From: Candidatus Firestoneibacteriota bacterium
GTDB taxonomy: Bacteria > Oederibacteriota > D2-FULL-39-29
Reading direction: 5' to 3'
Assembly: GCA_903928075.1 (NCBI GenBank)
Contig: CAIYPD010000096.1
Location: 1 to 64,000 of the forward strand
Length of the DNA: 64,000 nucleotides
Positions 1 to 64,000 of this stretch are shown one piece after another; the stretch's first letter is position 1; every line of letters starts with the position of its first letter. A program made the position numbers and the translations under genes. The notes beneath the pieces are model-generated. The model was not told where the DNA came from, did not search any database, and saw only the letters and a program-made list of their open reading frames with translations.

Positions 1-1602
1 AGAATCAAGACGCCGGAGTTTCCCCACCGTGCCTGTGAAATAATTTGTCCCGGTAAGAGTTACTCTTACCGTAGTTACTGCCGACGCATTTACAGATGTC
101 GGCGTAAAACTTGCCACGGTCGGCATGGGCGCGGTTATTGTAAAATTTGTAGGAAAAATGCTTACTCCGGTCTTCCCATCAGCATTCGTGACCACAATAT
201 CCCGAACTCCAGGATTCTGGCCGTTTAAATCAAAAGAGCATGTTATACTGTTCGCGAGCGGGTCTGCCACCGATAGAGTCGTTCCGTTTATTGTTGCCAG
301 ACTTGCCCCGGTCAGCTGGACTGCCGCTCCCGCCGCAAAATTACTCCCTGTGATAGTCACAGTTAGCACAGTGGTATTTAGCGAGGTCGTAGGCTGGATT
401 CCCGAGATGGTCGGGGTGTCGAGAAGCTTAAATTCAACCTGAAATTTTGCTGTTTGATCAACCTGCCAGGTACCACCGGTTGTTATTGTTGTTCCGTAAA
501 CATTATGCGCGTCACCAAAAACAAGACTCTTATAGTTAATAGGTATCGTTACATTCGTAGCAGTAAAAGTATTTCTAATATAATAATTCATTGTTGCAGA
601 CCCCGTCCCTGTAATATCCGTAGGTGAAGTCCCCTGGTATATGTACATCCTGTACTTTACCCCCGCCGTCAAAACCGCAGGAGCATAAGCCGGATCATTG
701 GTGGTATTACTGAAATCAACGGAAAACAATCCGCCGTTCTGCCAGTTTCCAATCCATGTGAGCGGCCAGATTAATTTTGAAGCAAGCACAACAGAGTCAG
801 TCGTCCGCACTAACTTAACATAGCAGGGGCTTGTTACATTACGAATTCCGCCCGTGCCGGTTGAACCCAAGAACATCGAGATGCCTTTTACAATAAAGTT
901 AGAGGTAGGCGTAATCTCGGCTCCGGCATAATTTGTCCCATATACGGTATTAAAAAAAGTTACCCCCACCGCTCCCACATTGTTTCCCACAATGAAGTCA
1001 TCGCTATATTCAAGCACATAAGTAGGAATATATTGTGCGGGAGAAGTCGCCGTAAGCCAGGTTGGCCCACCCTTCCACTGCAGAACATTCTCGTCAGTGC
1101 GCGTAGTCAGGGTTGAAGAAAAATCATAGTATTTTCTGGGTCCGCCTGCAACATAATTCGGAGACCAAAAATTAGTAGAGTTGCTGGTACTCGGATCAGA
1201 GTTCATAACTATATGATAAGTATTACCGGCCACGAGGGAGACAGTGGGAGCAAAAGTTGCGCTATTCAAGCCAATTTTGGGAATCCAGGAGGTTGTGGCA
1301 ATTGAAGTTCCGGAAGGCACACCTGCGTTGTCCGTTTGAATGCTCATAAAACAGGTAAGAGTTCCCGGATAATTCCAGGCAACCCAGCTATTCATATGAA
1401 CTTTTCTCAGGGTAGAAGTGTTATGAGTTTCTTTAAACCTGAAAGATATCTTATTTGCACCGTATAAAAAGTTATTATTTCCGGCGGCAGCAATATAAAC
1501 ACTACCGCAATTCCAGCCATAAACCGGATCAGCTGCAGAGACATAACTGCAAAGTAAACATAAACAAAGGGAAGAAATGGCAAATAACTTTTTAAAGGAC
1601 AT
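1..1602 (-). CDS. Secreted protein with C-terminal IPT/TIG-like repeats, partial (runs off left edge); absent from the ORF track
   Basis: Reverse-strand reading from ATG at 1602: MSFKKLFAISSLCLCLLCSYVSAADPVYGWNCGSVYIAAAGNNNF... stays open to position 1; the C-terminal part (PTISGIQPTTSLNTTVLTVTITGSNFAAGAAVQLTG... / PTVASFTPTSVNASAVTTVRVTLTGTNYFTG) matches the IPT/TIG repeat pattern; N-terminal signal peptide. Confidence 0.85.
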   Translation of the reverse strand, partial: MSFKKLFAISSLCLCLLCSYVSAADPVYGWNCGSVYIAAAGNNNFLYGANKISFRFKETHNTSTLRKVHMNSWVAWNYPGTLTCFMSIQTDNAGVPSGTSIATTSWIPKIGLNSATFAPTVSLVAGNTYHIVMNSDPSTSNSTNFWSPNYVAGGPRKYYDFSSTLTTRTDENVLQWKGGPTWLTATSPAQYIPTYVLEYSDDFIVGNNVGAVGVTFFNTVYGTNYAGAEITPTSNFIVKGISMFLGSTGTGGIRNVTSPCYVKLVRTTDSVVLASKLIWPLTWIGNWQNGGLFSVDFSNTTNDPAYAPAVLTAGVKYRMYIYQGTSPTDITGTGSATMNYYIRNTFTATNVTIPINYKSLVFGDAHNVYGTTITTGGTWQVDQTAKFQVEFKLLDTPTISGIQPTTSLNTTVLTVTITGSNFAAGAAVQLTGASLATINGTTLSVADPLANSITCSFDLNGQNPGVRDIVVTNADGKTGVSIFPTNFTITAPMPTVASFTPTSVNASAVTTVRVTLTGTNYFTGTVGKLRRLDS

Positions 1603-1793
1603 TAAAAACCCCCCAAAAATACAATCTTAAGCTGATTACCGTTCTCCTATATATGATATACCTTAAAAGAGAGTTTTGTCAAGACCAGAAAAAAGGGACA
1701 AGGTACAAGAAAGATAACAAGACGACAAAAGAAAAAGGTATGTAAAGACCTTTTGGGGCTCTACATACCTTCAATAAATATTCCTCTTCTTAT

Positions 1794-1901
1794 TTGTCTT
1801 TGCGAGGTCGGCTTTTGGATCGAAGCAATCTTACCTTCAGTGTTTTAGAAATACAATAAGGTGAGATCGCTTCACCGATACTACAAGTTCGCGATGACAA
1901 G
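1794..1901. repeat. Imperfect palindromic intergenic element (TTGCGAGG...GAAGCAATCT type)
   Basis: TTGTCTTTGCGAGG...GGATCGAAGCAATCTTACC and GGTGAGATCGCTTCACCG...TTCGCGATGACAAG are inverted counterparts. Confidence 0.8.
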
Positions 1902-2021
1902 TCGCCATGGATGACAAAGGCCTATCGGCTGATTACAAAGGGGGAACAGCGACCTATAATTTCAAATAATTACTTCGCTTTCATCTATTCTCTATTGTCT
2001 ATTGCTCAATTGCTCTATTCC

Positions 2022-2660
2022 CTAATACCCTATTTTTTTCAAAATCTCATGGGCGATAATAATGTGACCATTCAGGTAAGGATGGACGGGCTCGCCGCAA
2101 AAATAATCCGCTTGCCGGTATTTCAGCTGGTTTTGAAACGCTTTATTGACTTCAACATGCAGGGCACCATATTTTTTTGCCAGGTCTTTAATCGCTTTCA
2201 AGTATTCAGGCAGGAGTTTTAAAACCGCCGACCTATCGCTCCCGCTTTTAAAATCCGTGCTTAGATAAAAAGGATCCACTAAGACAAGTTTTGGCCCGAC
2301 TTTCGTCCTAGTTTCCTTAAGCAGTTGGTCATAAATTTCCCTGAATTTTTCCGACGGTACCGGAACCATATCCTGTCTTAAAGTCCTGTGCAGGTCGTTA
2401 ATCCCTATCTTCACAAAGAGCCAGTCGGGCTTAAGATTAAGCATATCGTCCTGCCAGCGGTCCCGTAGTTCTATAACGGTATTCCCGTTAATTCCTTTAT
2501 TAAAATAATTTATTTTCCGTTCCGGATACTTTGCAGTAATGAGATCAATAATCATCTGAACATACCCCCGCCCATAAGGCGGAAACGCCCCTCTTCTTTC
2601 ACAATCGGTAATACTATCCCCGATAAAAACAACACTTTGACCGGATTTGATTTGCAGCAT
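2022..2660 (-). CDS. SGNH/GDSL-family hydrolase (lipase/esterase)
   Basis: N-terminal VVFIGDSITD block, GINGNT, KIGINDLH and C-terminal PVHPYLNGH motifs of the SGNH family. Confidence 0.9.
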   Translation of the reverse strand: MLQIKSGQSVVFIGDSITDCERRGAFPPYGRGYVQMIIDLITAKYPERKINYFNKGINGNTVIELRDRWQDDMLNLKPDWLFVKIGINDLHRTLRQDMVPVPSEKFREIYDQLLKETRTKVGPKLVLVDPFYLSTDFKSGSDRSAVLKLLPEYLKAIKDLAKKYGALHVEVNKAFQNQLKYRQADYFCGEPVHPYLNGHIIIAHEILKKIGY

Positions 2661-2992
2661 TACATGCCTCCTTTGATATTAATTCTCAACGCAATAACGA
2701 ATAAATTCGAAGAACTATCCGCCCTAATAATTGGCGGACGAAAAAAGCTGACAAAAAGAAAACAAGGAAACTTAATATCTCTTTTTTTATTTCTTTTTTT
2801 TTAGAATTTTACTCCTCCCTTACCTAAATTACAAAGACAAGGAAAGATCGCTTCGCCATAAAACCGACTCCCTCCATAAAGCCTGGCGGGCACAGCGCGA
2901 TGACAATACCCTACAACGATTTTAGACATTACAAACTTTACAAACCTTATAAACTTTATGAACTGTTATAAAACCTTACCGACCTTTACGGA

Positions 2993-5611
2993 CTATCTTA
3001 TTACTCTGATCCCTTTCGGCGCCTTTATTTTCAATTTAACTATCTTTCCGTTCTTGGCTTGCCATTCAACTTTGATGTTTCCCTTCGGGGTCGGGACTTC
3101 GCCTTTCGCCCAGGTTAGGTCAAAACATTTTGGCCGGACCGTTACTTTTGAAAATCCGGAAGCAGAATCCTCTACAGGTTTTACGCCAAGTATCTCCCGC
3201 GCAAAGATAGCAGTCGGATAACCCGACCAGCCGTGGCACCAGCTGTTTTTCTGCCCCTGCCAGCCTTCCCAGAAGGAGGTGGCGCCTTCATCCAGCATAT
3301 ACTTAAACTTTTCTTTTATCTGCCTAAGGACAAAATCAGCTTGACCGTGGTTCAAGAGAGCGCTGTAGACATGATATTTATGGCTCGGTGACGACTCCAG
3401 CGGCAGCTTACCTTCCATTATTTTTTCCAGCACCGCTTTTGCGGTCTTGCCTTTCAAAACCCCAAAGGCCACGCCGGCGCCGTTGGAAACTTCAGAACAA
3501 GAGTTTTTCCCGTCACCGTAGATAACATCATTGAGTAGTCCCTCTTTTTTATTCCAGAAGAGTTTAAGCGTTTTAACGCGGATCTTTTTTGCAATAGACC
3601 GGAGTTTTGCGGCTTCCTTTTTATCTCCGACTAACGCCTGGACTTTAGCCATGGTATCAAGAAAATAAGAGAACTTCGCGTTCATAGCGGAAAAAGAATA
3701 CTGCAGGCCCATCCCATAAACAGAAGACAATTGATTGTCTATCCACTGGTAGGTTCGGGGTTCATTATTCCGGAATACCCCGTCCTTATTTATCCTGCTG
3801 ACCAGCCAGCCTGTGCAGAGTTTAAGTTTTGGCAGCATTTCCAAAAGCAGGCTTTTGTCTCCGGAATGAACAAAATAGTCCCAGATGGCGCAGGCCCACT
3901 CAAAGGTTTGAAAAGAAAATTCCTCATTGAGCGTCATGCAGACCCAGACCCGGCCTTTGGTGTCCTGTAAAAAACCCTGCTGTCTAAGCACGCTGCGCGC
4001 GTATTTGTAGTCGCAATCCGAATAATAACCGGCCATAAGAATTCTTGCCGAATCTTCTATCCAGGGACGCTTTTCCCGCCAGGGGCAGTCCATCGGCGTG
4101 TCCCGCATGCAAAGATTTGCGGAGTAAGCGCCGACTTCAAAAATCCGGTTTAAAAGCGGATCAGAGGATTCGAACTTCCCTTTTCTTGAAAACGGATACT
4201 CGACATAGTCAAGATAGATACTCTTGATATTCAGGTCTTTGGTCACATTCCGCAAGGTCACCTGGATATATCTACAGCCCTTCCATTCAAGCGGTTTGAC
4301 CGTCTCTTCCTCTTCGCCCAGGGTAAAACGGTCGGTATAGGAAACCTCGGATTTGACCGGATTAATCCTGTCGTTGGTCAGATGCTCTGCACAGCCAATA
4401 TCCACGACGGTACCCGCCGCACCTTTTATTTTTACCACCGGGTAACCCGTCAATTCTTTTCCTATATCTAAAATCACGGTATACGCCTTGCCGGAAGGCA
4501 GCTTTTTCAAAGTCACGGACCGTCCTTGAAGGAGTTTTTCCGCTCCCAGGGCGCTCTCTTCTATATCTTCTGCGGCCATCTGTTTGGCGGCATTAAAAAA
4601 AGAAATATCCTTTGCAGCCTGTTTGATTCCGGCAAAATCCAGAGCGAAGGGTTTTTGCAGGGGGAAGACGGTAAAATGCAAATAATTTTGATTTCTACCG
4701 GCGGCGGCAGCTCCCTGAATTTTCAACTTTAGAACATTTTTACCCTGCTTTAATTCAAGCTCCGCGCTTTGAAAATTATTTACGAAAGTACAGGTCTCAA
4801 ATCCGGCACCATTCAAAGAATAACTGCTTGTTTTATCTGTTTCCAGGAGTAACCGCGCCTTCTGTTTTTTCCCGGAGGTAATGACGGCTTCCACAAAAAT
4901 TTCTGTCTCTGTTTTTTTAACGGGCATATAAAATACCGGGTGCTTTTCCAGCCCTTCGGGAATAAGACAGTTAACCAGACCCTGCCTGCTTACAGCCACC
5001 GGAAGCATAGCGGTATGCTTAAGCTGCGCGATGCTTCTTTCCTCGGGATTACCCCACTCACCATACGGAGCGCTACGGAGTTCATCACTTGCCTGCCACC
5101 TGGAATCATCAAAGCCCGGGGCCGTCCAGCCCTTGATACGCTTCCTGAAATCCCTTACTTCAATAAATTCAAGATTCAGGTAAAAGGACCGGCGGGGTAC
5201 ATCCTGTTTCCATTCCAGGGATTTTTCGCATTTCCAGGAATTGTCGGTGACTACTTCCTGCTTGCCGTTTATAGTCAATTGTGCCATCAGTGCCGCCTGT
5301 TTGGGAACCGACCAGCCGGAAGGGATACCGTAGTAATTAACCAGCACAGCAAGGGTATTTTTGCCTTTCTTCAAATATTTTGCCACCTCAAGATTGTCGT
5401 AAATCTGCTGTTCCGGATAGGAGACCGAAGTACTTTTGTGGACATACTTGCCGTTGATATAGAGTTCATACCAGCTCTCGGCGGTTATTAAAATGTGCGC
5501 TTTTTTTACCGCCCCCGGTGTTTCAAAGGTCTTCCTGAAATAGATAAACTCATTAGGCGTCCCGACCAAACTCTTCCAGATCCACTTAGCTTTCCAAATA
5601 ATGTCAGACAT
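2993..5611 (-). CDS. GH78-like alpha-L-rhamnosidase
   Basis: 872 aa; N-terminal KAKWIW...FRKTFE, DTPMDCPWREKRPWIEDS catalytic region and C-terminal region typical of bacterial rhamnosidases. Confidence 0.88.
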   Translation of the reverse strand: MSDIIWKAKWIWKSLVGTPNEFIYFRKTFETPGAVKKAHILITAESWYELYINGKYVHKSTSVSYPEQQIYDNLEVAKYLKKGKNTLAVLVNYYGIPSGWSVPKQAALMAQLTINGKQEVVTDNSWKCEKSLEWKQDVPRRSFYLNLEFIEVRDFRKRIKGWTAPGFDDSRWQASDELRSAPYGEWGNPEERSIAQLKHTAMLPVAVSRQGLVNCLIPEGLEKHPVFYMPVKKTETEIFVEAVITSGKKQKARLLLETDKTSSYSLNGAGFETCTFVNNFQSAELELKQGKNVLKLKIQGAAAAGRNQNYLHFTVFPLQKPFALDFAGIKQAAKDISFFNAAKQMAAEDIEESALGAEKLLQGRSVTLKKLPSGKAYTVILDIGKELTGYPVVKIKGAAGTVVDIGCAEHLTNDRINPVKSEVSYTDRFTLGEEEETVKPLEWKGCRYIQVTLRNVTKDLNIKSIYLDYVEYPFSRKGKFESSDPLLNRIFEVGAYSANLCMRDTPMDCPWREKRPWIEDSARILMAGYYSDCDYKYARSVLRQQGFLQDTKGRVWVCMTLNEEFSFQTFEWACAIWDYFVHSGDKSLLLEMLPKLKLCTGWLVSRINKDGVFRNNEPRTYQWIDNQLSSVYGMGLQYSFSAMNAKFSYFLDTMAKVQALVGDKKEAAKLRSIAKKIRVKTLKLFWNKKEGLLNDVIYGDGKNSCSEVSNGAGVAFGVLKGKTAKAVLEKIMEGKLPLESSPSHKYHVYSALLNHGQADFVLRQIKEKFKYMLDEGATSFWEGWQGQKNSWCHGWSGYPTAIFAREILGVKPVEDSASGFSKVTVRPKCFDLTWAKGEVPTPKGNIKVEWQAKNGKIVKLKIKAPKGIRVIR

Positions 5612-5660
5612 AAAACCTCCCTTTTATAAGTATGAAGTACTTTCGTTTTACTTGAAACTG

Positions 5661-5910
5661 CTTTAAAGTGCGTCTAAAGGTCCGTAAGGTCCATAAAGTC
5701 TATAAGGTCTAAAATCGTTGTAAGATATTTGTTAAGTTCATCCGTGTATCTGTGTCATCTGTTTTTATCCATGCCCGCCAGTCTTTTTGGAGGGTGTGTA
5801 TCTGCCTTCAAAAATGTAAATATTATGATATTTGAGCATCCGCCTGGGCGGAAGCTGCGCTTTTAGCAGCATAAAGTCTAAAATCGTTGATGGATACTTA
5901 TTTAAGTGCA
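5661..5910 (+). repeat. Composite intergenic repeat, copy 1
   Basis: GGTCCGTAAGGTCCATAAAGTCTATAAGGTCTAAAATCGTTG...ATCTGTGTCATCTG...TCTTTTTGGAGGGTGTGTATCTGCCTTCAAAAATGTAAATATTATGATATTTGAGCATCCGCCTGGGCGGAAGCTGCGCTTTTAGCAGCATAAAGTCTAAAATCGTTG. Confidence 0.9.
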
Positions 5911-6014
5911 ATGCTCTTATCCGGCGAAGCCGTCCGCCTCAGGAGGACAAACATCATCTTTTATCTCTTGCCGACCTTCTGACCTTCTGACCTTCCAAAC
6001 CTCATCTTTTATCC

Positions 6015-7145
6015 CTATTCTACTGTATAAATATTCACTCCGTAGGGGCTAAAGGTATCCTCGAAGATGCCTTCCCCGGGAATAATTTTTCTGTTTTCGT
6101 TCGCGGTTATCGTGCTGTTTTTTTTCAAGCCGGCTACGGTGAAGTTTACTTTTTCCTCTTTATTTCTCATATTGACAGCAAAGATATAGGTTTTGCCTTC
6201 AAATTCCTTCACCAGAATATCAACCTGCCCGCCGTTTTCTTCTTTCTTCTCAACCTTGCCTGTAACATCGGCAGAGCAGAGCACCGGCGTAAGTTTTGTG
6301 ATAAGTTCATTATTTGTTTTCATTGCATTTTTAATTTCAGGTGTGGAAGAGTCCCAGCGCCAGGGATTCCAGGAAACGGTAAAATAACCTATGGCTTTGG
6401 CCCCGTGAACCAGTGCCTGCCAGACCATATTAGTAAACTCAAAATCCTTAGCGCCGTCCGGATGGTCTATCTCTATTAATTTTTCCTTAGGCACACCCGG
6501 TAATATAGAAGTCGCCTCCACAAAAGCCAGAACAGGTTTACTGTTATTACTGTAGCCCTTAATCAGGTCTACCGACTCCGCGGTCCGCGGAATCCATTCC
6601 GGCTTTCCCCAGGTAGTAATGGGATAAAAAGAAAAACCCAGAGCATCCCCGTATTCACAATACTTTGGATAAAAAGAACGGTCAAACTTCTCTATACCCT
6701 GCAAAAAACCGTAGTTGGCAAAATAAAAGAATATCTTATTAGCCGGATCTTCTTTTCTGATGTTATCGCAGACTGCCTTCCATTTCTCCGGCGGAAATAT
6801 ATTTTCACGCCCATGGTCCGGAGAACCTGCAACCCAAAAAAGCAGAGCCGGATGTTCCTTGAGCGATTTGGTCTTATCTTTATATTCAAGCACCCCCCGC
6901 ATCCCCTCTTTTTCCAGACCGTCCAGAAAATCCTTGGCCGTGGGATCACCTGACCAGACAAGCGTATTAACACCGAGTTCTTTCCAGTAAGAAATCATCT
7001 TAGGCGGCTGAACCCAGACCAGCAGGGGTATAAAAGGTTTGCCTCCCGCCAGAAATTCCCTATTTTTACCTATCTCAACTTTTGCAAAAGCCGGCTGAAA
7101 AAACAATACCGCAAACAAAAACAATAACATAAGCCTTTCTTTCAT
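6015..7145 (-). CDS. Secreted TIM-barrel-like glycosidase/hypothetical protein, paralog of 14903-16105
   Basis: Start taken at internal MKERLMLLFLFAVLFFQPAFA (signal peptide); shares KVEIGKNREFLAGGKPFIP and VKEFEGKTYIFAVN blocks with 14903-16105. Confidence 0.7.
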   Translation of the reverse strand: MKERLMLLFLFAVLFFQPAFAKVEIGKNREFLAGGKPFIPLLVWVQPPKMISYWKELGVNTLVWSGDPTAKDFLDGLEKEGMRGVLEYKDKTKSLKEHPALLFWVAGSPDHGRENIFPPEKWKAVCDNIRKEDPANKIFFYFANYGFLQGIEKFDRSFYPKYCEYGDALGFSFYPITTWGKPEWIPRTAESVDLIKGYSNNSKPVLAFVEATSILPGVPKEKLIEIDHPDGAKDFEFTNMVWQALVHGAKAIGYFTVSWNPWRWDSSTPEIKNAMKTNNELITKLTPVLCSADVTGKVEKKEENGGQVDILVKEFEGKTYIFAVNMRNKEEKVNFTVAGLKKNSTITANENRKIIPGEGIFEDTFSPYGVNIYTVE

Positions 7146-7506
7146 CTCTTCTCCTAAAGTACGAAGTCCTTGCCGTCCAAAAAACATCGAATGGCGATAA
7201 AAGTCCGTAAAGGTCCGTAAAAGTCCATAAGGTCTGTAAAGTCTAAAATCGTTGACGGATATTTATGTAAGTGCAATTCTTAAGCTCGTCCTTTTGTTTC
7301 TGTCATTCTAATCTCTTGCCGACCTTCCGACCCTCTGACCCTCTGCGCCAAGTTTACTTGGCGAGATCTCGCCGTAGGCGGACAAACCTCATCTTTTGTC
7401 ACTCTCTATTTCTATCAGCCAGAAACTGTCAAGATAAACCGGCAGCTGAATTTCCGCGCCCTTTTCATCGGACAACCGGGTGCCGGCTCCGTGCGCTCTG
7501 TAATTA

Positions 7507-8781
7507 TTACTTACCGGATTCATTCACAATTGCGGCGTCAGGATGGCCGGTTATACTATTTTTAATAAGTTTTATTTTTGAAACCCCGGGCGCAAAGTAA
7601 AAGGCGCTTCTCTGGTATTTTTTACCTTTTTTTCTTGTTTCCCTGATAATATTTTTTTCGAAAGTCAGGTCATGGGTAATCCCGTTTATGTAGACCCCGC
7701 AGCTTATAAGTTCCCGCCGCGGCAAAGTCGCAAGCAATTCCGCTGGGACCCGTTCGACCGGAGTCCCGTTGTTTTCAATTATATTTTTGCGAAAAATATT
7801 CCGGTGCGCGCCGTTGGACTCGGTTTTCCTCCGGAAAGCCACGCCGTGTTTCGCATTGCCGTAGATATGGTTATTTTCAAATATATTATCCGTGTCTTTA
7901 TGCCCTATAGAGATGCCGTTCCGGTACTGCCCGGCCCCGTTAGAAAATATTTTATTCCCGGACATTACACTTTCTCTTACGCCCCAGCAAATATAGAGAC
8001 CGTCGGAGTAATTGTGGTGAATACTGTTGTTAAGGCCTTTTGACCACGGACTGTGCCCGCCAAAATGCATCCCGTATTCCGTATTATAGGCAGTCTCGCA
8101 TTTTTCCACAGTGACCCGCTCGCAGGTGCTGACACAGATGCCGTCACCCAGACTGTGGATTACTTTGATATTTTTTATAAGGCAATCTTTACTCTTTGTA
8201 AAATAGACTCCGGGAATCCGGAAGCCCTTGAGTTCCGGGATTTTTTTCGCTTCCTCGCCCATATCCACGACCAGATCTTCCGCGGCCGCATTTTCCACGG
8301 CAATCGCATAGATGCCCCTGAAGTAAGTCACGACAAAACCCCCGGCCGTGACGCTATAATCATTGGCCAGGTAATTATCAATATATAATTTTCCGCCGGC
8401 AATTTTTGTAATGGTCAGGGGAATTCTGACCATATTCGTTATAGGGCTTTGGTCTTTAAGAAAGACGCCCATACCCGGGGCAAAGCCCGAAGTGCTTTCA
8501 GGCATAATTTCTTTCTGGCCGTAGTCCGCATCAACATTGAGCCGGCTTAAGACCACAGAAGTTTTCTTAAGAATGGTCTTTTTTCCTGCCCCGACCAGCC
8601 TTATATTTGACTTTAAAAAGACGGAGTTATTAAGAGCATAGGTCCCCGGCAGAAGCCTCACCGTCCCGCCGCCGCGAAGAGCAAGAGCGTCAATGGCTAT
8701 TTGAATCGCCCTAACATCATTCCCGGTTACATCGGCATTTTTCGGCCCCACCGTTAACTCATTGTTTTTTTTAGCAGGCAT
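7507..8781 (-). CDS. Right-handed parallel beta-helix (pectate-lyase-like) protein
   Basis: ALRGGGTVRLLPGTYALNNSVFLKSNIRLVGAG start and repeated N-rich coil pattern (NSIHHNYSDGLYI, ENNHIYGNAKHGVAF). Confidence 0.88.
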   Translation of the reverse strand: MPAKKNNELTVGPKNADVTGNDVRAIQIAIDALALRGGGTVRLLPGTYALNNSVFLKSNIRLVGAGKKTILKKTSVVLSRLNVDADYGQKEIMPESTSGFAPGMGVFLKDQSPITNMVRIPLTITKIAGGKLYIDNYLANDYSVTAGGFVVTYFRGIYAIAVENAAAEDLVVDMGEEAKKIPELKGFRIPGVYFTKSKDCLIKNIKVIHSLGDGICVSTCERVTVEKCETAYNTEYGMHFGGHSPWSKGLNNSIHHNYSDGLYICWGVRESVMSGNKIFSNGAGQYRNGISIGHKDTDNIFENNHIYGNAKHGVAFRRKTESNGAHRNIFRKNIIENNGTPVERVPAELLATLPRRELISCGVYINGITHDLTFEKNIIRETRKKGKKYQRSAFYFAPGVSKIKLIKNSITGHPDAAIVNESGK

Positions 8782-8800
8782 TTTGTTCTCCTTTTTTTCT

Positions 8801-8932
8801 CTGTCATCCTCGCGAACGCGGGAACCAGTGTCTTTGCAGCTTTACTTTTTAAAACACTATTAATAAAGACGCTGCCCGCCACAAAGCGTTGGCGGATCAA
8901 ACAAGAGATCTCCGGTCAAGCCGGGGATGACA
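8801..8932. repeat. GTCATCC...GGATGAC palindromic intergenic element with nested CCGCC palindrome
   Basis: CTGTCATCCTCGCGAACGCGGGAACCAGTGTCTTT at left; AAAGACGCTG and CTCCGGTCAAGCCGGGGATGACA at right; CCGCCACAAAGCGTTGGCGGA nested at 8876-8896. Confidence 0.8.
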
Positions 8933-8959
8933 AAAATAATTTTCTAAAAAATATTTTTG

Positions 8960-10588
8960 TCACTTCCAGGTCGTTGCTGCCGGCGGGGTTTTCTCTTTCT
9001 GTGTTCCTTCCGGCAGATTATCACGGTACTTCACCCAAAGGTCGTTAACCAGAGGCGCCAGATTTCCTGCAATCGTCCTGCCTTTTGCGGTTCTTGCCAT
9101 CTGGGCTTTCGCGGCTTCAAGTTCTTTTTTTTCTTTCTCATCCTTAGCCGCGGCGAGCTTCTTATCCACATTCGCGTTTATCGCCCCCCAAAACGGGGTA
9201 TCATCCTCGGTCATCCATCTGTCCACATAGGCAAAAAACGCATCATGATCCCAGTACTTCTCGGCATGCATTAAGCGGGCCGCCAGAGCTTCAGCTACCC
9301 AGGTCCCGCTGTTACTGCTCCTTCTTGAACCTTCACTCCCCTGAGACCACGGAGTCGGCCACTCGGTAGGATGAAAAAGTTCAACCGGGCCGTAGTAATC
9401 CATCGCCTTTCTCGGCTGGTGGGAGCCGTTCTCAAAATTTCCGTCGTGATAACCGTAATGCCCGGTCCAGATAACCTTCGCCCCGGTCCAGCCTTTCTCA
9501 TATTTTTTCCCCATAAATTCCACAGGACAAAATACCGTCTGATCATCTTCCTGAAAACGCGTCTCAGGGAAAGATTTTGTAAGCGTGCACATCTCTTTAT
9601 CGTCGAGGAGGAGACCCGCAAAAGTAAGCAGCCATTTCCTGCCGGAACTCACGCCGCCCTCACCGATCCAGGAAGCGCCCCCGCGCACCAGCCCGAGATA
9701 ATCTATTCCTACCTGGACCATATTTAAAAGCAAAGGTTCTTTATCGGCCTCCGGATAATTAAGCAAAAGCAGGAGACTCGCCTGACCGGCCTGCACCGAA
9801 ATATCCGCGCCAAAAAAAGCCTTTCTGGGCATCGCGCGGCCGAAGCCGACGGTGTCCAACCAGACGCCTTTAAAATAATCATTTGCGTCCGCCGGTTTTA
9901 CTTTAGCCGCCGACTCGGGCAAAGGAAGTTTAAGCAGTAAATCGCGGCGCAAGTTGCGCGCCAGATATATTTTTGAGGAAGAAGTTTTGCAATAGGAAGG
10001 CCTGAAAGCATCCGCCGGCTGGGCTTCGGCCAGGCAGGTAAGGACCGCAAGGGCTTTAATAGAAAAGCCCCCGACTAAAGGTTCATTGCTTATGCTTGAA
10101 AATAAAGAGTCCCCGGGTTTCATATTAACTGGTATTTTTGTGAACTGCTCGGGATCATAAGCTGCCATATCCATACGGCTGTCAAAGCCGGATCTTGAAG
10201 TACGCTTTGTTATTTTATTCGGCTTAACAACCGCCGGAATATTAAGTGTGGAGCCGTTTCTCGCGTAACTCCCCTTAAAAAGGCTTTCTTTTATTGACTT
10301 GTCATCAAGAGTGTTTTTGACTTCGTCGCCAAAAAGCGGTTTTGGGTCTATCATTGTCACTGTCACCGGGCCGACAACATAAAAATCCCCGTTAATGAAC
10401 TGCCCCACCCGTACCGGCTTTTCAAAGGTCCAGGTAATGCCGTTTTGCGTCACTTTGTCTTTAAGCGGCAAACTCTCCGCCTTAGTCACCGCCGGCGCGT
10501 TAAGTTTTGTATAAACCGTCCCCTCAGCCGCAAAAACAAGACCCGCAAGCACCCCGGAAATTACAATTGCTCTGTAAAACATTTTCAT
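8960..10588 (-). CDS. Secreted protein of unknown function, tandem paralog 1
   Basis: Start placed at MKMFYRAIVISGVLAGLVFAAEG (signal peptide); upstream part of the listed ORF is repeat sequence. Nearly co-linear with 10750-12390. Confidence 0.8.
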   Translation of the reverse strand: MKMFYRAIVISGVLAGLVFAAEGTVYTKLNAPAVTKAESLPLKDKVTQNGITWTFEKPVRVGQFINGDFYVVGPVTVTMIDPKPLFGDEVKNTLDDKSIKESLFKGSYARNGSTLNIPAVVKPNKITKRTSRSGFDSRMDMAAYDPEQFTKIPVNMKPGDSLFSSISNEPLVGGFSIKALAVLTCLAEAQPADAFRPSYCKTSSSKIYLARNLRRDLLLKLPLPESAAKVKPADANDYFKGVWLDTVGFGRAMPRKAFFGADISVQAGQASLLLLLNYPEADKEPLLLNMVQVGIDYLGLVRGGASWIGEGGVSSGRKWLLTFAGLLLDDKEMCTLTKSFPETRFQEDDQTVFCPVEFMGKKYEKGWTGAKVIWTGHYGYHDGNFENGSHQPRKAMDYYGPVELFHPTEWPTPWSQGSEGSRRSSNSGTWVAEALAARLMHAEKYWDHDAFFAYVDRWMTEDDTPFWGAINANVDKKLAAAKDEKEKKELEAAKAQMARTAKGRTIAGNLAPLVNDLWVKYRDNLPEGTQKEKTPPAATTWK

Positions 10589-10749
10589 AAAGTTATTCTC
10601 TCCCCTTTTGGATGCTTGGATGTTTAGAGGCTTAGATGCTTGGTTTATATTATTGCGAAGCCTCTTTTCTTCCATCTTCACTCTTGTTCTCTTGTATTCT
10701 TAACTCTCTTGCCGAGCCTCTAAACATCCAAGCGTCTAAGCCTCTAATA

Positions 10750-12390
10750 TCATTTCCATGTCTTTGCCGCTGGTGGAACCTTTTCTTGCCCGGGGGCAAG
10801 AGGCAGGTTGTCCCGGTATTTCGCCCAGAGATCTTTTACCACTGCCGCCATACCCCCGCTGCCGGCTACCGTTCCGCCTTTATTAGCAGAAATTATTTTG
10901 GCTTTAGCCGCTTCAAGGAGTTTCTTTTCTTTTTCATCTTTTGCTGCCGCAAGCTTTGTCTCCGCATTTTTGAGCATCTCCGCCAGAACCGGAACATCAT
11001 CTTCGGTCATCCACCTGTCCACATAAGCAAAGAAAGCGTCATGGTCCCAATTTTTCTCGACATGCATTAAGCGGGCCGCCAGGGCCTCGGCCACCCAGGA
11101 AGCACTGGTAGTGCCGCGCCGGTAACCTTCACTGCCTTCCGACCACGGGGTCGGCCACTCAGAGGGTGCAAAGAGATCAACCGGACCGTAGTGATCCATA
11201 TCTTTTCTCGGAGTAAGTGAACCCCCGAGGAACGCGCCTTTGTTATAGCCATAATGCCCGGTCCAGATAACCTTTGCGCCGCTCCAGCTTTTTTCATATT
11301 TTTTCCCCAAAAATTCCACCGGAGCAAATACCGTTTGGTCATCTTCATGAAAGCGGCCTTCAGGAAATGATTTTGTCAGTGAATGAAGGTCTTTGTCGTC
11401 AAGCATAAGTCCCGCAAAAGTTATCAGCCATTTTCTGCCGGCGTTGCCGCCACCCTCGCCGTGCCATTCAGATCCGCCACGGAGCAACCCGAAAAGATCT
11501 ATCCCTACCTGCACCATATTTAAAAGAAGCGGCTCTTTCTCTGCGGGGGAATAATTAAGAAGGAGGAGCAAACTAGCGCCCCCGGCCTGTTCCGCTATCT
11601 GCGGGCCATAAAATGATTTTTTTGGCATAGCGCGCCCGTAACCCACGGTATCCACCCAGAGGCCTTTAAAATATTCGGCGTTGTCGGCGGGTTTTATCTT
11701 TGCCGCGGACTCAGGCAGGGGAAGTTTAAGCAGTAAATCACGGCGTAGATTTCGCGCAAGATATATTTTGGAAGTTGCCGTCTTACAATAGGAAGGCCTG
11801 AAAGCGTCCGCCGGCTGGGCTTCGGCCAGACAGGTCAAAACTGCCAGCGCCTTTATGGAAAAACTGCTCACTATGGGTTCGTTACTTATACTTGAGATAA
11901 GCGAGTCCCCGGGCTTCATATCAATGGGTAATTTAGCGAACTGTTCCCAGTCGTAAGCGGCCATATCCATACGGCTGTCAAAACCGGACCTGCGGGTTCT
12001 TTTGGTGATTTTATTCGGGGCAACGACCGCAGGAAGATTCAGAGTGGAACCGTTTCTTGCTAATTTCCCCTTGAAAAGACTTTCTTTAATTGATCTTTCA
12101 TCTATGGCGGTTTTAACTTCCTCGCCAAAAAGAGGTTTGGGATCTATCATTATCACAGTCACAGGACCCACCACATAGAAGTCCCCGTTTATAAACTGCG
12201 CCACCCGGGCGGGCTTTTCAAAAGTCCAGGTAATCCCGTTTTGGGTAACTTTGTCTTTAAGCGGCAGGCTCTCCGCCTTTGGAGTAACGGGCGCATTTGT
12301 CTTTGAATAGATAGGACTTTCTGCAGCAAAAATCCAAGCCGGTACTACCGCAAAACTCAAAACAATAACAACTTTCCTCATCAATCCCAT
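10750..12390 (-). CDS. Secreted protein of unknown function, tandem paralog 2
   Basis: 546 aa; shares long blocks with 8960-10588 (ESLPLKDKVTQNGITWTFEKP, LTCLAEAQPADAFRPSYCKT, KIYLARNLRRDLLLKLPLPESAAK). Confidence 0.82.
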   Translation of the reverse strand: MGLMRKVVIVLSFAVVPAWIFAAESPIYSKTNAPVTPKAESLPLKDKVTQNGITWTFEKPARVAQFINGDFYVVGPVTVIMIDPKPLFGEEVKTAIDERSIKESLFKGKLARNGSTLNLPAVVAPNKITKRTRRSGFDSRMDMAAYDWEQFAKLPIDMKPGDSLISSISNEPIVSSFSIKALAVLTCLAEAQPADAFRPSYCKTATSKIYLARNLRRDLLLKLPLPESAAKIKPADNAEYFKGLWVDTVGYGRAMPKKSFYGPQIAEQAGGASLLLLLNYSPAEKEPLLLNMVQVGIDLFGLLRGGSEWHGEGGGNAGRKWLITFAGLMLDDKDLHSLTKSFPEGRFHEDDQTVFAPVEFLGKKYEKSWSGAKVIWTGHYGYNKGAFLGGSLTPRKDMDHYGPVDLFAPSEWPTPWSEGSEGYRRGTTSASWVAEALAARLMHVEKNWDHDAFFAYVDRWMTEDDVPVLAEMLKNAETKLAAAKDEKEKKLLEAAKAKIISANKGGTVAGSGGMAAVVKDLWAKYRDNLPLAPGQEKVPPAAKTWK

Positions 12391-12406
12391 AATAGCAAAC
12401 CTCTCA

Positions 12407-13160
12407 TTAAAGGGGACAGCGACCTTTAATTCTTTTCTTTCACAGGCCGGCCTCGGCCAATCAGTTTCAAACTTACACCCAGTTTCTTCTCCAACTTCAA
12501 AATAAAACCGTCATTCCCCAGAGCCCTGCTCATATTTGTTGCTTTTCTGATCTCAGCTACAAAACCTACGGCATCCTTCTCCTTAACATAATCTTTCCAG
12601 TCCTTACCGCTTATTTCAAAGTAGCCTCTGATTCCGGTTATTTTTATTTCCCCTGAGCCCTCATCTGCATTATCTTTTGCACTTGACCAGGACCATTCCT
12701 CTACTTTTTTTACTATCCCCGCCCTTACAGGATTTCTTTCCACATACCTGGCTGCTTTCTTCAGATGCTCATCATCCAATATGCATGAAAAATATCTTCC
12801 CTGCCATAAATGCCCTTTTACTTTTTTCTTTTTGTTATAATAATGCGAATATCTCATGTGTGCTGTATTGAACAACTTCGAAAGGCTTTCTTTCTCGGCC
12901 GGGATTACAATAAAGTGGACATGGTTTGACATCAGACAATATGACAGAACTATGACCTTGTATTTTCTGCTATATTTTTCTATCCATTCCAGATATTGCT
13001 TTCTATCCTTATCGGTCTCAAATATATTTTGTCCATAATTACCACGCTGGGTAATATGGTGAGGCAGTCCTTCTATTATGGCTCTTCCTGTTCTTGGCAT
13101 AATGAGTTTTAGCAACTCCTTCGCTTTTTGTCAATATTTAAAGTCGCTGTCCCCTTTAAA
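12407..13160. mobile_element. IS200/RAYT-like transposon with terminal inverted repeats
   Basis: Left end TTAAAGGGGACAGCGACCTTTAAT (12407-12430) is the inverted complement of right end ATTTAAAGTCGCTGTCCCCTTTAAA (13136-13160); encloses a Y1 transposase gene. Confidence 0.85.
12426..13100 (-). CDS. REP-associated tyrosine transposase-like (Y1_Tnp family)
   Basis: MPRTGRAIIEGLPHHITQRGNYGQNIF...YCLMSNHVHFIVIP...HLWQGRYFSCILDDEHLKKAARYVERNPVRAGIV: HxH (HVH) and RNPVRAG motifs of the family. Confidence 0.95.
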   Translation of the reverse strand: MPRTGRAIIEGLPHHITQRGNYGQNIFETDKDRKQYLEWIEKYSRKYKVIVLSYCLMSNHVHFIVIPAEKESLSKLFNTAHMRYSHYYNKKKKVKGHLWQGRYFSCILDDEHLKKAARYVERNPVRAGIVKKVEEWSWSSAKDNADEGSGEIKITGIRGYFEISGKDWKDYVKEKDAVGFVAEIRKATNMSRALGNDGFILKLEKKLGVSLKLIGRGRPVKEKN

Positions 13161-14842
13161 AACCGGCAGAATTAGTTTGGACCGGTATTTATTTGAGTGA
13201 TAGACCGTCTGTTTTGCTGTTTTAAACTTAGTTTCTTTGGCAATGTTTTTTCCCGTGTTCGTATTTCTTGAGTAAGCAGGAAAACTACTGCTGGTTATTT
13301 CAAGCCTTATTTTATGTCCCGCAAGAAAAACATTTGAGGTCGGATCCATTTCCAGTTCTAATTTATAGACCTGCCCTGCTTTGAGCATTACTTCTTTATC
13401 CAGCCCTTTCCGGAACCTGGCTCTTATAAGCCCTTCGCTTAAGACAATAGATTTACCTTCGGGGTGGACATCACAAAGCCGTGTTATAAAATCGGTATCC
13501 GGGGCCGAGGAGGCAATAAACAACTCGGCTTTAACAAAGCCCGTCACTTCTATAGGGGCTTTCAAGACACCTGTGGTATAAACCAGAACATCCGGCCTTC
13601 TTTCTATCGGGGTCTGGTCATACGGACCGGCAGGCCGGTCAGGCAGGAGCGTGGCGCCGCCTATAGTCGTTACGGGATCCGCCGGATTATAAATGAACTC
13701 GTCTTTTTCTTTGGCGCTCTTGAGCTTGACCTCAAGAACACCGTCGCCCTCCAGGCTGTTGGCACCCCGGGTACTGCTTATATAGTAGGAGACATATTTT
13801 GTCCGTTTAAGGGGCCAGGCCTCTTCGTTTCTCCATTTATTAGCACCCATAACAAAAATTCTGACCGGCGGCTCTTTTTCTATCCCGTTCTTCTCCCCCT
13901 TAACAAACCGGTCCAGCCATCTTTTCTTCTCTTTTTCAATGTTGAACACAGCTTCGGGCCCAAAATCCAGCTGGCCCAAAACCGGGCCGCCTCCAAGTCC
14001 GTGGGCCCAGGGCCCTATCAATAACTTCACTTTTTTATTTTTCATAGCTTTCTTAAGGCCGCAGTAATTCTTTACCGTGCCTTCTATGGCATAGTCATAC
14101 CAGCCGCCCATAATATAGGCCGGGGTGTCAAAGTTCTTATAAAAAGCTTCGGTGCTTATTTTTTCCAGAAAGCATCGTAGCGCGGGTGTGCGAGCCATTC
14201 CTGTAAAAACGGAGTTTCAAAACCGGCGGCGGCATCCATTTTTTCCAGAGGCAGGGTGTTGTAAATTTTCATCCAGTCAATCAGAGGCTGGGGTTTGTCG
14301 GTCCGGCCCGTGTTGCCCAAGGCCCAGGCCATTATGAGAAAGGAAAAACTTCCGTTCTTATACATAATACCTTTAAAAGCGTCATGGGCCATCACTGAGG
14401 GCGTTATCGCGCACAAGGCGGGAGGCGCCATTTTTGCGGCTTCCAGCTGGGTAAAGCCGCAGTAAGAAGCACCGCTCATCCCCACCCGGCCGTTGCACCA
14501 GGTTTGTTTTGCAAGCCAGGCTACGGAATCAAAACCGTCTTCTGATTCGTCAAAAGGCCTGAAGGTACCTTCGGAATCATATTTTCCGCGGACATCCTGC
14601 GTCACATAAGCATAGCCGCTCTCGAGGTAGAGTTTTAACAGGGCTTCATTTTCCGGGGTTACGGTGATATTATTATTGTACGGATTTCTTACCAGAACAA
14701 CGGGAAAAGGCCCGCCGGCCTCGGGCATTCTAATATCAGTAGAAAGCGAAACTCCGTCCCGCATCTTCACCATAACATTCATCAGTTGCTTCACTATTCC
14801 TCCGCTCCACAAAATAAATGATAAAAAAATTGATTTTTGCAT
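13131..14842 (-). pseudogene. CocE/NonD-family (X-Pro dipeptidyl-peptidase-like) hydrolase interrupted by a frameshift; C-terminus supplied by transposon IR
   Basis: 14156-14842 (DGVSLSTDIRMPEAGGPFPVVLVRNPY, GRVGMSGASYCGFTQ, ...HPRYDAFWKK*) continues in the -1 frame as KISTEAFYKNFDTPAYIMGGWYDYAIEG... (13131-14198). Junction is a run of six A on the coding strand. Confidence 0.85.
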
Positions 14843-14902
14843 TTTAACATAAGCATTAATTTTGCTAAATTGATTTCTTGCCTTTCTATTTTCTATTGTC
14901 TA

Positions 14903-16105
14903 TTATCTATTTTCTACGCAGTAAATATGTACGGCGTGCTCAGAAAATTTATCCGTAAAACTGCCTTCGCCGGCGCTTGCGACAGTCCGGACTTCGTCGT
15001 CAACTTCTATCTTTGCCGTTTTTTTCATTCCGGCAACCGAAAACTCCGTCTCAATTACAGCCCGCTTCACGTTTACCGCAAAAATGTAGGTCTTCCCGGC
15101 GTATTCTTTAACCAGTACTTCAATATCTTTATTATTGGTTTTTACTTTATTTTCAACATCCGGGGAGTATATTACCGGAGTCAGGCGCGTAAGCTGCGCG
15201 TTTATCTTTTTCATCTCTACTTTATTCCCGGCGGTAACACCCAGCTGGGTATAGTACTTGTCTTTTTTTCCGTCCCATCTTTTATTCGCCTTCGGATTGC
15301 CGACATTTTCCGGAGCTATCCAGCTGTGGGTCCACCAGATTATTCCTTTCGCGCCCCGCACGACCGCCATATAAACCTCACAGCGGATTTCGTAAGCAAA
15401 GGGCTCCCGGGTTTTTGCCGGCGTTATCCATTTACTGCCCGCGCAGGCCTCTATGGCAGGAAGCACCGGCTTTTTGTCTTCTATTATATTTCTCAGTTTA
15501 GTCACACTGTCAGCCACATACCATAAACATTCCGGCCGGTTATACTGGTATAAAGGATAGACATCAAAAGCAAAAAGATCCGCGGCTTTCGTATATTCCT
15601 TATAAAATGACCGGTCTTTATGCCCGATAGAACCTTCCGCCAAAACCTCGTTAAAACCCGCAGTCAGGCCGACGGAGACAAGATGCCCGGGGTCTTTTTC
15701 TTTTATTTTTTTATAATCCTCTATGGATTTCGCGACAGGAATTCTCGGCTGGCCCGTGTTTTTATCCAGCATATCGGGTTCATCGGAATGGTTCCAGAAT
15801 AATACCGCCGGATGATCTTTCACAGTTTCGTTAAAATCCATAACGCCGTAAACCCCTTTGGACTTGCAAAAATCAAAGTAGTCTTTCGGGCTCTTGACAA
15901 AATTTATACTGGTCGAGAAAGTATTTACCCCGAGAGAGATGTTTTCATCAAAGAGTTTTTCACTCTGGCCCCACTGCACGATAGGGAAGAAGAGTTTCCC
16001 GTCCACAATAATTTCGTTGTTCTTGCCTACCTCCACTTTTGCGGCAAAACAGAAAGAAGATAAGCACATCCCGAGAACCACCGCACCAAAAAATGCCTTT
16101 TTCAT
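14903..16105 (-). CDS. Secreted TIM-barrel-like glycosidase/hypothetical protein, paralog of 6015-7145
   Basis: Signal peptide MKKAFFGAVVLGMCLSSFCFA; KVEVGKNNEIIVDGKLFFPIVQW; VKEYAGKTYIFAVNVKR shared with paralog. Confidence 0.75.
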   Translation of the reverse strand: MKKAFFGAVVLGMCLSSFCFAAKVEVGKNNEIIVDGKLFFPIVQWGQSEKLFDENISLGVNTFSTSINFVKSPKDYFDFCKSKGVYGVMDFNETVKDHPAVLFWNHSDEPDMLDKNTGQPRIPVAKSIEDYKKIKEKDPGHLVSVGLTAGFNEVLAEGSIGHKDRSFYKEYTKAADLFAFDVYPLYQYNRPECLWYVADSVTKLRNIIEDKKPVLPAIEACAGSKWITPAKTREPFAYEIRCEVYMAVVRGAKGIIWWTHSWIAPENVGNPKANKRWDGKKDKYYTQLGVTAGNKVEMKKINAQLTRLTPVIYSPDVENKVKTNNKDIEVLVKEYAGKTYIFAVNVKRAVIETEFSVAGMKKTAKIEVDDEVRTVASAGEGSFTDKFSEHAVHIYCVENR

Positions 16106-16123
16106 TGCAGTTCCTCCTTTACT

Positions 16124-18931
16124 TTACTTTTCCAACCTCAATTCGCCGCAGGACTGGGGATCTTTCCAGCCGGTCCAGTAATGATTTACCGGCCACTCCA
16201 TCCTTTTCTCGCGTCTCCAGCCCCAGGAAGCCGACGATAAAGCCAATTTGTCAAATACTTTCTTGTCCATATCCATATCAACCAGAGAAAGGCGCATTCC
16301 TATGCTTTCTCCCGCCTGAATATCAAGCTCAGAAAGAGAAATGGCAATTTCCCCGCGGTAGCCTTCCGCCGTCTTCTTAATAACATAACCCTTTCCCTCG
16401 ATAACTTCCTTATCATAAGGAGTTCTTAAACCCAGGGACCAGGAGTATTTAGCATCCTGGCTTAAGATCTTATATTCTTTACTGAATTGGATATCCAAAC
16501 TGTCGAGTTTCATCAGCCGGTCGTCTTTCACCTCGAACGCTATATACATATTCTTACCGTCATGCGCCGTGTAGAAAGTCCCGCTCAGGTCTTTTTTGCC
16601 GGTCCAGCCGTTATATAGCCAGTGGTCGCAAGCCAGATTTTCAGGAGCGTCAATGTTTAAAACGGCAAAGCCTTGCCACTCTCCCAGTTCGCCATCAACC
16701 TTTATCACAGTATTGATTTTTTTGCAGTTAAATACAGCCTTGTCAATATTCAAGTCCAGCATCAAAGTAAGCTCGTGGCTTAGCGTATTTCCGAGTGCCG
16801 CGCCGGCCGCCGCGAAAGCATCCCGGTCAAATAAGTTTTTTGCCTCTTTGTAAACTTCAATATATTTACCCGGAACCGGAATTTTGTTTGCTGCCAGTTT
16901 CTCTATTTTTTTCCCGAACTCCTCTATTTGCGCGCCGAGGAACTCATAGCTGTTTTTTTGCCGGTTTATAACTATCTCCGCGAGTTTTACTTTTCCGGCA
17001 ACAACATAGGTCTTGAGGTCATAGGGTTTCAAAATAATTTTAACAAAGCCTTTTTCCGTTTTAAGTTTCATATTGTCCACAAGGTCCGTGACCTCGCCTG
17101 CTCCGCCCAAGCTTACGGCTGCTTCCGCACCAGAAAAGTGATTGTTTAACAGATAAAAATAAGTTTTATCATTTTTAACCAGACTTCTAACAGTGATATT
17201 ATTTTCTTTCTTAACAGTGTCAAACCTGTCGACAGGTAAAGTCCTGTAAGCAACCGCAAATTCTTTAACCAGATCAGCCGACCCGTTAACGGAATCCACC
17301 CAGCTTGCGTTTAGCATAAAAGGAAAATCATCCTGCTCGAGCGGCGTGGTATAACACTCTTTAAAATAAGTCTCGGACGGATTTATCTGAGGCCCTGTCC
17401 AGGTGCGGGTCCACCAGAAGTTCTTCCCTGCAAAAAGAGGGGTTACTGCTTCAAAATAGGTGCCAAAGAGGCAGGCCCCATTATTGCTGCCGTTTTGCGT
17501 CAGGCCCGCTATTTTCTCTGAAAAATTAAAATCCCTGTAGATGGGGTAATGAGCGGTTCTCGACGGATACACTTTAAAACACCTTTGATCATTAGGGTAG
17601 TAACTTCTCACCACCACCAGCCCTTCTTTATTCTTGTAGTCCTCTATATTTAGATTTATATCCTTATAATATTTAGCAACATTATCTGACAAAACATCGC
17701 TGAACTCCGCTTTAGGGTCTTTTTCCCATTTTTCTACTATATCTTTATAGGCAAGATGACCCGGCTGGCCAAACAACGGCTGATGCAGGAAGTGGTAGCC
17801 AAAAAATACATAAAGTTTTATATCCGGCCGTTTTTTCCTGAGCATTTCATAAAGGCCGTTCTGAAGCTTTCCGAGCTTGGGGCTTTTCATCCGGTTGCAG
17901 CCGGCGGGCCCGCCGAAGGAAATTCCTTTTAAAGACGGGTGCTTACCGTAAGTATCCACAAACTGGCCCAGGGCTTCTATCCAGCCCGCAATAACCTTAT
18001 CGTCAGTAAGGTCCCCGGTGGCCAGGCCGTTTACTTTAAAGCCTTCGGTAGGATCAAAGACGGCCAGAAAATCTATATTATTTTTGTCGCAGGCAGCCAA
18101 TACTTTATCGGTTTCCTCTCCGCCGGGATTACCTTCAAAGGCTTTGACCATGGATTTGGCCCAGGCATAAATAACGCAGTCGTAGGAAAGCAGGTTCTGC
18201 CCCGAATATTTCAGATAGGATATCGAATTTTGAATGCCTTCGTTAACGCCTCCGAAATTAAATTTAAATATCCTGGAATCTTCGAAAAATATACCGAGCT
18301 GCCTTTTTTCTGTCACGGGCTCGTTAAGCTTTGCTTCAGGCATAGTTTTTATCTTATAGACCCAGATCCTTGAAATGGCCGCGGTGGGCCCATGCGCTTC
18401 ATTCATACAAACGATTGCCGGCCAATTGCTTTGCGGCCAGAAGAAAATATTCTGATAGTTGTATTTATTTGTATTCGGATATTCTCCGCCGGTATAGTAA
18501 CCCTCTTCAATATGAAAATCCGAATTAAAGTCGCCGTTGACCCATTCCTCGTGTAGAAATAACGCGGTGATTCTTTCTTTATCATCCGGGTATTCCGCCA
18601 CGATTAACAGCGGCTCATTTTTCGCCCCGGTCTTGAACCGGTAGGAAAAGAAACTATTATCCGCAACAGATGTTTCCCTGTATTTTCCCATAACGCCTTC
18701 TGTAATTTTCGAGAAACCGTCGGAAGCAAAAGGGTGTTTTTCTGCTGGACTGGTACAGTCTATATAATCTATCAACTCGAGTTTCAGGCCAGCCGGCAGC
18801 CTGCCCGGCGCCGGAGCATTTTTCACTATTCCGGCAATTTCCTCATCTTTTAAAGGTGCAAAAGAAACTTCAGAAAACAGCCCTTTCCCGAAGAACAAGA
18901 CCGCAAACACCAGAATGAACCTTTTTAGCAT
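16124..18931 (-). CDS. Large secreted protein with C-terminal CBM9-like domain
   Basis: 935 aa, signal peptide; C-terminal VIKVDGELGEWQGFAVL...GKKDLSGTFYTAHDGKNMYIAFEVKDDRL...GYRGEIAISLSEL matches CBM9-type carbohydrate-binding pattern. Confidence 0.75.
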   Translation of the reverse strand: MLKRFILVFAVLFFGKGLFSEVSFAPLKDEEIAGIVKNAPAPGRLPAGLKLELIDYIDCTSPAEKHPFASDGFSKITEGVMGKYRETSVADNSFFSYRFKTGAKNEPLLIVAEYPDDKERITALFLHEEWVNGDFNSDFHIEEGYYTGGEYPNTNKYNYQNIFFWPQSNWPAIVCMNEAHGPTAAISRIWVYKIKTMPEAKLNEPVTEKRQLGIFFEDSRIFKFNFGGVNEGIQNSISYLKYSGQNLLSYDCVIYAWAKSMVKAFEGNPGGEETDKVLAACDKNNIDFLAVFDPTEGFKVNGLATGDLTDDKVIAGWIEALGQFVDTYGKHPSLKGISFGGPAGCNRMKSPKLGKLQNGLYEMLRKKRPDIKLYVFFGYHFLHQPLFGQPGHLAYKDIVEKWEKDPKAEFSDVLSDNVAKYYKDINLNIEDYKNKEGLVVVRSYYPNDQRCFKVYPSRTAHYPIYRDFNFSEKIAGLTQNGSNNGACLFGTYFEAVTPLFAGKNFWWTRTWTGPQINPSETYFKECYTTPLEQDDFPFMLNASWVDSVNGSADLVKEFAVAYRTLPVDRFDTVKKENNITVRSLVKNDKTYFYLLNNHFSGAEAAVSLGGAGEVTDLVDNMKLKTEKGFVKIILKPYDLKTYVVAGKVKLAEIVINRQKNSYEFLGAQIEEFGKKIEKLAANKIPVPGKYIEVYKEAKNLFDRDAFAAAGAALGNTLSHELTLMLDLNIDKAVFNCKKINTVIKVDGELGEWQGFAVLNIDAPENLACDHWLYNGWTGKKDLSGTFYTAHDGKNMYIAFEVKDDRLMKLDSLDIQFSKEYKILSQDAKYSWSLGLRTPYDKEVIEGKGYVIKKTAEGYRGEIAISLSELDIQAGESIGMRLSLVDMDMDKKVFDKLALSSASWGWRREKRMEWPVNHYWTGWKDPQSCGELRLEK

Positions 18932-19058
18932 TTGTTTTTCTCCTTAAGACGGCTGCCCCCGGGGTTTTTGTAAAATATTAAACCCGTGGTTATTGACAAC
19001 TTTTTAATGTTATAATTATAGCAAAATAAAAGCGGCAAATGCCAAAAAAAGGACGGCT

Positions 19059-20357
19059 ATGACGAATATTTCAATAAAAAGAACAGTTCCGGTCCACGCA
19101 CATGTGGATGTACTGGTTATCGGCGGCGGTCCTTCGGGCTTTGCGGCGGCGGTCCGGTCCGGCCGGCTGGGCGCCGATACGATGCTGGTGGAAAGATTCG
19201 GTTTTACAGGCGGCATGTGGACGGCAGGACTGGTCGGGCCTTACTTTGACGGCGAAAACAAAGGCGGATTAAATCTGGAATTGAAAAACACCCTTCTAAA
19301 AAAGCACGCCTGGGGCGGCCTCTGGAATATCTGCCCCGATACCGCAGAAATGACACTGGTCCTGGACGATAAATTAAGAGAGGCAAAAGTGCGCCTCCTC
19401 CTTTACTCCCTCGGCACCCAGCCCCTAATGAAAAATAATGTGATTGAGGGCGTAATTATAGAAACAAAAAGCGGCCCGCTGGCTATCAAGGCAAAAATAG
19501 TGATTGATTGCACCGGGGACGGCGATATTGCGGCTGCGGCCGGGGCACCCTTTCTAACGGGCCGGCCTAAAGACGGACTTATGCAGCCGATGACTATGAT
19601 GTTCAAAATCGGTGGGCTCAAAGACAGTTATAAAAGGGACGATATTCAAAGCTGGTACCGGGAACTTAAAACAAAAGTCCCGAAAAAAGAAATCTCCAAA
19701 AAACTTTCCTATTCCCACCCCTGCGTTATCAGGCTTCCAAGAAAAGGCGAAGCCGCCGTGCAATGGATCCATATTACAAAAGTTTCTGGCGCAAACGCGG
19801 AAGAGCTAACCCAAGCAACGCTTGAAGGCAGGCGCCAGGTCAGATACGCCCTGGATTTTTTTAAAAAAGCCAGAAACATCCTCGGCGATGTTTATCTTTT
19901 AGCGCTTCCCATGGTAATAGGGGTAAGAGAAACAAGAAGAATCCAGGGTGAATATGTGATAAGTTTTGAGGATATAAAGAACGGCACCCAGTTTAAGGAC
20001 GCGGTCGGAGCCTCCAGATTAAATGTAGATATTCACGAGCCTGAAGGAGATGAGCAGACCCTCATCAGAGGAAAATCCTACCAGTTCCCTTACCGGGCCC
20101 TGGTACCCCTAAAAATAGATAACCTGCTGGTCGCAGGCAGATGCATAAGCGGCAGTTACGAAGCACACGCAAATTACAGATTGACCGGCAACTGTGTGAC
20201 GACCGGTGAAGCCGCCGGCGCCGCAGCCTTTCTGGCAATAAAAGAAAAGAAAACTCCGAGAGAATTAGACGGCGAAAAAGTAGGCAAACTTTTAAGAAAA
20301 GCCGGCATCAAGATGGATAACCCGAAGCCGGCATACATTTATAAACCGTGCAATTGA
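19059..20357 (+). CDS. FAD-dependent oxidoreductase
   Basis: HVDVLVIGGGPSGFAAAVRSGRLGADTMLVERFGFTGGMWTAG (GxGxxG FAD-binding) and C-terminal LLVAGRCISGSYEAHANYRLTGNCVTTGEAAGAAA. Confidence 0.92.
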   Translation: MTNISIKRTVPVHAHVDVLVIGGGPSGFAAAVRSGRLGADTMLVERFGFTGGMWTAGLVGPYFDGENKGGLNLELKNTLLKKHAWGGLWNICPDTAEMTLVLDDKLREAKVRLLLYSLGTQPLMKNNVIEGVIIETKSGPLAIKAKIVIDCTGDGDIAAAAGAPFLTGRPKDGLMQPMTMMFKIGGLKDSYKRDDIQSWYRELKTKVPKKEISKKLSYSHPCVIRLPRKGEAAVQWIHITKVSGANAEELTQATLEGRRQVRYALDFFKKARNILGDVYLLALPMVIGVRETRRIQGEYVISFEDIKNGTQFKDAVGASRLNVDIHEPEGDEQTLIRGKSYQFPYRALVPLKIDNLLVAGRCISGSYEAHANYRLTGNCVTTGEAAGAAAFLAIKEKKTPRELDGEKVGKLLRKAGIKMDNPKPAYIYKPCN

Positions 20358-20370
20358 TTGAAAATAAATT

Positions 20371-20570
20371 AGAGTTTGTAAAGTTTGTAAGGTTTGTAAG
20401 GTCAGTAAAGTCTAAAATCGTTGTGAGATATTTATTTCCGTAGGTATATCTGTGTCATCTGTTTTCATCCCTGCCCGCCGATCTTTTTGGAGTGTGTGTA
20501 TCTGCCTTCAAAAATGTAAATATTATGATATTTGGACATCCGCCTGGGCGGAAGCTGCGCTTTTAGCAGC
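20371..20570 (+). repeat. Composite intergenic repeat, copy 2
   Basis: GTAAAGTTTGTAAGG... GTCTAAAATCGTTG ... ATATCTGTGTCATCTG ... TCTTTTTGGAGTGTGTGTATCTGCCTTCAAAAATGTAAATATTATGATATTTGGACATCCGCCTGGGCGGAAGCTGCGCTTTTAGCAGC; near identical to 5661-5870. Confidence 0.9.
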
Positions 20571-20773
20571 TTTTGTTTTTTTGAGTTCTTCATGCACCTT
20601 CATATATGAAACCGACGTCTCTTCCCCTCTCTCCAGAACAGTTAAAATATCTTTCATATCTTCAAGAAATTTCAAATCTTTAAGGAGTTTTTCAAGAACC
20701 ATTTCTTTTTCGTTCTTACTATATGATTTAAACACCATAAAAATACTTCTGCAACAGTCTCTGTTTTGCTCAT
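20523..20773 (-). pseudogene. Small antitoxin-like ORF, possibly frameshifted, with repeat-derived C-terminus
   Basis: ORF 20523-20738 (MVFKSYSKNEKEMVLEKLLKDLKFLEDMKDILTVLERGEETSVSYMKVHEELKK...) is preceded by MSKTETVAEVF from ATG 20773 in an offset frame at a T5 run; last ~13 aa (KSAASAQADVQIS) come from the composite repeat. Confidence 0.45.
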
Positions 20774-21079
20774 TTTTTCACGCTCCAACTTTACTATAGT
20801 AACGTTTATTTGATTTTTCAAGGTAAATTTCCGAATTATTTTGATTATATTATATTTGTACTAAAGCGGGGTTTTTGAGTAGAGAAACTTCGACTTTTTC
20901 TGATATAATATCTCTTATAAAATCTAAAAGATGTACTATTATGAAGTAAAGTAAAATTTTGAAGGCAGTAAACATAAAAAAAATAAAGAATTTTTAGCAA
21001 GGAATTATTTTCTGCTTTAACTTTTTTAATTATTAATCAGCAATTAGTAATTAGCAATCAGTAATTAAAAGGAGGAACC

Positions 21080-22123
21080 ATGACCAAGTTGAGATTTGCA
21101 ATTATAGGCTGCGGTGATATAGCAGGACAGGAGGCGGAAGGCATAACAAAATCCAAAAGCGGGGAATTGAAACTCGTGATGGATGTGAATAAAGATAACG
21201 CCGAAAAACTGGCAAAGAAATATAATGTCCCGTATGTAACTTTAACAGCGGAGGTTTTAAGCAGGAAAGATATAGATGCCGTCATCATCTGCGTACCCCA
21301 CTTCCTTCACAAACAGATAACTCTTGACGCCGCAAAAGCGGGCAAGCATATAATAATAGAAAAACCGATAGCCACAAATACAGCGGATGCGCTCGAGATG
21401 ATTGCGGCCTGTAAAAAAGCCAATGTCAAACTTTCCGTGGCTTATGTTTTAAGATATTGGCCGATGATGGCAAAAGCCCGTGAATTACTTAAGAAAGGCG
21501 CTATAGGAAAAGTAATAAACATTACCATTCAGCAGGTCGGCTATAAACCCGAGTCCTACTGGACCCAGGGCTGGACCAAAGCAGTGACGACCGACTGGCG
21601 GACCAGCAAGGCAAAAAGCGGTGGCGGTGTTCTTATAATGAATGTCAGCCATTTCATTGATATGCTGTATGCCATCACGGATATGGAACCGGAGAGAGTC
21701 TATTCCGAATACGATACTTTTGCCACCAAGGTAGAGGTCGAAGATATGCTGGTCGCGACTTTAAGATATAAGAACGGTGCAATCGGCTTGATGCAGACCA
21801 GTTCCACGGCTTTCGGCGGCGGCGATAACCTTAACCGGATCTTCGGGTCGGAAGGACAGATAATCATGGGCGACCCCCTTAAAATATATATTTCAAAACC
21901 CTTTGAAGGATTGGAAGTCAACAAATGGAACGATGTACCTCTTGAGCAGATGGAAAATCAGTGGATAACGCCCAGAATAAATTATGTGGAAGCTTTCGCA
22001 GACGCGGTCTTAAATAACAAGCCCGTACCAATACCCGGCGAAGAAGGCATAAAAGCCATGCTCGTCTGTAACGCCACTTATGAGTCGGGAATAAAGCATC
22101 AACCGGTTAACATTAAGTTCTAA
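21080..22123 (+). CDS. Gfo/Idh/MocA-family oxidoreductase
   Basis: KLRFAIIGCGDIAGQEAEGI, KHIIIEKPIATNTADA (EKP motif); AGGAGG upstream of ATG. Confidence 0.94.
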   Translation: MTKLRFAIIGCGDIAGQEAEGITKSKSGELKLVMDVNKDNAEKLAKKYNVPYVTLTAEVLSRKDIDAVIICVPHFLHKQITLDAAKAGKHIIIEKPIATNTADALEMIAACKKANVKLSVAYVLRYWPMMAKARELLKKGAIGKVINITIQQVGYKPESYWTQGWTKAVTTDWRTSKAKSGGGVLIMNVSHFIDMLYAITDMEPERVYSEYDTFATKVEVEDMLVATLRYKNGAIGLMQTSSTAFGGGDNLNRIFGSEGQIIMGDPLKIYISKPFEGLEVNKWNDVPLEQMENQWITPRINYVEAFADAVLNNKPVPIPGEEGIKAMLVCNATYESGIKHQPVNIKF

Positions 22124-22197
22124 GTTGAGCGTAGCAAAATCCGCCAACGCTTTGTGGCGGATACAAAGTTCAAAATCGTTTTTGGAGGAACAAATTT

Positions 22198-23112
22198 ATG
22201 GGTGATATAAAAGTAGCGATAATCGGTTTGGATACAAGTCACGGGGTGGAGTTCGCAAGAAGAATAGCCGCGCCTGACTGCAAGCCCGAGTTAAAGGTCC
22301 CGGGGCTTAAAGCTACCATGGCCTACAGATTTAAATCCAAGTTCCAGTCGGAAGAAGGCCAGGATAAAAGAGAAAAACTGATCGGCGAATGGGGTATTAA
22401 GACCACGCTGAACCTTAACGAAGCGGTTAAAGATGCGGATGCGCTTTTGCTGGAAGTCAATGACCCGGAACTCCATCTCGAAATATTTGAGAAGTGCGCC
22501 GCCTTCGGTAAGCCGATGTTTTTAGACAAACCGCCGGCCGATACTTACACCAACTATTTAAAGATCTGCAAGATAGCAAAAGATAAAAATATCCGCTTCT
22601 TCACCGCCTCAGGCATGCGTTTTGTTCCACCGGTCCTGAACGCCTGCAAAGCAGTACCCAAACCTTTGTATGCAACCATCTATGGCGCCGTCGGACTTCC
22701 TTACCCGGAGTATCCGTTCCCTAAAGCCGCAGTTTTCTACGGTATCCATACCTTTGAAATACTCAACAGAATAATGGGAAGAGGCGCTCTCCGGATATTC
22801 GCCAAACAGGACCATCTGGGTTGTATTGCCCATGTTGAATATCCTGACAAAAGAAGAGGCCTTGTCGAACTTACCGTCTCGGGTTGGCTCTACGGCGGGT
22901 CTTTAAGAATGTCCGATACAGCCGAGTACTTCACCCTGCCCATCCCCTATATGGTGGACAACCAGGTGACCGACATTCTCAGAGAAATTGAGAAATTTTT
23001 CAGAGGCGGCCCGGCTCCTGTTGCAGCGGAAGACTCACTCGAAGTAATGAATATGATAGACACAGTAAAAAGATCTCTGGAATCAGGTAAGACGGAAGAT
23101 CTGAATAAATAA
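22198..23112 (+). CDS. Gfo/Idh/MocA-family oxidoreductase
   Basis: IKVAIIGLDTSHGVEFAR, FGKPMFLDKPPADTYTNYLKI; GGAGG RBS. Confidence 0.88.
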   Translation: MGDIKVAIIGLDTSHGVEFARRIAAPDCKPELKVPGLKATMAYRFKSKFQSEEGQDKREKLIGEWGIKTTLNLNEAVKDADALLLEVNDPELHLEIFEKCAAFGKPMFLDKPPADTYTNYLKICKIAKDKNIRFFTASGMRFVPPVLNACKAVPKPLYATIYGAVGLPYPEYPFPKAAVFYGIHTFEILNRIMGRGALRIFAKQDHLGCIAHVEYPDKRRGLVELTVSGWLYGGSLRMSDTAEYFTLPIPYMVDNQVTDILREIEKFFRGGPAPVAAEDSLEVMNMIDTVKRSLESGKTEDLNK

Positions 23113-23123
23113 ATACGCTCTAC

Positions 23124-23166
23124 AGCAGGGACAGATCAAAGAATATATGGTTTGTCCCTGCTTTTT
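23124..23166 (+). terminator. Intrinsic terminator
   Basis: AGCAGGGACA ... TGTCCCTGCT (10-bp perfect stem) followed by TTTT, 12 nt after the stop of the preceding CDS. Confidence 0.8.
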
Positions 23167-23462
23167 AATATATTTCCCCGCATACTAAGTTTGTCCATAA
23201 TGTCCAAAGGTCTAACAGGTACAGGGGACAACAAGGTACAAGAAAAAACAGAACACAAGACAACAACCCTCCTGAGGCGGGCTGCTGCGCAGGATAAGAG
23301 TTTTGCAATTTCATAAATATCCTACAAAGATTTTAGACTTTATGGACCTTACGGACCTTTACGGACTTTTATAGACCCTTACTAACCTTTACGGACCTTC
23401 TCTTGACCAATCCTGCACTATTTCTATATACCTGACAGCAAAAATAGCGTATACTAAATCTT

Positions 23463-25466
23463 ATGTCTACCGAACAATTCACCTTCCATAATCTCGGCAT
23501 TGATATTCGTATTTTGGAATTACTCGACAAACTGGGTTTTGTCATCCCTACGCCTATCCAAAGGAAAGCTATTCCGGCAGCGGTTGCGGGAAAAGATATT
23601 ATCGGCGTGGCCCAGACCGGCACGGGTAAAACCCTGGCGTTTGGCATTCCCCTGCTTCAACAACTTGCTTTACACGGCGGCAAAGGACTGATTCTTGTCC
23701 CGACCCGGGAACTCGCTATTCAGGTTGATGAAACCCTGGTAAAACTGGCGCCGGCTTTTGGTTTTCAAACCGCGGTACTTATCGGCGGAGTTTCGGTTTA
23801 CGCTCAAATAAAGGCCTTAAAAAGAGATCCTGCAATAATAATAGCCACTCCGGGCCGCTTAAACGACCTGCTAAACAGAAATCTGGTCCATCTAAAAGAA
23901 TTCAAAATGCTGATTCTTGATGAAGCCGACCGGATGCTCGATATGGGTTTTCTTCCCCAGATAGAAATTATTATAAAGCGTATTCCCAAAGAACGGCATA
24001 CTATGCTTTTTTCCGCGACCATACCCGAAGGCATCATTGAAATCGCGGCAAATTACATGAAAAGCCCGATACATATAGAAGTCGCTCCTTCCGGCACTGC
24101 CGCGGAGAATGTGACACAGGAACTCTTCATAATTAAAAGAGAACACAAAGGCCGGCTGCTCGGGGAAATTTTAAAAAAATACCTGGGTTCCATTCTTATT
24201 TTTACCCGCACTAAAAGAGGCGCAAGCAAAGTTACAAAGCTTCTTAAAGGCCTGGACCACAAAGCCGCCGAGATACATTCGGACCGGAGCCAGTCCCAGA
24301 GGAAAGAAGCTCTGGACCGCTTTAAAGCCGGCAGATATAGAATTCTCACCGCCACCGATATCGCCTCCCGTGGAATAGATGTCACGGGAATTGAACTCGT
24401 AGTAAATTACGATATACCCGAAGATCCTGAAAATTATATTCACAGAATAGGACGCACGGGCAGAGCAGGCAAAAAAGGCCATGCTATTTCTTTTGCCACC
24501 CCGGAACAAGGAGCAGACATCAAAAACATTGAAAAAATAATGAGACACGCAATACCTGTAGCCACGCACCCGACGGTCCCCGCGGAAAGATTTCTTGGTT
24601 CACACTCCGCGCCTCCACCGGCTAAACGCCAGTATAAAGAATGGAATACCAACAAGTTCGCGCAAAAAAAAGAATTAAAACCGGCGCACGGGAGCCGGGC
24701 CGTTTCAATATCCCTTCCATCTAATTCACTACCGGCTGCTGTTGCTAACACCACCGCAGCACCGGGCGCTAAAAAAATCTCAAAGAGCAAATATAACACT
24801 AAATCCTGGAAAGATTACCAAAGCAAGCCCTTTATTGAGTCACCCTCGCGTCACGGCAAGATGCAGCGAAGCGAAGATAAACCGGCTTTCCCGCATAAAG
24901 CGGCAGGAGAAAACCGGCACGATAAGCCTCACGCAGAAAGTAAAGAAGCGAGACCCGCTTTCCAGCATAAAACTTTCGATAAACCTTACACGAAATCTCA
25001 CGCCGGAAGCAGGGAAGACAGACCTTCTTTCCCGCGTAAATCTTTCGACAGGAACAGTCAAAAGCCCCAGTCAGGCAACAGATTTGAAAGTAACGAAGGT
25101 TGGAAAAGACCCGGCAACGAAAACAGATTTCCGCGGCGCGAGGACAGACCCTTTAAGGGCAAACCCTCATTTCATAGCAACAAATTCCAAAGCAGCGAAC
25201 GCAAGCCTTATCACGGTAGGCCTTCCCATAGCAATGAAACTAATAAAGACGCAAAACCTTATCAGTCAGGAAACCGCTTCGAAAGCAACGAGGGCTGGAA
25301 AAGACCGGCTCCGGAAAATAAATACGGAAAGCGTCAACATAAGCCCTTTAAAGGCAAGTCCTCATTTCATAAAGGGAAGTTCCATAGCGTAGAACGCAGG
25401 CCTTTTTACGGAAAACGAAATAACACCAGCGGTGGGGTCAAGAGAGAAGACAATAAGGACCTGTAA
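23463..25466 (+). CDS. DEAD-box RNA helicase with long basic repetitive C-terminal tail
   Basis: AQTGTGKT, PTRELAIQ, DEADRMLDMGF, SATIP, HRIGRTGRAG motifs; tail rich in K/R/S/F/P with repeats. Confidence 0.97.
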   Translation: MSTEQFTFHNLGIDIRILELLDKLGFVIPTPIQRKAIPAAVAGKDIIGVAQTGTGKTLAFGIPLLQQLALHGGKGLILVPTRELAIQVDETLVKLAPAFGFQTAVLIGGVSVYAQIKALKRDPAIIIATPGRLNDLLNRNLVHLKEFKMLILDEADRMLDMGFLPQIEIIIKRIPKERHTMLFSATIPEGIIEIAANYMKSPIHIEVAPSGTAAENVTQELFIIKREHKGRLLGEILKKYLGSILIFTRTKRGASKVTKLLKGLDHKAAEIHSDRSQSQRKEALDRFKAGRYRILTATDIASRGIDVTGIELVVNYDIPEDPENYIHRIGRTGRAGKKGHAISFATPEQGADIKNIEKIMRHAIPVATHPTVPAERFLGSHSAPPPAKRQYKEWNTNKFAQKKELKPAHGSRAVSISLPSNSLPAAVANTTAAPGAKKISKSKYNTKSWKDYQSKPFIESPSRHGKMQRSEDKPAFPHKAAGENRHDKPHAESKEARPAFQHKTFDKPYTKSHAGSREDRPSFPRKSFDRNSQKPQSGNRFESNEGWKRPGNENRFPRREDRPFKGKPSFHSNKFQSSERKPYHGRPSHSNETNKDAKPYQSGNRFESNEGWKRPAPENKYGKRQHKPFKGKSSFHKGKFHSVERRPFYGKRNNTSGGVKREDNKDL

Positions 25467-25651
25467 TTAAATTCTAAGATCAATCCTCCCAAAATAATGG
25501 CGGACTAAACAAAATCGCGGTAGCTAAATCCAATTGTTGGACAATTCCTGAATTTGCCGGCCATATAGTCTAAGATCCTATCTGAAACAAACACAGATTA
25601 GTAATGAGATTTATGGTGTTTTTTGGTATAATACTCATCTGTATTTAGGTT

Positions 25652-25740
25652 GGAGAAGTCGCCTAGTTGGTCTATGGCGCACGCCTGGAAAGCGTGTAAA
25701 CCTCACGGTTTCGAGGGTTCGAATCCCTCCTTCTCCGCCA
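25652..25740 (+). tRNA. tRNA-Ser (anticodon GGA)
   Basis: GGAGAAG acceptor 5' strand pairs with CTTCTCC before encoded GCCA; anticodon stem CACGC/GCGTG with loop CTGGAAA; class II variable arm; GGTTCGAATCC T-arm. Confidence 0.96.
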
Positions 25741-25876
25741 TTTTTCAATAATGTAAAATTTAAATATAGAAAAATGGCGAGATCTCGGCAATTCGCCTCT
25801 GGCGAAATTGACGGATCCGCCTACTCTTTTGATTTATATTTTTTCAATAATGTAAAATTTAAATATAGAAAAATGG
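25741..25876 (+). repeat. 37-bp direct repeat pair immediately downstream of tRNA-Ser
   Basis: TTTTTCAATAATGTAAAATTTAAATATAGAAAAATGG at 25741-25777 and again at 25840-25876, separated by 62 bp. Confidence 0.95.
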
Positions 25877-25949
25877 GGGATCCGCCACATTAATGTAGTA
25901 CTTAAGCAGGTTATATGTTTAGAGAAATCATTTGGGGTGAAAATGTACA

Positions 25950-26192
25950 GTGTACTACGTTTATATTCTGCTAAATGAAGCAAAAACAAGAACTTATACC
26001 GGATCTACCGATAATATTTTAAAACGTTTATCTGAGCACAATGCCGGTAAAGTTAAAGCTTCACGCCCATATCGTCCTTATAAAATTATATACACTGAAA
26101 CCTTCAAAACCTCAGGTGAAGCCAAACAAAAAGAAATATTCTTTAAATCAACAACTGGAAGAAGAAAAATTAAAATAATGTTGGAAGGATAA
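25950..26192 (+). CDS. GIY-YIG nuclease family protein (GTG start)
   Basis: YYVYILLNEAKTRTYTGSTDNILKRLSEHNAGK, typical UPF0213/GIY-YIG small protein. Confidence 0.92.
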   Translation: MYYVYILLNEAKTRTYTGSTDNILKRLSEHNAGKVKASRPYRPYKIIYTETFKTSGEAKQKEIFFKSTTGRRKIKIMLEG

Positions 26193-26214
26193 ATAATCTC
26201 ACAGGAGCCCGTAA

Positions 26215-26847
26215 ATGTCAGAGAACAACACCTATTCTCAAATTCTCGAAACAATCATGAAAAACCGCCGGTCTGTCAGAAATTTTTCTTCCGAAAAGCC
26301 CGCACCCGCTCAGATTGAAAAAATAATTCTTGCAGGGTTAAATGCACCGTTTGCGGCCGCGGCAGTCGGAGACAGAAACGACTTCAGGAGATTCTTCATC
26401 ATCAAAAGTGATTCCGCTGCAAGGAAAGAACTTGAACTTATAGCGCTAAGCCATTTGAAAGTAACACTCAAGAAGTTAAACTCTCTTCCTGCAAGAATAA
26501 TGGGAGTTACAAAGAAACTCGCTAAACTGATAGAGCGGCTGGAAAACGCAAAACTTCCAAATGCGCCCTACATTATCATAATAGCCGAACTTAACGGGAT
26601 ACCGCCGGTGGCGCCGCAGGCATTAGCTCATGCGGCAGAAAATATGTGGCTTGCGACTTCGGCCGAAGGCCTGGGGTTCCAACTGCTCTCTATGTTCGAA
26701 ACCATGAAGGAAAATAAAGCTCTCTGCAAACTTCTTGATATAAAACCGGGGGAGTATTCCCTATTGGGTTGCGCAATAGGCATACCCATGGAAAAATACG
26801 GGCCGGTAGTCAGGCCTGACCTTAAAACACTCACAAAATGGCTGTAA
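26215..26847 (+). CDS. Nitroreductase family protein
   Basis: IMKNRRSVRNFSSEKPAPAQIEKIILAGLNAP start; AAENMWLATSAEGLGFQLLSMF; GCAIGIP. Confidence 0.9.
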   Translation: MSENNTYSQILETIMKNRRSVRNFSSEKPAPAQIEKIILAGLNAPFAAAAVGDRNDFRRFFIIKSDSAARKELELIALSHLKVTLKKLNSLPARIMGVTKKLAKLIERLENAKLPNAPYIIIIAELNGIPPVAPQALAHAAENMWLATSAEGLGFQLLSMFETMKENKALCKLLDIKPGEYSLLGCAIGIPMEKYGPVVRPDLKTLTKWL

Positions 26848-26903
26848 AATAACTTCAGGATGCTTAGAATGAAAAAGCCATGTAGTTTGAGGGTAGATAT
26901 CTC

Positions 26904-27221
26904 ATGAAAATAAACAACTCAAGAATAGCACCAGCGTTAGTTTTTCTATATCTCGGGCTTTTCTTTCTGTCTTCTTATTATGCGGCATGTAACAGCCGCG
27001 ATGCGTTTTGCGGGTTACCCGCAATTGTTATTACTCTTCCCTGGAGTATTATACTTGTTCCTCTCTATCTTTTATCAGGCTACATCACATGGTATGAAAA
27101 ATTCGCCGGCACCCCGCTTATTTACATCGCTTTTGCAATGCTGGGGCTTCTCCCGGGTGCTTTAATTAATGCATGGATCATTCACAAATTCATCAAAAAT
27201 TTTGGAAGGAGTTCCCAATAA
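26904..27221 (+). CDS. Small integral membrane protein, unknown function
   Basis: 105 aa with three hydrophobic segments, close spacing to next gene. Confidence 0.55.
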   Translation: MKINNSRIAPALVFLYLGLFFLSSYYAACNSRDAFCGLPAIVITLPWSIILVPLYLLSGYITWYEKFAGTPLIYIAFAMLGLLPGALINAWIIHKFIKNFGRSSQ

Positions 27222-27222
27222 T

Positions 27223-27966
27223 ATGAAAAAAATATTCAACTGGCAGGTTTTGCTAGCCCTGATACTGGTCACCCTTTCTTTCAGTTTTTATATGCTGGAC
27301 TATATCCTCTTCGGCCAGTTAAAAGACATAATCTTTTACGGCATCATCGACCTGGCCTTCCTGTTCTTAAGCGGTCTGATTGTAATGCTCTTTTTAAACC
27401 GCCTTCTAGAGTACAGGGAAAAACAATCCCTCTTAAAAAAACTTAATATGGTTATCGGAACCTTTTTCAGCGAAGTAGGAACCGACCTCTTAAAACAATG
27501 CGCGGGTTACGAAAATAACAAAAAAGAACTTTACTCCGGACTGATTATTTCCGGCAGTTGGAATGAAAAGGATTTCCTGACTGCGAAGAATATGATAACC
27601 GTACCGGAAATACAGATAAAATGCAATGAAAAGGGTCTGGAAAAACTTAAAGTTTTTCTGGTTGAAAGACGGCCTTTTCTCCTATCTTTGCTTGCAAATC
27701 CCAATCTTCTGGAACATGAAGCATTCACGGATCTTCTCTGGGCGGTTTTTCATCTGACAGAAGAATTGGAGCACAGAAGCACTTTTAACGGCCTGCCGGC
27801 CGGTGATTACAAGCATCTTTTCGGGGACATAAACAGGGCTTATACCCGGCTGATACTCCAGTGGCTGGACTATATGGCCCATCTTAAGAGAGCCTACCCT
27901 TATTTGTTTTCTCTGGCTTTAAGAAGAAACCCTTTTGATAAGCAGGCTGATGTAATAATAAAATAG
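27223..27966 (+). CDS. Membrane-anchored protein of unknown function
   Basis: ATG at 27223 preceded by GGAAGGAG; two N-terminal TM segments then a soluble helical domain. Confidence 0.65.
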   Translation: MKKIFNWQVLLALILVTLSFSFYMLDYILFGQLKDIIFYGIIDLAFLFLSGLIVMLFLNRLLEYREKQSLLKKLNMVIGTFFSEVGTDLLKQCAGYENNKKELYSGLIISGSWNEKDFLTAKNMITVPEIQIKCNEKGLEKLKVFLVERRPFLLSLLANPNLLEHEAFTDLLWAVFHLTEELEHRSTFNGLPAGDYKHLFGDINRAYTRLILQWLDYMAHLKRAYPYLFSLALRRNPFDKQADVIIK

Positions 27967-28018
27967 CTCCGGCTAAAGGCGAATTTTGAAAGGTAAATAT
28001 TTCGACGCCGCCGGTAAT

Positions 28019-28333
28019 TTACCTGTAAGTATTTTCAGATCTTTTTCGCAAGGCAAGTATAATAACTTTTTTATTTATGATATCAACATCGTACAAAACC
28101 CTGTAATCACTGATTCTAATTCTATATTGGGCTGCATGTTCATAAAACTCTATTGGCGGTTTCAGTTTCTTAAAATAACTGCCTTTAGATTCCCTAAAAG
28201 GAAACGGATTATCTGCGAGAGAAATAGTTGCTTCTGCAATTCTCTGCCTAATATTTTTATCAGAGATGCTTCGAAGTTCTTTTGCAAATCTTTTTTCCAA
28301 TGAAGCTGAAGGAAAAATGACGCTAAAGTTCAT
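28019..28333 (-). CDS. RelE/ParE-family toxin
   Basis: FAKELRSISDKNIRQRI...YFKKLKPPIEFYEHAAQYRIRISDYRVLYDVDIINKKVIILALRKRSE. Confidence 0.9.
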   Translation of the reverse strand: MNFSVIFPSASLEKRFAKELRSISDKNIRQRIAEATISLADNPFPFRESKGSYFKKLKPPIEFYEHAAQYRIRISDYRVLYDVDIINKKVIILALRKRSENTYR

Positions 28334-28617
28334 TTTTTCTTCCTGTACTTAGAAAGCAGTCTTTCAACAGGGACACCTTTAGCACCTTTTAAATATTCCC
28401 GTCTTCCGTCGGCTACAGCTTGCAGCGTTTTCGGATCAGCCAACTCATCCAGAATATCGACAAGTTCCATCAATTCTTCATAAGGAAGATTCACGCTTAC
28501 CGGTTTTCCATGTTCCGTTATTATCATTGTTTTCTTTAGAAACTTCATAGAAAGATGTACTTTCATCTCTCTTATTCCGACATGTTCCGCATGCAATATT
28601 TCTCCGGCAATGCTCAT
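28330..28617 (-). CDS. Phd/YefM-like antitoxin
   Basis: 4-nt overlap with toxin gene; IREMKVHLSMKFLKKTMIITEHGKPVSVNLPYEELMELVDILDEL. Confidence 0.85.
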   Translation of the reverse strand: MSIAGEILHAEHVGIREMKVHLSMKFLKKTMIITEHGKPVSVNLPYEELMELVDILDELADPKTLQAVADGRREYLKGAKGVPVERLLSKYRKKK

Positions 28618-28832
28618 TTTCGCCCCCAATATATGTACGCTCATTTGCAACTACATTATAATAGCAAAACACCGGGCATTAGTCAACTCTGATGCAACCA
28701 AAACATCATAAAGCCTTACCTTGGCTTCTTTATCATCCCTCATCTATTATCCATTCTCTTATTATCTATTATCTATTATCCATCGTCTTATTATTACTTA
28801 AATCTTCCCGATTTAATGTACTACATGAACAA

Positions 28833-29198
28833 TTAACAATTTCTTGTTTTTTTAATATTATATCCGACATCTCCGTATAGTTGCAACTTCTCTATCCACA
28901 TATCTTCAAGAACTTGTAAATCTTTAGTGTAATCATAGTCCTTCTCTTCTACCGGCTTAAGATAATCAATAATTTTAAAAGAAAAATTGGTTTCTCCCTG
29001 TAAAGTAAAATCCTTCTGTAGCTCTTCGTTAACATACGAACCTCTATTTAACTGAAAAGTAATTCTGTTCAAGATACCGTTAACGTTCTTGCTGCTTCCG
29101 ATTAATATCTTCTTACTCGCCAAATTTGTTACGCAATAAACGCCCATCGCCGGCAAATTATTCTTGTATTGTCTAATTGCTTCTTTTTTGTCAATCAT
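28833..29198 (-). CDS. GIY-YIG nuclease family protein
   Basis: GVYCVTNLASKKILIGSSKNVNGILNRITFQLNRGSYVNEELQKDF...LEDMWIEKLQ. Confidence 0.75.
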   Translation of the reverse strand: MIDKKEAIRQYKNNLPAMGVYCVTNLASKKILIGSSKNVNGILNRITFQLNRGSYVNEELQKDFTLQGETNFSFKIIDYLKPVEEKDYDYTKDLQVLEDMWIEKLQLYGDVGYNIKKTRNC

Positions 29199-29375
29199 AC
29201 TTAATTCCCTCTCTTATTTTTCTTCATCCTTATCACAATACTAACCGGCTCTACATGATTATTTTCAATTACCCATCCGTATTTCAGAACCGCAGGTCTA
29301 AATTTTTCTAGACTTCTTTCTATAGCTGGAGTGCTGTACACATTAAAGCGCTTTCCTATATCATCAATCGTTTTA

Positions 29376-30437
29376 TTATCCCTTCCCCCCGTACTCCAGG
29401 CCGGCTTCGTAAAGCGCTAGAATATTCTCTACCGGTGAAACGGTCTGAATATTATGACACGGCCCCAGGATATAGCCGCCGTTTTTGCCGAGAATTTCTA
29501 TGTTTTCTTTAACTTCCTGCTTTACCGCAGCAACGGAACCGAAAGGCAGAGTCTGCTGGTTATCCACGCCGCTGTGAAAGACAAGTTTACCGCCGAAATC
29601 TTTTTTTAAACCCTCTCTTTCCATACCCCGGCAGCGCCACTGTATCGGATTTAAAATATCAATGCCGATATCTATAAGGTCGGGGATTATCTTTCTAATA
29701 GCGCCGTCTGAATGGTGAAAGGCAAAGGCTTTCGCTTCGTGAACCAGGGTTATCATCTTCCTCATATAAGGCAGAAAATATTCCCTTATATGTTCTGGTG
29801 AAAACATCAAATCTTCCTGGCTCCCCATGTCCTCAGCAACATAACTATAAAATACCTTGCCGGGTATGGTTTCATAAATCCTGCGGGTGTTTTCATAGGC
29901 CATTCCGTACAGTTTGCCTAGGATGTAATGAACCATCCCGGGATTTGCAGCCATATCAATAAAAGACTGCTCATCTCCGCGCAGATTCTTATAGGTCAAG
30001 AACGGCTCACTGCCGCCCCCGGCAACCGGCCGGTCTTCTTTTCCCGTTAATTGCCCGGGAATTACGGAATAATCATACCAATCAGCGGAGGGCCATTTAT
30101 AATTTTTCTCTATCTCTTCCACCGTCTCGAATTTTGCCAGCGGCGCATAAGCTATCTCACTGTAAGAACCGGCACCGTAACCGACCGTCCTGTATTTTAT
30201 CCCGAAAATATCCGTATCTTTAGGCGGAGTAGGTCCGGTGTATTTAGGCCCTACGCCCAGAGGCCGGTCAATATGAAGTTTTTTAAAAACCTCCTCCATA
30301 GTAGAAAGCCCGAGGTGTTTCATCAATTTTTCATTAACTTCCTGCGTGGCCCAGTAATCCATCGGAATCCTGTCCGGTTTTTTCCCGGTCAAAACCGCGG
30401 TCCACCGCTCTTTTGAGTTCATAGTTTCTTTTAGCAT
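29376..30437 (-). CDS. Uroporphyrinogen decarboxylase-like (MtaA/CmuA-type) protein
   Basis: MNSKERWTAVLTGKKPDRIPMDYWAT start; FHHSDGAIRKIIPDLIDIGIDILNPIQ; FHSGVDNQQTLPFGS; GPCHNIQ. Confidence 0.9.
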   Translation of the reverse strand: MLKETMNSKERWTAVLTGKKPDRIPMDYWATQEVNEKLMKHLGLSTMEEVFKKLHIDRPLGVGPKYTGPTPPKDTDIFGIKYRTVGYGAGSYSEIAYAPLAKFETVEEIEKNYKWPSADWYDYSVIPGQLTGKEDRPVAGGGSEPFLTYKNLRGDEQSFIDMAANPGMVHYILGKLYGMAYENTRRIYETIPGKVFYSYVAEDMGSQEDLMFSPEHIREYFLPYMRKMITLVHEAKAFAFHHSDGAIRKIIPDLIDIGIDILNPIQWRCRGMEREGLKKDFGGKLVFHSGVDNQQTLPFGSVAAVKQEVKENIEILGKNGGYILGPCHNIQTVSPVENILALYEAGLEYGGKG

Positions 30438-30574
30438 AATACTCCTTTTTGAAATGGATTACAGTAAAAAGAGAACAAGGTGCAAGCTCAAAGCTTAGAA
30501 CTCACATAAATATCCCTCAACGGTTTTTGACCTTAAAAACCTTAGAAACTTTACAAACCTTATAAACTGGTAAA

Positions 30575-30816
30575 CAATATCCCTCAACGATTTTAGACTT
30601 TATGCTGCTAAAAGCGCAGCTTCCGCCTAGGCGGATGCTCAAATATCATAATATTTACATTTTTGAAGGCATATACACACCCTCCAAAGAGATCGGCGGG
30701 CATGGATACACATACGAAAATAAATATCCTACAACGATTTTAGACCTTATAGACCTTACGGACTTTTACGGACCCTTACAGACCGTTACGGACCTTTACA
30801 GACCTTACGGACCTTT
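30575..30816 (-). repeat. Composite intergenic repeat, copy 3 (inverted relative to copies 1 and 2), plus 10-bp-period tandem block
   Basis: CAACGATTTTAGACTTTATGCTGCTAAAAGCGCAGCTTCCGCCTAGGCGGATGCTCAAATATCATAATATTTACATTTTTGAAGGCATATACACACCCTCCAAAGAGATCGGCGGGCATGG...AAATATCCTACAACGATTTTAGACC then (RGACCTTTAC)n. Confidence 0.9.
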
Positions 30817-32172
30817 TTAGTACTTAAGTCTGTATTTTTTAAACTGCGGGAGATAGGCTTTAGACGCCATGAACAAATCATAGACCATCTCGTTTATTTC
30901 TTTAAGACTTAAAACCGCCGAAGTCAGCGGGTCAAAGTAGACGGCTTGATATACCATATTGGGATTACCTGAAATGGCGCCTTCTACCGCAAGTTCCTCA
31001 CAGCGGGCACTTATATTATTGAGGAGTGCAAGATGATCCGGAAGCTTACCGACATGGACGGGACGCAGACCGTTTTTGGAGGCCTCTACCGGTACCTCTA
31101 CGCAGCAGCCGTAGGGTAAATTATCTATCAGAGTAAAGTTACGGACATTTCCGTTGAATTCAAAAATATTATTATCGCCGAAAACCGCATTGAAAATATT
31201 TGCCGCATACTCCATTCTGCCGCCGAGTTTCGCCACTTTATCGCTTTTTATCCATTCAATTACCTCCTTTTTCCAAAGAGGTATGCCGTTCACTCTTTTT
31301 TCCCTGGCCAGATACATTTTTAGTATCATGGCATAGGCGCCGGGATTCCAGCCGGTGCCGACACAGTATTTTTTTATCAGGTCAGGGCGTTTTCTGAACC
31401 AGGGAACATACTCGGAATTATGCCCGGCGGATTCGGTCACATAATAGCCCAGATGCCGGAACATTTCAATTCTCACGACATCGGCCATGTAATTCTTTTT
31501 TTCCTCTACGGCTTTACGGAGCAGCGGATAGGCATCTTTCCCTTTCCATTCATAATTCAAATACCAGGCCTGATGATTTATACCCGCACAGAGATAAGTA
31601 ATTTCATTGAAAGGCGCGTTTATCATCTTTGCCAGTTCCCGGGCTGTTCCCTGGACGCTGTGGCAGAGCCCGGAGATTTTAAGTTTCGGAAACTCCGCCT
31701 GCATCGCGCGGCAAAGCATCGCCATAGGATTGGTATAATTCAAAACTATCGCGTTCGGGCAATAGCATTCAATATCTTTACAGATATCCAGCATTACCGG
31801 AATAGTCCGGAGCGCCCGGAAGACCCCCGATACCCCCCGCGTATCGCCGACATTAATATCCACCCCGTATTTCTTGGGTATCTCAATATCGTGCCGCCAG
31901 ACCTGCACCCCGCCGGCAAGTATCGTTATCAAAACCCCGTCAGCGCCCCGCAGCGCCTCTTTACGGCTGGTGGTCGCTATTATTTTCACAGGTTTATTGA
32001 AATGCTGTACAATTCTTTCTACCGACTTTTTTGCCATCTCAAGCCGTTCCTTACTTATATCCATAAGCGCAATTGTCACATCCTCAAAAGCCGGATAGGA
32101 AATAATATCCGCAACCAGCCCCCGCGTAAAACCAACGCTGCCCGCACCTATGAACGCTATTTTCTTCGACAT
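30817..32172 (-). CDS. GH4-family alpha-glucosidase/alpha-galacturonidase-like glycosidase
   Basis: [24 protein letters not shown]-binding start; [38 protein letters not shown] motifs of GH4. Confidence 0.93.
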
Positions 32173-32277
32173 TTACTTTTCTCCTTTTTACAAGATTCCG
32201 CAGAGTACAAGACAACAAAGAGCAGGGACAATGCACAAGGTACACGGGACAAGGATTGCACTTGCATAAATATCCCT

Positions 32278-32455
32278 CAACGATTTTAGGCTGCTAAAAG
32301 CGCAGCTGATGGCACGGATAAAAACAGATGGCACAGATACACGGATTAACCTAATAAATATCCTACAACGATTTTAGACCTTACAAACCTTATAAACCTT
32401 ACAAACTTTATAGACTATTATCGACCTTTACGGACTTTTACGGACCTTTATGGAC
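32278..32455 (-). repeat. Composite intergenic repeat (short version, CACAGAT variant)
   Basis: CGATTTTAGGCTGCTAAAAGCGCAGCTGATGGCACGGATAAAAACAGATGGCACAGATACACGGATTAACCTAATAAATATCCTACAACGATTTTAGACCTTACAAACC...; same order as 61262-61360. Confidence 0.88.
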
Positions 32456-32478
32456 CAACTGTTATTACTTTCTTCCTT

Positions 32479-33585
32479 CTACCTGTATTTTTCCGCTATC
32501 TTTATCAGTTCGTTGCCTTCCTCAAGAGTTTCAACCGCCGTAGAAATCCAGAGACCCTCCCGCGGAAGAGTTTTTAAGGCCTCTTCTACTTCTCCGGAGG
32601 GTATTGAAGCATACACTCCCTTCCCCGCTTCAAGTATCTGCTTGTAAACAGCCCGCCAGTACAAGCCCTCGGGTCTACCTGCGCCGGGCACCCACTGTAT
32701 GGCATCTATTTTCTTGAATTTAAGCAGGCGCGGCAAGTGATGAAGAGCGCCGGGGCCGTCCAGATGGTAGATAGAGTTATCAAGAAAGCCGGTTAAATCT
32801 TCAAGTTCCGGGGCTACAAACTCCTCAAACATATCCACGGAAATCATACAGGAAAAATCGCACTGCACCGGGAAATATTTTCCCGGAGACCAGACCGGCA
32901 GCCAGGCGGTAGACCCGCGGTACTTTGTACCCAGCAGGGTATAACTGGCTTCATACATTTTCTTGAAAGTAAGAAGCAGCCGGTCCCGGCAATTTTTTAT
33001 TAATTCCGGCCTTTCTAAAAGTTCTATACAGGTTTTTTCCGCTCCGAGTATCATACTCAGCGCATCCATAGGCTGAATGAATATCGGGAGGCCCTGCATG
33101 GAAACCTCAAGTAAGGCTTTCTCAACTTGAAGTAAATTCTGCCATAAAATGTTACCGGCATCAAAGTCCAGAGTCAGTTTTTCAAGCGCCTCCGGGGTAT
33201 GTTTAAACCAGACGGTCTCATAATCCATAACCGGCTTTTGCCCCATAAAAACACCCGGAAAAGCATAACCCAGCATAAAAGAATACTGCGGGAGAGTCTC
33301 GGCTATAAAGGAGGAACCGGCAAATCTGTTTTTTAAGCCGGCCGTTAAAAATGTAGAGTTACAATACAGCGTCTCCGGGTCCTTCGCTTTGGGATAGGCA
33401 ACCGCTCCCGGTTTGTTTATATGAATAGTCATAGGCACGCGCTTAATGTTTTTTTTCACCCACCAGGCACGCATCCTTGCTTCTGTCTCATCCCAGTTAT
33501 CTTTGTACGGAACGATCATGCTTACCTCAACGATTTTAGACCTTATGCTGCTAAAAGCGCAGCTTCCGCCCGGGCGGATGCTCAA
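32479..33585 (-). CDS. Uroporphyrinogen decarboxylase-like protein, second divergent copy
   Basis: SVDMFEEFVAPELEDLTGFLDNSIYHLDGPGALHHLPRLLKFKKIDAIQWVPGAG typical of UroD/MtaA-fold proteins. Confidence 0.82.
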   Translation of the reverse strand: MSIRPGGSCAFSSIRSKIVEVSMIVPYKDNWDETEARMRAWWVKKNIKRVPMTIHINKPGAVAYPKAKDPETLYCNSTFLTAGLKNRFAGSSFIAETLPQYSFMLGYAFPGVFMGQKPVMDYETVWFKHTPEALEKLTLDFDAGNILWQNLLQVEKALLEVSMQGLPIFIQPMDALSMILGAEKTCIELLERPELIKNCRDRLLLTFKKMYEASYTLLGTKYRGSTAWLPVWSPGKYFPVQCDFSCMISVDMFEEFVAPELEDLTGFLDNSIYHLDGPGALHHLPRLLKFKKIDAIQWVPGAGRPEGLYWRAVYKQILEAGKGVYASIPSGEVEEALKTLPREGLWISTAVETLEEGNELIKIAEKYR

Positions 33586-33840
33586 ATATCATAATATTTA
33601 CATTTTTGAAGGCAGATACACACCCTCCCCTCCAAACAGACTGGCGGGCACAGCGCCAGTCTGTTTGGAGGGGGCATGGATAAAAACCAGATGACACAGA
33701 TAGACGAATGAAAATAATAAATATCCTACAACGATTTTAGACTTTATCTCGCTATGTCAACGGTAGTTGACATCTATATATCCTTCCTCTCGAGAAAAGC
33801 TTTGCTTATGGACCTTACGGACCTTTACAGACCTTATAGA
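33525..33840 (-). repeat. Composite intergenic repeat, copy 4, with internal 20-bp-stem perfect inverted duplication
   Basis: Same order of modules as copy 3; internal CCCCTCCAAACAGACTGGCG GGCACAG CGCCAGTCTGTTTGGAGGGG at 33627-33673. Confidence 0.92.
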
Positions 33841-33847
33841 CGATTTT

Positions 33848-35104
33848 TTATTTTCTTACCTGCCCCTTTCCTGTCACTATAAATTTAGAAGATGTAAGTT
33901 CGGTAAGTCCCATAGGCCCTCTTGCATGGAGTTTTTGGGTGCTTATACCTATCTCGGCTCCGAGGCCGAGTTCAAAGCCGTCATTAAATCTGGTGGAAGT
34001 ATTAGTAAAGACCGCGGCCGAATCCACCTCACGGAGAAACCGGGCACAGGCGGCTTTATCACTTGAAACAATGGCGTCGCTGTGATGCGATCCGTACGCA
34101 TTTATATGTTTTATGGCTTCTGCCAGCGAACCCACTATCTTTACTCCGATAACCAGGTCATGATATTCTTTGTACCAATCCGCTTCTGTTGCCGTTTTTG
34201 CATTTTTAAAAATGCGCTTCGTAAGTTTATCAGCCCTGATTTCGACACCGGCAGCCGCCAGCCGGTCCAAAATAACCGGGAGAAATTTTTTGGCCACCCG
34301 TTTATCCACCAGCAATTTTTCCATGGCGTTGCAAACCGAAGGCCTGGAAGTTTTCGCGTTAAAAACAATTTCTGCAGCCATTTTCAGGTCTGCGGCCGGC
34401 CCGACATAAACATGGCAGTTACCTTCCCCGTGGGCTATAACAGGGACCGAGGAATTTTCCATTATGAACTTTATCATGGCCTGGCTGCCGCGGGGGATTA
34501 TTACATCAAGATATTTATCCTGTTTGAGCAGCACCTCTACGGCGCTCCGCTTTACCGTATCAATAAATTCCACGCAGGAGAGAGGCAAGCCCTCTTTTTT
34601 AACCGCTTGCTTTAAAATTTTCACCAGCGCCCGGTTAGAGTTAAGTGCCTCCGAACCACCCCTAAGCAGTACCGCGTTGCCCGATTTCAAACACAAGGCA
34701 GCCGCATCTATAGTTACATTCGGCCTTGCTTCATAAATAATACCTATCGCCCCGAGAGGTACCCGCATCCTGGCCACTTTAAGTCCGTTAGGCCTGCGTT
34801 CCTGCCCGAAAACCGTCCCCACCGGGTCTTTTAGTTTTATAATATCCTTTAGCCCGGCGGCCATAAGGTCTATTCTTTTTTCATTGAGTAATAAACGGTC
34901 GAGTAAAGAAGCAGAGAGGCCCGCTTTCCTGCCGCTTGCCATATCTAAAGCATTTGCCTTAAGAATATTCCCGGTATTAGCCTTAAGCTCTGCGGCCAGA
35001 CCAAAGAGCAGGCTGTTTTTTCTTGCAGTGGAAAGTTTATACAATTCCCAGCTGGCAGCTTTAGCGGCCTTTGCTTTGTTTTCAACCATATTTTTAATAT
35101 TCAT
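33848..35104 (-). CDS. proA: Gamma-glutamyl phosphate reductase
   Basis: MRVPLGAIGIIYEARPNVTIDAAALCLKSGNAVLLRGGSEA and GPMGLTELTSSKFIVTGKGQVR C-terminus. Confidence 0.98.
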   Translation of the reverse strand: MNIKNMVENKAKAAKAASWELYKLSTARKNSLLFGLAAELKANTGNILKANALDMASGRKAGLSASLLDRLLLNEKRIDLMAAGLKDIIKLKDPVGTVFGQERRPNGLKVARMRVPLGAIGIIYEARPNVTIDAAALCLKSGNAVLLRGGSEALNSNRALVKILKQAVKKEGLPLSCVEFIDTVKRSAVEVLLKQDKYLDVIIPRGSQAMIKFIMENSSVPVIAHGEGNCHVYVGPAADLKMAAEIVFNAKTSRPSVCNAMEKLLVDKRVAKKFLPVILDRLAAAGVEIRADKLTKRIFKNAKTATEADWYKEYHDLVIGVKIVGSLAEAIKHINAYGSHHSDAIVSSDKAACARFLREVDSAAVFTNTSTRFNDGFELGLGAEIGISTQKLHARGPMGLTELTSSKFIVTGKGQVRK

Positions 35105-35150
35105 AGCTTCCCTGCTCCATAAATTTATGCTTCGTAGTTTAGCACGGCTC

Positions 35151-36254
35151 TTACTTTAATATTACCAGGTTATCGCGATGGACTAACTCGGTGCGGCCCT
35201 TAAAACCCAGAGTCCGGAGAAGCTCAGAGCTCTTCTTGCCTTTTATTTTTTCCGCATCCAAAGATGAATATTCAACTACGCCTTTGGCTATTTCACTCCC
35301 GGCCTTGTCTGTGAGTACCACCACATCCCCGGCGTTGAATTTGCCTGAAACGGCTTTAAGGCCCGAGGGTAGAAGAGATTTTCCTTTTTTAAGCAGCGCC
35401 TCTAAAGCGCCGGCATCAAGGCTGAGCCTGCCTTTTGCGTGGGCTATATAGGCAATCCAGAGCTGCCGCTGCGTTAACTTTCTATCGCAGGGTACAAACA
35501 AGGTGCCCCTGGGCTCACCGGCCATAATTTCGTTTATTATCGCAGGCTCCGTACCATCGGCAATAACCATCGTAATGCCGGCCGCAGCGCATTTTTTGGC
35601 CGCTTGTATTTTTGTCGCCATACCCCCGGTGGCCAACTCGCCCTTGCTGTTTTTTACCAGTTTTTCTATTTCGGGAGTTATTTTTTCCACTACGGGTACA
35701 AGCTCGGCAGAAGTATCCTGCGAAGGGTCACCTTTACAGAGGCCTTTTATATTGGAAAGAATGAGCAGAATATCCGCTTCAATGAGATTTGCGACCATAG
35801 CAGAGATATTATCGTTATCTCCGACCTTAATTTCTTCGACGGCCACGGTATCATTCTCGTTTATTATGGGAACCACGCCCTTTTTTAAAAGAACCGCAAA
35901 AGTATTTTTGGCGTTCAGATACCTTTGCCGGTCAACAAAATCATCTTTTGTAAGAAGCAGCTGGCCTATCAAAATATTTTGTTTTCTGAATGCGTGTTCA
36001 TAAGCTTCCATCAGCAGGGGTTGCCCGATGGCGGCAGTAGCCTGCTTTTCGGGAATAGAAACAGGCCGCTCTTTGAGTTTAAGCGCGGCTACACCCGCAC
36101 CGATAGCGCCCGAAGTCACAAGACAAACCTCTTTACCGGCCGCACAAAGCGCGGCAACCGCTGCGGCAATCTTCTGGACCCGGTCTAAATTTATACCGCG
36201 CACCTTATCGGCCAGCAGGCTGGTGCCTATTTTTATCACTATTCTTTTATACAT
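35151..36254 (-). CDS. proB: Glutamate 5-kinase with C-terminal PUA domain
   Basis: RIVIKIGTSLL, VTSGAIGAGVAAL, NENDTVAVEEIKVGDNDNISAMVANLIEAD, GGMATKIQAAK. Confidence 0.98.
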   Translation of the reverse strand: MYKRIVIKIGTSLLADKVRGINLDRVQKIAAAVAALCAAGKEVCLVTSGAIGAGVAALKLKERPVSIPEKQATAAIGQPLLMEAYEHAFRKQNILIGQLLLTKDDFVDRQRYLNAKNTFAVLLKKGVVPIINENDTVAVEEIKVGDNDNISAMVANLIEADILLILSNIKGLCKGDPSQDTSAELVPVVEKITPEIEKLVKNSKGELATGGMATKIQAAKKCAAAGITMVIADGTEPAIINEIMAGEPRGTLFVPCDRKLTQRQLWIAYIAHAKGRLSLDAGALEALLKKGKSLLPSGLKAVSGKFNAGDVVVLTDKAGSEIAKGVVEYSSLDAEKIKGKKSSELLRTLGFKGRTELVHRDNLVILK

Positions 36255-36256
36255 CT

Positions 36257-38737
36257 TTATTCCCTGACGAAGACCAGTTTATCATTCTCCGCCTTGGCGA
36301 CTATAACGGCGCCTTCTTCTATCCGTTTATTTAGAATCTCCGTGGAAAGCGGGTCTTCAATATATTTCTGTATGGCGCGCTTTAAAGGCCGGGCGCCAAA
36401 CACGGGGTCATACCCTTTTTCTATAAGAAAATCTTTCGCGGAAGCATCGAGTTTTAGATTTATCTTCTTTTCTTTCAAGCGGCCTTCGACTTTTTTGATC
36501 AGCAGCTCGATGATGCCGGTCAAATTCTCTTTACTCAGCTGATGGAAAACAATAATCTCGTCTATCCTGTTCAAAAACTCCGGATTAAAGGTCTTTTTAA
36601 GTTCGTCCACAACCTTGCCTTTCATACCGTCATAAGAAATCTTATCATCCTGTTTTTTAAAACCCAGCGAACCGCCTTTGTCTATGGAACGCGCGCCGAT
36701 GTTACTGGTCATGATGACCACCGTATTTTTAAAATCCACTATGCGGCCGAAAGAGTCGGTAAGCCGGCCGTCGTCAAGCACCTGAAGCAGTATATTGAAG
36801 ACATCCGGATGCGCCTTTTCAATTTCGTCAAAAAGAATTACCGCATAAGGACGCCGTCTGACTTTTTCCGTCAACTGGCCGCCTTCATCATAGCCCACAT
36901 AGCCCGGAGGCGCGCCCATAAGACGCGAGACCGCAAATTTCTCAGCGTACTCCGACATATCTATCCTGATAAGCGCATTCTCGTCTTCAAACATAAACTC
37001 CGCCAGCGTTCTGGCCAGCTCTGTCTTGCCGACACCCGTCGGGCCGAGAAAAATGAAGGAACCTATAGGCCTTTTAGGATCCGCCAGGCCCGCGCGGCTC
37101 CGCTGTATCGCTCTGGTTATGGACTTTAAAGCTTCCTCCTGGCCGACCACCCGTTTATGCAGGGCTTCACCCATATTGATGAGTTTTACCGATTCTTTTT
37201 CTTCGAGCTTAAAGACCGGGATGCCCGTCCACTGGGAAACCACCTTCGCAATATCTTCGGAAGAAACCTGCCTTTCGACAACGCCCTGGGCCTTCTCCCA
37301 CATTTTTTTCAGATTTTCTATTTTTATTTTTAATTCCTTGGTGCGGTCGCGCATGCTGGCAGCTTTTTCAAATTCCTGCGCTTTCACGGCGGCTTCTTTT
37401 TCTTTTGTCGCTTTTTCATATTCTTTTTCAGCGGCGATAACTTCATCCGGCCTGGCAGCGCTCTGTAACCTGACCCGGGCGCAAGCTTCATCAATTATAT
37501 CTATCGCCTTATCCGGCAAAAAGCGGGCCGTAATATACCTGTCCGCGAGATAAGCCGCCTCCCGCATCGCTTCATCCGTAATCTTGACTTTGTGATGCGC
37601 CTCATACCGGTCTCTCAGGCCTTTAAGAATAAGTATAGTTTCCTCGACCGAAGGCGGATTTACTATTATGGTCTGAAATCTTCTTTCCAGCGCGCCGTCT
37701 TTTTCAATGTGTTTTCTATATTCGTTTAAAGTAGAGGAGCCGATACATTGTACTTCCCCCCGGGAAAGCGCCGGCTTGAGCATATTCGAAGCATCGATAG
37801 CGCCTTCTGCCGCACCCGCGCCGACCAGCGTATGAATCTCGTCAATAAATATTATAGTGTTCCCGCTGTGGCGGAGTTCATTCATAACCGTCTTAAGCCG
37901 CTCTTCAAATTCCCCTCTGTACTTGGTCCCCGCAACCATTCCGGCCAGGTCCAGAGTGAGAACCCTTTTGCCGACCAGAAGCTCCGGCACGGTCCCGGCT
38001 ATTATTTTCTGCGCCAGCCCTTCGACAATAGCGGTCTTGCCGACACCTGCTTCGCCCAAAAGCACGGGGTTATTCTTAGTCCGCCTGGAAAGTATCTGAA
38101 TTATTCTTTCTATTTCATTTTCCCGGCCTATCACGGGATCAAGTTTATTTTCCCGGGCCAGTGCCGTCAGGTCCCTGGAAAAAGCGTCCAGCGCCGGTGT
38201 CTTGGAAGATTTTAGGCCCGCAGCTTGCGGTCCGCCCTGCTGCTGCGGCGGCAGGCCCTGAAAAAACGGGTTTTGTTTCGGCGTTCCGCTTGAGGAAGTC
38301 TGCCCGCCAATTAGTTCGATGGCAATCTCCCGGGTTCGTTCCAGTGTCGCGCCAAAACCGGCAAGGACCTTAGCGGCCGCGCTTTCCCCTTCTTTTACAA
38401 TCCCGAGCAGGAGATGTTCGGTACCCACATACCCGTGACCCATATTGGTCGCTTCTTCAATCGAAAGTTCAAGCGCTTTCTTGGCCTTCGGGGTAAAGGA
38501 AAGTTCATCCAGCGAAACCGTACCTATTCCCGGCGAGAGCATGCTTTCAACCTCTTTTTTAAGTCTGGTTAAACTTATGCCCATGTTCTTCATAACTCCG
38601 ACCGCCACCCCGCTGCCGCTCCTGATAAGCCCCAGGAGTATATGTTCGGGCCCGACATAATCATGTTTAAGCCTGGCGGCTTCTTCTTTTGCGTGCATAA
38701 TGACTTTCTGCGCTCTTTCCGTAAATTTGTGAAACAT
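36257..38737 (-). CDS. clpC: ATP-dependent Clp protease ATP-binding subunit ClpC
   Basis: Clp N domain repeats ([20 protein letters not shown]), two AAA modules ([16 protein letters not shown]), UVR motif in the linker. Confidence 0.98.
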
Positions 38738-38871
38738 TGTACTCCTCCGTCACTATGAAAAATGTTGTAATTAAAGGAATTTTAGCATAAAACAGCGGTA
38801 AAGACAAGGTAAGAACAGCCGGAAGCCGGTCAAAGTTTCCGGCCGGCTTTGCCGGGACCTATCTTTTTATT

Positions 38872-39126
38872 TTACGGGTTGGAGGCGGCCATCTTTTGCA
38901 TTATCCAATAAATAAATGATTTAATTTGTTCAAATAAACCGTTTAGAACAGGTAATTCCGTATAGATACCGGTTATGAACATCAACGAGGAAAAAGCAAT
39001 AAGCACCACGGTGCAAATGAAGAGAATTTTGAAAAAAAACTCCGGGAATCTCAGGAATTTGAATAAAAAATACGCCACAAGCCAGGCAAGCAGCACCAGA
39101 ATACCAAAAACAAGAGCTTCTTTCAT
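38872..39126 (-). CDS. Small membrane protein between clpC and mcsB
   Basis: 84 aa, two hydrophobic segments (LVFGILVLLAWLVAYFLF; ILFICTVVLIAFSSLMFI); RBS-like AGGAGG upstream. Confidence 0.6.
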   Translation of the reverse strand: MKEALVFGILVLLAWLVAYFLFKFLRFPEFFFKILFICTVVLIAFSSLMFITGIYTELPVLNGLFEQIKSFIYWIMQKMAASNP

Positions 39127-39354
39127 AACAAGGCCTCCTTGGAACTAATTACTTCCGCCACAAAGCGTAGGCGGATTTCGCTACTTCGCTCAAAATTTCC
39201 GATTGCTAATCAAATATTTAAAAATAGAGTGAAAGATATCAGTGCTTATAAATTAAAAAAGTTAAAGTAGAAAATAATTCCGTGCAAATTTTTTCTTCAT
39301 TTTTTCATGTCCTGTTTGACACTACCAAATCAGACCGGTAATTTTGCGGGTGTA

Positions 39355-40395
39355 TTACGCCAGCCTTTTCCTGATCAACTCCGCCCGCTTTATATCCCGC
39401 TCCGCGTCATTCATCTCCATAGAGAAAAGTTTTTGAATATGTCCCGGCTGCGAAATCATCAAAAGCTCGTTTACTTTTTTGGGATCGGTTTTAATCAAAC
39501 CACTTTCAACGCCCAGACGCAAAGAGGAAAGCAGGGAAACTGCTTCTTCAAAATTTATGGAGCGGACATTTTTTAAGATGCCGTAAGCCCGCCAGATATT
39601 ATCCTCAACTTTCGCCCGGGAATTTTTAAAAAGCGCTTCCCTCGCCTTTTTCTCATAGTCCACAAGCTGGAGCGCCACCTTGTTCACTTCGCTGATTATC
39701 ACCTTTTCTGTGCGCCCCAGAGAAACCTGGTTGCTTATCTGGAAAAACGGAGTTTTAATATCCAGGCCCTCTCCGTAAAAACCGCGCGTTACCAGGCCCA
39801 GCTGGGAAATATTATTCAAGATTTTTCCAATTTCCTTGCTAATCACCAGTCCCGGCAGATGCACCATAACCGAAGCCCGGATACCCGTGCCGGTATTTGT
39901 CGGGCAGGCGGTGAGATAACCCACATCAATATCAAAAGCATAAGTTATTTTCTTTTCCAGATCGGTATCAAGTTTATCCAGGGTTTTATAGACTTCTTCC
40001 AGCCTGAGTCCGGAAAGAATCATTTGCAGCCGGAGATGATCCTCTTCATTTATCATAATAGAAGTTTGCTCGTCTTTGGAAAAGATAACCGCGCGTTTGC
40101 GGTCATTTATCACATGGTCATAGCTCATTATATGGCGTTCCAGGAGAACTATGCGGTCCAGTTCCGGCAGGGCCGGCAAATCAATGACTTTGGAACCTTT
40201 AAATATTTTATTTTTATTTACGGCGTTTTTAATCACACCTACGAGTTCTTCCGCGTCTTTTTCGTTCATGTTATGCGGAAAGGGAAAACCGTTTACATTC
40301 CGGGCCAGCCGGACACGCGAGGATACGACTATTTCGGAATCCGGTCCGGGTTCAGAGAGCCACTTACTGGTTGATTTTGCGAGTTCTTCAAACAT
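39355..40395 (-). CDS. mcsB: Protein arginine kinase McsB
   Basis: IVVSSRVRLARNVNGFPFP, NEEDHLRLQ, YLTACPTNTGTGIRASVMVHLP; TGATG overlap with mcsA. Confidence 0.97.
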   Translation of the reverse strand: MFEELAKSTSKWLSEPGPDSEIVVSSRVRLARNVNGFPFPHNMNEKDAEELVGVIKNAVNKNKIFKGSKVIDLPALPELDRIVLLERHIMSYDHVINDRKRAVIFSKDEQTSIMINEEDHLRLQMILSGLRLEEVYKTLDKLDTDLEKKITYAFDIDVGYLTACPTNTGTGIRASVMVHLPGLVISKEIGKILNNISQLGLVTRGFYGEGLDIKTPFFQISNQVSLGRTEKVIISEVNKVALQLVDYEKKAREALFKNSRAKVEDNIWRAYGILKNVRSINFEEAVSLLSSLRLGVESGLIKTDPKKVNELLMISQPGHIQKLFSMEMNDAERDIKRAELIRKRLA

Positions 40396-40940
40396 CAGGT
40401 CAGCATATCCTTATAAATTTTCTTCTCCAGCCTCTTAAGCTGGTCGCGAAGTTTTGCGGCATCCTCGTAGCGTTCTTCACCTACCGCCAGGTCCAATTTT
40501 GCCCTCATTTTTGTAATCTCCGAAGGATCATAAACTTTTGTTACTTTCTTGTTAACCTTTTGTTTTACCGGTATCTTGGCCGGAACTTTTCCTGTATGCC
40601 TGTTCCCGCTATGGATCCGCTTTAGAATCGGAATCAGCGACTTTTTATAGGTGTAATAGCAGAGCGGACAGCCGAGAAAACCCGATTTGCGAAAATCCTC
40701 ACTCGTCCACCCGCACTGGCAGGTGACCTTTACCCCTTCGTCTTCCCCGGGTTCAGCCTTACCTTCCTCCATAAAACCGGAGAGAAGATTTCCGAAAAAC
40801 GACGGTTTGTCCATAGAAAATGAAATCATGCCCTTGGCTTGCGCGCACTTATCGCAAAGATTTATTTCAGAGCTCTGGCCGTTGACAATCTGCTGCAGAT
40901 GGACCGTGGCTTCATGCTCGTGACAATTATCGCATTGCAT
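40395..40940 (-). CDS. mcsA: McsA, activator of the McsB arginine kinase (UVR motif protein)
   Basis: CDNCHEHEATVHLQQIVNGQSSEINLCDKCA zinc fingers; LDLAVGEERYEDAAKLRDQLKRLEKK UVR motif. Confidence 0.95.
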   Translation of the reverse strand: MQCDNCHEHEATVHLQQIVNGQSSEINLCDKCAQAKGMISFSMDKPSFFGNLLSGFMEEGKAEPGEDEGVKVTCQCGWTSEDFRKSGFLGCPLCYYTYKKSLIPILKRIHSGNRHTGKVPAKIPVKQKVNKKVTKVYDPSEITKMRAKLDLAVGEERYEDAAKLRDQLKRLEKKIYKDMLT

Positions 40941-41054
40941 TTAGACTCCTTAAAAATTGATACTGTTCTTTTAGTGAATTTTTTTTAATCAGCAATTAGT
41001 CCACCTACGGTGAGATCTCGCCTTAAGGCGGAAAATTAGCAATTAGCAATCAAT

Positions 41055-42068
41055 TTACATTTCCCTTCCGATAACTTTAGCAATAGGCTTGAGTTCGTCC
41101 ATAAGTTGCTTGAATTTTTCCGGCAGTAAAGACTGGTCGCCGTCGGACATAGCGTCTTCCGGATTGTGATGCACTTCCAGCATAAGCCCGTCGCAACCCG
41201 AAGCAATCGCGGCCTTGGACATGGGAATCACCCATCTCCATTTGCCCGTGCCGTGGGAAGGATCCACAATTACCGGGAGGTGGCTTAAATGTTTACAGAC
41301 GGCTACCGCAGAAAGATCCAGAGTATTCCTGGTGGCATCTTCAAAAGTCCGGATACCTCTCTCGCAGAGCATTACTTTATAGTTACCGCGCGACATAATA
41401 TATTCGGCGGACATCAGCCATTCTTTTATGGTCGAGGAAAGGCCGCGTTTTAAAAGTACCGGCACCTTGCACTCGCCTATTTCTTTTAAGAGTTCAAAAT
41501 TCTGCATATTTCTTGCACCAACCTGGATAATATCCGTATATCTTGCAACCAGGTCCACGGTCCGGGTATCCATTACCTCGGTAATTATTGGCAGACCGGT
41601 CACATCCCTGGCTTCGGAAAGAAGTTTCAGTCCGTCCTCACCCATTCCCTGAAAAGCATAGGGGGAAGTCCGCGGTTTAAAAGCTCCGCCTCTGAGTATC
41701 GTAGCACCGGCCGCCTTTACTTTCTTTGCCACATCCAGGAGCATCTCACGGTTTTCCACGGTACAGGGTCCGGCCATAACTACAATTTTGTTGCCGCCTA
41801 TCTCCAGATCCCTTACTTTTATTACTGTCGGTTCTTTCTGGAATTCCTTGCTGACCAGTTTAAAGGGCTGCAGTACGGACATTACTTTCTCAACGCCCGG
41901 CATCGTCTCCAGAGGCAGTTCGGCCAGGATCCGGTCGTCGCCTATCACCATAATCAGGGTTCTTTCTATACCTTTTGAAATATGGGGTGTAAGCCCGGCT
42001 TTCTCGACTTTCTCTATTACATGATTTAACTCGTTATCCGGCGTACCGGGCTTAAGGACTATAATCAT
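41055..42068 (-). CDS. aroF: 3-deoxy-7-phosphoheptulonate synthase (DAHP synthase, type Ibeta with N-terminal FL domain)
   Basis: MIIVLKPGTPDNELNHVIEKVEKAG N-terminus; VMAGPCTVENREMLLDVAKKVKAAGATILRGGAFKPRTSPYAFQG; PVIVDPSHGTGKW. Confidence 0.96.
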   Translation of the reverse strand: MIIVLKPGTPDNELNHVIEKVEKAGLTPHISKGIERTLIMVIGDDRILAELPLETMPGVEKVMSVLQPFKLVSKEFQKEPTVIKVRDLEIGGNKIVVMAGPCTVENREMLLDVAKKVKAAGATILRGGAFKPRTSPYAFQGMGEDGLKLLSEARDVTGLPIITEVMDTRTVDLVARYTDIIQVGARNMQNFELLKEIGECKVPVLLKRGLSSTIKEWLMSAEYIMSRGNYKVMLCERGIRTFEDATRNTLDLSAVAVCKHLSHLPVIVDPSHGTGKWRWVIPMSKAAIASGCDGLMLEVHHNPEDAMSDGDQSLLPEKFKQLMDELKPIAKVIGREM

Positions 42069-42144
42069 ATTGACTCCCCTAATAAAGTTTTAAGTACAAA
42101 GTTAAAGAATTTAGTACTCTGATTATTGTTCTTACTTTGTACTT

Positions 42145-43230
42145 TTATTTCAGCACTTTTTTTAGCGCCGAGATAAATCGTCTGTTCTGCTGCATTGTGC
42201 CTATAGTTACTCTGATAGTCGTACCGGTGCCGATGCACCTTACTATTATCCCCTCTTTCATAAGTGCTTCCGTCACCGGGCGGGCCTCTATTTTAACATC
42301 AAAAAGAATAAAATTGGCTTCGGAAGCAACAAAAGAAATCCCCATAGCTTCAAACGCGTCCCCCAGCCATCTTTTTCCTTCGTTATTTACCTGTTTACTC
42401 TCTTCGACAAACTTATTATCTTTGAGGGCTGCTATGCCGGCCGCTTGCGCGAGTAAATTTACATTGAAAGGCTGTCTCGCTTTTTCCAGCAGGTCTATTA
42501 ATTCTTTTTTTGCAATACCGTAGCCCAGACGGATACCCGCCAGGCCATAAATTTTAGAGAAGGTCCGGAGAATAATAACATTTTTACCCTGTTTCACATA
42601 TTCGACAGATTCCGGATAATCCGCGCGGCCTACATATTCATAGTAAGCCTCATCCAGGATAACTATAACATCTTCCGGTATTTTACCCAGAAACTCATCA
42701 AGCTCCGTTTTTGTTATCATAGTCCCGGTAGGGTTGTTCGGATTGGTTATAAAAACTACCTTGGTCTTGGGTGTGATTTTTTCCGCCATAGCCGAAAGAT
42801 CATAAGCAAAATCTTTCATTTCAACTATAACCGGGGTCGCATCGGCAATGGTGGTCACCGCTTTATATTCGACAAAAGTAAGTTTGGGATCCCCCTGCAA
42901 TACCTCATCCTGCGGATTTAAAAATACCTGGGAAATCAAAAGCAAAAGCTCGTCAGAACCGTTTCCAAAAATAAGGGTTTCGGCCGGCATTTGCAGGTGT
43001 TCCGCCATTGCTTTCCTGAGTTCAAAGCAGCTGCCCTCGGGGTAAAAATAGATCTGCTCGGCGGCTTTTTTTACGGCAGCCACCGCCCGGGGGGAAGCTC
43101 CCAGCGGATTTTCATTGGAAGCCATCTTAATAATATCGGCTATCCCGTATTCTCTTTGAACTTCCGCCACCGGTTTGCCCGGGACATAAGGCGATAATTT
43201 ATCTATTGCATCTCTTTGCAGTTTCTTCAT
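42145..43230 (-). CDS. hisC: Histidinol-phosphate/aromatic aminotransferase
   Basis: KLSPYVPGKPVAEVQREYGI, KMASNENPLGASP, ITNPNNPTGTMI, RTFSKIYGLAGIRLGYG (PLP lysine). Confidence 0.94.
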   Translation of the reverse strand: MKKLQRDAIDKLSPYVPGKPVAEVQREYGIADIIKMASNENPLGASPRAVAAVKKAAEQIYFYPEGSCFELRKAMAEHLQMPAETLIFGNGSDELLLLISQVFLNPQDEVLQGDPKLTFVEYKAVTTIADATPVIVEMKDFAYDLSAMAEKITPKTKVVFITNPNNPTGTMITKTELDEFLGKIPEDVIVILDEAYYEYVGRADYPESVEYVKQGKNVIILRTFSKIYGLAGIRLGYGIAKKELIDLLEKARQPFNVNLLAQAAGIAALKDNKFVEESKQVNNEGKRWLGDAFEAMGISFVASEANFILFDVKIEARPVTEALMKEGIIVRCIGTGTTIRVTIGTMQQNRRFISALKKVLK

Positions 43231-43345
43231 TAACGAAACTCCTCTAACTTTTAAATAACGCTATATTTTACCATATTTCAAGTTTGTTTTCAAACATTCC
43301 CGTAAAGTCCATTGATTTGGCCGTCTGTTTCTGCTAAAATCAGAT

Positions 43346-43921
43346 ATGCAGACAATAAATGTACTCATAACAGGCGTGGGCGGTCAGGGAACAATTCTGG
43401 CCGGAAGAATTCTGGCGAAATGCGCTCTGGAATCGGGCTTTGATGTTAAATCCAATGAACTGCACGGTATGGCGCAGCGGGGCGGCTCGGTAACCTGCCA
43501 TGTCCGTTTCGGCGACAAAGTTTTTTCACCGATGATACCCTCAGGCGAAGCCGATTTCATGCTGGCAATGGAAGAGCTCGAAGCTCTCCGCTATCTTTCA
43601 CATATGAAAAAAGGAGCCTCTATAGTTATGAATAAAAGAAATATTATGCCTGCCGGCCTGGAAAATAAAACGGACGCTTATCCGCAGGAAATTCAGAAGA
43701 AAATAGAAGAACTGCGTTTTAAAATAAGCGCCCTGGATGCCCAAAAAATAGCCAGGGATTGCGGCTCCATCAAGATAGAAAACATCGTCCTTCTCGGAGT
43801 GCTTTCAAAACAACTCCCCATCAAAGAAGAAATCTGGAAAGAAGTTATCAAGACCGCCGTCCCGCCCAAAACAATAGAAATGAACCTGCAGGCCTTCGAA
43901 AAGGGGCGTTTGACGGCCTAA
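43346..43921 (+). CDS. iorB: Indolepyruvate:ferredoxin oxidoreductase beta subunit
   Basis: NVLITGVGGQGTILAGRILAKCALESGFDVKSNELHGMAQRGGSVTCHVRFGDKVFSPMI. Confidence 0.93.
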   Translation: MQTINVLITGVGGQGTILAGRILAKCALESGFDVKSNELHGMAQRGGSVTCHVRFGDKVFSPMIPSGEADFMLAMEELEALRYLSHMKKGASIVMNKRNIMPAGLENKTDAYPQEIQKKIEELRFKISALDAQKIARDCGSIKIENIVLLGVLSKQLPIKEEIWKEVIKTAVPPKTIEMNLQAFEKGRLTA

Positions 43922-43968
43922 TTTCAAAACATCAAAGCCTTTGATTTTCATGCGGTTTTCTTGAGTTT

Positions 43969-46575
43969 TTATCTGAACTCAGGCTTTCCGGAAAAACTAA
44001 TTTTCGAGATAATCGCTTCAATTATCCAGCGTTCTTTTTCCGAATCCGTTTTTTTAAGTTTTTCCTGCAAATACCCGTAAGCTGCCGCGCCTCTTTTCGC
44101 AAACCAGTGCTCCTCAGCCACGCGGTCTGCCGTATTCCCCTCCAGAAGTTTATTATAATGCGCCTCAATAATATCTTTTACATTGAAATTTGCTTCAAAA
44201 CCCAGGCGCACCGCATACTTATTCCCGTCCCCGCTCCGCTTAATTTCTATAAAATGCCTGCCACCATTTTCCAGAATAACGGCTATTTTGTTTTTTCCCG
44301 GCGCAACGCTCTGCCAGGCCTTCCCGTCTATCCTGTACAAATGCTCTTCATCAATAAAGACGGCAGAGTCGGAAAAATAAAATTGCAGTTCCTCGCCTTC
44401 AACCGGAGAATCTAAATTATCTTTTTTTCCTTTTAATACAGTTTCAACACCTTTGCATACTGCAGAGGAAAACAGAAGTTCTTCCGGAGCACCATCAAAA
44501 AATTCACGAATGTTTATTTTAAGCCAGGATTTCTTTGTATATACATCCTTTAACCGCAAAAAAACAGTTCCGTCAGAAGCTTCTAAAATATGATATTCAT
44601 CCCAACCGCTGCCGCCGGTAAACTTTCCCGCAATTTCCGCCCTATCTTCTTTTTGTACCCATATTTTTCTATTCTCTTTATTTATTCTGAGCGAGACGCT
44701 GTGCCCCAGCTCCCGCAGATACTCACTTTTCTCCGCGGCCTGCCTTCTCTTTAAAACCGCAGTTTCAATTTCCGAGCTGTAATACTTATCCGCTTTCTCC
44801 ATTTCCGGGCCCTTAAGAAAGTAGCTTTTCTGTTCATTATCCTCAGTCGCGCCATACAGGTTAACGGCAATCTTCCCGGAAGGGGTAACAAAAGGTTTTG
44901 TCAATTTTCTGTTTGTCTTAATGATAAAATCCGCAGAATCAATAATGCTCCACTTGGTACCGTCATAATAATTTATCTTATCTGTGGCATATCTTGTCAT
45001 ATAATATATCTCGCCCTTTGGAGTTACCACGGGATACTCAAAAGCTTCATCCAGTCCGGCGCAGGTGCTGTCATATTTTAAACTGACAGCCGGGTCTTTC
45101 GACAGCAATTCCGCAAACAAATCAGGCGCGTTTCCAAAGCGGGGTGCCCCGGTGCCAAAAACTGCAGCAGAAATATCCCTGCCTTTAGAAAGCTGTAATA
45201 TCCAGATTCTTTTTTTAGAATCAACGGCGAAACCCAAAATACGCCCCGGCTCGACCTCTGCAACCTTTAGAATCTTCCCATCTTTATAGCGCAGAAGGGC
45301 ATTGTCAGGGTCAACCCAGACCAGCCCCCCGTCCCCGTCTTCAAGCACCGGACTTTGAGTATAAACTTCCCCGGACAATTTATTTTTGGTTTTCTTCACC
45401 TCACTACCCAGAATCTGGCAGAAGCGGTATTCACTCCGGTCTTTTTTTGGCGCAACCAAAAAAATGCCGTCTTGCACCCGGGCAAATCCTCCGACATGGT
45501 CAATAAAAAGCCCGTCAGCCGCGCCGAAAAAATCGACCTTACCCTCTTTGTCGACTCTATAGAGGCCGCGCTTCATTGCTTCTATCCAGAGACTGCCGTC
45601 CTTCCCGGCATACATAAGTCTCGTTGAATTGTAGACGCTTGATCTGTCCCAGTCTATTCCTTCAAGGACTCTTACAAAACCGTCTTTTTCGACTCTGTAA
45701 AGATTATTGTTAAATTTTGTTCCTTTTTCGGATTTTCCCGCAACAAACCAGGTTCTGCCGCCGGCATCTTTCACGCTTGAGTGCAGTTTCCAGCTCGACG
45801 CCAATTCGGTAATTAAAGGTATATCATCAAACAGGACACAGCCCCCGAGTTCAAAAACCTTATAGGCCCCTATCTTAACTCCGGGTATTTCCAGACCTGC
45901 AAGGAACTTTCCGGGTTCAAACTCAAAAAAACCGTTCAACCTCCCGTTTTTCAAATCCGGAGCCTTGACACATATTTCCTTGCCGTCCTTAAAGCACTTA
46001 AGTCCGAGAAATGAAAGAAATGAAGGATGCGAGAAAATACTGTTGGTCCAGCACCAGACCCTGCCTGAAGTATCCTCATAAAAACTAAGAGGATTGAAAT
46101 TTCCGGCGGCTGCGGTTTTTTGATAATCCCCCGTCTTAAAAAAGAAGCCGTATTCTATCGCAGTCTTTTCTTTCTGCCCGTTCATAATAGTAATAATATT
46201 ATTCTCATAATCGGCAAGCCAGAGCCTGCCGGTCTTGTCTTCAAATAAAACATTGGGATTCAATTTGTTCCCGCACAAAAGCTCAAAATCTTTTTTCCCG
46301 GCCTTATAAAGCGAAATACCTGCATCCCCGGCTAAAAAGGCCAGCACGCCGTTTTTTTTGGTTGCCTGGATAGAGTAAATAGACTTACTGTTGAATATAG
46401 GGAGTTCCAGAAAACTTCCGCCGGAAAAAATGTAAAGCTTTTGACCGTCAGTAACCCAGATGCCGCCTTCCTCATTTGAGGTAAAACCCCTGCAATAAAG
46501 CTTGTCAACATCGATCTCCGGATGCGCAATGGAAACAAGGGATATGACAATAAAAAATATATGCAAGAACTTCAT
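43969..46575 (-). CDS. Secreted beta-propeller-like protein (reg_prop-type repeats)
   Basis: Signal peptide; repeated GGIWVTDGQKLYIF, GRLWLADYENNIITI, GSLWIEAMKRGLYRV strands; C-terminal helical module shared with 46598-47980. Confidence 0.7.
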   Translation of the reverse strand: MKFLHIFFIVISLVSIAHPEIDVDKLYCRGFTSNEEGGIWVTDGQKLYIFSGGSFLELPIFNSKSIYSIQATKKNGVLAFLAGDAGISLYKAGKKDFELLCGNKLNPNVLFEDKTGRLWLADYENNIITIMNGQKEKTAIEYGFFFKTGDYQKTAAAGNFNPLSFYEDTSGRVWCWTNSIFSHPSFLSFLGLKCFKDGKEICVKAPDLKNGRLNGFFEFEPGKFLAGLEIPGVKIGAYKVFELGGCVLFDDIPLITELASSWKLHSSVKDAGGRTWFVAGKSEKGTKFNNNLYRVEKDGFVRVLEGIDWDRSSVYNSTRLMYAGKDGSLWIEAMKRGLYRVDKEGKVDFFGAADGLFIDHVGGFARVQDGIFLVAPKKDRSEYRFCQILGSEVKKTKNKLSGEVYTQSPVLEDGDGGLVWVDPDNALLRYKDGKILKVAEVEPGRILGFAVDSKKRIWILQLSKGRDISAAVFGTGAPRFGNAPDLFAELLSKDPAVSLKYDSTCAGLDEAFEYPVVTPKGEIYYMTRYATDKINYYDGTKWSIIDSADFIIKTNRKLTKPFVTPSGKIAVNLYGATEDNEQKSYFLKGPEMEKADKYYSSEIETAVLKRRQAAEKSEYLRELGHSVSLRINKENRKIWVQKEDRAEIAGKFTGGSGWDEYHILEASDGTVFLRLKDVYTKKSWLKINIREFFDGAPEELLFSSAVCKGVETVLKGKKDNLDSPVEGEELQFYFSDSAVFIDEEHLYRIDGKAWQSVAPGKNKIAVILENGGRHFIEIKRSGDGNKYAVRLGFEANFNVKDIIEAHYNKLLEGNTADRVAEEHWFAKRGAAAYGYLQEKLKKTDSEKERWIIEAIISKISFSGKPEFR

Positions 46576-46597
46576 ATTATCTCCTCAAGCCGGCTAC

Positions 46598-47980
46598 TTA
46601 CTTAACCGTTGAAATCACGGCCTCTATCAGCCAGCGTTCTTCTGAATCCGCTTCTGAAAGTTTCTTCTTTAAGAATTTCAGGCCGGCTTGCCCGGAGGAA
46701 CGAAACTCACCCTGGGCCTTTGTTTTTAAAGCCGGGTTGCCGGAAAAAAGAGCCGCATACATTTTATTAAAATCAAGCGGCACCACCTCACCTCCGGCCG
46801 GGGACTCTTGAACTTTTTGTATAAAGCTGCTTTTTTCCAGGACACATTCCCTGCTGTCACCGAGAAATTTTGTGAAATTGTCCTTATAAAAAGTAACCTG
46901 CGCTTTTTGGGAAGCAACAGAAAGAACCAGATCCCCTTCTCTGTCGGTTTCAGCATCAAAGGACATATCATAGGAGCCGTTTTCGGAAATTTTACACAAA
47001 AAATCGTAGACCCTGTCTTCTTTATATACAGCCATATTGCCGTACCCGGGAGTCAATATCTTATACCCCTTAAAATCATATTGCAGTAACCGGAGTTCGC
47101 CGTCGCTGCTGGCGGGTTCATAAATATGTTTTGTAAGTTTTTTTTCGTTCTCTCGTCCTAAAGCCGGTTCGGCTTCAAAATATTTTTCCCCGTTAACTTC
47201 AAAACTGCCGTCTTTAAGAACCACAGGGTAATACTCTCTATTGTAAGTGTTGCTGCCTTTTACGAAGGCCTCAAAAACCTGTCTCCCTTTTTTATCCGAA
47301 AATGCTTTTCCTGAAAAGCAAAAGGCCGACGACCCTTTATCTTTGATGCTATACTCCTTCCATTCCCCGCCGTTAAAATACCGGACAGTGTTATAGCTCA
47401 GGCTTTTTGTATAAGACCGGTTTTTCGGAGCAGAGGAATTAACAAACAACGCCGCTTCACCGTTCTTTAAATCAATGAGTTTGACCCTGTTATTGCTCAA
47501 ATCCAGTTTAAAGGCAGGATCCTCTTTTTTTAAAGAGCTGTACTTTGAAGTTATAAGAAACACCTCTCCTTTTTTTGAGGCCGGATCAAATATGTACGCC
47601 GAAGGTAAAAGATCCGGGTTACCGCCGAAGATAAGCCAGATTCTGCTCTGGCTGTCCGCGCCCAGCGCCTGCACATAATAAGTTTTAAATTTTCTGCCGG
47701 CCAAAGTTTTTGGTTCAGACAAACTCATTTCCTCTGCAATTATTTTGCCATCCCAGGAAAAGAGCTCTGCGCCTTTCGCCTCCTCAAATATCCACCAAAT
47801 TTTCCCTGTTGTATCTTTTGTGATGCCAAAACTGCTCTCTGCGGTAAAATAATTTGGCTTGGCGTAGGAGAGGCAGGGAAAATAGGACAAAAACAGCAGG
47901 ATAAGAGCAACCGGTATATTTCTTATACATTTCACAGCTTCCATCCTTTTTCGCATTGTAATTAAATAATTATACAACAC
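46598..47980 (-). CDS. Secreted beta-propeller-like protein, partial paralog of 43969-46575
   Basis: GKIWWIFEEAKGAELFSWDG, SRIWLIFGG; C-terminal FLKKKLSEADSEERWLIEAVIS parallels YLQEKLKKTDSEKERWIIEAIIS. Confidence 0.68.
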   Translation of the reverse strand: MLYNYLITMRKRMEAVKCIRNIPVALILLFLSYFPCLSYAKPNYFTAESSFGITKDTTGKIWWIFEEAKGAELFSWDGKIIAEEMSLSEPKTLAGRKFKTYYVQALGADSQSRIWLIFGGNPDLLPSAYIFDPASKKGEVFLITSKYSSLKKEDPAFKLDLSNNRVKLIDLKNGEAALFVNSSAPKNRSYTKSLSYNTVRYFNGGEWKEYSIKDKGSSAFCFSGKAFSDKKGRQVFEAFVKGSNTYNREYYPVVLKDGSFEVNGEKYFEAEPALGRENEKKLTKHIYEPASSDGELRLLQYDFKGYKILTPGYGNMAVYKEDRVYDFLCKISENGSYDMSFDAETDREGDLVLSVASQKAQVTFYKDNFTKFLGDSRECVLEKSSFIQKVQESPAGGEVVPLDFNKMYAALFSGNPALKTKAQGEFRSSGQAGLKFLKKKLSEADSEERWLIEAVISTVK

Positions 47981-48162
47981 TGCCTCTTTATTTTAAACCT
48001 AATATTAGTCCGGATTATCCTCCGCTAATCCCTTTCCGGGCCTTTCGGATTGACTTAATCCCTGCATTTTGGTAGGATTTAATTGAATTTCTATGAAGAG
48101 TTCCTGGAAAACGCCCGGGCTTGGGGTTTAATGACTCTTCCTAATTGGAGGTGATTTAACAT

Positions 48163-48336
48163 ATGTTAGGACTTGAAGGGATGGGCGTCGCTTTGGCGTA
48201 TATTTTCACCATTTTAGCTACACTTCTTTGCATCGTTTACGGCTGGATCAACTGGAATAAAGGAGACGAGCACGAAACGAAAGAAATAAAAGAAGAACTA
48301 AAATGGGAGAAAAACGACTCCAAATTAGCCAAGTAA
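48163..48336 (+). CDS. 57-aa membrane microprotein, symporter small accessory protein-like; below ORF-track cutoff
   Basis: MLGLEGMGVALAYIFTILATLLCIVYGWINWNKGDEHETKEIKEELKWEKNDSKLAK; GGAGGTGATTT RBS; 27 nt upstream of the symporter ATG. Confidence 0.88.
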   Translation: MLGLEGMGVALAYIFTILATLLCIVYGWINWNKGDEHETKEIKEELKWEKNDSKLAK

Positions 48337-48363
48337 AAACAATTTATTTCCAGGGGGATATTT

Positions 48364-50136
48364 ATGGAAATCAGTTTATTAATGATAATTACCGTTGTGA
48401 TTTATCTTATCGCGACGGCAATCTTCGGTTATATCGGCTACAAACAGACCACCACCTCCTCAGACTTTTTAGTCGCGGGCAGAAAACAGCACCCGGTAAT
48501 TATGGCGCTTTCTTACGGCGCCACTTTCATTTCCACTTCCGCCATAGTCGGTTTTGGCGGCGCGGCGGCCACGATGGGCATGGGTATGCTCTGGCTCACC
48601 TTCCTCAATATCTTCGTGGGCATCTTTATTGCCTTCGTCTATTTTGGAAAACGCACGCGCAAGATGGGGCACAGCCTGGACGCGCATACCTTCCCTGAAC
48701 TCATGGGGCGGCGTTATGAATCCCGTTTCATCCAGGGCGCTTCGGGCCTGCTTATCTTTCTGTTTATGCCGCTTTATGCAGGCGCGGTTATGATAGGCGG
48801 GGCAGTTTTTTTACAGCAGGTTTTCGGAATTAATTATGAAGTCGCGCTTTTGTTCTTCGCGGCAATTACGGCTGTCTATGTGGTCTTCGGCGGCATGAAG
48901 GGTGTTATGTACACCGATGCTTTCCAGGGCGCGATTATGTTTATCGGCATGTCCTTACTTCTGGTCTTTACCTATGTAAAACTCGGCGGCGTAATTATGG
49001 CGCATGAGAAACTAACGGCGCTGGCGGTATTAGTCCCGGACGCGATGAAGGCCGGCGGCCACCAGGGTTGGACTTCTATGCCCAAATTTGCTTCGCCTAT
49101 GTGGATGTCTCTGGTCACCACGCTGGTCATGGGTGTAGGCCTCGGGGTGCTTGCACAGCCGCAGCTTTCAGTAAGATTTATGACGGTTAAATCCAACAAA
49201 GAATTAAACCGCGCGGTAATCATCGGCGGTATTTTTATTCTGATGATGACCGGCGTGGCTTTCACCGCAGGCGCTTTGACCAATGTTTATTTTGTCGAGA
49301 AATATAAGATGATCTCGCTGGATGTCACTAAAGCGACCCCGGCCGAATTAAAAGCTATTGAAGAAGGAATAGCCCCGGCAAAAGAAGAACCTAAAAAAAG
49401 CGCGTTGGCTCCGGTAAAACCTGCCGTAGTTACGGCGGCAAAACAGGTCCCGGGAGAGGTGGCAGCGGTAAAACCTCCCGCGCCAAAAGCAAAGCCCGAC
49501 AATATTATCCCTATCTATATTGCAAAAGCCATGCCCGAATGGTTTACAGCGCTCTTTATGATAACCCTTCTGGCAGCAGCTATGTCCACGCTCTCCTCGC
49601 AATTTCACACTATGGGCACGGCGCTTAGCAGGGATTTCTACGAGAAGGGCTTGAATATAACATCAAAAAATACCCTGCTTTTAAATAAAGTAGGGACCGG
49701 AATTGGAATAGTTTTTGCCATAGTGGTTGCGTGGCTCCTGCCGAAAGCAATTGAAGGCGGCTCCAATATAATAGCAATCGGAACCTCTTTATTCTTCGGG
49801 CTTTGCGCAGCAGCCTTTATCCCGATGTACATCGGCGCGCTTTACTCAAAGCTGGTGACTAAGACCGCCGCGATTGCGAGCTTCCTTATAGGTTCTCTTA
49901 CGAGCCTGTTCTGGATGACCTTCTTTCACACGAAGGAATCAGCGGCGCTCAAGATTTGCAAATTTATTTTCAATAAGGACACCCTGGCAACCAGTCCGGT
50001 GATGGCGACCCTGGATCCTATCGTAGTCGCGCTCCCGGTCTCCTTCCTGGTGATAATAGTCGTAAGTTTCATAACAAAGAAAACCGAAGAAAAGCATTTA
50101 GAAAAGTGCTTTGAAGGTATTAAAGGAGGCAATTAA
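48364..50136 (+). CDS. Sodium:solute symporter (SSF family)
   Basis: TSDFLVAGRKQHPVIMALSYGATFISTSAIVGFGGAAA; AAAMSTLSSQFHTMGTALSRDFYEK. Confidence 0.95.
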   Translation: MEISLLMIITVVIYLIATAIFGYIGYKQTTTSSDFLVAGRKQHPVIMALSYGATFISTSAIVGFGGAAATMGMGMLWLTFLNIFVGIFIAFVYFGKRTRKMGHSLDAHTFPELMGRRYESRFIQGASGLLIFLFMPLYAGAVMIGGAVFLQQVFGINYEVALLFFAAITAVYVVFGGMKGVMYTDAFQGAIMFIGMSLLLVFTYVKLGGVIMAHEKLTALAVLVPDAMKAGGHQGWTSMPKFASPMWMSLVTTLVMGVGLGVLAQPQLSVRFMTVKSNKELNRAVIIGGIFILMMTGVAFTAGALTNVYFVEKYKMISLDVTKATPAELKAIEEGIAPAKEEPKKSALAPVKPAVVTAAKQVPGEVAAVKPPAPKAKPDNIIPIYIAKAMPEWFTALFMITLLAAAMSTLSSQFHTMGTALSRDFYEKGLNITSKNTLLLNKVGTGIGIVFAIVVAWLLPKAIEGGSNIIAIGTSLFFGLCAAAFIPMYIGALYSKLVTKTAAIASFLIGSLTSLFWMTFFHTKESAALKICKFIFNKDTLATSPVMATLDPIVVALPVSFLVIIVVSFITKKTEEKHLEKCFEGIKGGN

Positions 50137-50137
50137 T

Positions 50138-50902
50138 ATGAAAAAGTTTTTAGCCGCAGTACTGCTTTGCCTTGCCGTTTCCGGACCGCTCTTTGCAGTC
50201 GATACCGGAAGAATGTGGGAAAATCTAAACATCACGGTACTCTTGTCACCAGAGCTTTCATTTACCGTTATGCCCGGACACAGATGGGAATTTGCCAGAG
50301 AAGGTAATCCCGGCGCAACAAAAGACAGTTATTTTACTGAGATGTTCATAGGCCCCAACTATGCGATAAAACTTGATCCTACCCTTAAACTCAAGTTCTC
50401 ACTCTGGTACTACTATATGGGCTTCCCGGCAAAGGCAACAGGAGCCTATCCCTTCTCTCACAATATAGAAGTGATACCTGCGATAGACTGGAAGGTTTCC
50501 GATAAACTAACGGTCTCTGATAGATTAATATTTCACAACACCTTCTTCTACTCGGGAGAATTAACAGACGCAAAACAGAACGGTCTTTCCACAATGATAA
50601 GAGAAATGGTCACTTTTACCTATAACCTGGATCCGAAACTTAACCTTATTCTAGGAGATGAACTCTTTATAGGAATAATGGAAGACAGTGAAACAAAACC
50701 CTCATCTTCAGGAGCAGGTTTCTACAAAAATGGATTCAACTCCAATAGATTGTATATCGGGTTTTCTTATGCGATAGATCCGACACTTATTATTATTCCA
50801 CAGTATGTTTATGAAACTACCTATGATAATTTTGGAGCCATAGTTACCGGCAACAACCACAATTTCTATTTGACGGTAACTTACCTTTTCAAAGCGTTTT
50901 AA
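50138..50902 (+). CDS. Outer-membrane beta-barrel-like protein
   Basis: Signal peptide MKKFLAAVLLCLAVSGPLFA; alternating amphipathic strands; C-terminal NHNFYLTVTYLFKAF. Start at ATG 50138 downstream of GGAGG. Confidence 0.78.
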   Translation: MKKFLAAVLLCLAVSGPLFAVDTGRMWENLNITVLLSPELSFTVMPGHRWEFAREGNPGATKDSYFTEMFIGPNYAIKLDPTLKLKFSLWYYYMGFPAKATGAYPFSHNIEVIPAIDWKVSDKLTVSDRLIFHNTFFYSGELTDAKQNGLSTMIREMVTFTYNLDPKLNLILGDELFIGIMEDSETKPSSSGAGFYKNGFNSNRLYIGFSYAIDPTLIIIPQYVYETTYDNFGAIVTGNNHNFYLTVTYLFKAF

Positions 50903-50991
50903 AAGATAGCTCTAAGTTGAAAGAAGGTGTAAATATCTATCCGAACCTTCTCGAAATCCTCCTGGGCGGAACAACAAGGACAGTGAATCAC

Positions 50992-51023
50992 AAAGGGGCG
51001 GCCCAAAAAGCCGCCCTTTCTTT
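50992..51023 (+). terminator. Intrinsic terminator
   Basis: AAAGGGGCGGCCCAAAAAGCCGCCCTTTCTTT hairpin after the outer-membrane gene. Confidence 0.75.
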
Positions 51024-51262
51024 ATCTCTTATAAGCATTTGCCAAACCTCTAACCTCTGTCCGTTCCTCTCCAGTCTTGTCTTCTTGTTATCTTGGCGTC
51101 TTGTATTCTTCTCCAGTCTTGTATTCTTATCTTTCTTTCCAAGCCTCTAACCCTCAAAACATCCAAACATCCAGGCTTCGCTTATTCGGCCGTATTTATT
51201 CATTTTACATCCCCTATTCCTATATTATATAATATTATAACTAAATTCATAGGAGGTAATAA

Positions 51263-51361
51263 ATGTTTGGTCTCCCGCTCGGTACTTTTCTTGCTGTAAC
51301 GCTTATACCCTTGCTTATAATGCTTGCGCTAACTATTTGGGCTTTGAGATTTAAGGAGTAA
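51263..51361 (+). CDS. 32-aa membrane microprotein upstream of second symporter; below ORF-track cutoff
   Basis: MFGLPLGTFLAVTLIPLLIMLALTIWALRFKE; AGGAGGT RBS; 2 nt upstream of next ATG. Confidence 0.82.
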   Translation: MFGLPLGTFLAVTLIPLLIMLALTIWALRFKE

Positions 51362-51363
51362 CC

Positions 51364-52923
51364 ATGGGAAGCTCAATAGTCAACATAACCGTAATAGTCA
51401 TATATTTTCTTTCCCTTTTGCTTATTGGCTATGCCGCCTCAAAAAAAATCAAGTCCACCTCAGATTTTATAGTAGGCGGCCGGGAACTGAATTTCTGGGT
51501 CTTTGTCCTCCTTATCATCTCTTCCTGCGCCTCCGGGATGTCACTCCTGGGTTCTGCCGGTCTCGGCTTTAAAACCGGCTGGCCGACCATCTGGGAACAG
51601 ATGCTGGTGCCACTGGCCTGCGCGCTCTCCATATTTCTTTTTGGCACAAAAATATACCGCGTCAGCCAGAAAAAGAATTTTGTTACTATCCAGGATTATC
51701 TTTCTTTGCGCTACAACAGCACAAAATCTATCAGGACCCTTTCTTCTATTATAGTAATAATTGTTTCGACAATTTATCTTTCCGGCCAGTATACGGCCAT
51801 AAGCATCACCATGGGCTGGCTCTTTAAAATGCCCCACGAATACGCGCTTCTTCTCGGCGCGGTCATAGTTATGCTTTATGTTATTCTCGGCGGACTTTAT
51901 GCCGTGGCCTGGACCGCGCTTTTCCAGGGGATTATAATAATCGTCGGTGTATTAGTGGTAGCCCCGTTTATCATAGCCAATGCGGGCGGCCTTACCCATA
52001 TAAACGAGAATCTTGCAAAAATAGATCCCAACATGCTGGCTCTGGCCTACCCGCAGGCCCATCCGCCTGTGGCGCCCTATGCTTTTGCCACGCCCTTATA
52101 CCTGGTCTCCTTCGCGCTCTTACTCGGTTTTGGTCTGGCCTCTGCGCCCCACATTGTAAGCAACTCGCTTTCGGCAAAGAGATACAAATATTTTAAATGG
52201 GCCCCGCTGGCGGCCTTTGGTATCTATGTCGTTGTTTTCTACCTTATAAAAATTTCCGGTTATGCTGCCCGGTCTATGGTCTACGACAAAACCCTGGTCC
52301 TGCCCAATGTCGCAAACGCGGCAGATTATTCTTTTATTGCAGCAATTCAGGCGGCCATGCCGCAGTTTATCTGGCCCATTTTTGCAATTATCGTGCTCTC
52401 CGCCGTGCTTACGACCACCGACAGTTTGATGCTCCGCATTGGTTCCTCCTTCAGCTGGGATATTTACAAGAAATTTCTGAAACCGGATGCCACGGACAAA
52501 CAGATAAATAATGTTAACAGAATAGTTATTGTAGTGGCCGCGCTCGGGACCATGCTGGCCGCTATAAAACCGCCGGAGCTTTTGGCCTGGCTTATCTGGA
52601 CCGGGATCGGGATCATGCTTTCCACATTTGTGGCGCCAATACTTTTCGGGCTTTACTGGCGGCGCACGACAAAAGAAGGCGCTTTCTGGGGTATGCTCAG
52701 CGGGCTTATCTCTGCGCTGGTCTTCGGCTATTTCGCTAAATTTGTGACTAAATTTCCGGTGGATTTTTCTCTCTTAAGTTTCACCGTTTCGGTGTTGGTC
52801 CTGATAGTGGTAAGCTTGTGCACTAAACCGGTAGCTGATAGTATTCTGGACGAGACCGAGACCGGCTTCTTCATTAACAAGAAATCCTTGATAGATAAAA
52901 GCCAAGTATTAAAGCGGAAGTGA
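51364..52923 (+). CDS. Sodium:solute symporter (SSF family), second copy
   Basis: STSDFIVGGRELNFWVFVLLIISSCASGMSLLGSAGLGFKTGWPTIWEQ; TTTDSLMLRIGSSFSWDIYKK. Confidence 0.95.
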   Translation: MGSSIVNITVIVIYFLSLLLIGYAASKKIKSTSDFIVGGRELNFWVFVLLIISSCASGMSLLGSAGLGFKTGWPTIWEQMLVPLACALSIFLFGTKIYRVSQKKNFVTIQDYLSLRYNSTKSIRTLSSIIVIIVSTIYLSGQYTAISITMGWLFKMPHEYALLLGAVIVMLYVILGGLYAVAWTALFQGIIIIVGVLVVAPFIIANAGGLTHINENLAKIDPNMLALAYPQAHPPVAPYAFATPLYLVSFALLLGFGLASAPHIVSNSLSAKRYKYFKWAPLAAFGIYVVVFYLIKISGYAARSMVYDKTLVLPNVANAADYSFIAAIQAAMPQFIWPIFAIIVLSAVLTTTDSLMLRIGSSFSWDIYKKFLKPDATDKQINNVNRIVIVVAALGTMLAAIKPPELLAWLIWTGIGIMLSTFVAPILFGLYWRRTTKEGAFWGMLSGLISALVFGYFAKFVTKFPVDFSLLSFTVSVLVLIVVSLCTKPVADSILDETETGFFINKKSLIDKSQVLKRK

Positions 52924-52969
52924 AACCGGCTTCTTTGATTAACAAGAAATCCTAAACAGGGGAAAATAA

Positions 52970-54265
52970 ATGTTCTGGCAGAAAAATATAGAAACTTTAC
53001 CAAGAGAACAACTCGAAAAATTACAACTGCTCCGGCTTAAAGCAACCGTCAAACGGGTCTATGCTAAAGTCCCTTATTATAAAAAGCTTTTTAGAGCAAA
53101 AAAGACAGCACCGAAAGAGATAAAGACGCTGGAAGATATTACCAAACTCCCTTTTACCACCCGGGATGATTTACAAAAAAACTACCCCGACGGCCTGCTT
53201 TCGGTAACGAAAGATAAACTGGTACGGCTGCACACCTCTTCGGGAACCACCGGCAAACCCAAGGCGGTTTTCTTTACGGAGAAAGATATAGCAACAGCTG
53301 CGAACAATATGGCAAGATGCCTGACCATGACCGGGGTAACAAAAAGCGATGTTCTGCAAAATATGATGAGTTACGGTTTGTTCACCGGCGGGCTGATGAT
53401 GCACTACGGCGCGGAAAAAATAGGCGCCCTGGTTATCCCGGCTGCTATCGGCAACACCGACAGGCAGCTCCTCCTTATGCAGGATTTCGGAACGACCTCT
53501 ATCCACCTCACTCCTTCCTACGCCTTATATCTTGCGGCTATCTTCGAGAAGAAGGGCCGGGCTTTTAGAAAAAAACTAAAACTTAAAAGAGCCTATATGG
53601 GCGCGGAACCCTACACGGAAGAGACCAAGAACAAGATAGAGAGCATTTTAAAATTGAAGGTGTATAACTCCTACGGACTTACGGAGATGAACGGCCCGGG
53701 GGTCGCCTTTGAATGCGGTTTTCAAGCCGGGATGCATCTCTGGGAAGATTCTTATTTAATGGAAATCGTAGATCCCAAGACCGACAGGCCTTTACCCGAC
53801 GGGCAGACCGGAGAACTTATTCTTACGACACTCACCCGCGAAGGTATGCCGATAATACGCTACCGCACCCGGGATTTGACCGCCATAATTCCTGAAAAAT
53901 GCAAGTGCGGGCGCACGCACAGGAGAATAATGCGGATTAAGGGCCGGGCCGACGATATGTTCATACTGCGAGGCGTAAATATCTACCCGCAGCAGATAGA
54001 ACGCGTCCTTATGAGTGTCGCGCATGTAGAAAAAAATTACCAGATCTACCTGGAAGACAACGATAAGATGACGGTTAAAGTCGAAATAACCAAGAAGCTC
54101 TTTGACGGCAATCTGGAACACTTAAAGAAACTTCAATTTGACCTTACGGAAAAACTCCGGGCCGAAATTATGGTCCGGCCGAGTGTCGAACTGGTGGAAC
54201 CGGGAACCCTCCCCGTTTCGGAAGGAAAAGCGAAAAGGGTGTTTGATAATCGAAAAATCTACTGA
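52970..54265 (+). CDS. paaK: Phenylacetate-CoA ligase family protein
   Basis: [71 protein letters not shown]. Confidence 0.95.
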   Translation: MFWQKNIETLPREQLEKLQLLRLKATVKRVYAKVPYYKKLFRAKKTAPKEIKTLEDITKLPFTTRDDLQKNYPDGLLSVTKDKLVRLHTSSGTTGKPKAVFFTEKDIATAANNMARCLTMTGVTKSDVLQNMMSYGLFTGGLMMHYGAEKIGALVIPAAIGNTDRQLLLMQDFGTTSIHLTPSYALYLAAIFEKKGRAFRKKLKLKRAYMGAEPYTEETKNKIESILKLKVYNSYGLTEMNGPGVAFECGFQAGMHLWEDSYLMEIVDPKTDRPLPDGQTGELILTTLTREGMPIIRYRTRDLTAIIPEKCKCGRTHRRIMRIKGRADDMFILRGVNIYPQQIERVLMSVAHVEKNYQIYLEDNDKMTVKVEITKKLFDGNLEHLKKLQFDLTEKLRAEIMVRPSVELVEPGTLPVSEGKAKRVFDNRKIY

Positions 54266-54524
54266 TTTTTCTCAAGTTAGTAAGGTTTTTAACGTTTGTA
54301 AAGTTTGTAAAGTTAAAAACCATTGAAAAATATTATTAAGGGTTTATTTTGTCTTTAGAGTTGGCATTCAAATTTGATACCACCTTTAAAAAAGACCTTA
54401 TAAACCTTAAAAGTTTTACAAACCTTATTAACTTTTGCTTTGGAATTATATAATGTTACCTTTAAAAAAAACTTTATAAACGTTAAAAACTTTACAAACT
54501 TTATGAACTTGTTCCGGAGGAACC

Positions 54525-54938
54525 ATGCCCATACTCAAACAGCTTTCGGTCTTCGTACAGAACCAGCCGGGGAAGATAGAACGCGTCACCAGCGTTCTGG
54601 CTGAGAATAATATTAACATACTGGCGTTTAATATCGCCAGCAGCGGCGAATACGGCGTAATAAAAATAATTACGGATAAACCTGAACTCGCCTATAAAAA
54701 ATATAAAGAAGCCGGCCTGACGGCCTATCTCTCAGAAGTGCTGGGCATAGTAATGCAGGATAAACCCGGCGGTCTGCACAGCGTAGCCCAGCTTATAGCA
54801 AAAAACAGCCTCAATGTTGAAAACGCCTATGTTTATGTGCCCAAATCAAGAAAGAAAGCTATGCTTATCATTGATGTCCGGGACCTGAAGGCGGCAAGAA
54901 AAAATATTGCCTTTGATAAAAAGCTAAAATCCGAGTAA
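54525..54938 (+). CDS. ACT-domain protein (tandem ACT) paired with paaK
   Basis: KQLSVFVQNQPGKIERVTSVLAENNINILAFNIASSGEYGVIKIITDKPE ... VMQDKPGGLHSVAQLIAKNSLNVENAYVYV. Confidence 0.93.
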   Translation: MPILKQLSVFVQNQPGKIERVTSVLAENNINILAFNIASSGEYGVIKIITDKPELAYKKYKEAGLTAYLSEVLGIVMQDKPGGLHSVAQLIAKNSLNVENAYVYVPKSRKKAMLIIDVRDLKAARKNIAFDKKLKSE

Positions 54939-54947
54939 AGGGGAACT

Positions 54948-56261
54948 ATGACTGACAAATTAATCTGGAATCCGAAAGCGGAGTGCATGCTCCTGAAAGA
55001 AAGAGAACGGCTGCAACTGGACCGCCTGCAGCATATCGTAAAATACGCCTACGAAAATATTGCCTATTACAAAAAATCATTTGACGCCGCCGGGGTCAAG
55101 CCTTCTGATATAAAAAGCCTGAAAGACATCGTAAAGCTGCCTTTTACCTCCAAAGAAGATTTGCGGAGCGCCTATCCTTTCGGTATGTTCGCAGTCCCGC
55201 ATGAAGAGATTCTTGAAATACACACCTCTTCGGGCACGACCGGCAGGCCTGTGGTGGTCGGCTATACAGCCGGCGACCTGGAACTCTGGGGCGAAGTAAT
55301 GGCCCGGGCTCTTTCTATGGCAGGCACCACCAAAGCCGACTGGGTCCAGAACGCCTACGGCTATGGTTTATTCACCGGCGGGCTGGGCGTGCATTACGGC
55401 GCAAGAAAAATAGGCGCGAATATTGTCCCTATTTCCGCAGGCAACACCAAGCGGCAGTTAGAAATAATTAAAGACTTCGGAACCACCATTCTTACCTGCA
55501 CTCCTTCCTATACTCTCTATCTGGCTGAAGTTGCCGGAGAAGAAGGTATTGACCTGAAAAAATGCAAATTGAGAGCCGGGGTCTTCGGCGCGGAGATGTG
55601 GACCGAAAAGATGCGGGAAGAAATAGAAAAGCGCCTGCATCTAAGCGCTCTTAATATCTACGGCCTGACCGAGATTATCGGGCCGGGAGTTTCCCAGGAA
55701 TGTATGGAGAAGGCAGGCCTGCACTTGCAGGAGGATCATTTCTTCCCTGAAGTTATTTCCCCGGATTCTCTGGTTCCCGTAGAAGAAGCACACAAGGGTG
55801 AACTTGTTCTCACAACCCTGACCCGCGAAGGGACCCCTATGATACGCTTCCGGACCAAAGATATAACTGCGCTCAATCACGGAATCTGTAAATGCGGCAG
55901 GACTACGGTGAAGATGGACAGAATAACCGGCAGGTCGGATGATATGATGAAGATTCGCGGCGTTATCGTCTTCCCCTCCCAGATAGAAAAGGCCCTGCTG
56001 GAAATACCGGGTATTGAACCGCATTACAAGATAATAATCACCAGGCCGCACCAACTGGATGAACTGGAAGTCCAGGTGGAAACCTCAAAAAAAATGTTCT
56101 CGGACGAAATCAGACATATAGAAGAAATGAAAAACAACATTGAATCCCATGTCGAACGAGCTATCGGTATAAGGATAAAAGTCGCACTGGTGGAACCGAA
56201 ATCGATACAGCGGAGCGAGGGCAAAGCTCGACGGGTATTTGATATGAGGAATATGAAATAG
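54948..56261 (+). CDS. paaK: Phenylacetate-CoA ligase family protein, second copy
   Basis: [71 protein letters not shown]. Confidence 0.95.
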
Positions 56262-56263
56262 CC

Positions 56264-56883
56264 CGTCTGATGACACAGATGAAAGTGAGATGGCACAGAT
56301 AAAAACACAGATAAGAGCACAGGTTAAGAACGCGGATAAATAATAGGATAAGATACAAAAAGCAAAATAAAGCAGATAATTTTGATGATGGGGTATCATC
56401 TTTGTCATTGGATAGGGAGAGTATATATGGTTATTGAAATGGATAATATACTTACAGCAAGGATTATCGGGTATTGTTTCAAATTGCACACTGAAATAGG
56501 TCCGGGGCATGTCGAAAAGGTTTATCATAATGGGCTGATTACAATTTTAAAAAAAGAAAAAGTTGTCTTTGAATCAGAGAAGCGGTACAAGTTGTTTTAT
56601 CAGAATGAGGTAATTGGCAGTTTCAAAGCAGATTTAGTTATTGAGAACAAATTGATAGTTGAATTAAAGTCTTTGGAACGAGTTATACCGGAGGTTTTCT
56701 ACCGCCAGACAGTCTCGTATCTTAGATCAGCAAAAATACCGCTTGGTCTTATAGTAAACTTTGGCACAAACAGATGCCAAATAAAAAGAATCGTTGTGTA
56801 ATCTAATATTTAACTGTAATATTATATAAACAGCATAGCGCTCTATCTGTGCCATCTCACTTTCATCCGTGTCATCAGTTTTA
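56264..56883. repeat. Inverted CACAGAT-type repeats flanking the GxxExxY gene
   Basis: Left: CTGATGACACAGATGAAAGTGAGATGGCACAGATAAA (56266-56302). Right: ATCTGTGCCATCTCACTTTCATCCGTGTCATCAG (about 56846-56879), its inverted complement. Confidence 0.88.
56382..56801 (+). CDS. GxxExxY protein (PDDEXK-like)
   Basis: DNILTARIIGYCFKLHTEIGPGHVEKVYHNGLI...YQNEVIGSFKADLVIENKLIVELKSLE: GPGHVEKVY corresponds to the GxxExxY motif. Confidence 0.92.
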   Translation: MMMGYHLCHWIGRVYMVIEMDNILTARIIGYCFKLHTEIGPGHVEKVYHNGLITILKKEKVVFESEKRYKLFYQNEVIGSFKADLVIENKLIVELKSLERVIPEVFYRQTVSYLRSAKIPLGLIVNFGTNRCQIKRIVV

Positions 56884-56896
56884 CTGGAGGTAAAAC

Positions 56897-57328
56897 ATGC
56901 ATGTTAAGCAGGTTTCTATTTTTCTGGAAAACAAGAAAGGCCGGCTGCTGGATGCTTTGAAGGCACTGGCAAAGGCGAAGATAAATATAAGAGCGCTTTC
57001 TGTTGCAGATACGGCGGATTACGGGATTCTGAGGATGATAGTATCCGATGTTCCCAGAGCTAAGGCAGCTCTAGAATCCGCAGGATTCACGGTAAAAGAA
57101 ACTGAAGTAATTGCCATAGCCGTAAGCGACCAGCCGGGCGGCCTGGCCAAGATCCTCGAAGTGTTGAATAATGCGGGCTTGAATGTGGAATATGTATACG
57201 CCTTTGCGGAAAAACATGAAAATGATGCGATAGTGGTTCTTAGGACAGAAAATATCGAACTCGGAATAAAGACCCTGACAAACGCCAAAGTAAAGATACT
57301 GGAGCCGAAGAAAGTATATTCAATATAA
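56897..57328 (+). CDS. ACT-domain protein (tandem ACT), second copy
   Basis: KQVSIFLENKKGRLLDALKALAKAKINIRALSVADTADYGILRMIVSD ... AVSDQPGGLAKILEVLNNAGLNVEYVYAF. Confidence 0.93.
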   Translation: MHVKQVSIFLENKKGRLLDALKALAKAKINIRALSVADTADYGILRMIVSDVPRAKAALESAGFTVKETEVIAIAVSDQPGGLAKILEVLNNAGLNVEYVYAFAEKHENDAIVVLRTENIELGIKTLTNAKVKILEPKKVYSI

Positions 57329-57556
57329 GTCCATAAAGTTTATAAAGTTTGTAAGGTTTGTAAAGTCTAGAATCTTTGAAGTATATTAATTGTAAAGCGT
57401 AATTTAAAAATTTTGCAATTACTTAATATATTTGTCTCCACTAAAAAAGACCTTATGAACCTTATTAAATTTACAAACATTACCAACCTTATAGACTTCT
57501 TTTTTCAAAAGACTTTACAAACTTTACTAACGTTAAAAACTTTATGAACTCTTTCG

Positions 57557-59101
57557 CTATCTTTTACGCGAAAGCACACACGGTCTTCTTGCTATTATTA
57601 CATTCACCCCGTTTTCCTTTCCTAATTTTTCTTCTATCAAGGCTGTCGCGGCTTCTACATTTATCGGGTCTATAACGGTAACCGAGGTAACGCCGCTTGC
57701 TTTACAAAGATCCTCAAGAATTACTCTGGGAACTTCCACGCCTTTAGCCGTCACACCCGTTAAAGGTGTCGGCTGGTGGCCTGTCATGGCAGTTGAGGAA
57801 TTGTCGAGTATCAGCACCGTAATATTAGCCCTGTTGTAAACTGCGCTTATCAAGGCCGGAATACCCATGTGCATAAAGGTTGAATCGCCGATTACACAGG
57901 CAATGCGTTTTATTCCCTGCCCGGCTATGCCGGCGGCTTTAGAAATGCTGGCCCCCATGCAAAGGCAGGAATCCAAAGCTTCCAGTGGCGGATTACAGCC
58001 CAAAGTATAACAGCCGATATCTCCGGCGGTAAAAACAGGTTTGGCCGCTTTTAGCGCTTTATAGAGCTCGCGGTGACCGCAACCCGGACACAGCACAGGA
58101 GGCCGGCGTGGCAGATCTTTAACCTCTGCCCCTTTTACCTGCTTCTTAAAATATTTAGCCAAAGCATCGGGTCCGGTTTCTCCCACCCGGTTAATTTCCC
58201 CGGTAATTTTTCCCTTAACCTTGCCGTGAAATTTTCTGGCTATTTCTTCAACAACCGGCTCCCCCTCTTCGAGCACAATAACTTCCTCAAGCCCGCTGAC
58301 AAAATCCTTGACCAGGCTTTCAGAAAAAGGATAAAAAGATATCTTTAAAACCGCGTATTCATCCGCATATTCCATGGCATAGTTATAGGCAATGCCACAG
58401 GCAATAATACCTTTTTTTTGCTTATCTTTAAAAATACTATTATAGACGGCTCCGTCAGCCATCAAGCCCGTCTGCTTTTCCACCAGCTCTTTATGAAGCC
58501 TTACCACATTTGAAGGAACAGCAATAAGCTGGGAGGGATCTTTTTGAAGCGCAAGCTTGTTTTCCTCCCTGACCTCACCTTCAATAACAGGAGAAGCGGT
58601 GTGGGAGAGTTTAGTCAGACTGCGCAGCATTACCGGCATCTTGTATTTTTCCGAAAGATCAAAAGCCGCAATTATAAAATCTTTCGCTTCCTGGGAATCG
58701 GAAGGTTCAAAAAGAGCCACTTTTGCGAAGCGGGCAAATATTCTTGTATCCTGTTCGTTTTGCGAAGAATAAGCACCCGGGTCATCAGCAACCACTACAA
58801 CGAAGCCGCCTTTATTGCCCAGGTAAGCTGAAGTCATAAAAGGGTCCGCTGCGACATTAAGTCCCACATGCTTCATCGAAACCATAGCTCTTCTACCTGT
58901 GTAGGAAGCACCTACAGCCGTTTCATAAGCAACTTTTTCGTTAACCGACCATTCCGCGCGCCCTTTAAAATTCTTTGCCAGGTACTCGAGTATCTCGGTA
59001 GCCGGTGTCCCGGGATAACTTGTGGCATAAGAAAGGCCCGCTTCTATAGCCCCCCTTGCAATTGCCTCATTACCCGTCATTAATTCTTTTTTTTGAGCCA
59101 T
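57557..59101 (-). CDS. iorA: Indolepyruvate:ferredoxin oxidoreductase alpha subunit lacking C-terminal ferredoxin domain
   Basis: KKELMTGNEAIARGAIEAGLSYATSYPGTPATEILE; RRPPVLCPGCGHRELYKALKAAKPVFTAGDIGCYTLG; ends at RRPCVLSRKR* with no CxxCxxC clusters. Confidence 0.93.
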   Translation of the reverse strand: MAQKKELMTGNEAIARGAIEAGLSYATSYPGTPATEILEYLAKNFKGRAEWSVNEKVAYETAVGASYTGRRAMVSMKHVGLNVAADPFMTSAYLGNKGGFVVVVADDPGAYSSQNEQDTRIFARFAKVALFEPSDSQEAKDFIIAAFDLSEKYKMPVMLRSLTKLSHTASPVIEGEVREENKLALQKDPSQLIAVPSNVVRLHKELVEKQTGLMADGAVYNSIFKDKQKKGIIACGIAYNYAMEYADEYAVLKISFYPFSESLVKDFVSGLEEVIVLEEGEPVVEEIARKFHGKVKGKITGEINRVGETGPDALAKYFKKQVKGAEVKDLPRRPPVLCPGCGHRELYKALKAAKPVFTAGDIGCYTLGCNPPLEALDSCLCMGASISKAAGIAGQGIKRIACVIGDSTFMHMGIPALISAVYNRANITVLILDNSSTAMTGHQPTPLTGVTAKGVEVPRVILEDLCKASGVTSVTVIDPINVEAATALIEEKLGKENGVNVIIARRPCVLSRKR

Positions 59102-59189
59102 ATTTTTCCCCTTTCTTTTTCTAATATTTCAAATCTTTTCTAATATATATGAAAATCTCCTTAAAAACAAGCCAAAACTCCAAAGAGGA

Positions 59190-59390
59190 TTTTTGGCTGA
59201 TGACACAGATGGGTAACGAGATATCACAGATAGAACAAGAACTGATAGATTATCTAAACCGCGCCAAATATTTGGCTGGTTATTTTTATTTATCTGCGTC
59301 ATCCAATCTGTGCTCATCTCGCTTTCATCTGTGCCATCTCACTTCCCATCTGTGCCATCAGCCCAAAATATGAATTTTATCAATTTTTGG
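59190..59390. repeat. Inverted CACAGAT-repeat element without a gene
   Basis: TTTTGGCTGATGACACAGATGGG on the left is the inverted counterpart of CCCATCTGTGCCATCAGCCCAAAAT on the right. Confidence 0.82.
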
Positions 59391-59444
59391 GCTTGCACAA
59401 TAGACCGATTCTGTTATAAAATCAGAGCAAAGGAAAAGGTGCGC

Positions 59445-60206
59445 ATGTCTATTTATCGTGAACCGCTCTACTACGAACTTGCCTTCAGTTTCGTTAAGCC
59501 GGCAAAACAAATTGACCTGTTTGAAAAACTTATCAAGAAATACTCCGCACTCAAGGCTAAGTCCTTCCTCGATATGGGTTGCGGCCCTTCGCCCCAACTT
59601 CTCGAGCTCGCAAAGCGGGGTTATGCCTGCACCGGAACTGACCTCTGTCCGGATATGCTGGCGTATCTTGTTAAAAAAGCAAAAGATAAAAATTTAACTA
59701 TAAAAACAAAAAAAACGGATTTTACAGATTTTATTTCAAAAGAAAAATATGATTTTGCCATGATGATGATGGGCACAATCGGCTATATTGACAGCGGCAA
59801 GAAACTTCTTTCACATCTTAAATCCGTCGGAAAATGCTTAAATCCCGGGGGCTTATACCTGATAGAGAATTTCAGAACGACCCGAAGCCGGGAGCATCTT
59901 TTTTCCCCCCAGACCTGGCTCGTAAAAAGAAAATATCTGACTATCCGTGTTTTCTATAAAATTGACATAAAAGACCGTCTGCAGGGACTGGAAACGGAAA
60001 CCATTCTCCTCGAAGTCGAAGACCACGGAAAAAAATACCTTTTCAAGCAGCAGGCCAGCATCAAAATCTTTTCCCCGCTGGAGTTTCTGGAAGCCATCAA
60101 AGAATCTAAAATGTTCGATTTCCTGGGCTGGTTCAACCGGGAAACACTACGCAGTCTTGAAAAACCAAAGATAGGCAATTACACATTGCTTAGAAGGAAA
60201 TTATAA
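59445..60206 (+). CDS. SAM-dependent class I methyltransferase
   Basis: SFLDMGCGPSPQLLELAKRGYACTGTDLCPDMLAYL; start set to MSIYREPLYYELAF because the longer ORF starts in repeat sequence. Confidence 0.9.
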   Translation: MSIYREPLYYELAFSFVKPAKQIDLFEKLIKKYSALKAKSFLDMGCGPSPQLLELAKRGYACTGTDLCPDMLAYLVKKAKDKNLTIKTKKTDFTDFISKEKYDFAMMMMGTIGYIDSGKKLLSHLKSVGKCLNPGGLYLIENFRTTRSREHLFSPQTWLVKRKYLTIRVFYKIDIKDRLQGLETETILLEVEDHGKKYLFKQQASIKIFSPLEFLEAIKESKMFDFLGWFNRETLRSLEKPKIGNYTLLRRKL

Positions 60207-60249
60207 ATATTCCACTTGCGTCCGGTAATTTTTTAAAGTATTCCTTTTT

Positions 60250-61221
60250 TCAGAGATTACCATAAAGATTTTCCGGAGTAAGAATTTCAGGATACTTGAC
60301 TCTTAAAACCTCTCTTAATTCCTGACAAAGATGACATTTGTCGGCATAATCTTCCTTTAGAACATATCCCATGGCACAGGCCTCGGCTGCGAGGCCAATT
60401 GGTCCTTTTTCTATTAGAACAGAAATAATAGGATGCGTCCCGGGATCATAATTGGAGATAATATTTTCTATTTCGTTTTTGTAAACATTTCCTATGGCAA
60501 TCCCACATTCTTTTGTTACATTTCCAAACGGGTCTATACTTAGAAGATCAAATGTATTCTGCGCCCCATTCAGCCACCAGGGGACGACAGCACATTTTTC
60601 TTTTGGAACGCCCCTGCCTTTTTGTACTAGTCCTGCCAGTTTGCTGGCAGCTCGACCTTTGAAATAAACCGCGCCTTTATAGATATTTTTAGCAAAGGGA
60701 ACCCGTCCAAGTCTTTCTTCTAATTCTACTATTAGCTTATTAGTTTGCATATCTAAGGAATTGGCGGAATTCTCGGAAACAAGGTAAGGAATTTCCATTA
60801 CATATCTGCCTTCAAGCTCATCTAATGCTCTTATGGCAATTGCATTATTCTCTATTTTAATAAATTTAGCATGAAAGGCATCCACGCTTAACATTATTTC
60901 ACATCCGATCTTAACCATTGGTTTTAAAAACTTAACCGCAGCTTCTTTGTTGTTAGCCCAGGAGGCATTTGTTTCAATGCGCGTTTGGCATCCTAAACCG
61001 GCCGCAAATTCTGCTATTTTGTGTGTCAAAACCGGGAATAACCCGGGTTCACCGCCAAGCAGAATAACAAGTTCCAGGTTATTCTTTTCTTTTAGTTTTA
61101 AAATCGTATTTTTCGCCATCTCAAGATTAATTGCCGGAGATTCATATTTTCCTGCCTGCAAATGACAATGATCACATTGCGCAGAACACTTATATGACAC
61201 ATGCACTTTTAAAACAGACAT
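60250..61221 (-). CDS. Radical SAM protein
   Basis: VSYKCSAQCDHCHLQAG (CxxxCxxC), LGGEPGLFP, C-terminal CHLCQELREVLRVKYPEILTPENLYG. Confidence 0.9.
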   Translation of the reverse strand: MSVLKVHVSYKCSAQCDHCHLQAGKYESPAINLEMAKNTILKLKEKNNLELVILLGGEPGLFPVLTHKIAEFAAGLGCQTRIETNASWANNKEAAVKFLKPMVKIGCEIMLSVDAFHAKFIKIENNAIAIRALDELEGRYVMEIPYLVSENSANSLDMQTNKLIVELEERLGRVPFAKNIYKGAVYFKGRAASKLAGLVQKGRGVPKEKCAVVPWWLNGAQNTFDLLSIDPFGNVTKECGIAIGNVYKNEIENIISNYDPGTHPIISVLIEKGPIGLAAEACAMGYVLKEDYADKCHLCQELREVLRVKYPEILTPENLYGNL

Positions 61222-61261
61222 AGTTTTCTCCTGAGATAAACTTATGTTATGAACCTCTCCG

Positions 61262-61535
61262 AGCTTATGCTGCTAAAAACGCAGCTGATGACACAGATAA
61301 AAACAGATGGCACAGATACACGAATTAATCTAATAAATATCCTTCTATGATTTTAGACCTTATGGACTTTATGGACCTTTACAGACCTTTACGGACATTT
61401 ACGGACCTTTACAGACCATTAACACTATCCCTCAACGATTTTAGACCTTATAGACCTTATGGACCTTTAGACCTTTATGGACCTTTACAGACCTTTACAG
61501 ACCTTTATGGACTTTTAGACGCACTTTAAAGGTCT
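61262..61535 (-). repeat. Composite intergenic repeat (short version) with 10-bp-period tandem block
   Basis: ATGCTGCTAAAAACGCAGCTGATGACACAGATAAAAACAGATGGCACAGATACACGAATTAATCTAATAAATATCC...GATTTTAGACC then many GGACCTTTAC/AGACCTTTAC units, second CAACGATTTTAGAC box at 61433. Confidence 0.88.
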
Positions 61536-61547
61536 TACAGCCTTCCC

Positions 61548-64000
61548 CTAACCCCGTAGCCCTACCATAAACTCCCATTTACCGGCTCCGACTTCTTTCG
61601 GTTTTTGGCCCGGAAGAATGACCGTTGCCGTTGTGTTTGCCGGAATCTCCACTGAAGAGAAGAACTTCTTTCCTTTAAGCTTCCAGTTACTGCTCACCTT
61701 GCCGTACCGCGTCATCAGCTCGCATTTTACCCAGGCTATTTTAACCTTGTCTTCTTTGGTTTTTGTTTGCGGCTGCGGCCGGATTATTATATGTTTGTAA
61801 CCGGGATTTTCAGGATCAAGTTCAAGACCCGCAACAGTATTATACATCCACTCACCTATCGCTCCGTAGGCATAGTGATTAAAGGAATTCATAGAAACAT
61901 CCCCGAAACCTTCGGCCTTGGTATAGCTGTTCCACCTCTCCCACATCGTAGTTGCCCCCTGCAGGATGGAGTATAACCAGGACGGGTAGGTCTCTTGTAG
62001 AAGGAGTTTATACGCGATATCTTTTCTCCCGAATTTTGTAAGTACCGGGGCCAGCAGCGGGGTCCCCACGAAACCTGTGGAAAGATGCCACTTCCGTTTT
62101 TCAAGATCCTTGACCAGGCGATTCAAAGCATAAGGCCTCTTTTTTTCCGGCAGCAGATCAAAGCCCAGAGCCAAAAGGTAAGCGGTCTGGGTCTCACCGG
62201 TGACTTTTCCGTTAGGGGAAACAAACTCAAGGTTAAAGGCTTTTTTAACATTTAGGGCCAGCTTTGTATATGTTTTTGCATCCTGCTTTCTTCCCAGAAC
62301 CTTCGCAATTTTCGAGAAAAGTGTGGAAGTGTACGCAAAATAAGCCGTAGCAATAAGATCTATGGGGTCAACGCTTTGGTAATTTTGCCTTCACATACAT
62401 CCAGTCCCAGCCAATCCCCGATATTAGATTCCGAATAATTAATGAAGTTGACACTGCTTCTTCTCTGCCATTCTATCCAGCTCTTCATTGAATCATACTG
62501 TCTCTCCAAAATGCGCTTATCTCCGTAACATAAATAAACATTCCACGGGCAGATTATCCCGGCATCCGACCAGGCAGGGGCACACCAGCCTTTGGCCCTG
62601 ATAACATCCGGAACAACTAACGGGAAAATTCCGTCAGGAGACTGCGAATCCGAAAGGTCAGCACACCATTTTGTAAAGAAAGCGGCTACATCGCGGTTAA
62701 AGGCTGCGGTACGGATAAAAACCTGGGCATCTCCTGTCCAGCCCAGCCGTTCGTTGCGCTGAGGACAATCCGTCGGAACTTCGAGGAAGTTTCCTTTCTG
62801 GCCCCAGACAATATTTTTCTGCAAACGGCTTACAAGTTTATCCGAACATTCAAACTTTCCGGTTGCCGGGATGTCGGAATGAATTACCATCCCTGATATA
62901 TCAGTTTTTGAAGGTTTCTTTGCGAGGCCCGTGACCTCTACATATCTGAAACCATGAAAAGTAAAATGAGGTTCAAATATTTCAAGACCGTTTCCTTTGC
63001 AAATATACCTGTCAGTACATTCGGCAGAGCGCAAATTAGCAGTATAGAGGGTTCCGTCACTATTAAGCATCTCGCCGTACCGTATTTTGACGGCTCTACC
63101 GGCTTTTTCGTTAAGTTTTATTTCTGCCCAGCCCACCATATTCTGGCCGAGGTCAAATATATGAACGCCTTTTTTTGGCTCTGTTTGTTTTAGTGCCGGC
63201 AGTTTCTCCTGCTTTCTTACAGGCGCGTGGCACTTGGCTACAAGAGGGGCCTTAGGCGCCGCAAAAACAGAGGCTTTTTTCCAGGAAGAGTCCTTGCCTT
63301 CAACTTTGTCCCAGTTTTTCAGTTCTTTTTTCGCATCATAGGTCTCGCCGTTATATATATCTGATTTTAAAATAGGGCCGGTAGTTGTCTTCCAGGTAGA
63401 ATCAGAAGAGAATACTTCCCTTTTACCGTCCAAATATTCGGCTTCCAATTGCAGGAGCAAAGATAATTGATGGCCGTAAAGATAATGCTTTTTATCCCAG
63501 ACCAGGAAGCCCGCAAACCAGCCGTCCCCTAAAATAGCACCCAGCACACTACTGCCCGCAGAGAGTTCTGCGGTAACATCATAGACCAGGTACTGTATCC
63601 GTTTATTGTAATCGGTCCAGCCGGGGGTAAAATAATCCTCCCCGATGCGCTTGCCGTTTATATGCAATTCAAAGAGCCCCCGGGCCGTAACATAGACCCT
63701 TGCCTTTTTCACACCCGGCTTCAAAGAAATAACTTTACGGAGATACGGACAGGGCTGGCTTATTTTCATTTTTTTTACCGGCTTACCTATCCATTTTGCT
63801 TTCCAATCAGAAGGTTTAAGGAGTCCGAGTTCAAAAGAAGCAATATCGCTCCACGCGGAAACTTCGCCCGCTTTATCCCAGATGCGGACCCGCCACAAGA
63901 CTGTCTGCCGCGAACTTAAATTTTTACCGGCATAAATAATATCCAGACTTTTATCCGTTTTTATCTTGCCGCTGTCCCATAAGTCCGGGTTCGTCTCCAG
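61548..64000 (-). pseudogene. GH78 alpha-L-rhamnosidase, frameshifted and partial at right edge
   Basis: 62360-63898 (...TDCPQRNERLGWTGDAQVF...NIGDWLGLDVCEGKITKALTP*) continues in an offset frame as IDLIATAYFAYTSTLFSKIAKVLGRKQDAKTY...QTAYLLALGFDLLPEKKRPYALNRLV... to 61548; reading also stays open from 63898 to 64000. Confidence 0.85.

Follow-up and report, generated by a model that had tools for sequence, protein, structure and literature searches.

GxxExxY genes enclosed by inverted word arrays: a candidate class of small mobile DNA

The GxxExxY gene of the window (the whole stretch of 64,000 nucleotides analysed here) lies in a small cassette bounded by inverted arrays of a short word, and the same layout was found around most of the GxxExxY loci surveyed in many phyla and in archaea. 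Compared at the sequence level, these loci point to a widespread, apparently undescribed class of small mobile DNA. The architecture, its generality, its fixed orientation and the occurrence of occupied, decayed and empty sites were observed, as were gene-less copies scattered in the genome, words that vary with the protein and intact catalytic residues. The explanation that we favour, with a probability of about 0.6, is a minimal mobile element whose nuclease would act on its own word-array ends at the DNA level; recognition of DNA by the protein, catalysis of the movement and the chemistry of insertion are the three parts of it that we infer as most likely.

The cassette of the window

The features of the locus are listed in Table 1. 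The initial annotation had described a gene enclosed by inverted CACAGAT repeats, and this was confirmed: the two arms, of 35 nt each, are 97% complementary and are separated by 542 nt. The left end of the element is located 5 nt past the stop codon of paaK2, and the left arm carries the word GATGNCACAGAT twice with a spacing of about 20 nt, weaker copies extending to about position 56338. The gene had been annotated as PDDEXK-like, with 139 residues. The assignment stood, on a TIGR04256/PF13366 match and a nuclease-type predicted fold, whereas the length is probably too great: the 139-residue frame opens with TTG and matches the family only from residue 24, and the ATG start at 56430, giving 123 residues, is therefore likelier. 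In the same way, the element does separate paaK2 from its ACT partner as proposed, whereas the other paaK-ACT pair, described as close together, has a gap of 259 nt that is occupied by an inverted word-repeat pair of its own.

Table 1. Positions of the cassette, its host genes and related repeats in the window.
Feature	Position	Strand	Remarks
Whole element (GxxExxY gene and both inverted word arms)	56267..56878	+	612 nt
Left arm	56267..56301	+	CTGATGACACAGATGAAAGTGAGATGGCACAGATA; 35 nt
Right arm, inverted copy of the left arm	56844..56878	-	34/35 positions complementary
GxxExxY gene	56430..56801	+	123 aa; PD-(D/E)XK nuclease of Cas4/lambda-exonuclease type, by profile and predicted fold
paaK2-like AMP-binding protein, upstream host gene	54948..56261	+	
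ACT2, ACT-domain pair protein, downstream host gene	56897..57328	+	
paaK1	52970-54265		
ACT1	54525-54938		
Gene-less inverted pair of another word class, between paaK1 and ACT1	54274..54501		GTTTGTAAAG; arms 54274-54306 / 54469-54501
Second gene-less inverted pair	57328..57550		GTTTATAAAG class
Gene-less inverted pair of the element's own word, MITE-like copy	59190..59366		outer ends GGCTGATG / CATCAGCC
Solo CACAGAT-word array inside a composite intergenic repeat	61285..61317	-	
Further solo CACAGAT-word arrays	5740-5761, 20447-20461, 32313-32346, 33688-33702		
Composite intergenic repeats	5677-5946, 20368-20570, 30491-30766, 32235-32424, 33525-33747, 61285-61527		several copies, both orientations

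Family, predicted structure and selection

In a profile search the protein matched TIGR04256 (3.4e-32) and PF13366 (2e-29), with 111.2 bits against a cut-off of 35 and 102.8 bits against a cut-off of 22, which places it in the GxxExxY family. These were the only families recovered by profile search of the element, and no known transposase was found among them. G26, E29, Y32, D68, E78, K80, Q93, Y97 and F111 are invariant across 37 sequences; E29, D68, E78-x-K80 and Q93-xxx-Y97 make up the RecB/Cas4/lambda-exonuclease catalytic pattern (E, D, ExK, QxxxY). The structure was predicted with a pLDDT of 95.5, and Foldseek with this model gave Cas4 SSO0001 as the best PDB match (E 9e-5), followed by other Cas4 proteins, MGME1 and lambda exonuclease; a sequence search of the PDB with the protein returned no significant match. 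According to the model, the protein is a predicted compact PD-(D/E)XK nuclease of Cas4/lambda-exonuclease type. The alignment of the 37 sequences contains no cysteine that is invariant or nearly so, which argues against an Fe-S cluster. Between copies pN is far below pS, with synonymous differences near saturation even for copies at different sites, and this scarcity of non-synonymous differences indicates that the protein is maintained by purifying selection.

Inverted word arrays around GxxExxY loci

The 300-nt upstream and downstream flanks of GxxExxY genes were compared, an inverted match being counted at a score of at least 16. Such a match was detected in 79% of 28 loci from relatives of the window's genome, against 4.8% when flanks of different loci were paired; for the 76 named loci, drawn from many phyla and from archaea, the share was 71%, against 13.6% for mismatched pairs, a rate inflated because many named loci share the word CACAGAG. 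The ParE toxin family, used as control in the genomes of the relatives' survey, gave 0% of 28, and random windows in the contigs of the named loci gave 12 of 924 (1.3%). The inverted repeats that the initial annotation had suggested around GxxExxY genes were thus recovered well beyond the window. Direct matches were rarer than inverted ones (14% for the relatives and 21% for the named loci), and no inverted pair was detectable in about 29% of the named loci, nor in one Fusobacteria plasmid copy.

The arms consist of arrays such as ACCACAGAGACACAGAGACACAGAG, ACCGCAAAGACGCAAAGG, CCGCCGATAAACGCCGAT and GCCACAGATGAATGGGATGAAC. CACAGAT had been put forward as the general repeat; this exact word proved to be local to one lineage, the word differing from element to element and usually following a common grammar, roughly C[AG]CN[AG]A[GT] every 7-10 nt. 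In 66 loci the word of the 5' arm reads along the gene strand, and in 2 it reads along the opposite one. Elements with more similar proteins tend to have more similar words (Mantel r 0.46, p 0.0005), a correlation that partly reflects shared ancestry and that amounts to only r 0.17 (p 0.005) among the named phyla alone. The GxxExxY elements measure about 0.42-0.78 kb, with a median of 484 nt (499 nt for the four-helix elements described below), and in co-directional cases the left end and the upstream stop codon are typically no more than about 15 nt apart. GxxExxY matches were absent from phages and present in 8 of 72,556 plasmids, so that spread mainly by phage or plasmid is unsupported.

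Two loci call for separate mention. The perfect repeat of 106 nt at L042, close to the end of its contig, could have arisen in assembly. At L295 (Sphingomonas parapaucimobilis) the 5' word array runs straight into the GxxExxY coding region, which suggests that this purine-rich array may double as a ribosome-binding region.

Presence and absence of the cassette at orthologous sites

At the paaK2/ACT2 site, genomes G000 and G002 possess both the gene and the arms. In the sister genome G001 the arms persist around a frameshifted gene (G001:C36:9050-9420; L092 3554-3921). Neither gene nor arms were found in G003, where the gap is 40 nt, or in G004, where another kind of word array stands instead. 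The proposal that gene and repeats behave as one insertion is in agreement with this distribution; arms at a gene-free ancestral site, the observation that would have spoken against it, were looked for at paaK2/ACT in G001-G004, and arms occurred there only with an intact or decayed gene.

Similar contrasts were obtained elsewhere. In the next family, the paaK1/ACT1 site of G005 holds a GxxExxY gene with AATCTGCGTAATC arms, as does that of G006 up to the contig end, and the site has no GxxExxY element in G007 and G008. At frr/uppS, an element of a second type, whose words are GATTCCACTGATT, is intact in G001, present as a decayed remnant in G000 (G000:C111:515-649; L262) and missing in G002, G003, G005, G007 and G008. 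The arms in G001 suggest tandem duplication as a route of array growth. A relative of it (77% protein identity) interrupts atpD/atpC in G004, a gene pair that is uninterrupted in G000, G001, G003, G005 and G007. Among the named loci, fabD/fabG is interrupted in S. parapaucimobilis and uninterrupted in S. paeninsulae and Sinorhizobium. In Bacteroides finegoldii an element separates radA from a FAD gene; in Parabacteroides distasonis this pair is uninterrupted. That homologous elements occupy unrelated sites speaks for movement of the cassette as one unit. Target-site duplications were unreadable at five orthologous sites, the host intergenic DNA being too diverged.

It could be argued that the arms are dispersed intergenic repeats of an ordinary kind and that the gene stands between two of them by coincidence or through a shared preference for intergenic DNA, since tens of further sites have the word and lack the gene. 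The pairing is, however, inverted and rarely direct, a locus-specific word is common to both arms, the orientation is fixed, the ParE control is zero and gene and arms are jointly missing at empty sites. Such a coincidence was already contradicted by the flank survey, and we regard it as highly improbable.

Words and gene-less copies in the genome

The CACAGAT repeat extends well beyond the gene. Sites resembling CATCTGTGCCATCT number 11 in the window against 0.18 expected, and the ATCTGTGNCATCTG pattern, with one mismatch allowed, matches 93 times across the genome (reversed control: 1), which has one full GxxExxY gene and one fragment. Five places in the genome carry the word in the inverted (-,+) order of the element within 1 kb and none in the (+,-) order; the gene is missing from 4 of these 5 pairs, which by their sequence look like MITE-type derivatives.

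The composite intergenic repeats of Table 1 are made up of a 10-nt AAGGTCCGTA array, a conserved TCTAAAATCGTTGTAGGATATTTAT core, a solo CATCTGTG array and CTGCGCTTTTAGCAGC.

Array abundance was then compared with the presence of the gene among 59 relatives. At least 3 matches to CACAGAG arrays were counted in 13 of the 21 genomes with GxxExxY and in 2 of the 38 without (Fisher p 4e-6, for genomes that are not phylogenetically independent), the two exceptions having 3 and 66 matches. For the word of the window's lineage, three genomes with the paaK2 element gave 57, 29 and 21 matches, two family members without it 3 and 4, and the outgroups 0.

A nuclease of the QxxxY-type RecB/Cas4 fold and words dispersed in intergenic DNA would also be compatible with a Chi-like or self-marking function, in which the dispersed words guide the enzyme and the arms mark host DNA instead of mobilising it. 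This is the least probable of the explanations considered, given that the words differ between elements of one genome (e.g. G014, G034), form inverted pairs around the gene itself and belong to cassettes that are present or absent as a whole.

Arrays around other genes

Genes for four-helix-bundle proteins (S23, TIGR02436) showed the same inverted-array layout in 63% of 30 loci, with words that differ from those of GxxExxY (GGTTTATAAAG, GGTTGGA, AGGTAAAGGG and GTTACAG). The second word class of the window, GTTTGTAAAG, matches the arms around a four-helix gene (L104) of the same genome. When the named loci were scanned for inverted periodic arms regardless of gene content, mostly GxxExxY genes and several four-helix genes were recovered, the latter recognised by eye from their sequences and not by profile.

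Two side observations concern the contents of such arrays. At L224 (3215-4091) a GIY-YIG-like gene, identified by eye, stands between inverted CCACAGAGG (CACAGAG) arms, which suggests that other genes can occupy such a cassette. The distant genome G052 has 66 CACAGAG-array matches and 19 low-scoring four-helix matches, many in close pairs on opposite strands, and no GxxExxY gene.

As the four-helix proteins are not nucleases and have the same layout, both kinds of cassette could owe their mobility to a common agent that has escaped notice, and this is the main rival to nuclease-driven movement. Host or third-party machinery would then mobilise or copy the arrays, GxxExxY and S23 genes being captured passengers or accessory factors. 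In favour of this are the layout common to two unrelated protein families, the gene-less inverted pairs and solo arrays, which far outnumber the gene-bearing ones, and the unrelated gene of L224. Against it, the abundance of the arrays tracks the presence of GxxExxY, the catalytic residues are kept under purifying selection and the word grammar is particular to each gene family. A classifier of arms by gene family reached 86% in leave-one-out assays against 80% for the majority guess; as this gain is modest, the case for a distinct grammar is carried mainly by the word patterns. We grant the passenger explanation an appreciable, minor share of the probability.

Arms as a possible RNA stem

The arms might instead pair in the transcript and be cut by RNase III, the cassette being tolerated in operons and its mobility being incidental or RNA-mediated. 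RNase III excision of the Coxiella 23S rRNA intervening sequence (IVS) provides a precedent (PMC4990558), the transcript of the window folds with its arms paired (z -9.65) and most elements (a raw count of 51 among 61 assigned) lie behind a gene read in the same direction. A strong fold is, however, expected of any inverted repeat. Moreover, a function of the RNA stem predicts more G-U than A-C mismatches between arms; the counts are 93 to 78 for GxxExxY (p 0.28) and 13 to 36 for the four-helix elements, and this missing excess gives no sign of RNA-stem selection. Selection on the arms as RNA stems is unsupported by the mismatch asymmetry, and we consider an RNA-level element quite unlikely.

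Discussion

In the favoured mechanism of DNA-level movement, the sole gene of the cassette would supply a Cas4/RecB-like PD-(D/E)XK nuclease, and the ends would be inverted arrays of a short degenerate word that is lineage-specific yet within the grammar of the family. The nuclease would recognise these arrays and cut or process the ends of the element, and the cassette, like gene-less copies with the same arms, would insert where a short gap separates a stop codon from the following gene. A broader proposition, to which we give somewhat less than even odds, is a pan-prokaryotic class of elements in which a Cas4-like nuclease of about 120 residues would move its own gene, and derivatives lacking it, by way of inverted word arrays, the short word changing rapidly and co-evolving with the protein; S23 elements, the rRNA IVS among them, would be a parallel branch.

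No description of GxxExxY repeat cassettes was found in the open literature; subscription literature and preprints were outside the search, and the novelty is accordingly provisional. GxxExxY is named in only two open-access articles, and a passage of one of them (PMC8934634) does not deal with repeats. The results offer a candidate role for GxxExxY proteins, which occur in many phyla and have no function assigned in the open literature searched, and they link these proteins to dispersed intergenic repeats of the CACAGAG/CGCAGAG type. They also allow the rRNA intervening sequences, long a puzzle, to be viewed in one framework with GxxExxY. Should the nuclease prove to read a short word that varies from element to element, it may represent a sequence-specific DNA enzyme of very small size.

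Comparison with known systems

Cas4, lambda exonuclease and MGME1 have the fold and the E, D, ExK and QxxxY residues in common with GxxExxY. Unlike Cas4, the GxxExxY protein has only about 120 residues, no invariant cysteines and, in the loci read in detail, neither a CRISPR context nor linkage to cas genes, the neighbours being paa, ATP synthase, fab, radA and uppS genes.

In REP/BIME-RAYT systems, as for GxxExxY, many dispersed short intergenic repeats per genome are tied to one gene with inverted copies on its two sides. RAYT is a Y1/HUH enzyme, whereas GxxExxY is by profile and predicted fold a PD-(D/E)XK protein and no Y1/HUH tyrosine transposase. The GxxExxY words form 7-10-nt arrays, whereas REPs are palindromes of 20-40 nt.

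MITEs and their parent insertion sequences likewise have terminal inverted repeats, empty sites and gene-bearing and gene-less copies with the same ends. The GxxExxY element departs from them in its ends, which are degenerate word arrays differing between elements, and in its only gene, which codes for a small nuclease that is not among the known transposases.

Among known designs, the 23S rRNA IVS with an S23 ORF, found in Coxiella and Leptospira, comes nearest. The GxxExxY element differs from it by coding for a Cas4-like nuclease and not an S23 four-helix bundle, by its location between protein-coding genes (paaK2/ACT) and not in the helices of an rRNA gene, and by arms without sign of RNA-level selection, RNA processing being demonstrated for the IVS only. 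Both have terminal inverted repeats, short words in the ends, one small ORF, a size of about 0.45 kb and a sporadic presence, and the IVS has long been suspected of mobility. The Coxiella IVS has 428 nt, 28-bp terminal inverted repeats and GACAGAT heptamers upstream of the S23 ORF, and transposition has been put forward as its origin (PMC4990558).
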